This document shows, piece by piece, positions 1 to 41,763 of a DNA stretch of 41,763 bases. The stretch's first letter is position 1. The number at the start of each line of letters is the position of its first letter. The notes beneath the pieces were generated by a model. That model ran no database searches and was not told where the DNA came from. It saw only the letters and a program-made list of their open reading frames with translations. This stretch comes from Tychonema sp. LEGE 06208 (GTDB taxonomy: Bacteria > Cyanobacteriota > Cyanobacteriia > Cyanobacteriales > Microcoleaceae): positions 1 through 41,763 of the forward strand of contig NZ_JADEWT010000052.1 of assembly GCF_015207505.1 (NCBI RefSeq), in the 5' to 3' direction. The translations under genes and the position numbers were made by a program.

Positions 1-287
1 GAATTGCCTTCTCCAACAAGCGTTGGTTGCACTTCTTCATGCTGTTCGTACCTGTCACAGGCTTGTGGATGAGCTCCATTGGCATCGTTGGTTTAGCATT
101 AAACCTGCGCGCCTATGACTTCGTTTCTCAAGAATTGCGCGCGGCTGAAGATCCTGAGTTTGAAACGTTCTACACTAAGAACATTCTGATTAACGAAGGT
201 ATTCGTGCTTGGATGGCTCCGATCGACCAACCTCACGAAAACTTCATGTTCCCAGAAGAAGTTCTTCCTCGCGGTAACGCACTTTAA
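1..287 (+). CDS. psbD: Photosystem II D2 protein, C-terminal part (cut by window start)
   Basis: The reading frame is open from base 3 and ends in TAA at 287. It encodes about 94 residues of the D2 reaction-centre protein, starting [12 protein letters not shown] and ending [10 protein letters not shown]. This part covers the last transmembrane helix and the lumenal C-terminus, where D2 helps to bind the acceptor-side iron, plastoquinone QA and the chlorophyll special pair. The 5' part lies outside the window. In most cyanobacteria the psbD end overlaps the psbC start. Here the copy ends 156 bases before psbC, and its CGCGGT codons have lost the GTG that would start psbC. It may therefore be a second-type psbD, or a copy displaced from an ancestral overlap. 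The identity is certain from the sequence; the history is inference. Confidence 0.97.
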
Positions 288-354
288 AAAAATCAGGATT
301 TGGATTTCAGATTAATTTAAGTTTTTTAAATTCTAATTGGAAATCCAAATACCT

Positions 355-397
355 GTGCCTCGGGCGATCGCGGTGAACCCGCGATCGCCCGAGGCAC
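355..397. repeat. Perfect 19-bp hairpin between psbD and psbC
   Basis: Bases 355-373 pair without mismatch with 379-397, leaving the 5-base loop TGAAC. Each arm carries a GCGATCGC (HIP1) octamer. The hairpin is followed by seven A residues, not T, so it is not a classic rho-independent terminator for psbD. It could slow or end transcription, protect the psbD 3' end, or set the psbD:psbC ratio. Its function is unknown. Confidence 0.85.
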
Positions 398-429
398 AAA
401 AAAACCAAAATCCCAAAACTAACATCGTT

Positions 430-460
430 GGAGGTTCTACCGCGTGGTAACGCTCTCTAA
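430..460 (+). promoter_or_regulatory. psbC ribosome-binding site inside a remnant psbD tail
   Basis: GGAGG at 430-434 lies nine bases before the GTG start of psbC at 444. Read in another frame, 431-460 encodes EVLPRGNAL and a TAA stop, the exact D2 C-terminus. It uses different synonymous codons from the complete psbD end at 258-287. Upstream of the Glu codon the D2 similarity stops. The segment appears to be what is left of a second psbD that once overlapped psbC, kept because it holds the psbC initiation signals. Confidence 0.85.
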
Positions 461-1823
461 TTCCTATGTAAGCGGTCGCGACCAAGAATCCTCTGGGTTC
501 GCTTGGTGGTCTGGCAACGCTCGTTTAATCAATCTCTCCGGCAAACTGTTGGGCGCACACGTGGCTCACGCTGGTTTGATCGTGTTCTGGGCCGGAGCAA
601 TGACTTTGTTTGAAGTCGCTCACTTTATCCCAGAAAAGCCCATGTACGAACAGGGGTTAATTTTGATGCCCCACGTCGCTACTTTGGGTTGGGGCGTCGG
701 CCCTGGCGGTGAAGTCATTGATATCTTCCCGTTCTTCGTAGTCGGCGTTCTTCACTTGATTTCATCTGCTGTTCTCGGTTTGGGCGGCATTTATCACGCC
801 GTTCGCGGCCCGGAAGTTCTCGAAGAATATTCTTCATTCTTCGGCTACGACTGGAAAGACAAAAACCAGATGACCAACATCATCGGTTATCACCTGATTT
901 TATTGGGTGGCGGCTGCTTGCTGCTGGTTGCTAAAGCCATGTTCTTCGGCGGTGTCTACGACACTTGGGCTCCGGGCGGCGGCGACGTGCGTATTATCAC
1001 GAACCCCACTCTAAATCCTGCCGTGATTTTTGGCTATTTGACTCGTTCTCCTTGGGGTGGCGAAGGCTGGATTGTCAGCGTCAACAACATGGAAGACATC
1101 ATCGGCGGTCACATCTGGCTCGGCTTGATTTGTATCGGTGGCGGTGTTTGGCACATTTTGACCAAGCCTTTCGGCTGGGCTCGCCGTGCCTTAATCTGGT
1201 CTGGTGAAGCTTACCTGTCCTACAGCTTGGGCGCTTTGTCCCTGATGGGTTTCATCGCCGCCTGCTTTGTCTGGTTCAACAACACTGCTTACCCTAGCGA
1301 ATTTTACGGCCCGACGGGCCCGGAAGCTTCTCAAGCACAAGCTTTGACCTTCCTGATCCGCGACCAACGCTTGGGTGCTAACGTCGGCTCTGCACAAGGC
1401 CCTACCGGTCTGGGTAAGTATCTGATGCGCTCTCCTACTGGCGAAATCATTTTCGGCGGTGAAACGATGCGTTTCTGGGATTTCCAAGGCCCTTGGTTGG
1501 AACCCTTGCGCGGTACTAACGGTTTGGACTTGAACAAAATCAAAAACGATATTCAGCCTTGGCAAGCTCGCCGCGCTGCTGAATACATGACTCACGCTCC
1601 TTTGGGTTCTTTGAACTCTGTGGGCGGCGTGGCAACTGAAGTTAACTCGTTTAACTTCACGTCTCCTCGTTCTTGGTTGGCCTGTTTCCACTTCGTGGTG
1701 GGTTTCTTCTTCTTGGTCGGCCACTTGTGGCACGCGGGTCGCGCTCGCGCTGCTGTTGCTGGTTTTGAGAGAGGTATCGATCGCGAAAATGAAGCGGTAC
1801 TTTCTATGCCTGACTTGGACTAA
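444..1823 (+). CDS. psbC: Photosystem II CP43 chlorophyll-binding protein
   Basis: The 459-residue product is full length for CP43, the inner antenna protein that passes excitation to the photosystem II reaction centre and whose lumenal loop helps to ligate the oxygen-evolving cluster. The start is GTG, read as MVTLSN, which matches other cyanobacterial CP43 N-termini, and it has GGAGG nine bases upstream. Visible family blocks are [12 protein letters not shown] (residues 11-22), the long lumenal loop with [12 protein letters not shown] and [14 protein letters not shown], and the His-rich last helix ending [12 protein letters not shown]. It follows psbD in the same direction but does not overlap it, which is unusual. 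A strong terminator follows 34 bases after the stop. Confidence 0.98.
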
Positions 1824-1857
1824 TCGATCGAGCTTAGGCTGATTTGATGGTCTAGTC

Positions 1858-1894
1858 AAAAAAAAGCTCCTGCGGTTAAGCAGGAGCTTTTTTT
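1858..1894. terminator. Rho-independent terminator after psbC
   Basis: The stem GCTCCTG/CAGGAGC encloses an 8-base loop and is flanked by eight A on the left and seven T on the right. It can therefore work in both directions. It closes the psbD-psbC unit. Confidence 0.93.
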
Positions 1895-2367
1895 GAGTAA
1901 ATATAGCAGAAGGAAATTCGGCAACGAGCCATGTACGGGATGTAACGGATGGATGGATGGAACAAGAAAGAAGCAATAGACTGCATGGCTTTGGGCAATC
2001 AAGAACGTCCTAACTCTCAGGACGCTACATCGCATAAAAATTGGTGTTACGGTCGATCGACCGTTTTATAAATAATTCTGCAAGTCTTGACACTTGACAT
2101 TTTTCATGCTTTAGGGTAAAGAGCTTGCAAGGCCGGGTCTACAAAGTTTATATTTAATTAAGGTACAAAAGTTTTAATCGCACAAAATTGAAAAAAGTCA
2201 TCAGAAGTTGCTGTTTGAAGGCAGCTCGGTAGCGGTACAAAACAAATCGACGATTGTTCTCAGGATATTCATATTTTTGATTAAATAACTGTGCTTGACA
2301 ATTTTTTAAACACGCACAAAACTTTTGAGCCGCTTACTCTTATTGCTGGGAAAGCAAAAAATTAATA
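1895..2367. other. Gene-free stretch upstream of the multi-GAF kinase
   Basis: I see no convincing ORF. It holds a perfect 16-bp palindrome, ACGGTCGATCGACCGT, at 2049-2064, and two overlapping TTGACA hexamers at 2087-2092 and 2094-2099 that could serve as a -35 element for the kinase gene. No good -10 box is placed 17 bases downstream, so the promoter call is weak. Confidence 0.4.
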
Positions 2368-5300
2368 ATGAACTCATTAAAAATCGAAAATGTCCAGGTA
2401 AGTTACGATCGAGCAAATTTACTCGATCGCATTGCCAACCGCATTCGCCACTCTCTAGAACTGCCAGAAATTCTCGATGCCACAACAGGAGAAGTTCAAT
2501 CCTTCTTGGGAACAGACAGAGTTAAAATCTACAAATTTCATAGCGACGGCAGCGGTGAAGTGATTGCCGAATCAATTAACGGCAACCGCTTGCCATCTTT
2601 ATTGGGACTGCATTTTCCAGCAGACGATATTCCCCCTGAAGCCCGCCAACTGTTCGCGCAACTAAAAGTGCGATCGATCGCCGATATCGATTCCGGGCTG
2701 CTCGGCCAAAGTCCCCGCCGCGACGCGGTTTCGGGCCAACTGCTGCCCGACGAAGTGCGGTACAGACCGATCGACCCCTGCCACGCCGAATACTTGAGCG
2801 CACTCGGCGTCAAGGCTTCCTTGGCAGTACCAATTTTTCACGGCGCAGAATTCTGGGGGTTGTTGGTATCTCACCACTCCGAATCCCGGAGTGTCGCAGA
2901 AGACGAACTGCAAGGCGTTCAGATGGTGGCAGATCAGCTCGGCGTAGCCATAGCCCAATCAACCCTCCTCGCCCTCGCCCAAGCCAAAGCTCAGCGGGAA
3001 GCTGCCGTCAACCGCGTCACCGCAGCCCTGCACTCCCACCCCGCGATGGAACTGCAAGCAGCTTTGGCAGAATGTGTAGCTGCACTAGCCGGAGCCGGCG
3101 GCAGGCTGTGCATTTTCGACAGCAAAATCACCAGTTTAGATCCCGACTCGAACAATTCCACTCCCACACTCAAAGTCTACACTTGTGGCTCCGGGCCGAG
3201 GATGCAAATTTCGGCAAAATACCAGCAGGTAGAGCAATACAGCGTCTGGCACGAATATTTTAAATCCGGCGAGCAACAGGTTTGGGAAATTCCCGACTTG
3301 TACAAAATTAGCACTTTGAGAAGCCTGCAACCTGCATTTCGATCGACCAAAATTCGTAGCATTTTAATCGTACCGCTCAGAAATAGTCAGCAAATATTCG
3401 GTTACTTGAGCATTTTTCGAGAAGAATTTGACACCGAAACTCTCTGGGCCGGACAGTTGGATGCCGACGGGCGGCTCGCCCAATCTCGGATATCTTTTGA
3501 AATGTGGAAAGAGTCAAAAACCGCCCAAGTTCGCAAATGGAATCCTGAAGAACTTGAATTAGTAAAAACTTTTGGCAGAAGTTTTTCTCAGGCGATTAAC
3601 CACTCACAGCTTCACCAACAAATAGATGAACTTAATGTTAATTTAGAAAATCAAGTTCAAGAGCGCACGGATCAACTGCACCAGTTGACCCAACAGCAGC
3701 GAGTGCTGTTTGAAGTTGTGGCAAAAATGCGGGAATCCCTAGACTTGAACAGGATTTTTAACACGATGTCCCAGGAAGTGCGACGGGCTTTAAATGCCGA
3801 TCGCGTTGGGGTGTACCGCTTCGATCCTGCATCAGAATTTAAGGATGGTGAATTTGTTGCCGAAGATGTTTTGCCAGATTTTCTGTCAGCAATGGCAGTC
3901 AGAGTACACGATCATTGCTTTGGAGAAAGATACGCCCTGCTCTACTCTCGGGGGCGAGTTCACGCACTACCCGACATCACACAGGTCGGACTCCCAGATT
4001 GTTTTCGGCAAATATTAGCTCAATTTCAGGTGAAAGCTACTTTAGTTGCACCAGTAATGAAAGGCAACGACCTTTGGGGGTTGCTGTGCGTACACCAGTG
4101 TTCGGCTCCCCGCAACTGGGAATCTTCGGAAATTCAGTTTGTCACCCAAATTTCCGCTCAGCTCAGCATCGCCCTAGAACAAGCAGATTTGCTCGCTCAA
4201 ACTCAGCAGCAAGCAGTTGATTTGCAGCGGGCAGCCGAGCAGGAGCGGATACTATTTGAGGTGGTTACTAAGATTCGACAATCCCTCGATTTAGATAAAA
4301 TTTTTTGCACGACAACGACAGAACTGCGGCGGATTTTAACTGCAGATAGAGTTGGAATTTATCGCTTCGACCCTGATTTAAATTTCAATGAAGGCGAATT
4401 TATTGCCGAAGCTGTTTTGCCAGCTTTTGATTCAGCAATCAATGTGAAAGTTTACGATCGTTTCTTTAGCGAAAAGTATGCAGAAAAATACAGTCAGGGA
4501 CAAATTCAAGTGCTGCCAGACATCGAAACTGCGGGACTCTCAGACTGCCACACTGCTCTTTTAGCTCAATTTAAAATTAAGGCGCAAATAATTATGCCAA
4601 TGATGAATGGCAGCGCACTTTGGGGTTTGCTGTGCGTGCACCAATGCGACAGCCCGCGCAATTGGAATACTTCGGAAATCCAATTTGTGACGCAAGTTGG
4701 AGCTCAGTTGAGCGTTGCATTAGAACAAGCAGATTTGCTCGCTCAAACGCGGCAGCAAACGATCGACCTCCAGAGGACATCTGAGCAACAGCGGATACTG
4801 TTTGAAGTTGTGACAAAGATTCGAGAATCTCTCGATATGAACCTGATTTTTCAGACGGCAACCCAAGAACTTTGTCAGTTTATGCAAGTCGATAGAATGG
4901 CTGTCTATCACTTTAATCCTGATTGGGGCGGCGAATATGTTGCTGAGTTTGTCAAGGATGGCTGGAAAAAATTGGTAGGGGAAGATATCAATACAGTTTG
5001 GGAAGATACTTATTTGCAGCAACACCGAGGCGGCAGGTATCGCAATAATCAAACTCTAGCCGTTGACGATATCTATCAAGCTTGTCACTCGGAATGTGTC
5101 GTCGGTATTTTAGAGCAATTTCAGGTGAAGGCTTATGCGATCGCCCCAATTTTTTTGGGACAGGAACTTTGGGGCTTGCTGGCAGCTTATCAACATTCTG
5201 GGCCGCGCTACTGGGAAAGTTCAGAAGTTAAATTTTTAGCTCAAGTTGCCAATCAGTTAGGTGTAGCTATCCAACAAGCCGATTTGCTGGATCAAACGAG

Positions 5301-6183
5301 ACTACAATCCGCACAAATTGCTCAAAATTTAAAGGATTTACAGCAAACTCAAGCTCAATTGATTCAGACTGAAAAAATGTCGGGTTTGGGGCAACTGGTG
5401 GCAGGCATTGCTCACGAAATTAACAATCCCGTTAATTTTATTTACGGAAATCTCAATCACGCCAGTGATTATACTGAAAATTTGCTGACTTTGCTGGAAC
5501 TTTACCAGCAGCAATATCCAGATTCTAGTTCTGAAATTGCTGAATTGACCGAAGAAATTGACTTGGAATTTCTGCTGGAAGATTTGCCTAAATTGCTATT
5601 GTCGATGAAGGTGGGAGCAGATCGCATCCGTCAAATTGTTCTGTCTTTGAGAAATTTCTCTCGGCTGGACGAAAGTCAAATGAAGGCGGTTGATATTCAC
5701 GAAGGCATTGACAGCACGCTGTTAATTTTGCAGCACAGGTTGAAGTCTAATCCCGACAGTGCACATATTGTGCTAGTTAAAGAGTACGGCACTTTGCCTC
5801 TGGTTGAGTGTTATGCGGGACAGTTAAATCAGGTGTTTATGAATGTCATCGGAAATGCGATCGATGCTTTGGAATCGGAAAAGTTGCTTTCTGGTAAATC
5901 TGTGAACCCTCAAATTAAAATCTCTACTGCTGTGGGTCAACTTAATGGCAATGTTCCTAGTGCGGTGATTCTGATTTCTGACAACGGCCCGGGAATTTCG
6001 GAATCTATGATACAACGCATATTTGACCCTTTTTTCACCACTAAGTCGGTGGGAAAAGGTACTGGATTGGGACTGTCAATTAGTTACCAAATTGTGGTAG
6101 AGAAACACGGCGGTGTTTTTAAGTGTAGTTCTCAATTGGGCAAAGGTACTGAGTTTGTAATCGAGATTCCGATTAGTCAATAG
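2368..6183 (+). CDS. Multi-GAF (phytochrome/cyanobacteriochrome-like) sensor histidine kinase
   Basis: This is a 1271-residue soluble kinase. GAF1 (about 15-205) has phytochrome-like FPADDIP (83-89) and a Cys-His pair at 138-139. GAF2 (about 210-415) is degenerate. GAF3 (about 440-605) has a DXCF motif, DHCF at 515-518, plus Cys545 followed by Phe. GAF4 (about 625-795) has Cys727-His728 and DRFF in place of DXCF. GAF5 (about 805-970) resembles red/green-type cyanobacteriochrome GAFs (EDTYLQQ, GGRYRNN) and has Cys910 followed by Val. A short coiled segment leads to the H-box IAHEINNP (His1016), N-box NVIGNAID (1159-1166), DNGPGI (1205-1210) and GKGTGLGLS. These cysteines are where bilins attach in the named families, so light sensing is likely, but attachment is inference. 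No receiver domain or regulator gene adjoins it. The start is the first ATG; it lacks a strong ribosome site. Confidence 0.93.
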   Translation: MNSLKIENVQVSYDRANLLDRIANRIRHSLELPEILDATTGEVQSFLGTDRVKIYKFHSDGSGEVIAESINGNRLPSLLGLHFPADDIPPEARQLFAQLKVRSIADIDSGLLGQSPRRDAVSGQLLPDEVRYRPIDPCHAEYLSALGVKASLAVPIFHGAEFWGLLVSHHSESRSVAEDELQGVQMVADQLGVAIAQSTLLALAQAKAQREAAVNRVTAALHSHPAMELQAALAECVAALAGAGGRLCIFDSKITSLDPDSNNSTPTLKVYTCGSGPRMQISAKYQQVEQYSVWHEYFKSGEQQVWEIPDLYKISTLRSLQPAFRSTKIRSILIVPLRNSQQIFGYLSIFREEFDTETLWAGQLDADGRLAQSRISFEMWKESKTAQVRKWNPEELELVKTFGRSFSQAINHSQLHQQIDELNVNLENQVQERTDQLHQLTQQQRVLFEVVAKMRESLDLNRIFNTMSQEVRRALNADRVGVYRFDPASEFKDGEFVAEDVLPDFLSAMAVRVHDHCFGERYALLYSRGRVHALPDITQVGLPDCFRQILAQFQVKATLVAPVMKGNDLWGLLCVHQCSAPRNWESSEIQFVTQISAQLSIALEQADLLAQTQQQAVDLQRAAEQERILFEVVTKIRQSLDLDKIFCTTTTELRRILTADRVGIYRFDPDLNFNEGEFIAEAVLPAFDSAINVKVYDRFFSEKYAEKYSQGQIQVLPDIETAGLSDCHTALLAQFKIKAQIIMPMMNGSALWGLLCVHQCDSPRNWNTSEIQFVTQVGAQLSVALEQADLLAQTRQQTIDLQRTSEQQRILFEVVTKIRESLDMNLIFQTATQELCQFMQVDRMAVYHFNPDWGGEYVAEFVKDGWKKLVGEDINTVWEDTYLQQHRGGRYRNNQTLAVDDIYQACHSECVVGILEQFQVKAYAIAPIFLGQELWGLLAAYQHSGPRYWESSEVKFLAQVANQLGVAIQQADLLDQTRLQSAQIAQNLKDLQQTQAQLIQTEKMSGLGQLVAGIAHEINNPVNFIYGNLNHASDYTENLLTLLELYQQQYPDSSSEIAELTEEIDLEFLLEDLPKLLLSMKVGADRIRQIVLSLRNFSRLDESQMKAVDIHEGIDSTLLILQHRLKSNPDSAHIVLVKEYGTLPLVECYAGQLNQVFMNVIGNAIDALESEKLLSGKSVNPQIKISTAVGQLNGNVPSAVILISDNGPGISESMIQRIFDPFFTTKSVGKGTGLGLSISYQIVVEKHGGVFKCSSQLGKGTEFVIEIPISQ

Positions 6184-6486
6184 TCAATAGTCATTAGTTG
6201 TTAGTTGTTATTGGTTAGTTGTTATTGTTTAGTTGTTATTGTTTAGTTGTTATTGGTTAGTTGTTATTGGTTAGTTGTTATTGGTTAGTTGTTATTGGTA
6301 ATTAGAACGAACAACTAATAATTAACAAATAACCACTGACCACTAAAAACAGTCAACAGTCAACAGTCAGCAGTCAGCAGTCAACAGTCAACAGTCAACA
6401 GTCATCAGTCATCAGTCAACAGTCAACAGTCAACAGTCATTAGTCATCAGTCATCAGTCATCAGTCATTAGTCATCAGTCATTAGT
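6184..6486. repeat. Two adjoining tandem repeat blocks
   Basis: From about 6196 to 6300 a roughly 14-base unit, TTAGTTGTTATTGG with T/G variants, is repeated about seven times. From about 6349 to 6486 a heptamer, CAGTCAA with CAGTCAT and CAGTCAG variants, is repeated. Such heptanucleotide arrays (STRR type) are common between genes in filamentous cyanobacteria. There are no spacers, so this is not CRISPR. Confidence 0.9.
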
Positions 6487-6499
6487 GTTGTCCTCCCCG

Positions 6500-6584
6500 A
6501 GTTATTGTAGGGTGCGTCAGGGGGCTGAATGTTTTCGTCGCCTACTCAAGGATTCGGGCCCCCTGACGCACCCTACGGTTAGCT
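6500..6584. repeat. 85-bp palindromic element, copy 1
   Basis: The element has 19-bp perfect inverted arms at 6507-6525 and 6558-6576 (GTAGGGTGCGTCAGGGGGC and its complement) around a 32-base centre. It is identical over 85 bases to the copy at 7907-7991, in the same orientation. It has no coding capacity and looks like a MITE or REP-type dispersed palindrome. Confidence 0.92.
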
Positions 6585-6956
6585 AACAGTCCCCTGGCCG
6601 CATTATGCAATACGAGGTTGAAGATGTGGGGGATGCGGAAGCATTTGAGGAAGAGTGTGCGGCGTTACCAGATTTTTCAGCAATGTTTGAATCACTTTGA
6701 AGAGTTGGTGATATAATAAAAAACCTTCAGCTTAAAGCCGAAGGTTGTCATCAGGGTGCATCTACTTGTTCTATATTCATTGGGGATTGAGTTGGATCAG
6801 GAAGAAGTGAGGGTATTGTGGCAAAGATTGCTTAACGAGTAATATCAATAGGTTTAGCGATCGCTGTTTTCTACAGCATTACTTCACCGATAGACTTGCG
6901 ACGCTTGGTGTAGATGGGCTTGTGCGACTGCCCGTGTCTCTCCCTATGATTTGATG
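6585..6956. other. Intergenic stretch with gene-fragment-like ORFs
   Basis: A 31-codon ORF at 6605-6700 (MQYEVEDVGDAEAFEEE...) and an open frame ending at about 6842 (LGIELDQEEVRVLWQRLLNE) look like pieces of decayed genes because of their protein-like composition. Neither has a recognised family. A short hairpin with AACCTTC/GAAGGTT arms lies at about 6722-6746. Confidence 0.3.
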
Positions 6957-7703
6957 CTATCGCAAAGAAGCACGTAGACTTTCAAGTTCATCATCTTGTA
7001 AACACCTAAGAAAAGAGCGATACCTGCGCGCATTTGGATGTGGAAGAAAAGCAAAAAATCTTTCATAGTCCCCGATTTTAATGGACTCGGATATCGAAGC
7101 TGTTGAGGAAATATTGAATTGACATTGGATCGCTTGGCGCGCAGGAGCTCCTAGAACCACAATGACTTTTGCTCTTGATAGTTCTAAAGTCCTCAATAAA
7201 TAGGCTTTTACGCATTGATCCTGAGCTTGTTCTACGCCAATTTCAGAATGAGATTTGCAATGTACTATTTCGGTGAGAGCATAATCAATTCCTGGATTAA
7301 CATCCCGTTGCAATAATTCAATCGCACGTTTACGGACTGCTGCCCAAAACTTAACAGCACGACTATATGTCCCATCCTTCATCAAGGATTGTTTACCATT
7401 GATAATCCACTCCTTTTGCCCTCCTCCAAAACGATAATTAAAGTAATTGTTTATATCGTTATCTGACCAACACCAAGTGGGGTAGACTTCATCAGAACCA
7501 ATTGATGGATTTGAACTCAAAAAAAGAATAGGCGCTTCCTCGATCTGCCCACTCCAAGGTTCAGGTATTTGAAACTTGTCTAAATCGAGGGATTTTTGAG
7601 AATTAACTATGTCACGGCAGGGATTTTCTGTAGAAGGATATTCGAGACATTTCCGTGCATGAGGGCAGTGAGTAATTTCATATAACAAATTTTTCTCAGA
7701 CAT
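6957..7703 (-). CDS. Uracil-DNA-glycosylase-like protein
   Basis: The product is 248 residues. Three spots fit the uracil-DNA glycosylase superfamily fold: an early strand/loop ILFLSSNPS (about 59-67) in the place of the water-activating motif, a central VIVVLGAPARQAI (about 180-192) like the LGA-Aa-aL segment, and FLPHPNARRYRSF (about 219-231) like the terminal HPS motif. An N-terminal CPHARKC and further cysteines recall the iron-sulfur cysteines of family 4, but the spacing is not standard. The likely role would be recognition of damaged or modified bases; the substrate is unknown. The gene stands alone between two identical palindromic elements and has palindromic repeats just upstream of its start. 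It may be part of a transferred cassette. Confidence 0.6.
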   Translation of the reverse strand: MSEKNLLYEITHCPHARKCLEYPSTENPCRDIVNSQKSLDLDKFQIPEPWSGQIEEAPILFLSSNPSIGSDEVYPTWCWSDNDINNYFNYRFGGGQKEWIINGKQSLMKDGTYSRAVKFWAAVRKRAIELLQRDVNPGIDYALTEIVHCKSHSEIGVEQAQDQCVKAYLLRTLELSRAKVIVVLGAPARQAIQCQFNISSTASISESIKIGDYERFFAFLPHPNARRYRSFLRCLQDDELESLRASLR

Positions 7704-7713
7704 TATTAAGGAG

Positions 7714-7776
7714 GTCTCAACTGAGACAGTCTTTCTTATAGTTTAACAGGGAATTTGGCTGTCTAACGGTTGAGAC
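7714..7776 (-). promoter_or_regulatory. Paired GTCT...AGAC palindromes upstream of the glycosylase-like gene
   Basis: GTCTCA-AC-TGAGAC occupies 7714-7727 and GTCTAACGGTTGAGAC occupies 7761-7776. They lie 11 to 73 bases upstream of the start codon at 7703 on the minus strand. Two related inverted repeats in a promoter position suggest a repressor or activator site. No regulator is visible nearby. Confidence 0.4.
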
Positions 7777-7906
7777 GAGCCGCAGCAGAAACTTCTGATT
7801 CTCAAAGATAACCTCTCGGTGGCTCCATCGATTTGTTGTCTTGCTTAACAAGCACATACCGCTCACTCCCCAATCATCGTCTTTGTGGCGGCTATTTCTT
7901 TTGGGC

Positions 7907-7991
7907 AGTTATTGTAGGGTGCGTCAGGGGGCTGAATGTTTTCGTCGCCTACTCAAGGATTCGGGCCCCCTGACGCACCCTACGGTTAGCT
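7907..7991. repeat. 85-bp palindromic element, copy 2
   Basis: It is base-for-base identical to 6500-6584 and in the same direction. The rest of the 7704-8129 gap has no recognisable gene. Confidence 0.92.
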
Positions 7992-8129
7992 TTCTTTATG
8001 TAGAGTCTCGGTTTTAACCGCCGAGTCAAGCCCAGTTCGATCGCCCGCGCCTGAACATGGTAAATTCAGTCATACAGGCTGTTTTCAAAATAGCAAACTG
8101 AGCGCTTGCAATCGATCGACCCATACGCC

Positions 8130-8315
8130 ATGCCAGATTCCGAATTCTCAGACGATTTAAAATGGACGCCCCAAGCCAAGGCTAAGCTGAAAAATATTCC
8201 CTATTTTGTCCGGGGACAAGCCCGCGTCCGCATCGAGCAATTGGCCCGCACCGCCGAAACCGAAGTAGTCACAGTTGACTTAGTTGAGCAAGCTCGCATC
8301 GAGTTTGGGCAATAA
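8130..8315 (+). CDS. Small PCP_red-domain protein
   Basis: The 61-residue product carries [25 protein letters not shown] followed by [15 protein letters not shown]. This matches the short domain found at the C-terminus of the dark protochlorophyllide reductase subunit ChlB (PCP_red, PF08369). Stand-alone versions occur in cyanobacteria with no defined role. I prefer the ATG at 8130 to an upstream in-frame TTG at 8106, because similarity begins soon after the ATG. The tpiA gene starts 68 bases downstream in the same direction. Confidence 0.8.
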
Positions 8316-8383
8316 GGGATCGAAATGTACCCTAAAGCTTTAGACTATATATTGCGTTGTAAGGACAAGGATTTAAAAAAGTA

Positions 8384-9109
8384 GTGCGTAAAATTGTTAT
8401 AGCTGGCAACTGGAAAATGTACAAAACTAGGGCAGAATCCCTAGAGTTTCTTCAAGGATTCATGTCCTGCTTGACGGAAACCCCAGAGGAACGGGAAGTC
8501 GTGCTTTGCGTTCCTTTTACAGATTTGAGCGCCCTCTCGAAAAACCTTCACGGTAGCCGCATCAGACTCGGTGCTCAGAATGTTCACTGGGAAGAGTCGG
8601 GAGCTTTTACTGGCGAAATTTCCGGGCTAATGTTGGCAGAAATTGGGGTTCGCTACGTCATCGTCGGCCACAGCGAGCGCCGTCAATATTTTGGGGAAAC
8701 TGACAAAACGGTGAATTTGCGGCTGAAAGCTGCTCAGAAATACGGCTTAATTCCGATTCTCTGCGTGGGAGAGACGAAGCAGCAGCGGGATTTAGGGGAA
8801 ACAGAAGCTCATATTTTCTCTCAGTTGGCTGAGGATTTGGTTGGTGTTGACCAAGATAACTTAGTAATAGCTTACGAACCGATTTGGGCGATCGGCACTG
8901 GCGATACTTGCGAAACCAAGGAAGCTAACCGAGTTATTGGTTTGATTCGCTCTAAATTGACTAATCCTGACGTGCCGATTCAGTACGGCGGCTCTGTTAA
9001 AGGTGAGAATATTGATGAAGTTATGGCGATGCCTGAGATTGACGGAGTTTTGGTAGGCGGTGCGAGTTTGGAAGCTGCGAGCTTTGCTCGAATTGTCAAT
9101 TATAAATAA
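8384..9109 (+). CDS. tpiA: Triosephosphate isomerase
   Basis: The 241-residue enzyme interconverts dihydroxyacetone phosphate and glyceraldehyde 3-phosphate in glycolysis, gluconeogenesis and the Calvin cycle. All hallmarks are present: GNWKMYK with Lys11, VGHSERR with His96, [11 protein letters not shown] with Glu165 and the lid loop, and a phosphate-binding YGGSVKG near the end. Length is normal. The start is GTG at 8384, because the product [12 protein letters not shown] begins exactly where family members begin. A weak AAGG lies about ten bases upstream. Confidence 0.97.
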
Positions 9110-9378
9110 TTAGTATGTGCTAATTGGTAATTGCTAATTGGTGGTTGTACGAGGCGTTTTGATGTTGAGAAATGACAATCTTTGCGAGTTACCCCAAAAT
9201 CTTCCAGTACCCAGTTGATGATGGGGCAACTAACCACCTTTTGGGCTACCAGCTTCTTTCAATTCCCTTGATGTCAACGGCTGGACTTATTTGAGGACGA
9301 TCAATAATACGACGTTCGAGCGATCGCCTATAATTGTCATGTGCCTTTGAGTATTTCTCCGATCGAGAGAATTGTTCC

Positions 9379-9939
9379 ATGAATGCGATCGTGCAAGCCA
9401 AACCCGCTTTAGAGGAGTTCCTCAAACTTCCTGAAACTGAACCAGCCTCAGAATTTATTGACGGAGAAATCCTTCAAAAACCCATGCCTCAAGGCGAACA
9501 TAGCATACTTCGAGGCGCACTCTGCGAGACTATCGATCGAGTAGCGCAAACTCGCAAAATTGCTAAGGCTTTTCCCGAATTGCGCTGCACTTTTGGCGGT
9601 ATGGCGATCGTACCAGATATAGCAGTATTCCGATGGGAAAGAATTCCTTTTTTGCCTTCGGGTAGAATTGCCAACATCTTTGAAATTAATCCAGATTGGT
9701 CGATCGAAATTTTATCCCCAAACCAAAGCCAAACAAAAGTTCTTGGTAAATTGCTGCACTCTTCGCGACAGGGTACTGAGTTGGGTTGGTTGCTAGCTCC
9801 AGAGGAAGAAAGTATTTTAGCTGTATTTCCCGGACAAAAAGTAGAATTGTACCGAGGTACAGATCGGTTGCCAATTATTAATGGAATTGAGTTAGAATTG
9901 ACCGTTGATAATGTTTTTAGCTGGTTGAGTTTTGGTTGA
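9379..9939 (+). CDS. Uma2-family (DUF820) putative endonuclease
   Basis: The 186-residue protein has the pattern of the Uma2 family: EFIDGEILQKPMPQGEHS near the N-terminus, VPDIAVFRW with the acidic PD in the middle, and WSIEILSPNQSQTKVLGKL, whose E and downstream K complete a PD-(D/E)XK-type site. These proteins are very numerous in cyanobacteria and are predicted nucleases. Their biological role is not settled, though links to mobile DNA are suspected. The ATG at 9379 is chosen; an in-frame TTG at 9334 would add residues with no family similarity. It stands alone. The 269 bases before it hold no gene. Confidence 0.85.
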   Translation: MNAIVQAKPALEEFLKLPETEPASEFIDGEILQKPMPQGEHSILRGALCETIDRVAQTRKIAKAFPELRCTFGGMAIVPDIAVFRWERIPFLPSGRIANIFEINPDWSIEILSPNQSQTKVLGKLLHSSRQGTELGWLLAPEEESILAVFPGQKVELYRGTDRLPIINGIELELTVDNVFSWLSFG

Positions 9940-9986
9940 AGAATCTTGGACATATCAGACTTTATAAAAACCTCATTTTAAAAAAT

Positions 9987-10049
9987 GGTTCGTAGTGCGG
10001 AATGCGAGTCCGCTTTCAGGCTGCGGAATGCGAGTCCGCACTACCAAAC
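9987..10049. repeat. Palindromic repeat of the GGTTYGTAGTGNGGA family
   Basis: The outer arms GGTTCGTAGTGCGGA and TCCGCACTACCAAAC enclose two copies of GCGGAATGCGAGTCCGC (9997-10013 and 10023-10039). Related elements occur at 25705-25741, 28882-28911 and 38672-38739. Confidence 0.8.
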
Positions 10050-10118
10050 GTTTTTGTTATGCTAATCTACCGGACAGGATATCCAACCTAAAATCTCGAA
10101 TCTAACATCTCACTCGCC

Positions 10119-10988
10119 ATGACACCTAACTCAGCCCAAATTATTATTAGAAATAAAGCTTTCGAGTGGGGAAAACGCACTTATTTAATGGGTGTTTTGA
10201 ATATTACCCCTGACAGTTTTAGCGATGGTGGCGATTTCTATACCATAGAATCTGCTTTAGCGCAAGCTGAAAATATGGTAAAATCTGGCGTAGATATTAT
10301 TGATATTGGCGGTCAATCTACGCGGCCCGGTGCAGCAGAAATATCCTCTTCAGAGGAACTCGATCGCGTGATACCTCTCGTACAAATACTGCGACAAAAA
10401 ACCGATGTTTTTGGGTCAGTTCCGATTTCGGTAGATACTACCAGAGCGCTGGTTGCTCGGGCTGCTGTTGAGGCCGGAGCTGATATTGTCAACGATATTT
10501 CGGGAGCAACTTTTGACTCCCAAATGCTGTCAACCGTTGCTCAGTTGAAAGTGCCGATAATTTTGATGCACATTCGGGGAACTCCCCAGACGATGCAAAA
10601 ACTAACTGACTATCGGGATTTAATTGGGGAAATTGGGGGATTTTTAGAGAGCCGAATTGCGGCAGCAGTTGCTGCGGGAATTGACAAATCTCAGATAATT
10701 ATCGATCCCGGTATTGGGTTTGCTAAGACTTACAGTCAAAGCTTGGAAATTCTGCAACAGTTGCCAAAATTTAGTTTTTTGGACTGTCCCATTTTAGTGG
10801 GAGTATCTCGCAAAAGCTTCATCGGTCAGATTTTGCAGCAGCCGGAAGCTAAACAAAGAATTTGGGGGACAGCGGCGGCTTGTACAGGTGCGATCGCAAA
10901 TTTGGCAGATATCTTGCGAGTTCACGATGTCAGAGAAATGCACGATGTTTGTCTGGTGGCCGACGCTATCTTCAGAAATCAATCTTGA
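10119..10988 (+). CDS. folP: Dihydropteroate synthase
   Basis: The 289-residue enzyme condenses 6-hydroxymethyl-dihydropterin diphosphate with 4-aminobenzoate in folate synthesis. Signature motifs are GVLNITPDSFSDGG (25-38), DIIDIGGQSTRPGA, a DPGIGFAKT pterin-site segment, and VGVSRKSFIG near the C-terminus. Length is normal for the family. It converges on the SPFH gene of the other strand and the two coding regions overlap by ten bases. Confidence 0.97.
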   Translation: MTPNSAQIIIRNKAFEWGKRTYLMGVLNITPDSFSDGGDFYTIESALAQAENMVKSGVDIIDIGGQSTRPGAAEISSSEELDRVIPLVQILRQKTDVFGSVPISVDTTRALVARAAVEAGADIVNDISGATFDSQMLSTVAQLKVPIILMHIRGTPQTMQKLTDYRDLIGEIGGFLESRIAAAVAAGIDKSQIIIDPGIGFAKTYSQSLEILQQLPKFSFLDCPILVGVSRKSFIGQILQQPEAKQRIWGTAAACTGAIANLADILRVHDVREMHDVCLVADAIFRNQS

Positions 10989-11818
10989 GCGGTTGATTGG
11001 TCGATTAGTTTGAGTTCTCCCCCGTTAGCGTGCGGCTCGATATCCGGCATAGAACCCATCAATTCGTTGAGAGCTTCTGTCATGTTTCTCGGATCCATAA
11101 ACAAAATTTTGGCGTTGTCGCTTTCGCCTAATTTTTGTTGAGCGTCTAAGTATTTTTCGGTTACTAAGTAATTCAAAACTTGCTTGCTATTGGGATGGGA
11201 GTCTAAAGCTTCAACTAAAAGTCTCATATACTCTTTAGTGCCGATCGCCTTATTGACCATTGCTTGCCATTCGCTCTTGGTAGCTCGCTCCAATTCCATA
11301 GCTTCTTGCACCCTTTTTGGAGGTGTAATGCTTTGAATTTCTACGCGAATTACTTTAACGCCCCAAGTTTCGGTAGCTTCGTCCAACTTCTTGAGTAACT
11401 TTTTATTCATGTCATCTCGGGAACCCAAGATGTCTTGCATGGGTAATCGACCAATTTCGGCGCGAAACGTCGTTAAAACTAAGTTGGCGATCGCATTTTC
11501 AATTTGATCGATTCCATAATAAGCTTTCTGCAAATTTACAACCCGCCAATACACAACGGCATCGACTTCAAGGGCCACATTATCTCCCGTGATTGCTGAC
11601 TGAGGTTTAATATCTAAAACTCGTTCGCGGGTTGTGTCCACGCAGACTACTTTTTCGACCAAAGGACTGATAAAGTGGAATCCGGGCTGGAGGGTTCGCT
11701 TGTATTGACCCAAACGTTCGACTAAAGCTTGATCTCCGCCGCTGATTATTTTGACGCTTGAGTTAAGAGTGTAGCCGAGGATGAGCGTAACGAGCATGGT
11801 GAGAATAGACGGCCCCAT
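10979..11818 (-). CDS. Stomatin-like SPFH/Band 7 protein
   Basis: The 279-residue protein has one N-terminal hydrophobic segment (about 3-17) followed by an SPFH domain: ISGGDQALVERLGQYKRTLQPGFHFISP, VDTTRERVLDIKPQ, ALEVDAVVYWRVV, and WGVKVIRVEIQSI up to about residue 165. Such proteins assemble in membrane microdomains and often partner with proteases or channels. The usual long Ala/Glu-rich coiled coil after the SPFH domain is shortened or absent. The C-terminal part (ALDSHPNSKQVLNYLVTEKYLDAQQKL...) is of a cyanobacterial subtype whose function I cannot name. No NfeD partner is visible nearby. Confidence 0.88.
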   Translation of the reverse strand: MGPSILTMLVTLILGYTLNSSVKIISGGDQALVERLGQYKRTLQPGFHFISPLVEKVVCVDTTRERVLDIKPQSAITGDNVALEVDAVVYWRVVNLQKAYYGIDQIENAIANLVLTTFRAEIGRLPMQDILGSRDDMNKKLLKKLDEATETWGVKVIRVEIQSITPPKRVQEAMELERATKSEWQAMVNKAIGTKEYMRLLVEALDSHPNSKQVLNYLVTEKYLDAQQKLGESDNAKILFMDPRNMTEALNELMGSMPDIEPHANGGELKLIDQSTAQD

Positions 11819-12013
11819 TTCTACTTTCCTGCTAAGGTTGACTGAGAATCGATCGGAAATATAATCTAATTTAACTCAAAATCAGCCGCACAGTGCTAAA
11901 ATATCACGACTGTTAATAAGTTCTAACAGTTACTCGTATTGCCTCCGACTTAATGTGCCGGACTTAACGTACCCGATTTGACCGCAGGATATCAAAAACA
12001 CATTTCCACCAAA

Positions 12014-12784
12014 ATGAAAAACGATCGAGAGTTTCGCTTGTTCAAACCTTTAAAGTGGATCGCCCCAAGCATTTTGGCGGGTGCAGGAATCTGCCACATT
12101 GCAGTAGCCCAACCGGTACAAGCTGAACCAATCGCCCTGCAACTCTCGCAAAACTTGCAGTCGCAGAACTCGCAGCCACCGCGCCGGGGGCCTGCCGTGC
12201 GCGAAGTTATATCCTACGAAATGAAGGGAGACGAACTCAGGATTTGCAAGCAGGAAGGCAATTCCGAGAAAAAGTGCCAAGTTGTAGGTAAAGGCTACAC
12301 GGTGGGTTTGAGAACAGCCAACGACCTCTACGGTCAAGGAAATCTGGTCAATGCCGAAGTTTTGTACCGACAAATAATCGCTCGCTATCCGAAACAAGCT
12401 GATACTTATTATAAGCTGGGAAATCTGCTTTCCGGGCAAGGTAAAATGAGCGATGCGATCGTCCAATTCCAAAAAGCAGTTGAAGTCAACCCGCAGCACG
12501 CCAAAGCTTACAACGATTTAGGCGTGGCGATGGCAAGTCAAGGGCAGTTGCCAGAGGCAATTTTGCAGTGGAGACAAGCAGTTAAAATTAACGATCGATA
12601 TCCCGATGCTTTAAACAATTTAGGAGTCGGTTTGTACCAGCAAGGAGACAAGGAAAAGCAAGCGGAAGCAGTAGCCAGTCTCAAAAAAGCTAAGGAGTTA
12701 TTTATCAAGCAGGGCAGAACTCAAGCGGCTACTAAAGTCGATCGAATTTTGGAAGAAATGAATTCGCAGTCGAGCGGTTCCTAA
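12014..12784 (+). CDS. Exported tetratricopeptide-repeat protein
   Basis: The 256-residue product starts with a signal-peptide-like region (KWIAPSILAGAGICHIAVAQPVQA), with probable cleavage after VQA at about residue 38. A linker with a Cys pair follows, then three to four TPR units starting at about TANDLYGQGNLVNAEVLYRQII. Typical consensus is seen in AYNDLGVAMASQGQLPEAI and ALNNLGVGLYQQGD. TPRs mediate protein-protein contacts; a periplasmic or lumenal place is likely. The ATG at 12014 is preferred to an in-frame TTG at 11978 because it places the basic residues directly before the hydrophobic core. Confidence 0.8.
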   Translation: MKNDREFRLFKPLKWIAPSILAGAGICHIAVAQPVQAEPIALQLSQNLQSQNSQPPRRGPAVREVISYEMKGDELRICKQEGNSEKKCQVVGKGYTVGLRTANDLYGQGNLVNAEVLYRQIIARYPKQADTYYKLGNLLSGQGKMSDAIVQFQKAVEVNPQHAKAYNDLGVAMASQGQLPEAILQWRQAVKINDRYPDALNNLGVGLYQQGDKEKQAEAVASLKKAKELFIKQGRTQAATKVDRILEEMNSQSSGS

Positions 12785-12819
12785 AACCGTACCTTGTCCG
12801 ATCTACCTGGAATTAACCC

Positions 12820-12882
12820 GGTTCGACAGTTCTGAATGTAAGTTTTGTGACTCTGAAAACTTGGATTCAAAACTGTCGAACC
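12820..12882. terminator. Long imperfect hairpin after the TPR gene
   Basis: Arms 12820-12846 and 12856-12882 pair over 27 positions with three mismatches around a 9-base loop. There is no T-run. It may end transcription, stabilise the mRNA, or be a dispersed palindrome like others in this window. Confidence 0.6.
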
Positions 12883-12955
12883 AATCTTAATTATGCTCGT
12901 CGGCTGATTGAATGTGCGATCGATCTTGAGGTTTCTCCGACTTAAGTAACTACAC

Positions 12956-13126
12956 AAAATTAATTACATAAAAACTCCTTGCTAGGTAAGGCTTTCACGT
13001 GAAATATTGTGTAATTAATTTTGCAGGACTACTTATTCAGCCCGCCCTAACTACTAACGACTAACTACTAACTACTAACTACTAACTAATGACTAATGAC
13101 TAATGACTAATGACTACTGACTAATG
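12956..13126. repeat. Inverted repeat and heptamer array before aroB's end
   Basis: A perfect 13-bp inverted repeat (AAAATTAATTACA) lies at 12956-12968 and 13010-13022. It is followed at about 13048-13126 by tandem ACTAACT and ACTAATG heptamers. There is no gene here. Confidence 0.8.
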
Positions 13127-13131
13127 ACTTC

Positions 13132-14226
13132 TTAAAGCATTTCCCTCAAAACTTGTAAAATTACATCTCCGTCCACCCGATCGCTCACAGCAGCCTCGCC
13201 CAAACGCACCGGCAGCACAAACCGCACCTTACCATCCTGCACCTTCTTATCCAGTTGCAAAGTATTCAAAATCTCCTCAACATCCACACCAGCAGGCAAC
13301 TTGGCAGGTAAACCCGCTTTTTCAATCAAAGCAGACTGGCGGCGATCGCACTCAGCGTCCCACATACCCAACTCCACAGCCAACCGGCTAGACGCAGCCA
13401 TACCAATTGCCACACCTTCCCCGTGATTGATGACCTTGTAATTCGTCAAACTTTCCACAGCATGACCGATCGTGTGACCGTAATTCAAAATCGCCCGCAA
13501 ACCAGATTCCTTCTCGTCCTTGCTTACCACATCAGCCTTAGCTTGACAAGACCTGCTCAAAATTTCCGCCAACAAATCCGCCTTCACATAGCGCATTTGA
13601 TCCAAACGCTTGCAATTCTCCAACTTCGCGAAAAGTTCCGCATCCCAAATCACCCCGTACTTAATCACTTCCGCCATCGCCGAACGAAACTCCCGCGCCG
13701 GCAGAGTTTTGAGCACATCCGGGTCAATCAAAACCAAACGCGGCTGGTGAAAAGCCCCGATTAAATTCTTCCCCAAAGGATGATTTACCCCCGTTTTCCC
13801 GCCAATAGAAGCATCAACCATCGCCAGCAGCGAAGTCGGAACCTGCACCACATTAATTCCCCGCAGCCAAGTCGCCGCAGCAAAACCCGTCATATCCCCA
13901 ACTACCCCGCCGCCCAAAGCCACCATTGTCGAAGAACGTTCCAAGCGATTGGCCAAAGCCGCACCGTAAATCTTCTGGATCGAATTTAAAGTTTTGTACT
14001 GTTCTCCCGGTGGTAAGATGCAGCTACTAACTTCCAGACCGGCAGATTCGAGGGCTGCTGTTGCTCTTTCCCCGTAGTGCCGAAAAATCGACTGATTCGA
14101 GACCAGCAGCACTTTTTTACCCAAATTTATCTCGCCCATCCGACTGCCGAGTTCGTCTAAACCGCCCGATCGCACGCAAACATTGTAAGATTGCGGCCCC
14201 AAGTCAACTTTTATCACTGAGTGCAT
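13132..14226 (-). CDS. aroB: 3-Dehydroquinate synthase
   Basis: The 364-residue enzyme turns DAHP into 3-dehydroquinate, step two of the shikimate pathway, using NAD and a divalent metal. Visible motifs are [10 protein letters not shown], the dinucleotide-binding [39 protein letters not shown], and the metal-ligand segments [21 protein letters not shown] and [10 protein letters not shown]. Length is normal. The gene reads toward the repeat block at 13048-13126 and diverges from the small PetL-like gene. Confidence 0.97.
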
Positions 14227-14306
14227 ATTTATTGATTTTAGATATTAGATTATAGATTATAGTTCTTAGTGTATGTCTTCTTATTGATTGTTTGGGAGAA
14301 ATTGCA

Positions 14307-14408
14307 ATGAGTCTTACCGGAGCAATAGCTTATTTTGGGATTTTCGGCGGCATGGTCGGCTTGGCCACAGTGCTCATGTTTGGTCTGCGGGCTGTCAAAC
14401 TCATCTAA
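14307..14408 (+). CDS. petL: 33-residue single-span membrane peptide, likely cytochrome b6f subunit PetL
   Basis: MSLTGAIAYFGIFGGMVGLA continues as TVLMFGLRAVKLI. It is one transmembrane helix followed by a short basic end. The pattern GA-AY...G...G..FGLRAVKLI resembles the small b6f subunit PetL, which stabilises the complex at its periphery. GGAG at 14295-14298 sits eight bases before the ATG, good initiation context for a gene this short. It has no operon partner. The assignment rests on recalled similarity of a very short peptide, so the symbol is tentative; that it is a real gene is more certain. Confidence 0.65.
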   Translation: MSLTGAIAYFGIFGGMVGLATVLMFGLRAVKLI

Positions 14409-14733
14409 TTTACTAACTTCGATGTAAAAACCAGAACATTAAATTTCTGGTAAAATGTGCGATAGGCCGAAGTATTCGTGCAAAAAATCTTGAACTTTTC
14501 CTCTAGATTTAGCCCGCCAATACTTCGGCCGATCGCGCAATTCGACAAGAGGCTTAATATATAACCTTTCTCAAAAAGAGAATAGATGCTTCGGCTTCGC
14601 TGTACAACTTTTAAATTTTTCTGCTTCGCGAACAAAGTCAAAGAATCTATAACTCGTACTCAGCGAAACCTAAACATCTATAATTTCAACTCCTCACCTT
14701 TTTGAAAAAGGCTATATTACGGCATACCAACCC
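14409..14733. other. Gap with a 12-bp inverted repeat
   Basis: GGCCGAAGTATT at 14465-14476 is repeated inverted at 14519-14530. The rest is AT-rich with no supportable ORF. Confidence 0.6.
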
Positions 14734-15951
14734 TCACATTTTGATTGGAATCAAAATTGTAAACTCCGTTAATTTTCCGGGACTTGAGGAACAATTTAGC
14801 TGACCGTGATGTTTTTCGCAAATAATGTGATAGCTAATAGATAGTCCCATCCCTGTACCTTTACCGATTTCCTTTGTAGTGAAAAATGGATTGAATATTT
14901 GCCCTTGAATCGATTTTGGTATGCCACATCCATTATCGGCGATCGCAATTTGAATAAATCCATCCACTACAGATGTCCGAATAGTAATCTTACCTACCTT
15001 TGTTTCAACTTGATTAGTATTTTCTCCATCGCTTTTTTCATCAATTGCATCAATAGCGTTAGCGATAATATTCATAAATGCTTGGTTCAATTGTCCCGCA
15101 CAACACTCAACTTTTGGCAGCGCTTCATACTTTTTGACGATTGAGATTTGCGGGCGAGTAGAAGTAGCATTCAAGCGATGACTTAAAATTAACAGACTGC
15201 TATCAATTCCTTCGTGAATATCGACTTTTTTAAACTCAGCTTGATCTAAACGAGAAAAGTTACGTAACGATAATACAATATTTTTGATTCGGGTAGTGCC
15301 GACATTCATAGACTGTAATATTTTGGTAATATCTTTTTTCACAAAATCAAAATCCACCGCCTCTAGTTCAGTTTTAATTTCAGTAGGAGGGTGTGGTAAG
15401 TATTTATGATAAAGCTGTATCAGATGCAGTATTACTTGAGTATATTCCTCGATATGTCTAAGGTTGCCGTGAATAAAACCAATGGGATTGTTAATTTCGT
15501 GGGCTATACCTGCCACTATTTGTCCTAGACTGGACATTTTCTCGCTGTGAATCAGCTTTGCTTGGGTTTTTTTTAGCTCAATTAAGGTAGTCTCTGTTGC
15601 GATTTGAGCGCGACGGTAAACCTCTTGAGTAACTCGTGTTGCTAATAATTGCTGGAACGTGTAATGATAGATATTAACATTAAGCAGAACAAATAGTGAA
15701 CCCAGGCAAAATACTAAGCCAATCAAAATAGGAAGGAATTGCCACTGTTGATTAATAAGTAAGAATAAAGCTAGACAATATCCCAGTAGAAAAAACACCA
15801 TCAAAAACCGCAGTATCTTCCAAGCTAGGTAGCCACTGTGTTCTTGTAGTAAATCTAAGATTTTTTGAGTTTTGATGATTGACAAGAGCATAAATCCTGC
15901 TCCCAACGCAATCAATAACAATGAAATTAAAAAGAAAAGATCGACGCTCAT
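14734..15951 (-). CDS. Membrane sensor histidine kinase
   Basis: The 405-residue product has three hydrophobic segments (about 4-26, 46-67, 72-94) with almost no outer loop, then a linker and a kinase core: H-box IAHEINNP with His151, the RNFSRLDQAEF segment, N-box NIIANAIDA, DNGCGI, and GKGTGMGLS. The core, from QAKLIHSEKMSSLGQ onward, is closely similar to that of the multi-GAF kinase at 2368-6183, including EALPKVECCAGQLNQ versus GTLPLVECYAGQLNQ. The two share a recent kinase module behind different input domains. With so little periplasmic sequence it probably senses something in the membrane or is controlled by a partner. No response regulator adjoins it. Confidence 0.9.
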   Translation of the reverse strand: MSVDLFFLISLLLIALGAGFMLLSIIKTQKILDLLQEHSGYLAWKILRFLMVFFLLGYCLALFLLINQQWQFLPILIGLVFCLGSLFVLLNVNIYHYTFQQLLATRVTQEVYRRAQIATETTLIELKKTQAKLIHSEKMSSLGQIVAGIAHEINNPIGFIHGNLRHIEEYTQVILHLIQLYHKYLPHPPTEIKTELEAVDFDFVKKDITKILQSMNVGTTRIKNIVLSLRNFSRLDQAEFKKVDIHEGIDSSLLILSHRLNATSTRPQISIVKKYEALPKVECCAGQLNQAFMNIIANAIDAIDEKSDGENTNQVETKVGKITIRTSVVDGFIQIAIADNGCGIPKSIQGQIFNPFFTTKEIGKGTGMGLSISYHIICEKHHGQLNCSSSPGKLTEFTILIPIKM

Positions 15952-16792
15952 AAATTAAAACATTCCTGACAAAAAGCCTATACTCATTTTTAACACCAAA
16001 AATACTGGTTTGTTTGGTAATGAATAATCGATATATATCGCGATTACACTTTACTTTTTTTGATAATTGCTATAGATACAATTGATATTTATCTGCCACA
16101 TAGTTGTTAAGGAGACCGGAGCTACGTTAATGAGAAAACATCTGCGAAGCTTGGTTAAACTAGCAAAATTAGCGAACCGATTAGTTCTATGTGTGACATG
16201 GGCGATCGAAGCATCGCAAGCAGACTGGAAAAAAAATTGAGTAGATCTCGATATTGTATATGACTTACGCATCAATACCTAAAAAACCGGATTTTTGTCG
16301 TTGAAGTAGCCTTGAATGAAAGTAGGGAGCATCTCATTTCTATCGCAAAGCATTTTTTTTCGAGTGCTATCTCGCACAAGACAGCTATCGAAGACTCGAT
16401 CGCAACACAGCACTACAAATGCAAAACTACAGATGATCCCCAAGAGTATTTGGGAAAAACACAAAGGTGATGACACCCGTGAGTAAGTTGTATTATATTT
16501 TAGACTCGATTTGTCCTCAATCGCTTTCAAATAATTATTAAATCCATCTGCGTCCATCTGTGTTGGTCGGCTTGAAATTTGCGGTTAACGCATCAATCAA
16601 ATATTTATCCAACTCAAGTTTTGTGTTTAATTGATTTACTGATTGAGAATATCCAACAAAACAGAAAATCCCTAAACCCGAATTTTTCAATAAGTGGGAG
16701 ATCCAAATCGTCGATCGAACGCTGTCGCTTTAATCTAAAATAACTTCTACTCCCCCCAATCCAAAATCTCAAATCCCAAATCTAAAATAGAT
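15952..16792. other. 840-base gap with one plausible micro-ORF
   Basis: Apart from the micro-ORF at 16130-16240, I see only AT-rich intergenic DNA and short repeat remnants: an AAAAAACCGGATTTTT piece at about 16281, and a CATCTGCGTCCATCTGTG piece near 16545 of a kind common in cyanobacterial spacers. Confidence 0.5.
16130..16240 (+). CDS. Possible 36-residue basic amphipathic peptide
   Basis: ATG at 16130 opens MRKHLRSLVKLAKLANRLVL, continues CVTWAIEASQADWKKN and stops at TGA 16238-16240. AAGGAG at 16109-16114 and GGAG at 16117-16120 precede the start. The peptide is basic with a helical hydrophobic face, so membrane association is possible. No family is recognised. Short length makes chance a real alternative. 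Confidence 0.35.
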   Translation: MRKHLRSLVKLAKLANRLVLCVTWAIEASQADWKKN

Positions 16793-17383
16793 ATGTCTCA
16801 TTCCACCGATATAGTCACCCTCGCCCGCTGGATGGCGGCCGACTTCAGCAATCAAGCCCAAGCCTTTGAAAATCCGCCTTTTTTCGCGCACATCCGCGTC
16901 TGTATGAGACCATTACCCGTGGAGATATTGGACGGAGTAAGTCTTTATCTAGAACAAGCCTACGACATCGAGATCAACTCTCCGTACCGAGTGCGAGTGT
17001 TAAAATTAGTCCCGGCGGGCGATCGCATCGACATCGAAAATTATGCGATCGAAAATGAAGCACAATTCTACGGCGCATCCCGCGAACCCCAACGGCTGCA
17101 AGAAATCAAAACAGCACAACTCAAACTGCTCCCTGGCTGCACCTTTCTGACCCACTGGACGGGCAGCAGCTTCAAGGGCGTTGTCGAACCCGGAAAAGGG
17201 TGCGCTGTGGTCAGAAACGGCAAAAACACCTATCTAGACAGCGAATTCGAAATCGACCAAGACAAGTTTATCAGTCACGATCGCGGGCGCGACCCAGAAA
17301 CCGACGCCCACGTCTGGGGAGCTCTGGCGGGCCCCTTTGAATTCACCAGGCGCGCCAGTTTCGCCGACGAAATTCAGGTTTAA
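16793..17383 (+). CDS. cpcT: CpcT/CpeT-family phycobilin lyase
   Basis: The 196-residue protein belongs to the CpcT/CpeT chromophore lyases, which attach phycocyanobilin to the Cys-153/155 position of phycocyanin or phycoerythrocyanin beta subunits. Family features are the N-terminal LARWMAADFSNQAQAFENPPFFAHIRVCMRP stretch read in two parts, the ...LYLEQAYDIEINSPYRVRVL strand, LLPGCTFLTHWTGSSFKG, and the C-terminal HVWGALAGPFEFTR. Length is typical. CpcT, CpeT and paralogues cannot be separated with certainty from one sequence; CpcT is favoured because no phycoerythrin genes are visible. It is monocistronic here. Confidence 0.88.
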   Translation: MSHSTDIVTLARWMAADFSNQAQAFENPPFFAHIRVCMRPLPVEILDGVSLYLEQAYDIEINSPYRVRVLKLVPAGDRIDIENYAIENEAQFYGASREPQRLQEIKTAQLKLLPGCTFLTHWTGSSFKGVVEPGKGCAVVRNGKNTYLDSEFEIDQDKFISHDRGRDPETDAHVWGALAGPFEFTRRASFADEIQV

Positions 17384-18991
<1,608 letters not shown>

Positions 18992-19029
18992 TTTTGGGTT
19001 TCTAGTTGCGGGAGAGAGTTTTTTTAACG

Positions 19030-19154
19030 AACCGCGAAGGCGCAAAGGGCGCAAAGGAAGAGAAAAGAAGGGAAGAGAAGGGTTTACAAGTTCTGAATGG
19101 ATTTCCCTCTATCTTTGGCTCTGTTGCTCTGTGTCCTCTGTGTCCTCTGCGGTT
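19030..19154. repeat. Imperfect inverted repeat between sqdB and the DUF4291 gene
   Basis: AACCGCGAAGGCGCAAAGG at the left end faces TCTGTGTCCTCTGCGGTT at the right end. They are diverged complements of each other. Sequences like these recur in cyanobacterial spacers and look like remnants of a small palindromic element. Confidence 0.6.
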
Positions 19155-19186
19155 AATTTAAAAATTATATCTCGTAATTACTGGTG

Positions 19187-19828
19187 ATGAAGCTGCTAAC
19201 AGAATCCTATTTAAATCAAGGGAGTAAATGGCCGAAAACAGGTCGTCACATTCTGGCGCAATTTGATGATAATACTGTTGTAGTTTACCAAGCTTACCGT
19301 CCGGCGATCGGTCTTTTTGCTGCAAAACACGGTTATTTTGGCGGTGAATTCAGTCTGAACCGCATGAGTTGGATTAAGCCGAACTTTTTATGGATGATGT
19401 ATCGATCGGGATGGGGAACAAAACCCGGACAAGAAGTAATTCTGGCTGTTTGGCTGAAGCGTTCCGCCTTTGATGAAATTTTAGCATCTGCCGTTGGTTC
19501 TAAGTTCGTTTCAGAAGTGTACGGAAGCGAAAAAGAATGGCAACAAGCTGTTAAAAGTTCTGCTGTACGGCTGCAATGGGATCCGGATCATCATCCAAGT
19601 GGAGCAAAACTAGAACGGCGGGCAATTCAACTGGGTTTGCGCGGCAGTGTTTTAGCTAATTACTCGCGAGATTGGATTGTGAATATTGAGGATATTTCCG
19701 AATTCGTGCAGCAACAGCATCACTACAATACAAAAGCCGATCGCTCGGAATTACTTACTCCCCGCGAGACAGTGTATCCTGTTACCGACCCCGATGTTTG
19801 CCACAGGCTAGGATTATCGGTTCTCTAA
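19187..19828 (+). CDS. DUF4291-family protein
   Basis: The 213-residue product is clearly of the DUF4291 family: VVVYQAYRPAIGLFAAKHG, FSLNRMSWIKPNFLWMMYRSGWGTK, VRLQWDPDHHP and AIQLGLRG are its hallmark segments. The family has no demonstrated function that I know of. The start is either GTG 19184 or ATG 19187; the ATG is chosen. It stops 13 bases before sqdX, so the two are probably cotranscribed, yet the family has no known link to sulfolipid. The preceding repeat suggests it entered the sqdB-sqdX locus later. Confidence 0.88.
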   Translation: MKLLTESYLNQGSKWPKTGRHILAQFDDNTVVVYQAYRPAIGLFAAKHGYFGGEFSLNRMSWIKPNFLWMMYRSGWGTKPGQEVILAVWLKRSAFDEILASAVGSKFVSEVYGSEKEWQQAVKSSAVRLQWDPDHHPSGAKLERRAIQLGLRGSVLANYSRDWIVNIEDISEFVQQQHHYNTKADRSELLTPRETVYPVTDPDVCHRLGLSVL

Positions 19829-19841
19829 TTGACTTATTTTT

Positions 19842-20975
19842 ATGAAAATTGCTCTGTTCACTGAAACTTTCCTGCCGAAAATAGACGGCATTGTCACGCG
19901 CCTGATTCACACTGTAGATCATTTGCAGCGATCGGGCGAACAAGTTCTGATTTTTTCTCCAGATTACGGGATAAAAGAGTACAAAGGCGCTCGGGTTTAC
20001 GGTGTGGAGGGTTTGCCTTTGCCGATGTACCCGGAGTTGAAAATGGCACTTCCTTCTCCGGCTGTCGGTCGCGAATTAGAGCAGTTTAAACCGGATATTA
20101 TTCATGTTGTCAATCCCGCTATTTTGGGGTTGGGCGGTATATATTACGGCAAAAAGTTTAATATTCCGATTTTGGCTTCTTACCACACGCATTTACCTAA
20201 ATATTTGCACCACTACGGTTTTGGAATGCTCGAACCTTTGCTGTGGGAATTGCTTAAAGGTGCTCACAATCAAGCCCAATTAAATCTGTGCACTTCTACA
20301 GCAATGGTGGAGGAACTCAGAAATCACGGGATCGATCGGGTAGACTTGTGGCAGCGGGGCGTTGATACTGAAATGTTTGTCCCGGAATTGGCAAGTCCAG
20401 AAATGCGATCGCGCTTGTCAGAAAATCACCCAGACAGCCCCTTACTACTCTACGTCGGCCGCCTCGGTGCCGAAAAAGAAATCGAGTCGATCAAACCAGT
20501 CCTCGCCGCGATTCCCGGTGCCCGCCTCGCCCTCGTGGGAGACGGGCCGCATCGACAAACCCTCGAACAATATTTTGCTGACACCCCCACTAATTTTGTC
20601 GGCTACCTCAAGGGGCAAGAACTAGCTTCTGCTTACGCATCTGCCGATGCCTTCATTTTTCCCTCCCGCACCGAAACCCTAGGCTTGGTGCTCCTAGAAG
20701 CTATGGCTGCAGGAACGCCCGTAGTGGCGGCGCGCAGCGGCGGAATTCCCGATATCGTCACCGATGGGGTTAACGGCTATTTATTTGACCCGGATGATGA
20801 AGCAGGAGCTCTGGCTGCTACAAAGCGCCTGTTTGCCAATCCCGAAGAACGGGAAACCCTGCGCCAAAACGCTCGCTGTGAAGCTGAACGCTGGGGTTGG
20901 GGCGCTGCTACCGCACAACTGCGGCGCTACTATCAATCGGTGGTATTTGCCCAGTCGATGCCCTCTGCTGCGTGA
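19842..20975 (+). CDS. sqdX: Sulfoquinovosyldiacylglycerol synthase (glycosyltransferase family 4)
   Basis: The 377-residue protein has the GT4 layout. Its N-terminal domain begins MKIALFTETFLPKIDGIVTR and contains SYHTHLPKYLHHYG. Its C-terminal domain has LLYVGRLGAEKEIE, ALVGDGPHR, and FPSRTETLGLVLLEAMAAGTPVVAARSGGIPDIV, with the E-x7-E donor-binding motif. In cyanobacteria this type next to sqdB transfers sulfoquinovose from UDP-sulfoquinovose to diacylglycerol, the last step of SQDG synthesis, at the membrane surface. Context with sqdB supports SqdX over other GT4 enzymes. Length is normal. Confidence 0.92.
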   Translation: MKIALFTETFLPKIDGIVTRLIHTVDHLQRSGEQVLIFSPDYGIKEYKGARVYGVEGLPLPMYPELKMALPSPAVGRELEQFKPDIIHVVNPAILGLGGIYYGKKFNIPILASYHTHLPKYLHHYGFGMLEPLLWELLKGAHNQAQLNLCTSTAMVEELRNHGIDRVDLWQRGVDTEMFVPELASPEMRSRLSENHPDSPLLLYVGRLGAEKEIESIKPVLAAIPGARLALVGDGPHRQTLEQYFADTPTNFVGYLKGQELASAYASADAFIFPSRTETLGLVLLEAMAAGTPVVAARSGGIPDIVTDGVNGYLFDPDDEAGALAATKRLFANPEERETLRQNARCEAERWGWGAATAQLRRYYQSVVFAQSMPSAA

Positions 20976-21682
20976 ATTTTGCAGTCAAAGCTGGCGATGC
21001 TAAAAACCTGGTTTCTCGATCGAGCCGATTCGCGCGTGGGTATGCAAGTCCGCACTGCGAACCTGATTTATTGCGATTAATCCACCGGACGCGATCGAAG
21101 TCCTCTGTTAGAAGCTGTTGTGCTTTTTGCTACCGACAGCCCGACCGATCGCCCGATCGTCCGTTGGCGCGCGAAAACCCGCTTTCTCCAAGACCGATCG
21201 AATCGAAATTTTTGGCGGCTTTAATTGCTGTAGCTATCGTGTTGTTGCGTTTACCATTAAACTATGAGTAGCATTTGGAATGCTTCGCCCGTGACAAAAT
21301 ACCGCCATTCAGCAGACCGGATACGGTAGCCGAAGGCGCTAAAGCAGTCAGATTGCGTAGCAGCCCCCTTACATAGCGTCAAATCTACATTGCCCGCGCT
21401 CGATCGCACCAGCCTCCAAGTTAATTTTGAAGCTGGCAGTGTTCCTCACTCAAGTTCAGCTTTAATTCACGAACCCAAATTGGTATCGATATTGTAAAAA
21501 AAACGATCCAGCATATCTAAAAAGCCAACTGAAGTTGCGGCCAAAAAATAAACTCGCGATTCCTCAAAGCTACAAGCAAGTACAGGCTTTTGGAGCAAAC
21601 AACTTAAATAGTTTGCACCGCCGCAGAATTTAGCACCGATCGACCAGCAGGTCTGTCTACCCCTCTGAGCAAGCAGTTAATC
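20976..21682. other. 700-base gap upstream of the adenylate cyclase
   Basis: No supportable gene is seen. A half copy of the CCGGTTTCT family (AAAAACCTGGTTTCT) lies at about 21002-21016, and a degenerate half of the TAGTG palindrome family (GCAAGTCCGCACTGCGAACC) at about 21043-21062. The cyclase promoter should lie in the right half. Confidence 0.5.
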
Positions 21683-24343
21683 ATGACATTCTCCAATGCT
21701 GGTAGCGTTCTGGCTACACTGACTCAAGTCAATTTTATGGGGGCATTAACCTCCCGTGTTAAGAGCCTGCCAGTTCCTGAATTAGTGTGCTTGCTGGACT
21801 TTATCACGGCAGAATTTCAGCAATTTATCCGGGCGATGGACCTGATTAACAATGACGCACTCGAAACTCTCTTAGAGCAACTGTTAGATGCCTTCACTGT
21901 CAAAATTGGTCAAATTCTGCAAGCAGACCGGACAACAATTTTTTTGGTTGACTCCAGCAAAAATCAACTTTGGCACAAAAGAGCCCACGCGCTCACGGGC
22001 GAAGATGTAGAAGTTCGCTTGCCTATGGATGCAGGCATTTTAGGCTACGTAGCAACTACCGGAAAATCGATCAATGTCACGGAAGCTCGATCGCACGAGC
22101 ATTTTAATTCCGAAGTAGACGAACCGCCGGGGTATCAAATCGAGACCATCCTCTGTATGCCGATTTTTAGCAGCAAGAGCCAAAACGAACCCGTAGCGGT
22201 GGTCAGACTGTTAAATAAAGCTGGCAATGTCCCCTTTACCGAGGAAGACGAACAGCAGTTTCAGACTTTTGCAGATTCGATCGGGATTATTCTCGAAAGC
22301 TGTCAGTCTTTCTACGTTGTCGCCCGCAATCAGCGAGGAGTGGCCGCGCTTTTGAGAGCCACCACAACTTTAGGTCAAAGTCTTGACTTGGAAACAACTT
22401 TGCGCGCAGTCATGGATCAAGCTCGCGACTTGATGCAGGCCGATCGCAGCACGCTATTTTTATTAAATCGGGAAACCAACGAACTCTGGACAAAAGTCGC
22501 CAAAGCCGACGGTAAAACCATCGTCGAAATTCGCATTCCTGCCAATAAGGGAATTGCCGGCTACGTGGCTTCGACCGGTCAACCCCTAAATATTACAGAT
22601 GCTTACGACGATCCCCGCTTTGACCCATCTACAGACCAGCAAACCGGATACCGCACTCGGACTGTCTTGTGTATGCCGGTGCATAACGCTAAAGGTGAGC
22701 TGATCGGGGTAACTCAGCTAATTAATAAAAATCAAGGCACTTTCACCGCTTCCGATGAAGAGTTTTTGCGAGCGTTTAATTCCCAAGCCGGAATGGCGCT
22801 GCAAAATTCTCAACTGTTTCAGAACGTGATGGTGGAAAAGCAGTATCAAAAAGATATGCTGCAAAGTCTGTCAGATGCAGTGATTTCCACCGATTTGCAG
22901 GGCAGAATTGTCACAATTAACGAAGCAGCGCTAGAATTGTTGGGCTGTCCCCCAAATCAAGCCAAAGGCAAACACCATCCCCAGATTTGGGAAGAAAAAC
23001 TGATCGATCGTTATGTTTGGGAAGTTTTGCCGATCGATAATTTGCAATTTAGACTCGAAGATAGTCTCAACCATGCAGCCCGACATTACGTTCCCGAACA
23101 AAGTTTAACCGTGGGACTGTTGGTGGAAAAAACATTTTGTTCTGCAGCATCCGCAGAAGAAACAGCAGAAGAAAGTTATATTTTGGCCGTGCCCGATCGC
23201 ACAGACCCGAATTTATATTACGCTTGGGGCGAAAACACGGCCTGGACTGAAGAAGTAGCTCTAGCAGAATTAGCTAACTCCCAATCTCTATTTTCGCTGC
23301 CGAATTCTGCCCGGTATCACCCTTATTGTCCCTTACCCATCAAGAAATCTCAAATTAAAATAATTGAACGCAGCTTGAATTTAACTGTCAACCCGCTGAT
23401 CAATCCAGAAGGCGGCGTGCGCGGCGGTTTAGTGGTACTCGAAGACATCAGCCGCGAAAAGCGGATGAAAAATACGATGTACCGCTATCTGACTCCCGGA
23501 GTCGTAGATAAAGTGATGGCCCTGGGCGAAGGAGCCCTGATGGTGGGCGAACGCAAAGACGTTACTATTTTATTTTCCGACATTCGCGGCTACACAACGC
23601 TGACTGAAAATTTGGGAGCGTCGGAGGTGGTATCCCTGCTAAACGAATATTTTGAGACGATGGTGGAGGCCGTTTTCCACTACGAAGGTACTTTAGACAA
23701 GTTTATCGGCGATGCTTTAATGGCCGTGTTCGGCGCGCCCCTGCCGCTGAATCCTCCCGAAAGTCACGGTTGGATGGCGGTTCAGTCGGCTTTAGATATG
23801 CGGAGGCGTTTGAAAGAGTTTAATGATTCTCGCCCCACGGAAGTTCCGTTTCGTTTCGGAATAGGGATTAGTTCGGGAGAAGTCGTTTCCGGCAATATTG
23901 GTTCGGAAAAACGGATGGATTACACGGTAATCGGCGATGCAGTAAATTTGAGTTCGCGCTTGGAACAGCTTACAAAAGAGTACGGCTGCGATATTATTTT
24001 GAGCGAATTTACCTACAATTTGTGCCGCGAAGGAATTTGGGTGCGAGAGTTGGATAAGGTGCGAGTTAAGGGCAAAAATCAGCCTGTGGGAATTTACGAG
24101 CTGCTGCAAAATAGTACCGATCCCCTTGACGGCGAAACTGAAAGGTTTTTGGAACTTTACAGTAACGGTCGGTATGCTTATATTGCTAGAAATTTTCCGA
24201 AAGCTATTAGTTATTTTGAAGCGGCTTTAGCTATTCGACCGGGCGATCGACCTGTGGAAGTTCACCTACAGCGATCCCTCAGTTATTTGCAAGTAGCCCC
24301 GCCCGACGATTGGGACGGCGTACATACTATGACAACAAAATAG
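21683..24343 (+). CDS. cyaB1: GAF-GAF-PAS adenylate cyclase (CyaB1 type)
   Basis: The 886-residue protein has tandem GAF domains (about 60-210 and 230-380), a PAS domain (about 390-590), a class III cyclase domain (about 620-800) and a TPR-like tail (about 818-870), the layout of Anabaena CyaB1. Both GAFs carry the NKFDE motif of cyclic-nucleotide-binding GAFs (N178, K179, F185, D189, E190 and N348, K349, F354, D358, E359), so activation by its own product cAMP is likely. In the catalytic domain Asp633 and Asp677 bind metal, Lys673 and Thr748 fit ATP rather than GTP, and Arg759 follows Asn755. It is soluble. A hybrid kinase follows 150 bases downstream in the same direction. Confidence 0.92.
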   Translation: MTFSNAGSVLATLTQVNFMGALTSRVKSLPVPELVCLLDFITAEFQQFIRAMDLINNDALETLLEQLLDAFTVKIGQILQADRTTIFLVDSSKNQLWHKRAHALTGEDVEVRLPMDAGILGYVATTGKSINVTEARSHEHFNSEVDEPPGYQIETILCMPIFSSKSQNEPVAVVRLLNKAGNVPFTEEDEQQFQTFADSIGIILESCQSFYVVARNQRGVAALLRATTTLGQSLDLETTLRAVMDQARDLMQADRSTLFLLNRETNELWTKVAKADGKTIVEIRIPANKGIAGYVASTGQPLNITDAYDDPRFDPSTDQQTGYRTRTVLCMPVHNAKGELIGVTQLINKNQGTFTASDEEFLRAFNSQAGMALQNSQLFQNVMVEKQYQKDMLQSLSDAVISTDLQGRIVTINEAALELLGCPPNQAKGKHHPQIWEEKLIDRYVWEVLPIDNLQFRLEDSLNHAARHYVPEQSLTVGLLVEKTFCSAASAEETAEESYILAVPDRTDPNLYYAWGENTAWTEEVALAELANSQSLFSLPNSARYHPYCPLPIKKSQIKIIERSLNLTVNPLINPEGGVRGGLVVLEDISREKRMKNTMYRYLTPGVVDKVMALGEGALMVGERKDVTILFSDIRGYTTLTENLGASEVVSLLNEYFETMVEAVFHYEGTLDKFIGDALMAVFGAPLPLNPPESHGWMAVQSALDMRRRLKEFNDSRPTEVPFRFGIGISSGEVVSGNIGSEKRMDYTVIGDAVNLSSRLEQLTKEYGCDIILSEFTYNLCREGIWVRELDKVRVKGKNQPVGIYELLQNSTDPLDGETERFLELYSNGRYAYIARNFPKAISYFEAALAIRPGDRPVEVHLQRSLSYLQVAPPDDWDGVHTMTTK

Positions 24344-24493
24344 TCTACTGTATCATATCCGAGTGTTAAAATCTAAAAAGATTAGAATAATTTTTGATAT
24401 CTTCCTTATGACAGAGTTGATAATTATAAAAATATGAAAAAATGAATCTGATACCACATTAAAGTTAGTATTTATTTCCAGGCCAACCATTAA

Positions 24494-25636
24494 ATGAACT
24501 ATTTATCTGTTCCCAATGCCACAAAAGCCGATCGCATTCTGGTGGTAGATGACGCACCAGATAATGTTTTATTGGTGCAGACAATCCTTGAAGAAGAAGG
24601 TTACGAAATTAGCACGGCTGATAACGGCTTTTCTGCCTTGAGCCAAATTGACAAGTCCGCCCCGGATTTGGTACTGCTAGATGTAATGATGCCGGGAATG
24701 GACGGTTACGAAGTCACCAAGCGCATTCGACAAAACAAGGAATTGCCCTTTATCCCAATTTTACTGATTACGGCTCACGACAGCGCCAGCGTAGTCCAAG
24801 GATTGGATATGGGAGCAGACGATTTTATCCGCAAACCGGTGGAAATGGACGAACTGCTAGCTCGGGTGCGATCGCTCCTGCGGCTAAAACACAGCGTAGA
24901 CGAACGAAATTCGATCGCCCTCCAGCGCGAAGATTTTGTCTCCAGACTCGCCCACGACTTGCGGACGCCCCTGGTAGCTGCTGATCGAATGCTAACTTTA
25001 ATGCAGCAGGGAGCTTTGGGAGAAATCTCCCCTCAGATGAGCGACGCTTTCGGGACAATGGTTCGCAGCAACAAAAACCTGATCGCGCTGGTAAATATGC
25101 TGCTGGAAGTCTACCGTTACGAAGCAGGCCGCAAATCCCTCAGTTTCGCTCCCGTGGACTTGCGCCAGTTGATTACCGAAGTAGCTGAAGAACTCGCTCC
25201 CCTAGCCGATGTCAAAAATTTGTCGGTTAATTTAGACTTGAGCGAAAGCGCAGAAAGTGCTCCGATTGCGAAGTATCCGGGCGATCGTTTGGAGCTGCAC
25301 CGCTTGCTGACAAACTTAATCGGAAATGCAATCAAATTCACCGACAGCGGCTCCATAGATGTCAGCTTAACAGCGGCAAATTCCCCCGCTTATACGAGCT
25401 TCAAAAATCAACCGCTGGCCTGGGTCATTATTCAAATCCAAGATACCGGCCCTGGCATTTCTGCCGCAGAACAAACCAAGTTATTTGAAAGGTTTAGTTC
25501 GGGAACTCACAAGACATCGGGCACGGGTTTGGGACTGCATCTCTGCCGCCAAATAGTCGAAGCTCACCGTGGCACGATTCATGTAGAATCAGAGTTGGGT
25601 AAAGGCTGCTTGTTTACTATTCGTTTGCCTTGTTAA
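24494..25636 (+). CDS. Response regulator-histidine kinase hybrid
   Basis: The 380-residue protein has an N-terminal receiver domain (about 14-130) with acidic pair Asp19-Asp20, phospho-acceptor Asp63 in LLDVMMPGMDG and Lys114 in RKP. A kinase core follows with H-box RLAHDLRTPL (His154), N-box LLTNLIGNAIKF, DTGPGI and GTGLGLHLC. The receiver-first order means its kinase is probably controlled by phosphorylation from another kinase, acting as a relay. It lies 150 bases after the adenylate cyclase in the same direction and may share its transcript; a functional link to cAMP is inference. A 15-bp perfect hairpin lies about 70 bases after the stop. Confidence 0.94.
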   Translation: MNYLSVPNATKADRILVVDDAPDNVLLVQTILEEEGYEISTADNGFSALSQIDKSAPDLVLLDVMMPGMDGYEVTKRIRQNKELPFIPILLITAHDSASVVQGLDMGADDFIRKPVEMDELLARVRSLLRLKHSVDERNSIALQREDFVSRLAHDLRTPLVAADRMLTLMQQGALGEISPQMSDAFGTMVRSNKNLIALVNMLLEVYRYEAGRKSLSFAPVDLRQLITEVAEELAPLADVKNLSVNLDLSESAESAPIAKYPGDRLELHRLLTNLIGNAIKFTDSGSIDVSLTAANSPAYTSFKNQPLAWVIIQIQDTGPGISAAEQTKLFERFSSGTHKTSGTGLGLHLCRQIVEAHRGTIHVESELGKGCLFTIRLPC

Positions 25637-25704
25637 AGTGGTCTAGTTGAGTATTGTACTGCGGGCGATCGGATTAAAGAAGGCCGCTCGACAACAATAA
25701 AATT

Positions 25705-25741
25705 GGTTTGTAGTGAGGACTTGCATTCCTCACTACAAACC
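25705..25741. repeat. Perfect 15-bp palindrome of the TAGTG family
   Basis: GGTTTGTAGTGAGGA pairs exactly with TCCTCACTACAAACC around the loop CTTGCAT. It is the tidiest member of the dispersed palindrome family and may also end the hybrid kinase transcript. Tandem AACAAAT heptamers follow at about 25768-25807. Confidence 0.9.
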
Positions 25742-25812
25742 TTGATTGTAGGTGATTGACCGGACACAACAAATAACAAATAACAAATAACAAATAACAA
25801 ATAACAAATGCT

Positions 25813-26643
25813 ATGTGTAACTGTCCAGTGTGCGGTGCCCAATACACAGAAGCAAAAGCCGAGTTTTGCTCGATTTGCGGCTGGGATTTGACTCCCTACC
25901 CGCAACGCCCTAAGCCTTCCAAAACTTATTTAAAACAAGAACAAGTTAGATTGCAGTGGGCAAAAAAAATGTGGGAATCGGCCCGCAATCAACAAAATTG
26001 GTCAGCCAGATTTGACGAGTTGCAACAAGAATTGCAGCAAGGTGCGATCGCCCGCACCTACATTCAATCTCAGTTAGAATGGGTTCTGTACCGCCTCGAA
26101 CAACTAAACCCCGAATTCATAGCCGACACTTTACTCCGACTCGAAGAAAAAATTGGCGCGATACCTGACCAAACTCCGGCTATCTCTGAAGTGGGGATGG
26201 ATTACCGACAACTCAAAAAGCTGTTAGAAACCGGAAAATGGCGCAAAGCTGACGAACACACTTGGGAAATCTTGCTGCAAATTGCTGTCAGGGAAGATGA
26301 AGGCTGGCTGAGTGCAGCCGATATTGACGGGTTTCCTCTTACAGACCTTCGCACGATCGACCAACTTTGGCAACAATACAGCAGCGGGCGGTTCGGATTG
26401 ACCGTACAGCATCAGATTTGGGAAAGTGTTGGGGGGAAATATACAGAATTGTGCGATCGAGTCGGCTGGCGAGTCAAGGAAAATTGGAAATATTACAGCG
26501 AACTCTCGTGGGGCGAAAACGCCCCTGCCGGACATCTCCCCGTCACCGCATGGAGACAGCGCGCTTGTTACGGCGCGGGCACACTCACCGCAGCCGAAAA
26601 CTTTGCCCGCATTGTCGGGAGAATGGCTGCGGGCGATCGATAA
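25813..26643 (+). CDS. Zinc-ribbon GUN4-domain protein
   Basis: The 276-residue protein opens with two CxxC pairs (Cys4-Cys7 and Cys19-Cys22) forming a zinc-ribbon-like fold. A helical, Gln/Glu-rich linker follows (about 40-115), then a GUN4 domain (about 129-265): DYRQLKKLLETGKWRKADEHT, AADIDGFPLTDLRTIDQLWQQYSSGRFG and a C-terminal PAGHLPV. Canonical Gun4 binds porphyrins and activates magnesium chelatase in chlorophyll synthesis. Fused GUN4 domains of this kind are probably sensors of tetrapyrroles, and the zinc ribbon suggests a protein or nucleic-acid contact. This is not the plain Gun4 cofactor, so no symbol is given. The intron-bearing tRNA-Arg gene follows 64 bases later. Confidence 0.88.
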   Translation: MCNCPVCGAQYTEAKAEFCSICGWDLTPYPQRPKPSKTYLKQEQVRLQWAKKMWESARNQQNWSARFDELQQELQQGAIARTYIQSQLEWVLYRLEQLNPEFIADTLLRLEEKIGAIPDQTPAISEVGMDYRQLKKLLETGKWRKADEHTWEILLQIAVREDEGWLSAADIDGFPLTDLRTIDQLWQQYSSGRFGLTVQHQIWESVGGKYTELCDRVGWRVKENWKYYSELSWGENAPAGHLPVTAWRQRACYGAGTLTAAENFARIVGRMAAGDR

Positions 26644-26707
26644 TTATCAAAAATTAAAAAACTCAAAATTGACAGGAAGCTGCTATAATCAAAACGGTTC
26701 AGCAACT

Positions 26708-27027
26708 GGGGCTGTGGCTCAGATGGATAGAGCAAGCGCCTCCTGAAGAATCGGGCACCCTGCGAGGAAACTCTGGGAGTGAATGTGGTCAAACTCAAGG
26801 AAGCCTAAGTCTGACGGCAGATAAGGTAATCTTGAGCCAAGCTTTATCTAAATTTAGGTAAAGAAGGTGCAGAGACTGGCTTTAGGAAGTAAAACACAAT
26901 AAAACCTCCTAAACATACGGCCACCACCTAAAGGCTGCAAGCCTATGGTGAAGGAATAGTCCGGAGAGTGGGGAAACTCACACAAATCTGAAGCGCTAGG
27001 TCGCCGGTTCGAACCCGGCCAGTCCCG
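26708..27027 (+). tRNA. tRNA-Arg(CCU), split by a group I intron
   Basis: Exon 1 is 26708-26744 and exon 2 is 26991-27027. Joined, they give a 74-base tRNA: acceptor stem GGGGCTG/CAGTCCC with discriminator G and one G-U pair, D stem GCTC/GAGC, anticodon stem AGCGC/GCGCT, loop CTCCTAA with anticodon CCT at 26742-26744 and A37, and T arm GCCGG-TTCGAAC-CCGGC. CCA is not encoded. It reads AGG codons. The exon ends were fixed by the anticodon stem: only the junction after T36 with the intron ending in G gives a 7-base loop and five paired bases. Confidence 0.94.
26745..26990 (+). ncRNA. Group I intron in tRNA-Arg(CCU)
   Basis: This is a 246-base intron between positions 36 and 37 of the tRNA, with U before the 5' splice site and G as last base. 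The conserved core is visible: CTCAAG (P, 26794-26799) pairs with CTTGAG (Q, 26831-26836) as P4; the R element GTGCAGAGACT lies at 26877-26887; and the S element AAGGAATAGTCC lies at 26951-26962, with AGACT/AGTCC forming P7. GGGAG at 26775-26779 can pair with exon CTCCT including the required G-U, a candidate guide sequence. It has no ORF or homing endonuclease. Similar introns at this site are known from some alphaproteobacteria and cyanobacteria. Confidence 0.9.
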
Positions 27028-27048
27028 TTCAAAAATCCATAACCGCTA

Positions 27049-27087
27049 ACAACACAAGGGTAAAGCCTCGTTTTGCCCTTTTGTTGT
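27049..27087 (+). terminator. Hairpin after the tRNA gene
   Basis: Arms 27049-27064 and 27072-27087 match at 14 of 16 positions around a 7-base loop. It probably ends or trims the tRNA precursor. No clear T-run follows. Confidence 0.5.
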
Positions 27088-27124
27088 GCGTATCCGCTAA
27101 CCAATTCACCTACGTACGCCCCGT

Positions 27125-27232
27125 ACAAGCTATAGATTCAATTATTCAATCTAAAATCGCCACTTCCAGACCCAACACAAGCCATAGATTCAATTATTCA
27201 ATCTAAAATCTAAAATCTAAAATCTAAAATCC
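27125..27232. repeat. 34-base direct repeat and ATCTAAA heptamers
   Basis: The segments 27125-27158 and 27177-27210 differ at one base. The second runs into tandem AATCTAA heptamers. No gene lies between the tRNA and 27342. Confidence 0.85.
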
Positions 27233-27341
27233 CCTGACCCTTTTTTAAATTCTTAATTTTTAATTCCTGTTAGTGGGCTGTACGTGCGGTATTTTTTGTT
27301 ATGGTTCCTTTGTCAGCTATGCAAAATTTTTATAGGTTTAG

Positions 27342-27932
27342 ATGTGGTTAAGAATCAATTCAAACACGCGGCGTTACAAGCGTTTGAGGACTTCATGCAG
27401 TTTTTGGTTCCTCGTCGGGCTGGTGATAGCGTGTTGGTTTGGCTATCTCCAGCTTAAAAGCGAATTTCTGAAACCCCAAGCTTTGCTAGTTCTAGGTGGG
27501 GCTACGGAGCGAGAGGTGTTTGCGGCAAAATTTGCTCAGAAGCATCCTCAATTGCCAATTTGGGTGTCTTCTGGCAGCAATCCAGAGTTCGCCGAATGGG
27601 TATTTTCAGAAGCGGGCATTAAGTCCGATCGCCTGCACCTAGACTACAGAGCGGTGGATACAGTAACAAATTTTACCACGCTGGTAGATGAATTGAAAGC
27701 TAGAGGGATTGAGAGCGTCTATCTGATTACTTCTGACGATCATATGCGGCGAGCCGAGATTATCGGCGAAATCGTGCTCGGCAGTAGAGGCATTAGTTTT
27801 AAGCCTGTAGCAGTTCCATCTGGGCGAACCCCCGAACCGGTAGAAAAAGCTGTTCGCGACGGCGCTAGAGCCATTCTTTGGCTGACAACGGGTTATACCG
27901 GTGCTAACTTCAGCCAAGCCAGAATTGAATAA
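27342..27932 (+). CDS. YdcF/SanA-type DUF218 membrane protein
   Basis: The 196-residue product has one N-terminal membrane segment (about 19-40, FWFLVGLVIACWFGYLQL). A DUF218 domain follows: ALLVLGGATEREVFAAKFAQ, WVSSGSN, a VDTVTNFTTL segment with the family's T-N pair, and VYLITSDDHMRRAEII. DUF218 proteins such as YdcF, ElyC and SanA act at the cell envelope; the activity of this one is unknown. It is monocistronic. Confidence 0.85.
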   Translation: MWLRINSNTRRYKRLRTSCSFWFLVGLVIACWFGYLQLKSEFLKPQALLVLGGATEREVFAAKFAQKHPQLPIWVSSGSNPEFAEWVFSEAGIKSDRLHLDYRAVDTVTNFTTLVDELKARGIESVYLITSDDHMRRAEIIGEIVLGSRGISFKPVAVPSGRTPEPVEKAVRDGARAILWLTTGYTGANFSQARIE

Positions 27933-27940
27933 ATTACTCT

Positions 27941-28030
27941 GGGATGCACGGGTAGCCAGAAACCGAGTTTTCTCACCACAATATTTGTTTAAAACCTTCA
28001 ATAATAGTCAAACAACCCCGGTTTCTTGAC
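27941..28030. repeat. Inverted repeat of the CCGGTTTCT family
   Basis: GGGTAGCCAGAAACCGAGTT (from about 27950) faces CCCCGGTTTCTT (28016-28026). The element at 39868-39942 has the same plan and nearly the same left end. The rest of the 27933-28340 gap holds nothing recognisable. Confidence 0.7.
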
Positions 28031-28340
28031 TCCGATGCGTAAGTTTTTCAAACAAATGTCAGGATTGAGCAAGCTTTAAATCTTTTTACACTTGTCTCCT
28101 CTAGCGTAATTTAACAAACCACGAAAACGCTAATGAAAAATGTGCAATCAGAGCTGAAAAAAACAGAAAAAATCAGAAGAAAACAAAACAGAAAACAGAA
28201 ATATAGCGGTTCTCAAGCGTTGTGAGGTATGCCCTATGCCCTATACGGAGGCCTATGTCCTATCCCGGATAGTACCTGATATTTCTGAGAAATACTATAG
28301 TAGTTTAAAATTAGTAGATGAACTTCAATCGCCAAAGTTA

Positions 28341-28877
28341 ATGACTGACATAATTATGCCGCAATTTTTGGAGCAAATTTTGAGTAACAGCAAGACTGCG
28401 GATGCTGTTTTTTCAGCTTTGCTGCCGGCCTTAGGTGAAGTGTTAAATTGCGATCGCGTTTTTCTTTATCTCCGCAATCCTAAAACTCAAACAGGTAAAG
28501 CAGCTTACTGTTGGTGTCGCAACTCGAACTATCCCGATGTTACCACTGTCGAATGGAAAAAAGAACCGGAATCTTTAGGGGAAAAAGACCCTTTGTTTGC
28601 AGCAGCCTTGCGAGCTGAACAGTCGATTTTTGTTGAGGATGTCGAAACAGCAAATCCTGAAGTTGTCAACAAAGATTTTGAAGCAAAAGAGTTCGGACAT
28701 CGTGCTTTGATTCACGCTCATCTTTGTGTTGATGGCTGGTTGTGGGGGGTTTTACAGCCTTGTATTTTCGATCGCCCCAGAGTTTGGACTGACTTTGACC
28801 GCCAAGTTATTGCAGCAGTTACAGAAAAAATTTCGCCCTTGGCTGTTGCTTTTGTTAAGGGCGCGCAACCGACATAA
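28341..28877 (+). CDS. Stand-alone GAF-domain protein
   Basis: The 178-residue product is a single GAF domain: the entry helix FLEQILSNSKTADAVFSALLPALGEVLNCDRVFLYLRNP, central EDVETANPEVVNKDFEAKEFGHRALIHAHLCVDGWLWGVL, and a final helix FDRQVIAAVTEKISPLAVAF, quoted here in parts of the protein order. It lacks the cysteine expected for bilin binding at the usual place. The ligand is unknown. An in-frame ATG at 28236 would add 35 residues, but that start sits in a run of ATGCCCT-type heptamers typical of spacers, so 28341 is preferred. Confidence 0.75.
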   Translation: MTDIIMPQFLEQILSNSKTADAVFSALLPALGEVLNCDRVFLYLRNPKTQTGKAAYCWCRNSNYPDVTTVEWKKEPESLGEKDPLFAAALRAEQSIFVEDVETANPEVVNKDFEAKEFGHRALIHAHLCVDGWLWGVLQPCIFDRPRVWTDFDRQVIAAVTEKISPLAVAFVKGAQPT

Positions 28878-28953
28878 AATAGGTTTGTAGTGTGGAATGC
28901 GAGTCCGCTAAAAAGAAAAAACTGAAGTCCGAACGATCGAACCTGCAAGCACA

Positions 28954-29592
28954 TCAGCGGCCCAAATCGTGCATCGCATTAATCTCCCTTGCACATCTTT
29001 GAGTCAGGGCTTCCAACTCCTCGCGATCCGACGAACCGGGCGCCTCAATTACTTTACCAATTCGTATAGTTAACGGCACCGGTTGCGGTACTAGCAAACC
29101 TTTGATGGAAATCGCATGAGTTCCCCACAAACTAACAGGTAACAGCGGGGCTTTAGCCTTAGCAGCTATCAGCGCCGCACCTAATTTCGGTTCAGTAATT
29201 CGGCCGTCTGGCGTGCGACTTCCCTGCAAAAATACACCAGTCGCCCAGCCATTGTCCAAAGAGTTGATAGCCGATCGAATTGCACTGCGATCGGCACTTT
29301 TCCGGTTGACTGGATAAGCACCGTAAAGCGTAATTGCCTGCTTCAAAATAGGAACTTTAAATAATTCTTCCTTCGCCATAAATGCGACAGGCCGCCTCAT
29401 GCAATTAGACAAAATTGGCGGGTCAAAATCGCTGGCGTGATTGCTGACTACTACCAGCGGCCCTTCTGCGGGAACGTTTTCGGCACCGTAGATGCGGCCC
29501 CGAAAGTAAAGGTGCAGCATGGGGCTGACTATTGACCACTTGAATAAATAGTAGAGAAGTAAACTTTCGACTGGTTCGCGACTTTTGCTCAC
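28954..29592 (-). CDS. plsC: 1-Acyl-glycerol-3-phosphate acyltransferase
   Basis: The 212-residue membrane-associated enzyme acylates lysophosphatidate to phosphatidate. Motif I, NHASDFDPP, carries the catalytic His52-x4-Asp57. Motif III reads FLQGSRTPDGRI (121-132), so the usual Glu of the FPEGTR block is Gln123. The motif IV region is LPVSLWGTHAI. It is last in the minus-strand order plsX-fabH-fabD-plsC, which groups acyl-chain initiation with glycerolipid assembly. The Gln substitution may shift substrate choice; the family call is firm, the exact acceptor is not. Confidence 0.88.
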   Translation of the reverse strand: MSKSREPVESLLLYYLFKWSIVSPMLHLYFRGRIYGAENVPAEGPLVVVSNHASDFDPPILSNCMRRPVAFMAKEELFKVPILKQAITLYGAYPVNRKSADRSAIRSAINSLDNGWATGVFLQGSRTPDGRITEPKLGAALIAAKAKAPLLPVSLWGTHAISIKGLLVPQPVPLTIRIGKVIEAPGSSDREELEALTQRCAREINAMHDLGR

Positions 29593-29945
29593 GGAAAACC
29601 TGAGATTTTAAATTACATCGAATATTAGCCTATCAGTTCAGCAATCAAAATTGAACAGTATTTTGAGGTTTTTAGGGTGCTGGTGGCGCACCAGTGGTAT
29701 CAACTCAAGCCAAAATATCCCGGTTCTCTGCGGTTGGAAGCCGCGTCTACACAAACAAAACCCACTCCAAGGGGTTAGCAACGTAGATTTTCAATTGATA
29801 TTTTCGAGCCTTGTCGATCGCCCGTACCGGCTTTGCACAACAAGCCGCAGTAAAATTTGCCTGTTGTGCTATTTATTTTTCGTCACTTTTCGGGCCAACG
29901 AACTCAATTTTAGAGCCTGCGACTTAATTAAACGTTAACAATCGA
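29593..29945. other. Gap between fabD and plsC
   Basis: No gene or strong hairpin is supported. A 95-codon plus-strand frame here has no family resemblance and looks like chance. Confidence 0.5.
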
Positions 29946-30827
29946 TTAAGCGGGTACATCTGCAAAACTGCTCACATTTACCAAGTCTAGATCCGGACAA
30001 GTCCGTTTGATCAAACCTGTGAGAACTTTGCCGGGGCCAATTTCCAATACGCGATCGATTCCTTGTTGCGGCAATTGCAGCGAAATTTCTCGCCAGCGCA
30101 CGCCTTTAGTCATCTGCTGGTTCAACCGCTGCTTTAAAGTCGCCGCGCTGGTAGTCGCTGTCGGTTCTGAGTTCGAGAGCACCAGCATTTTAGCATCCGA
30201 AAATCTTGCCGCTTTTAAGGCTTGTTGAAACTCTGACGCCACTGATGCCATCAGCGGAGAGTGAAACGCACCAGAAACATTCAATTTAACGGCGCGTTTG
30301 ACTTTGATTTTGGCAAGCAAATCTTCTACTGCTTCTGGAGTTCCAGAAATCACAACTTGTGCTTCGCTGTTGTCGTTGGCGAGTACCACGTCTTGGCTGT
30401 ATTGAATTTGCAGTTCTAGTTGCTGCCTGTCAAACCCGATCAAAGCCACCATTTTGCCACCGGAGGCTGTGTCCATGAGTTCGGCGCGACGTTTGACCAA
30501 GCGCAATCCCGTTTCAAAGTCAAACACGCCTGCTGCGTAGAGGGCAACGTATTCTCCTAAACTGTGACCTGCCACCACTGCAGGCCGATCGCTCTTTTCT
30601 CGCACTAAGTCTGCCAAAATGCTTTCTATTACGTACAAGCAAGGCTGAGTGTAGAGAGTGCGAGATAGTTTTGCTTCTTCTTTTTGGCAAACTTCTGGGA
30701 CAGACCAGCCTAAAATTTCTTTGGCTAGCTCAAATTTGGCTTTGGCTGTTGGCAAGTTTAATAAATCTGCACCCATCCCGATCGCCTGGGAACCTTGTCC
30801 GGGAAATACCCATGCTGTTTTAGTCAT
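29946..30827 (-). CDS. fabD: Malonyl-CoA:ACP transacylase
   Basis: The 293-residue enzyme loads malonate onto acyl carrier protein for fatty acid synthesis. The N-terminal FPGQGSQAIGMG (8-19), the active-site GHSLGEY with Ser89, a QVVISG block, and GAFHSPLM with catalytic His189 are all present. Length is normal. It lies between fabH and plsC on the minus strand. Confidence 0.97.
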   Translation of the reverse strand: MTKTAWVFPGQGSQAIGMGADLLNLPTAKAKFELAKEILGWSVPEVCQKEEAKLSRTLYTQPCLYVIESILADLVREKSDRPAVVAGHSLGEYVALYAAGVFDFETGLRLVKRRAELMDTASGGKMVALIGFDRQQLELQIQYSQDVVLANDNSEAQVVISGTPEAVEDLLAKIKVKRAVKLNVSGAFHSPLMASVASEFQQALKAARFSDAKMLVLSNSEPTATTSAATLKQRLNQQMTKGVRWREISLQLPQQGIDRVLEIGPGKVLTGLIKRTCPDLDLVNVSSFADVPA

Positions 30828-31370
30828 TTTTCCGGTAATCTGCTAATTGGTGGTTGCTAAGAAAGTGATTCCAAAAATTCTTTGTTTCCCGCTTTTAATT
30901 TCGCTTGCTGGTATCCGCTATCTTTCGGTTCACGAACTATCTACTAGCGACTCACAATTATAACATATAACTGCGCTTTTTACTCGGTTTATATTTTTTT
31001 GCTACTTTAGTTCAGATCGATCGCCCTAGCGTAATTTTCCACCTGCGACGAGGGGAAAGTCGAACCCAAAATAGAGGATTTTCAATGGCAGCATACACTT
31101 TTCCAGAATTCCTGTCGGAGAATGTACGGCTTTGTGCGCGCATTACCCTATTTATCACCTGTTAAAAAGGTAAATAATTTTTATTTTTCAATCGTCGCAC
31201 TCCCGAAAATCACGCTTGGCAAGTTGAAATCTGCCAAAATTATACCAGATCCCTAAAAAAATGAAACCGCCGGCCCGCGATCCCAACCCATAGTTCATCA
31301 GTAATTCCCCAATCTCAAATCAAAAATCTAAAACTCGTACCCTCCCTAAGCCGAAGTATCTAAAATCGTA
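30828..31370. other. Gap between fabH and fabD
   Basis: 540 bases without a convincing gene. A 26-codon frame at 31085-31165 (MAAYTFPEFLSENVRL...) follows an AGAGGA, but it has no family and is not counted. The spacing implies that fabD may have its own promoter here. Confidence 0.4.
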
Positions 31371-32372
31371 CTACCTTCCCCATTGAAAAATCCCCGCCCC
31401 CCACGTCAAACCAGCACCAAAACCAGCAGCAGCAATAGTCTCGCCTGCTTTAACTTTACCCTGACGCACGGCTTCGTCTAAGGCAATCGGAATTGAAGCG
31501 GCTGAGGTATTGCCGTAATTTGCCAAATTGCTGATGACTTTTTCCGGGGGAATTTTCAGCCTTTGAGCAACTGCATCGAGAATCCGCTGATTGGCTTGGT
31601 GCAACAGCAGCCAGTCTATTTCTGCCGCGCTGACATTGGCCCGAAACATAGCTTTTTCTATGACTTCTGGCACTTTTTTCACCGCAAAACGATAGATTTC
31701 TTGACCGTTCATTGTGATGGGCCCAAACCCGCCTACTCCGATATTCACGCCTTCAATTAATTCTTTTGATTCGGCTTTGAAAGCCAAATTGAGAGACGCA
31801 TTTTGCGTGCCGTCGCTGCGAATTTCAAATCCCAAAAAGCGATCGACTTCGGAAGCTTGCAATACCACCGCACCTGCACCGTCTCCAAATAGAATGCAAG
31901 TACCCCGATCCGACCAATTCACCCAGCGAGATAAAATATCTGCTCCAATTAGCAAAACGTTTTGATAAACCCCTGTCCGAATGAACTGCGAGGCTGTCAC
32001 TAAACCAAAAACAAAGCCTGAACAAGCTGCTGTCAGATCGAAGGCCACAGCTTTTGTTGCGCCTAACTGATATTGAATTTTGCCTGCACTGCCAAACAAA
32101 TCGTCGGGACTTGAGGTGGCCAAAATAATCAAATCGATATCTGCAGGCGAAATTTCTGCCATTTCTATCGCCCTTCGGGATGCTTCGGTTGCCAAATCGC
32201 ACAAAGAAGTGCGATCGTCCGCCAGCCTGCGCGATCGAATACCCGTTCGCGCCGCAATCCACTCGTCAGAAGTTTCTACTATCTGACTCAAGCCGTTATT
32301 ATCAAGGGAAACCTGCGGTGTACAAGAACCGCTCCCCGTGACGGCAATACCGAACCCTGATTGCTGCAACAT
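31371..32372 (-). CDS. fabH: 3-Oxoacyl-ACP synthase III
   Basis: The 333-residue enzyme starts fatty acid chains by condensing acetyl-CoA with malonyl-ACP. The catalytic triad is visible: Cys117 in TAACSGF, His258 in LLHQANQR and Asn288 in NYGNTSA. TSDEWIAARTGI and the C-terminal GFGAGLTWGA are also typical. It sits 158 bases downstream of plsX on the minus strand, the common cyanobacterial order, so the two are likely cotranscribed. Confidence 0.97.
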   Translation of the reverse strand: MLQQSGFGIAVTGSGSCTPQVSLDNNGLSQIVETSDEWIAARTGIRSRRLADDRTSLCDLATEASRRAIEMAEISPADIDLIILATSSPDDLFGSAGKIQYQLGATKAVAFDLTAACSGFVFGLVTASQFIRTGVYQNVLLIGADILSRWVNWSDRGTCILFGDGAGAVVLQASEVDRFLGFEIRSDGTQNASLNLAFKAESKELIEGVNIGVGGFGPITMNGQEIYRFAVKKVPEVIEKAMFRANVSAAEIDWLLLHQANQRILDAVAQRLKIPPEKVISNLANYGNTSAASIPIALDEAVRQGKVKAGETIAAAGFGAGLTWGAGIFQWGR

Positions 32373-32530
32373 TCCTCTCCATTTACTCGCTATTCAGTTC
32401 AAAGATTAAAAATTAAAAATTAAAAATTACAAATTAAACTTCTTTTTTAAACTACTGAAATTACTTTTTTAGCGAGCAAAACAGATTGTTTAATTTGACA
32501 TTTTTAATTTTTAATTTCTACTTACTGCCT

Positions 32531-33601
32531 CTAATTGACAGCTTCTTGTTCCAGAGCGGTTTCGCGATTTTCAGAGCGAATTCGTTCCAGCACTTGGTTG
32601 TCAATAGCCTCTTTCGCCAAACGAATGGCATTAAAAATCGAGGCAGCTTGAGACGAACCGTGGCTGATAATGCAAACTCCAGCAACGCCCAACAGCAAAC
32701 CGCCGCCGTGTTCAACGTGGTCTACCCGCTGCTTGAACCCCTTGAGGCTTTCTTGCAGGAGGGGAGCACTAATTTGATTTTTGAGTCCGGCTGCCAATTC
32801 TTCCTTAAGCACTTGCACCACGACTTCGCCCACCGCTTCGGCAAACTTCAACAACACGTTGCCTACAAACCCGTCGCAGACAATCACGTCGAACTTCCCC
32901 GACAGCACGTCGCGGCCTTCGGCATTGCCTACAAAAGGAATGTGAGGATTGTCCACCAATAATTGATGGGTGCGTACCGCCGCGTCGTTACCTTTAGAAG
33001 GTTCTTCGCCAATATTGAGCAGACCGATTTTTGGTTCGGCTACGCCCAGGACGCACTGGCTGTAAATAGTTCCCATCAGAGCAAACTGCTCCAAAAATTT
33101 GGGGCGGCAGTCCACGTTAGCGCCAACATCGAGAATGAGCACGGAGCTGCCCGATACCATTGTCGGCAAAACCGCACCGATCGCAGGGCGATCGATTCCG
33201 GGGAGCCGCCCCAACCTCAGCAGGGCCGCAGCCATCGCCGCGCCGGAGTGACCTGCGGACACCACAGCATCAGCTTGCTGCTGCTTTACCAAGTTCATGG
33301 CTACGTTAATCGAAGCCTTGGGTTTGCGTTTGAGGGCACTTAAAGGTTCTTCGTGCATTTCTACCGTTCCTTCAGAAGGAACGATTTCTAGCTGACCTTT
33401 GCAGACGCGGCCGATTGCGTCTTGAAGACGTAGCGACTCTTCTATTTGCTGCGGGTCGCCCACCAGCAAAATCTCGACGCCTAATTCTTCCTGTGCCTTA
33501 AGCGCTCCAGCTACAACTTCGGCGGGGGCATGATCCCCACCCATAGCGTCTATTGCAATTCTTGCGCGTGTCGATCCCATTGACCAATGTTTGAGAAACA
33601 T
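32531..33601 (-). CDS. plsX: Phosphate acyltransferase PlsX
   Basis: The 356-residue protein makes acyl-phosphate from acyl-ACP for the first acylation of glycerol 3-phosphate. IAIDAMGGDHAPAEVVAGAL, the SAGHSGAAMAAALLRLGR block, and CDGFVGNVLLKFAEA are family hallmarks. Length is normal. The start ATG at 33601 may have alternatives a few codons downstream (MGSTRARIAID), which would remove seven residues. It is the first gene of the plsX-fabH-fabD-plsC group. Confidence 0.96.
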   Translation of the reverse strand: MFLKHWSMGSTRARIAIDAMGGDHAPAEVVAGALKAQEELGVEILLVGDPQQIEESLRLQDAIGRVCKGQLEIVPSEGTVEMHEEPLSALKRKPKASINVAMNLVKQQQADAVVSAGHSGAAMAAALLRLGRLPGIDRPAIGAVLPTMVSGSSVLILDVGANVDCRPKFLEQFALMGTIYSQCVLGVAEPKIGLLNIGEEPSKGNDAAVRTHQLLVDNPHIPFVGNAEGRDVLSGKFDVIVCDGFVGNVLLKFAEAVGEVVVQVLKEELAAGLKNQISAPLLQESLKGFKQRVDHVEHGGGLLLGVAGVCIISHGSSQAASIFNAIRLAKEAIDNQVLERIRSENRETALEQEAVN

Positions 33602-33618
33602 TAAAAATTTTACCAGGA

Positions 33619-34039
33619 AGTCAGTCGATTTTAGATTTTAGATTTTAGATTTTAGATTTTAGATTGACTTGCAGTATTGAATCTGGGTGGAGGAACTAGG
33701 CTTTAAAATTTTGGGAGCATTCACTTCAGCAGTCGGGCGCAGGGTATCGGTTTTTTGCGGATCTGGAGTCTGAATCCAGAAAAGCGAATAAATCACTAAA
33801 ATCTGCTCGCGCCCGATCGGACAATTGTCATTACCTACTACTCTGAGAGAGCTTGTTTTGTCCCTACTTTACTTTTTTGACTGCAAATTGAAAAACTCAA
33901 CCGAATAGTTGACTGTGCGCCCCGCCGAAAAACGGATACTTGCTTCCACTCGTGGTGAGCCGCCCACAATTTTATACTCTTGTTCAATCTCCCAGATTGA
34001 ATGCTGGAGCGTAAATCTAAAATCTAAAATCGACTGACT
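33619..34039. repeat. 421-bp region bounded by 27-bp perfect inverted repeats
   Basis: Bases 33619-33645 and 34013-34039 are exact reverse complements (outer sequence AGTCAGTCGATTTTAGA). A second inner pair, CAGTATTGAATCTGGG at about 33671 and CCCAGATTGAATGCTG at about 33991, is also inverted with two mismatches. The left arm is extended by TTTTAGA heptamers. The whole lies between the divergent plsX and the peptidase gene and carries no ORF. It has the form of a MITE or a decayed element. Confidence 0.75.
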
Positions 34040-34055
34040 GACTTAGGAGTAAAAA

Positions 34056-35390
34056 ATGCTGGATTTATTTAGCTCGGGAATCATGTCTCTGTGGCTGGAC
34101 ATGGCTGGGGTACGCAGTGCCGCGCCCAACGCCGTGTCGGTGCTGGCTTGGCGGGGAGGGATTCCCGGGTTAGTGGTAGCCGAAGAGCTGGCTTTTGGGA
34201 AAATAGATGTGGCCAATCCAGACTTGCCCGCAGAAGCTGCCGTGCAGGAATATTTAAAAGATTTGAAGGCGAAGCATCTCATCGACGGAAATCAGGGAAT
34301 TTGGGTGCAAGCGGGAATGCTGCCGCTGGTAAGTCAGCAGGGGACGGTGCTGATGCCTGGGGCTTCCCTGACAAAGATTGCGACTTCTCTGGCTTCCCTA
34401 GAAACTTGGGGCGCGGATCATCAGTTTGAAACGCGGTTTTGGGGAACGGGGCCCATTAGGAATGGGGTGTTGCAGGGGGATTTGGTGATCGCTGGCGGGG
34501 GCGATCCGCTGTTTGTGTGGGAGGAGGCGATCGCCGTGGGTAATGCTCTCAATCAAATGGGTATCGATCGCGTGGCGGGAAATTTGGTCGTAACTGGCAA
34601 TTTTCCCATGAACTACCAGTCCGATCCTCTGGTTGCGGGGGAGGGTATGCGACAGGCTCTAGATAGTCGCAGTTGGTCGCCAGACCTGCTGGCAATGTAT
34701 TCTAAGATGGCTCCGGGCACCCGAAAGCCGCAAGTAACGATCGCCGGCAGCCCGATCGCTCAAAAAATTCCCGCTTCCGGGCGTTTGCTGTTGAAGCGCC
34801 GATCGCTTCCTTTAGCCGAAATTCTCAAGCAGATGAACGTCCACAGCGACAATGAAATTGCCCAAATGCTGGCCGACAATTTGGGCGGGGCAAAAGTTGT
34901 TCAGCAACAAGCGACTTGGGCTGCTGGGGTGCCACAGGCGGAACTTCAATTAATTAACGGTTCGGGCTTGGGAGTCGAAAATCAAATGTCTCCAAGGGCG
35001 GCTTGCGCGATGATGCAGGCGATCGGGCGCAACCTTCAGACTACAGGGCTGACGATTGCTGACTTGTTTCCGGTGTCTGGGCGCGATAAAGGAACTCTAG
35101 AACACCGACACATTCCGCGATCGGCTGTGGTGAAAACTGGTACTTTGAACACGGTGATTGCTTTGGCTGGAGCCATACCCACGCGCGATCGGGGCTTAGT
35201 TTGGTTTGCAATTATCAATCGCGGCACCGATTGGGACTCTTTGAGAGAGCAGCAAGATATATTTTTGCAAAAGCTGGTGCAGCAGTGGGGAACAGCATCG
35301 GCCCTCCCGCTAGCAATTACACCGCACATTGACGGCGCTAGACCGGCCTTGGGGGCAGCAAATCGCAGCGATATTTTGCTCGGAGGTTGA
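34056..35390 (+). CDS. dacB: D-alanyl-D-alanine carboxypeptidase, PBP4/S13 family
   Basis: The 444-residue protein has the three motifs of serine DD-peptidases: S-x-x-K in PGASLTKIATS (about 102-112), S-D-N in HSDNEIAQ, and K-T-G in VVKTGTLN. Family S13 enzymes trim or cut peptidoglycan cross-links. The usual large insert between S-x-x-K and S-D-N is moderate here. No clear signal peptide is seen; the N-terminus is only mildly hydrophobic, so localisation is uncertain. TAGGAGT at 34044-34050 gives a good ribosome site. A heptamer array follows the stop. Confidence 0.9.
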   Translation: MLDLFSSGIMSLWLDMAGVRSAAPNAVSVLAWRGGIPGLVVAEELAFGKIDVANPDLPAEAAVQEYLKDLKAKHLIDGNQGIWVQAGMLPLVSQQGTVLMPGASLTKIATSLASLETWGADHQFETRFWGTGPIRNGVLQGDLVIAGGGDPLFVWEEAIAVGNALNQMGIDRVAGNLVVTGNFPMNYQSDPLVAGEGMRQALDSRSWSPDLLAMYSKMAPGTRKPQVTIAGSPIAQKIPASGRLLLKRRSLPLAEILKQMNVHSDNEIAQMLADNLGGAKVVQQQATWAAGVPQAELQLINGSGLGVENQMSPRAACAMMQAIGRNLQTTGLTIADLFPVSGRDKGTLEHRHIPRSAVVKTGTLNTVIALAGAIPTRDRGLVWFAIINRGTDWDSLREQQDIFLQKLVQQWGTASALPLAITPHIDGARPALGAANRSDILLGG

Positions 35391-35395
35391 AGAAG

Positions 35396-35671
35396 TCCTT
35401 AGTCCTTAGTCCGTAGTCCTTAGTCCGTAGTCCTTAGTCCGTAGTCAGTAGTCCTTAGTCCTTAGTCCGTAGTCAGTAGTCAGTAGGTAGGGGCGGTGCC
35501 AAGAGTGCCAACCCTCTTAACAGTTAACAGTCAACAGTCAACAGTCAACAGTCAGCAGTCAACAGTCAGCAGTCAACAGTCAACAGTCAGCAGTCAACAG
35601 TCAACAGTCAACAGTCAACAGTCAACAGTCAACAGTCAACAGTCAACAGTCAGCAGTCAACAGTCAACAGT
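35396..35671. repeat. Two heptamer arrays before rpsP
   Basis: About 35396-35486 consists of TAGTCCT/TAGTCCG/TAGTCAG heptamers. About 35520-35671 consists of CAGTCAA with CAGTCAG variants, more than twenty units. The second has the same unit as the array at 6349-6486. Confidence 0.92.
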
Positions 35672-35752
35672 TGCTGTGAATGCCCCAGAGCATAATGTGA
35701 GATTTCTGGCCTGGAGTATGTCACAATTGAGCCAGGACTATTGTGCAAGAAG

Positions 35753-36040
35753 ATGATCAAACTGCGATTGAAAAGATACGGGAAAAAACGCGAGACCAGC
35801 TACCGGATTGTAGCGATGAACAGTTCTACCCGCCGCGACGGCCGTCCCCTAGAAGAACTCGGCTTCTACAACCCCAGAAATAACGAAACCAGGCTGGATG
35901 TTCCAGCGATTGTCAAGCGCCTCCAACAAGGCGCTCAGCCAACTGACACCGTGCGTGACATCCTGAGAAAAGCTAATGTATTTGAACAAGTCGGAGCCGG
36001 AGCCAACGTTGAGTCCAGCAGCACAACAGCAGTCAGCTAG
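35753..36040 (+). CDS. rpsP: 30S ribosomal protein S16
   Basis: The 95-residue protein begins [20 protein letters not shown], followed by [17 protein letters not shown], both diagnostic of S16. The ATG at 35753 matches the universal S16 N-terminus; an in-frame TTG at 35741 would add four residues. The C-terminal tail ([16 protein letters not shown]) is the variable part. The KH-domain gene begins inside its 3' end, so translational coupling is likely. Confidence 0.97.
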
Positions 36041-36467
36041 CCCTAACTATGCTGGACTGATACAGTTTTTAATTGCACCTTTTCTGGAGTCGCCGGACTC
36101 TTTGCGGGTTGATTGCGAACTGCACCCCCGCCAATCTCGCGTCTGGGTAAGGCTCGCTTTTGAAGATCCTGACAAGGGGCGGGTTTATGGTAGGGGCGGA
36201 CGCAATATTCAGGCAATTAGAACTACCCTCGAAGCGGTGGCGCAAACTGTGGGTCAGTCGCTCTACTTAGACGTATACGATAGCGAAGGAGGCGATCGAG
36301 GCTCCGGGCCGCCCAGGGGCGATCGCGGTATGCGCGATCGAGGAGATTTCCGACCCCGAACTTCGCCTCCCTCGCCGACTCCCTTACCTAGCAGAGCTCC
36401 GAGAGAACAACCTCGCCGTACTAACACACCTACGTTTAGAACGAGCAGAAATACTCCCGGTTATTAA
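35976..36467 (+). CDS. KH-domain RNA-binding protein (KhpA-like)
   Basis: The 163-residue product has a single KH domain with its GxxG loop in [17 protein letters not shown] (about 69-85), preceded by [13 protein letters not shown]. An Arg/Gly/Pro-rich tail (about 105-163) adds RNA affinity or disorder and is longer than in KhpA of other bacteria. The pairing with rpsP is common in bacteria and fits a role in translation or RNA handling. The start is uncertain: ATG 35976 overlaps rpsP by 65 bases, whereas TTG at 36009 would shorten it by 11 residues. Confidence 0.85.
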
Positions 36468-37094
36468 CTGCAAAATCCAAAAACAATTTTAGGTTTTAGA
36501 TTGCCTGTTGTAGGCTTGGTATTACAAGCCCCCTGTGATTTTAGATTGCCGATTTTGCGATCGGACACAAATCTAAAATTTTCAATCTCAAATCTCAGCA
36601 GCATCAGGTAAATCTAAAATCTAAAACTTGTTCGCGAGCGAAGTCGAAGAATCTACAATCTAAAATCTCAAGTTGTGTGACTTCAAAGAAGGGAGATTTG
36701 ATTTGTGCCGCAAGCACCAAACTCATTCATTTAAACAGAAAAGACGCCTTAGATACTAGGTAAAACTTAGTACCTGGCGTCTTTTTGTTCGCAAAAGCCA
36801 GCTAATTTAACCATCGATAGTTAAATTTTCTAGCAACCGTTAAATCTGGCGCGAACGTAAATAATATCAAATCTGTTAGCATCAGAATAGTAAATTCAGG
36901 CGTTGACTGTTAACAGTTAACAGTTAACATCATGAGGTGTGCAACCTGAATTGATATAACCTCACGAATCACAACTATAATCGTTACAGATAAATGGTTT
37001 GATTCCCATAGATAACTGTTTGCTGTTTGCTGTTTGCTGTGTGCTGTTTGTTATCCACTGCTACAATTGCTTATTTGGAGGAGCTCATGCTGGC
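36468..37094. other. Gap between the KH gene and phoH
   Basis: It contains AATCTAAA-type heptamers (about 36597-36670), the terminator at 36739-36786, three GTTAACA units at about 36908-36928, and TTTGCTG heptamers at about 37018-37050 just before phoH. No ORF with family resemblance is seen. Confidence 0.5.
36739..36786 (+). terminator. Rho-independent terminator of the rpsP-KH unit
   Basis: AAAAGACGCC (36739-36748) pairs with GGCGTCTTTT (36776-36785). The inner part TACTA/TAGTA extends the stem, and a T-run closes it. Confidence 0.88.
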
Positions 37095-38048
37095 ATGACT
37101 GAAAAACTAACCATTGAGTTGCCGAACACTCAAAGCGCTATCTCGCTGGCCGGCAATCAAGAAGAAAACTTGAAAATTATCTCTAAGCAAACCGGCGCTA
37201 ACCTGGTAATGCGAGGGCAAGAACTGCTGATTTCTGGCACAAAAACTCAAGTAGAATTGTGTCATCAATTAGTGCGATCGCTCTCTGACTTCTGGAAAGC
37301 GGGCAAAACCATTACCGGAGTAGAAATCCAAACAGCGCGCCAAGCTTTGGATAGCAACCGCCAAGAAGATTTACAAAACTTGCAGCGAGACGTGCTCGCC
37401 AAAACCCGCCGCGGCGAAGAAATCAGAGCCAAAACCTTCAAGCAGCGCCAGTACGTCCAAGCAGTACGCACCCACGACCTGACATTTTGCATCGGCCCGG
37501 CGGGTACTGGCAAAACATTTCTAGCAGCTATTTTCGCCGTACAAGCGCTATTAAGCAAGCAGTACGAACGGCTGATTTTAACCAGGCCAGCCGTAGAAGC
37601 TGGCGAAAAATTAGGATTTTTGCCCGGAGATTTGCAGCAAAAAGTCGATCCCTACTTGCGTCCGCTTTACGATGCCTTGCAAGAAATGATCGAACCCGAC
37701 AAAATGGCCGATTTAATGGAAAGAGGCCTGATCGAAGTAGCTCCTTTAGCTTATATGCGGGGGCGCACTCTCAGCAATGCTTTCGTCATTTTGGACGAAG
37801 CTCAAAATACGACTCCGGCTCAAATGAAAATGGTGTTGACTCGTCTCGGCTTTCGATCGAGAATGGTAGTCACCGGCGATCTAACTCAAACAGATTTGCC
37901 CGCACACCAACAGTCGGGATTGTCAGTTGCTCAAAATATTCTGGGAAACGTTGAAGGCATAGCTTTCTGCGAATTCACTCAAGCAGACGTGGTGAGACAC
38001 CCGTTAGTACAGCGGATTGTCGCTGCTTACGAAATGTACGAAAAATGA
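37095..38048 (+). CDS. phoH: PhoH-family ATPase
   Basis: The 317-residue protein has the Walker A GPAGTGKT (about 134-141), ILTRPAVEAGEKLGFLPGD, and Walker B VILDEAQNTT (about 231-240), all typical of PhoH, an ATPase tied to RNA metabolism. The N-terminal 85 residues resemble the KH-like PhoH N-domain. ATG at 37095 is preferred to ATG 36999, because the extra 32 residues are encoded by TTTGCTG repeats and GGAGGAG at 37077-37083 precedes 37095. A tiny frame ATG-CTG-GCA-TGA (37087-37098) overlaps the start as ATGA. Confidence 0.94.
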   Translation: MTEKLTIELPNTQSAISLAGNQEENLKIISKQTGANLVMRGQELLISGTKTQVELCHQLVRSLSDFWKAGKTITGVEIQTARQALDSNRQEDLQNLQRDVLAKTRRGEEIRAKTFKQRQYVQAVRTHDLTFCIGPAGTGKTFLAAIFAVQALLSKQYERLILTRPAVEAGEKLGFLPGDLQQKVDPYLRPLYDALQEMIEPDKMADLMERGLIEVAPLAYMRGRTLSNAFVILDEAQNTTPAQMKMVLTRLGFRSRMVVTGDLTQTDLPAHQQSGLSVAQNILGNVEGIAFCEFTQADVVRHPLVQRIVAAYEMYEK

Positions 38049-38192
38049 ATGAAGGAAGAAGGAAGAAGGAATAAGAAAGAAGGAAGAAGAAAGAATTATC
38101 CTTTTTTATCTAATTAATTTTCCTGCTTTCCAACTAACCTTTGCTTCTTTTCGATTTAATCCAAAATCCAAAATCCAAAATCCCAAAGTGAT

Positions 38193-38606
38193 ATGACTGC
38201 GACTCTTAAAGAATTCTTAGAAGCTTGCGAAAAATTGGGGACACTGCGTTTAATCGTGACTAGCAGCGCGGCAGTGCTGGAAGTGCGCGGTTCAATACAC
38301 AAGCTGTTTTACGCAGAGTTGCCCAAGGGTAAGTATGCAAATATGCACGCCGAAATTTTTGAATTTCACTTGAATATGGACAAAATCAAACAAGTAAAAT
38401 TTGAGACTGGCGAGGCAAAAAGAGGCAATTTCACCACCTATGCAATTCGTTTTTTAGACGAACAAAATGAGGCTGCTTTGAGCGCATTTTTGCAGTGGGG
38501 AAAGCCGGGAGAATATGAACCGGGACAAGTAGAAAATTGGCACGAATTGAAAGAACAATACGGTGAAGTTTGGGAGCCAGCACCGGTTGAAACACTTTCA
38601 AGCTAA
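38193..38606 (+). CDS. Conserved hypothetical protein
   Basis: The 137-residue soluble product (MTATLKEFLEACEKLGTLRL...) has alternating strands and helices, and motifs such as HAEIFEFHLNMDKIKQVKFE and a Trp-rich end (WGKPGEYEPGQVENWHEL). The overall pattern is faintly like heme-handling HutX/HemS half-domains, but I cannot support that assignment. Codon use and the long open frame support a real gene. A 27-bp imperfect hairpin follows. Confidence 0.7.
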   Translation: MTATLKEFLEACEKLGTLRLIVTSSAAVLEVRGSIHKLFYAELPKGKYANMHAEIFEFHLNMDKIKQVKFETGEAKRGNFTTYAIRFLDEQNEAALSAFLQWGKPGEYEPGQVENWHELKEQYGEVWEPAPVETLSS

Positions 38607-38671
38607 ACAACAATAAAAAAGGTTCGATCGTTCGGACTTTAGTCTGCAAAATAGCCCAAAACTCCTGACTA

Positions 38672-38739
38672 AAAAAGGTTCATAGTGACGACTTTAGTTC
38701 GCAAAAATTAGGACTAAACTCCTCACTACGAACCTTTTT
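38672..38739. repeat. Long palindrome of the TAGTG family
   Basis: Arms 38672-38698 and 38713-38739 pair over 27 positions with about four mismatches (AAAAAGGTTCATAGTGA... facing ...TCACTACGAACCTTTTT). The T-run at its end means it can act as a terminator. A partial copy lies just before it at about 38617-38668. Confidence 0.85.
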
Positions 38740-38778
38740 GATTAATAGATACAATTAGCTGTTTGAATATCATTTAGT

Positions 38779-39558
38779 ATGAAATTAATTTGGGGTTTTT
38801 GTTTGGTTTGCGCGTTAATTTTGTGGGGTGGCGGGGCGCAGGCGGGAGTTTTGGGCGATCGCATTTCCACTTTTCCCAATTGGGAAAGCAAACCTGCTAT
38901 TGCTGCAGCCAAGGGAGATTTAGTGTATCCAGACTGGATGGCTGGCGAGTGGAATATTGCTAGCACTTTAGTAGATTTAGCCGCTCCTTTAGCGCCAAAT
39001 ATTGTGACGCCCGGATTTGAAAGCAACCGCCAGTATTTGCAGCAGCCGGTATTATTTAAAGTGCGATTTCAACCAGAAATAAATACTGGTTTTTTTTCTA
39101 ATTATAAATCTAAGCTAGCTAAGAAGATTGTGGCCGATCGCGCTTTTAACGGTTTGAACATCGCCAAAGCCTATTTAGGCGACGGCGGCGTACTTTCGGT
39201 GAAAGTCGATCCGAACAATCCCAACCGCCAGATTACCATACTCAAAGGCGATCGCCAACTAATCTCGATTGTTACCAGTCGCGGCACCCAAACATCGAAT
39301 CCCGATGAGTTTGTGTCTGCAGAAATTTCTCAGCAAGTATTTCGGGGAGAGACGGATATTTATTTAAACGAGGTAGAAACAACAACGGCTTATCGAGTAG
39401 TTGGAAGCGCGGAAAATCGCGATTCTACGAGTAAAAGAATCGAGGCGGATCAGGTGACAGCGATTTATTTGTCGCCGCAAGACCCGGATTATTTTGCTGC
39501 TGGGGGGCATCCTGTGGCTTTGTACCGATATCGGTTGGAGTTATTGCCGGCAGAATAA
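38779..39558 (+). CDS. Exported DUF6816-like protein, probably lumenal
   Basis: The 259-residue product has a signal peptide (KLIWGFCLVCALILWGGG, cleavage probably after AQA at about 22). A conserved body follows: LVYPDWMAGEWNIASTLVDLAAPLAP, FKVRFQPEIN, ADRAFNGLNIAKAYLG, VSAEISQQVFRG and VTAIYLSPQDPDYFAAGGHPVALYRYRLELLP. I believe this is the cyanobacterial and plastid family DUF6816. It has no known activity; thylakoid lumen location is inference. Its last 70 bases overlap the antisense papain-fold ORF. Confidence 0.75.
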   Translation: MKLIWGFCLVCALILWGGGAQAGVLGDRISTFPNWESKPAIAAAKGDLVYPDWMAGEWNIASTLVDLAAPLAPNIVTPGFESNRQYLQQPVLFKVRFQPEINTGFFSNYKSKLAKKIVADRAFNGLNIAKAYLGDGGVLSVKVDPNNPNRQITILKGDRQLISIVTSRGTQTSNPDEFVSAEISQQVFRGETDIYLNEVETTTAYRVVGSAENRDSTSKRIEADQVTAIYLSPQDPDYFAAGGHPVALYRYRLELLPAE

Positions 39559-39827
39559 GCTAAATGGTTGTCAAAAATAGTTTCTATGTTGTTGATAATA
39601 GCGATTCCTTCATGACAACCATTCACTGAAATAGCCTCTCCCGGCAAGCTACGATCGTAAATGTTGCCGTTCCAAGCTATTGCCTCTCCTGTGTACAGTT
39701 TTATGCGCTTTCCATGAATTCCTTGACTTGTCAAGTAATCTTTGATATTGCTGCCGCACTCAACACATTCTAAATTTTCATAGTGAAATAGCTTTGATTT
39801 GCAGTATTTACTCAGCAGTAATTTCAC
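39489..39827 (-). CDS. Small papain-fold toxin-like protein
   Basis: The 112-codon frame (GTG start at 39827, VKLLLSKYCKSK...) contains LECVECGSNIKDYLTSQGI, KRIKLYTG, VNGCHEGIAI and ETIFDNH. This is the Cys...His...Asp/Asn layout of the papain-fold toxin 2 family (PF15643), with Cys, His and Asp of a triad all present. The frame stays open upstream to 39959, but that part is encoded by a dispersed repeat and looks non-coding. The end (SNRYRYKATGCPPAAK) runs antisense into the preceding gene and may be read-through after loss of the native stop. No immunity gene is visible beside it. The start is uncertain. Confidence 0.6.
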   Translation of the reverse strand: MKLLLSKYCKSKLFHYENLECVECGSNIKDYLTSQGIHGKRIKLYTGEAIAWNGNIYDRSLPGEAISVNGCHEGIAIINNIETIFDNHLAYSAGNNSNRYRYKATGCPPAAK

Positions 39828-39875
39828 TGATATCCCGCCAATGCCAACAAATTTATGACTTACGCGCGGGTGGCC

Positions 39876-39941
39876 AGAAACCGGGTTTTTGACGAAAATA
39901 ATTCGCTGTAGCCAGCAGATTTGGTGAAAAACCCGGTTTCT
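39876..39941. repeat. 15-bp perfect inverted repeat of the CCGGTTTCT family
   Basis: AGAAACCGGGTTTTT (39876-39890) and AAAAACCCGGTTTCT (39927-39941) are exact complements around a 36-base centre. The plan matches 27941-28030. It lies just upstream of the papain-fold ORF. Confidence 0.88.
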
Positions 39942-39974
39942 TCGTCGCAGTGCGCCCAATCTAAAATTGATCTC

Positions 39975-40010
39975 AAAAAAATAAAAGGTGAAAAATTAAT
40001 TTTTCACCTT
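39975..40010 (-). terminator. Terminator of fabF
   Basis: AAGGTGAAAAATT and AATTTTTCACCTT (39985-40010) form a perfect 13-bp stem without loop bases. On the minus strand it is followed by a T-rich run (39975-39986). It lies 27 bases after the fabF stop. Confidence 0.85.
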
Positions 40011-40036
40011 CTAACTTGCGACTTTCTGACTTCCGG

Positions 40037-41290
40037 TTACGGAACAAACTTCTTGAAGGCCAGTGTCACGTTGTGGCCGCCAAATCCAAAGGAATTCGAC
40101 AGCGCTACATCAACTTTTAGATCGCGACTTGTATGCGGAACATAGTCTAAATCGCACTCTGGATCGGGATTCTCCAGATTGATTGTCGGCGGAATTTTGT
40201 CATTGGCGATCGCCATTACCGCAGCCACCGCCTCAATTCCCCCAGAACCGCCCAAAAGATGGCCGGTCATTGACTTGGTAGAACTAATTGCTACTTTGTA
40301 AGCGCTTTCCCCCAAAACCTTCTTAATCGCCTTCGTTTCAGTAGAGTCGTTGGGAAGCGTACTCGTGCCGTGGGCGTTGATATAACTCACCATATCCGGT
40401 GTCAAACCAGCATCCTTGAGCGCTAAAGCGATCGCCCGCGAGGCACCCTCGCCCCCCGGTACTGGGGATGTCATGTGATACGCATCGCAGGTTAAACCGT
40501 AGCCGACGATTTCTGCGTAAATTCTCGCGCCACGCGCCAGAGCGTGTTCCATTTCTTCTAGAATCAGAATGCCAGCACCTTCGCCGACGACAAAACCATC
40601 ACGATCGCGATCGAACGGACGGCAAGCATGAGTCGGGTCATCGTTGCGAGTCGAAAGCGCCCTCGCCGCAGCAAAACCCGCCACGCACAAAGGTGTCACC
40701 GCAGCTTCCGTACCGCCACAAATCATCGCTTGCGCGTAACCGCCCTGAACCATGCGAAACGCATCGCCCACAGCATTCGAGCCAGCAGCGCAGGCTGTCA
40801 CCGTGCAAGAGTTTGGACCTTTAGCACCTGTTTGAATCGCCGTCAGGCCCGCGGCCATATTCGCAATCATCATGGGAATCATAAACGGGCTGCACCGATC
40901 GGGGCCGCGAGTCAAATAGATCTCTTGCTGATCTTCGAGAACCTTCAGCCCGCCAATGCCAGTGCCAAGAATGACACCCACCTGTTCTGCGTTCAGGTCG
41001 TTAATCTCAAACTTCGCATCAGCTAGAGCTTGTTTGCTCGCTGATACCCCAAATTGAGCAAAGCGATCCATCCGCTTTGCTTCCTTGCGCTCTAAATAGT
41101 CGTGTGGGTTAAAACCCTTGACCTCTCCAGCAATCCGGCAGTCGTGCCGCGACGCATCGAACAAAGTAATCGGGCCGATGCCATTTTTCCCCGCCAGCAA
41201 CCCGTCCCAATATTCGGACAAGGTATTGCCGATCGGTGTAATCGCGCCGAGACCCGTGATAACAACGCGCTTACGCTCTAAATTTGTCAT
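40037..41290 (-). CDS. fabF: 3-Oxoacyl-ACP synthase II
   Basis: The 417-residue enzyme elongates acyl-ACP chains by condensation with malonyl-ACP. The catalytic Cys167 lies in TVTACAAGSNA, His307 in NAHGTSTLPND, Lys339 in STKSMTGH and His344 directly after it. The N-terminus RVVITGLGAITPIGN and C-terminal NSFGFGGHNVTL are typical. Length is normal. It follows acpP by 97 bases on the same strand, the standard acpP-fabF pair. Confidence 0.98.
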   Translation of the reverse strand: MTNLERKRVVITGLGAITPIGNTLSEYWDGLLAGKNGIGPITLFDASRHDCRIAGEVKGFNPHDYLERKEAKRMDRFAQFGVSASKQALADAKFEINDLNAEQVGVILGTGIGGLKVLEDQQEIYLTRGPDRCSPFMIPMMIANMAAGLTAIQTGAKGPNSCTVTACAAGSNAVGDAFRMVQGGYAQAMICGGTEAAVTPLCVAGFAAARALSTRNDDPTHACRPFDRDRDGFVVGEGAGILILEEMEHALARGARIYAEIVGYGLTCDAYHMTSPVPGGEGASRAIALALKDAGLTPDMVSYINAHGTSTLPNDSTETKAIKKVLGESAYKVAISSTKSMTGHLLGGSGGIEAVAAVMAIANDKIPPTINLENPDPECDLDYVPHTSRDLKVDVALSNSFGFGGHNVTLAFKKFVP

Positions 41291-41387
41291 GATTTCAGTT
41301 TCAAAAAATTAAACACCCAGAACGCAGAACAAAAGAGGAGTTTTTAGTTTTTAAATTTCTCTCCTCTTAGGGGAAAAGACAGGTATT

Positions 41388-41642
41388 TTATGCTTTTGGA
41401 GCTGCAAGTTTGCTGCTGATGAAATCTACAGAAGCTTGAACCGTGGTAATTGCTTCGGCTGCTTCGTCGGGAATTTCAATATCAAACTCTTCTTCCAAAG
41501 CCATCACTAGCTCTACTGTATCTAAGGAGTCTGCTCCTAAATCGTTAGCAAAGTTGGCTTCCGGCTTGACTTCGCTCGGATCGACTTCGAGTTGATCGGC
41601 CACAATTTTCTTGACTCTGGCAAAAATGTCGTCTTGACTCAT
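41388..41642 (-). CDS. acpP: Acyl carrier protein
   Basis: The 84-residue acidic protein carries fatty acyl intermediates on a phosphopantetheine attached to Ser39 in [20 protein letters not shown], the universal ACP motif. It is first in acpP-fabF on the minus strand. Length is normal. The promoter must lie between 41643 and the window end. Confidence 0.98.
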
Positions 41643-41763
41643 AACATCCTGTCCTCATTGGTTGCTGCGTATCTAATCTTATCCGAAAGGGGGATCTGCA
41701 AGAAAAAGGGTTGCCGCTTTTGTAAGTGACACGAGGGAAATGGGGAGAGGGGGAGATGGGGAG

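Follow-up and report, generated by a model that had tools for sequence, protein, structure and literature searches.

Genes and features at the psbD-psbC junction

The window analyzed here, i.e., the whole stretch of 41,763 nucleotides, represents contig C180 of a 6.55 Mb genome comprising 232 contigs. At its 5' end, the following features were recorded:

3..287, + strand: psbD (D2), last 94 codons; 3' part only, the contig begins within the gene
285-287, + strand: psbD stop codon
288..430, + strand: psbD-psbC spacer, homologous within the clade defined below and absent from overlapping relatives
295..354, + strand: stem-loop A, AT-rich (GGATTTGGATTTCAG...AAATCCAAATACC), 25 predicted pairs
355..397, + strand: stem-loop B, 19-bp GC-rich stem not followed by a T-run; pairing mostly kept between species despite sequence change
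398..421, + strand: A-rich leader that the predicted fold leaves unpaired
422..469, + strand: third predicted helix, 17 pairs, in which the psbC Shine-Dalgarno sequence is paired
430..434, + strand: GGAGG, the psbC Shine-Dalgarno sequence, 9 nt before the GTG
431..460, + strand: relic psbD tail (from its psbD-frame reading), now psbC leader and first codons
444..1823, + strand: psbC (CP43), 459 aa, GTG start at 444-446
1858..1895, + strand: hairpin and T-run 3' of psbC, a probable intrinsic terminator (read by eye)

As in the overlapping psbDC operon, psbD is located immediately 5' of psbC on the same strand. The overlap itself is absent, as the earlier note had pointed out: psbD ends at 287 and the psbC GTG follows at 444, leaving 156 nt between stop and start, so that psbC does not begin within psbD. 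Likewise, the psbC Shine-Dalgarno sequence is not contained in the C-terminal codons of D2 but in the relic; psbD carries GAAGTTCT at the corresponding place, and its tail (GAAGTTCTTCCTCGCGGTAACGCACTTTAA) lacks both the psbC Shine-Dalgarno sequence and the GTG. In all 13 overlapping relatives listed, GAGG occurs at a spacing identical to that in the window. The nearest named psbC relatives, among the best 80 of 496 psbC-type loci, belong to Tychonema and Microcoleus (98% protein identity). The layout recurs in relatives, including L025 in the complete chromosome NZ_CP031705.1, which makes an assembly artefact improbable.

The end of a second, near-identical psbD was found on contig C30 of the same genome, where the earlier note had suggested searching for further copies. 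The first 127 nt of the window are identical to the start of C30, and the two genes differ at four positions in the 287 nt up to the stop. The 5' part of the window's psbD is most likely located on contig C170, whose upstream leader resembles, by eye, that of the psbDC copies of relatives.

Screening against Rfam 15 yielded no match over the gathering score in 288-443, and the four matches in the window all lie outside the spacer. Within psbC, IsrR (the antisense RNA of isiA) was matched in antisense orientation at 852-1038 (- strand, 159.8 bits), likely because psbC and isiA are homologous, although a real antisense RNA could be present. A HEARO RNA (17494-17713, + strand) directly precedes an ORF of 383 aa (17840-18991, + strand), an arrangement that we take to be typical of IscB-type RNA-guided nucleases. 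Furthermore, a Group I intron was assigned by Rfam to 26732-26983 (+ strand); regarding its host gene, ARAGORN found no tRNA in the window. NsiR1 is a heterocyst-linked sRNA; the NsiR1-like match at 6716-6767 (- strand, 46.5 bits at a cut-off of 39), placed over a short hairpin, is either odd in this setting or a chance hairpin. A long run of short tandem repeats of the TTGTTATTGGTTAG and CAGTCAACAGTCAT types was seen by eye at 6200-6490.

Split and overlapping junctions among cyanobacteria

In the part of the literature source considered, the psbD-psbC overlap is portrayed as a conserved trait of cyanobacteria and plastids that lacks an explanation, and the supplementary table of that source may list exceptions (PMC8047818). 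No split psbD-psbC pair in cyanobacteria appeared in the titles and abstract beginnings found in the open-licence literature. In a genome scan, the best 80 of 496 psbC-type loci were kept and sorted by the position of the psbD stop. These 80 comprise 50 overlapping and 22 split loci, four with a decayed psbD before psbC, three Okeania loci with a short in-frame psbD tail and one locus without psbD upstream (L030). The split loci are L008-L026 (19 loci) together with those of Kamptonema (L028), Symplocastrum (L052) and a Coleofasciculus MAG (L059). The window and L008-L026, carrying names such as Microcoleus, Tychonema, Lyngbya, Oscillatoriales and similar, are referred to as the clade (20 loci, L030 being left out of the count). 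All 20 are split, with 82-154 nt from the psbD stop to the GGAGG. The spacing highlighted in the earlier note is therefore common to the clade and not unique to the window genome, yet the tail relic is kept in these relatives.

Beyond the clade, a loose overlap-like motif was present in 316 of 388 genomes of the wider class, a count that does not measure the frequency of overlap because the motif accepts any CGN and also catches psbD2 copies and the split genomes G226 and G398. Of the 72 genomes lacking the motif, 46 were searched, and three with the motif were added. At a threshold of E 1e-60, 35 of these 49 genomes gave a psbC-type match, and 30 psbC loci were read from the set: 26 split, three overlapping and one unreadable, which gives no frequency since the genomes were picked mostly for absence of the motif. 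Among the overlapping loci, L152, with no more than 31 nt of psbD on its contig, received its label manually. Counted together with loci from a further search, the split loci represent 13 family codes other than f1.

To follow the two arrangements, a quick tree was built from psbC alone (106 rows), with the decayed cases scored as non-overlapping and the Okeania fragments as overlapping; left out were 12 of L008-L030, the duplicates L205 and L153, L179 (psbC unread) and the same-genus loci L088-L109. On this tree, the overlap/split label changes at least nine times, three of these changes being forced by starred branches, with 42 of the 103 inner branches weak. The relics described below point to a direction from overlap to split. 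These results show that the split is not a quirk of the window genome but recurs in several other cyanobacterial groups.

Another route to non-overlap is represented by three Trichodesmium loci and one Okeania locus, in which a stop-bearing psbD remnant runs directly into the psbC Shine-Dalgarno sequence and GTG. In two of these Trichodesmium loci, an earlier piece of psbD lies close upstream, implying an internal deletion, and a stop-free psbD frame of 301-370 codons was found elsewhere in all three genomes of this type that were searched. Decay of the upstream psbD fits the Trichodesmium and the single Okeania cases. Applied to the Microcoleus clade, it would mean that the psbD beside psbC was lost or pseudogenised, that its tail became the psbC leader and that an intact psbD later re-landed upstream. 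Such a history appears unlikely there: psbD occupies the same place in 20/20 loci, in the seven loci whose upstream DNA suffices (L010, L014, L015, L016, L018, L020, L025), its frame stays open over 337-353 codons up to the tail motif, and re-landing at the same spot requires an extra event.

The Okeania loci L060 and L077 contain only approximately 50-70 in-frame psbD codons before psbC, with unrelated DNA upstream, and represent either fresh truncations or misassemblies (an N is located within L077). Stop-bearing partial copies of the psbC C-terminal region were also observed (G018:C1:2212779-2212985 and G009:C460:14-139), the former approximately 3.3 kb beyond psbC.

The relic psbD tail and the second psbD copy

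In the psbD frame, positions 431-460 read EVLPRGNAL* (asterisk, stop), identical to the psbD tail at all ten positions, with the psbC GGAGG and GTG embedded, as the earlier note had read from the letters. The alternative that this reading is a by-product of the psbC start was evaluated in 20,000 draws in which GAGG, GTG and the psbC codons were fixed and uniform random bases placed between them. These fixed elements alone guarantee six of the ten residues, but all ten were obtained in only 0.04% of draws; when GAGG and GTG alone were held constant, scores of 1-3 of 10 made up 91% of draws. Moreover, psbC leaders of groups f49 (nine loci scored) and f32 (three loci scored) reach 1-5 of 10, refuting the notion that any psbC start would match psbD. 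A by-product is accordingly hardly credible, and the earlier proposal that psbC starts within a relic psbD tail is supported.

Within the clade, the relic reading is complete (10/10) in 12 of 20 loci and has one changed residue in the other eight, so that coding for D2 is apparently no longer selected. In total, 38 non-overlapping loci were scored in the psbD frame. EVLPRGNAL* was also found in the leader of L052, followed by EVLPSGNAL* in Kamptonema, EVLRRGNAL* in L114, EVIPCGNAL* in L174, EVLPCANIL* in L113, EVLPRANVI* in L116 and EVKPRDNIVQ in L155, and the lowest score was 1 of 10 (L169, L176). Judged from this series, many psbC leaders read as decaying psbD tails.

The earlier note had attributed loss of the psbC start in the complete psbD to CGC replacing CGT. 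This replacement is seen in the window but does not extend across the clade, in which 12 of 20 copies carry CGC and eight CGT; the loss common to all 20 clade psbD copies concerns the Shine-Dalgarno sequence (GAAGTTCT in place of GAGGT). Since psbD2 copies of overlap genomes carry CGC in 7/8 pairs, CGC belongs to an ordinary psbD2-type tail.

Concerted evolution of two psbD copies, near-identical and located at conserved places per genome, is known from the part of the study considered (PMC6053082). Two strong psbD-tail matches were obtained in 11 of the 12 genomes of the genus searched and one match in G022; besides the window genome, a near-identical second psbD was confirmed over the gene in seven relatives. 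The copy next to psbC (psbD1) and the stand-alone copy (psbD2) were then compared. Outside the last 33 nt, they differ at 46 of 7,039 sites in eight overlap genomes (with only a portion of psbD compared in G100 and G225) and at 53 of 7,161 sites in seven split genomes. Within the last 33 nt, 43 of 264 sites differ in overlap pairs and 17 of 231 in split pairs. Thus, 43 of the 89 differences in overlap genomes sit in this short stretch, and the block from Shine-Dalgarno sequence to start (nt 12-32 from the end) shows 27 differences in the eight overlap pairs versus three in the seven split pairs. G121, being split, is not among the overlap pairs, and the comparison excludes the third, divergent copies of psbD in G382 and G186. 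In the window, the upstream psbD tail equals that of psbD2 at 29/30 nt, and the two tails at the junction differ from each other at 6/30.

Based on these findings, we consider it probable that an unequal conversion templated by psbD2 disrupted an ancestral overlap, that the former tail persisted as the psbC ribosome-binding site, and that psbC now initiates independently. The psbDC dicistron of the clade would descend from the usual overlapping arrangement, in which gene conversion would keep the psbD next to psbC near-identical to the stand-alone gene. In an unequal event, the upstream gene would gain a psbD2-type tail while the old tail stays downstream, and the DNA between the new and old tails would become the spacer. 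The old tail would then be kept only where psbC needs it, namely at the GGAGG, the 9-nt spacing, the GTG and the first codons. The earlier note had proposed a duplication or replacement of psbD, after which the original copy was lost apart from its tail; the replacement part is consistent with the psbD2-type tail. As both psbD copies persist and are near-identical, a conversion that spared the old tail accounts for the data better than such a loss.

Some observations weigh against conversion. Near the psbD stop, differences are somewhat over-represented in split genomes as well (17 in 231 nt; p 0.003 by Fisher test relative to the remainder of the gene), and selection on psbC alone would likewise keep the overlap block different. 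The spacer was additionally considered as donated psbD2 3' flank; this candidate was rejected, since local alignment scores between the two fall within those of shuffles in 8/8 genomes, and no donor of the spacer is therefore seen.

Alternatively, a mobile hairpin element inserted at the junction, or a short tandem duplication there, could have split the genes. Largely palindromic, the spacer lies between two psbD-tail copies that could represent a duplicated target, and several short, partial matches to its A-rich part (approximately query 113-140) exist at other places. However, among the 48 matches of the spacer to its own genome at E 10 or better, no second full copy was found; the best match outside the spacer covers 38 nt (E 8e-4), and the core of hairpin B is unique, for which reasons a mobile element was rejected. 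The differences between the two junction tails and the similarity of the upstream one to psbD2 also speak against insertion or duplication, which together are considered distinctly unlikely. The 15-mer TTTGGATTTCAGATT occurs twice in the genome, its second site having no hairpin partner by eye.

In genus g92, the psbD tail is duplicated, and the junctions of G151 and G121 were counted in favour of conversion. G151 contains a psbD end, a spacer, a second, longer relic carrying the psbC Shine-Dalgarno sequence, and psbC; in G311, the psbD end and spacer are followed by a relic shifted in frame; and G121 contains a psbD end, 99 nt, a relic and psbC, the last preceded by a leader of its own. Counting against conversion, the middle relic in G121 agrees with the intact tail at only 27/36 nt and with the psbD profile over the last 19 positions (E 0.013; 14.7 bits versus an NCBIfam cut-off of 600.6). 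At this locus (L202), 44 in-frame codons directly after the psbD stop include a hydrophobic segment and end in the relic psbD tail. They possibly encode a small membrane protein that captured a psbD tail; a search of the stretch against Pfam gave no match.

Spacer RNA, psbC initiation and known systems

The hairpin reported at 355-397 in the earlier note, where it was put forward as a possible substitute for translational coupling of D2 and CP43, is present. For region 285-470, a fold of -77 kcal/mol (z -9.7) was predicted, making the spacer the most structured of 144 window samples, three of which, the spacer among them, reach z -4. Among non-coding stretches, 10 of 61 reach this value, the spacer included; the second most structured non-coding stretch sampled lies at 35534-35676 (z -8.35). 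Conservation of the structure was evaluated by RNAalifold on alignment A1, comprising 19 clade spacers (18 distinct; L019, L028 and L030 left out). In the resulting structure, 93.1% of cells are paired versus 88.7% in shuffled alignments (reached by 0/500 shuffles); slid controls gave 30-56%. The covariation score of 0.227 versus 0.150 was likewise reached by 0/500 shuffles. Prediction of the structure from the same clade alignment favours it in these comparisons. Seven pairs changed on both sides, a count reached by 49/500 shuffles, and the count of further pair types was reached by 136/500. Among 32 folded split-type spacers, which are not independent since 13 stem from the clade, 28 are at z <= -2.4 (exceptions: L011, L165, L169 and L174) and 19 at z <= -4.

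Strong stem-loops between psbD and psbC might act as an intrinsic terminator, or the spacer as an internal promoter, uncoupling psbC transcription. This possibility is rated very unlikely: a GC-rich stem followed by a T-run is not present, an A-rich stretch following stem B and no T-run following either stem, and a consensus scan of the spacer detected neither terminator-like nor sigma-70-like sites, a weak negative given that the scan missed the likely terminator after psbC, perhaps because the T-run of the latter can pair with an A-run before its stem. Within the conversion scenario, the two stem-loops are most likely an RNA stability or processing element that would let D2 and CP43 output differ.

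Regarding psbC initiation, ribosomes ending psbD would halt 142 nt before the Shine-Dalgarno sequence, so psbC presumably must start from its own ribosome-binding site. The mean predicted unpaired probability of the GAGG is 0.13 in 20 clade loci versus 0.14 in 24 overlap loci, and with the full spacer it amounts to 0.02 in the window. The predicted masking helix (422-469) is thus retained, though the psbD ribosome is no longer expected to reach it. The idea that the spacer stems leave the Shine-Dalgarno sequence open is contradicted by the fold, in which the GGAGG is paired in the third helix. Such predicted masking counts against easy independent initiation. In the overlapping form, the psbD ribosome would open the helix; in the split form, something else would have to do so, perhaps binding at A-rich 398-421, a possible ribosome standby site at which ribosomes may wait.

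A more general model, which we put forward tentatively and with somewhat less than even confidence, regards the overlap as a barrier to psbD conversion: crossings would repeatedly break the overlap and leave a fossil tail as ribosome-binding site, and a non-terminator stem-loop would take over balancing of D2 and CP43. The overlap has been lost several times and the relics are at different stages of decay, providing natural experiments on its role. Nature thereby offers tests of the need for D2-CP43 coupling, of the opening of a masked Shine-Dalgarno sequence without overlap, and of conversion versus overlap constraints.

Among known systems, the tobacco frame overlap is thought to allow partial coupling, although coupling is no strict requirement there, given that psbC additionally possesses a transcript of its own (PMC8133689, part considered). 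The concerted-evolution system comprises two near-identical psbD copies, as here; psbC has no occurrence in the main text of that study, so the psbC start is not linked to concerted evolution there (PMC6053082). The decayed Trichodesmium leaders found here resemble the window in keeping a psbD tail as psbC leader, but differ in that intact psbD is absent upstream of psbC. The closest comparison is the overlapping psbD-psbC dicistron of cyanobacteria and plastids, with which the window shares gene order, strand, GTG, Shine-Dalgarno sequence and spacing, the N-terminus MVTLSN and the predicted masking, a like masking being predicted for overlapping relatives; it differs in having 156 nt from stop to GTG in place of the overlap, with Shine-Dalgarno sequence and start residing in the relic.
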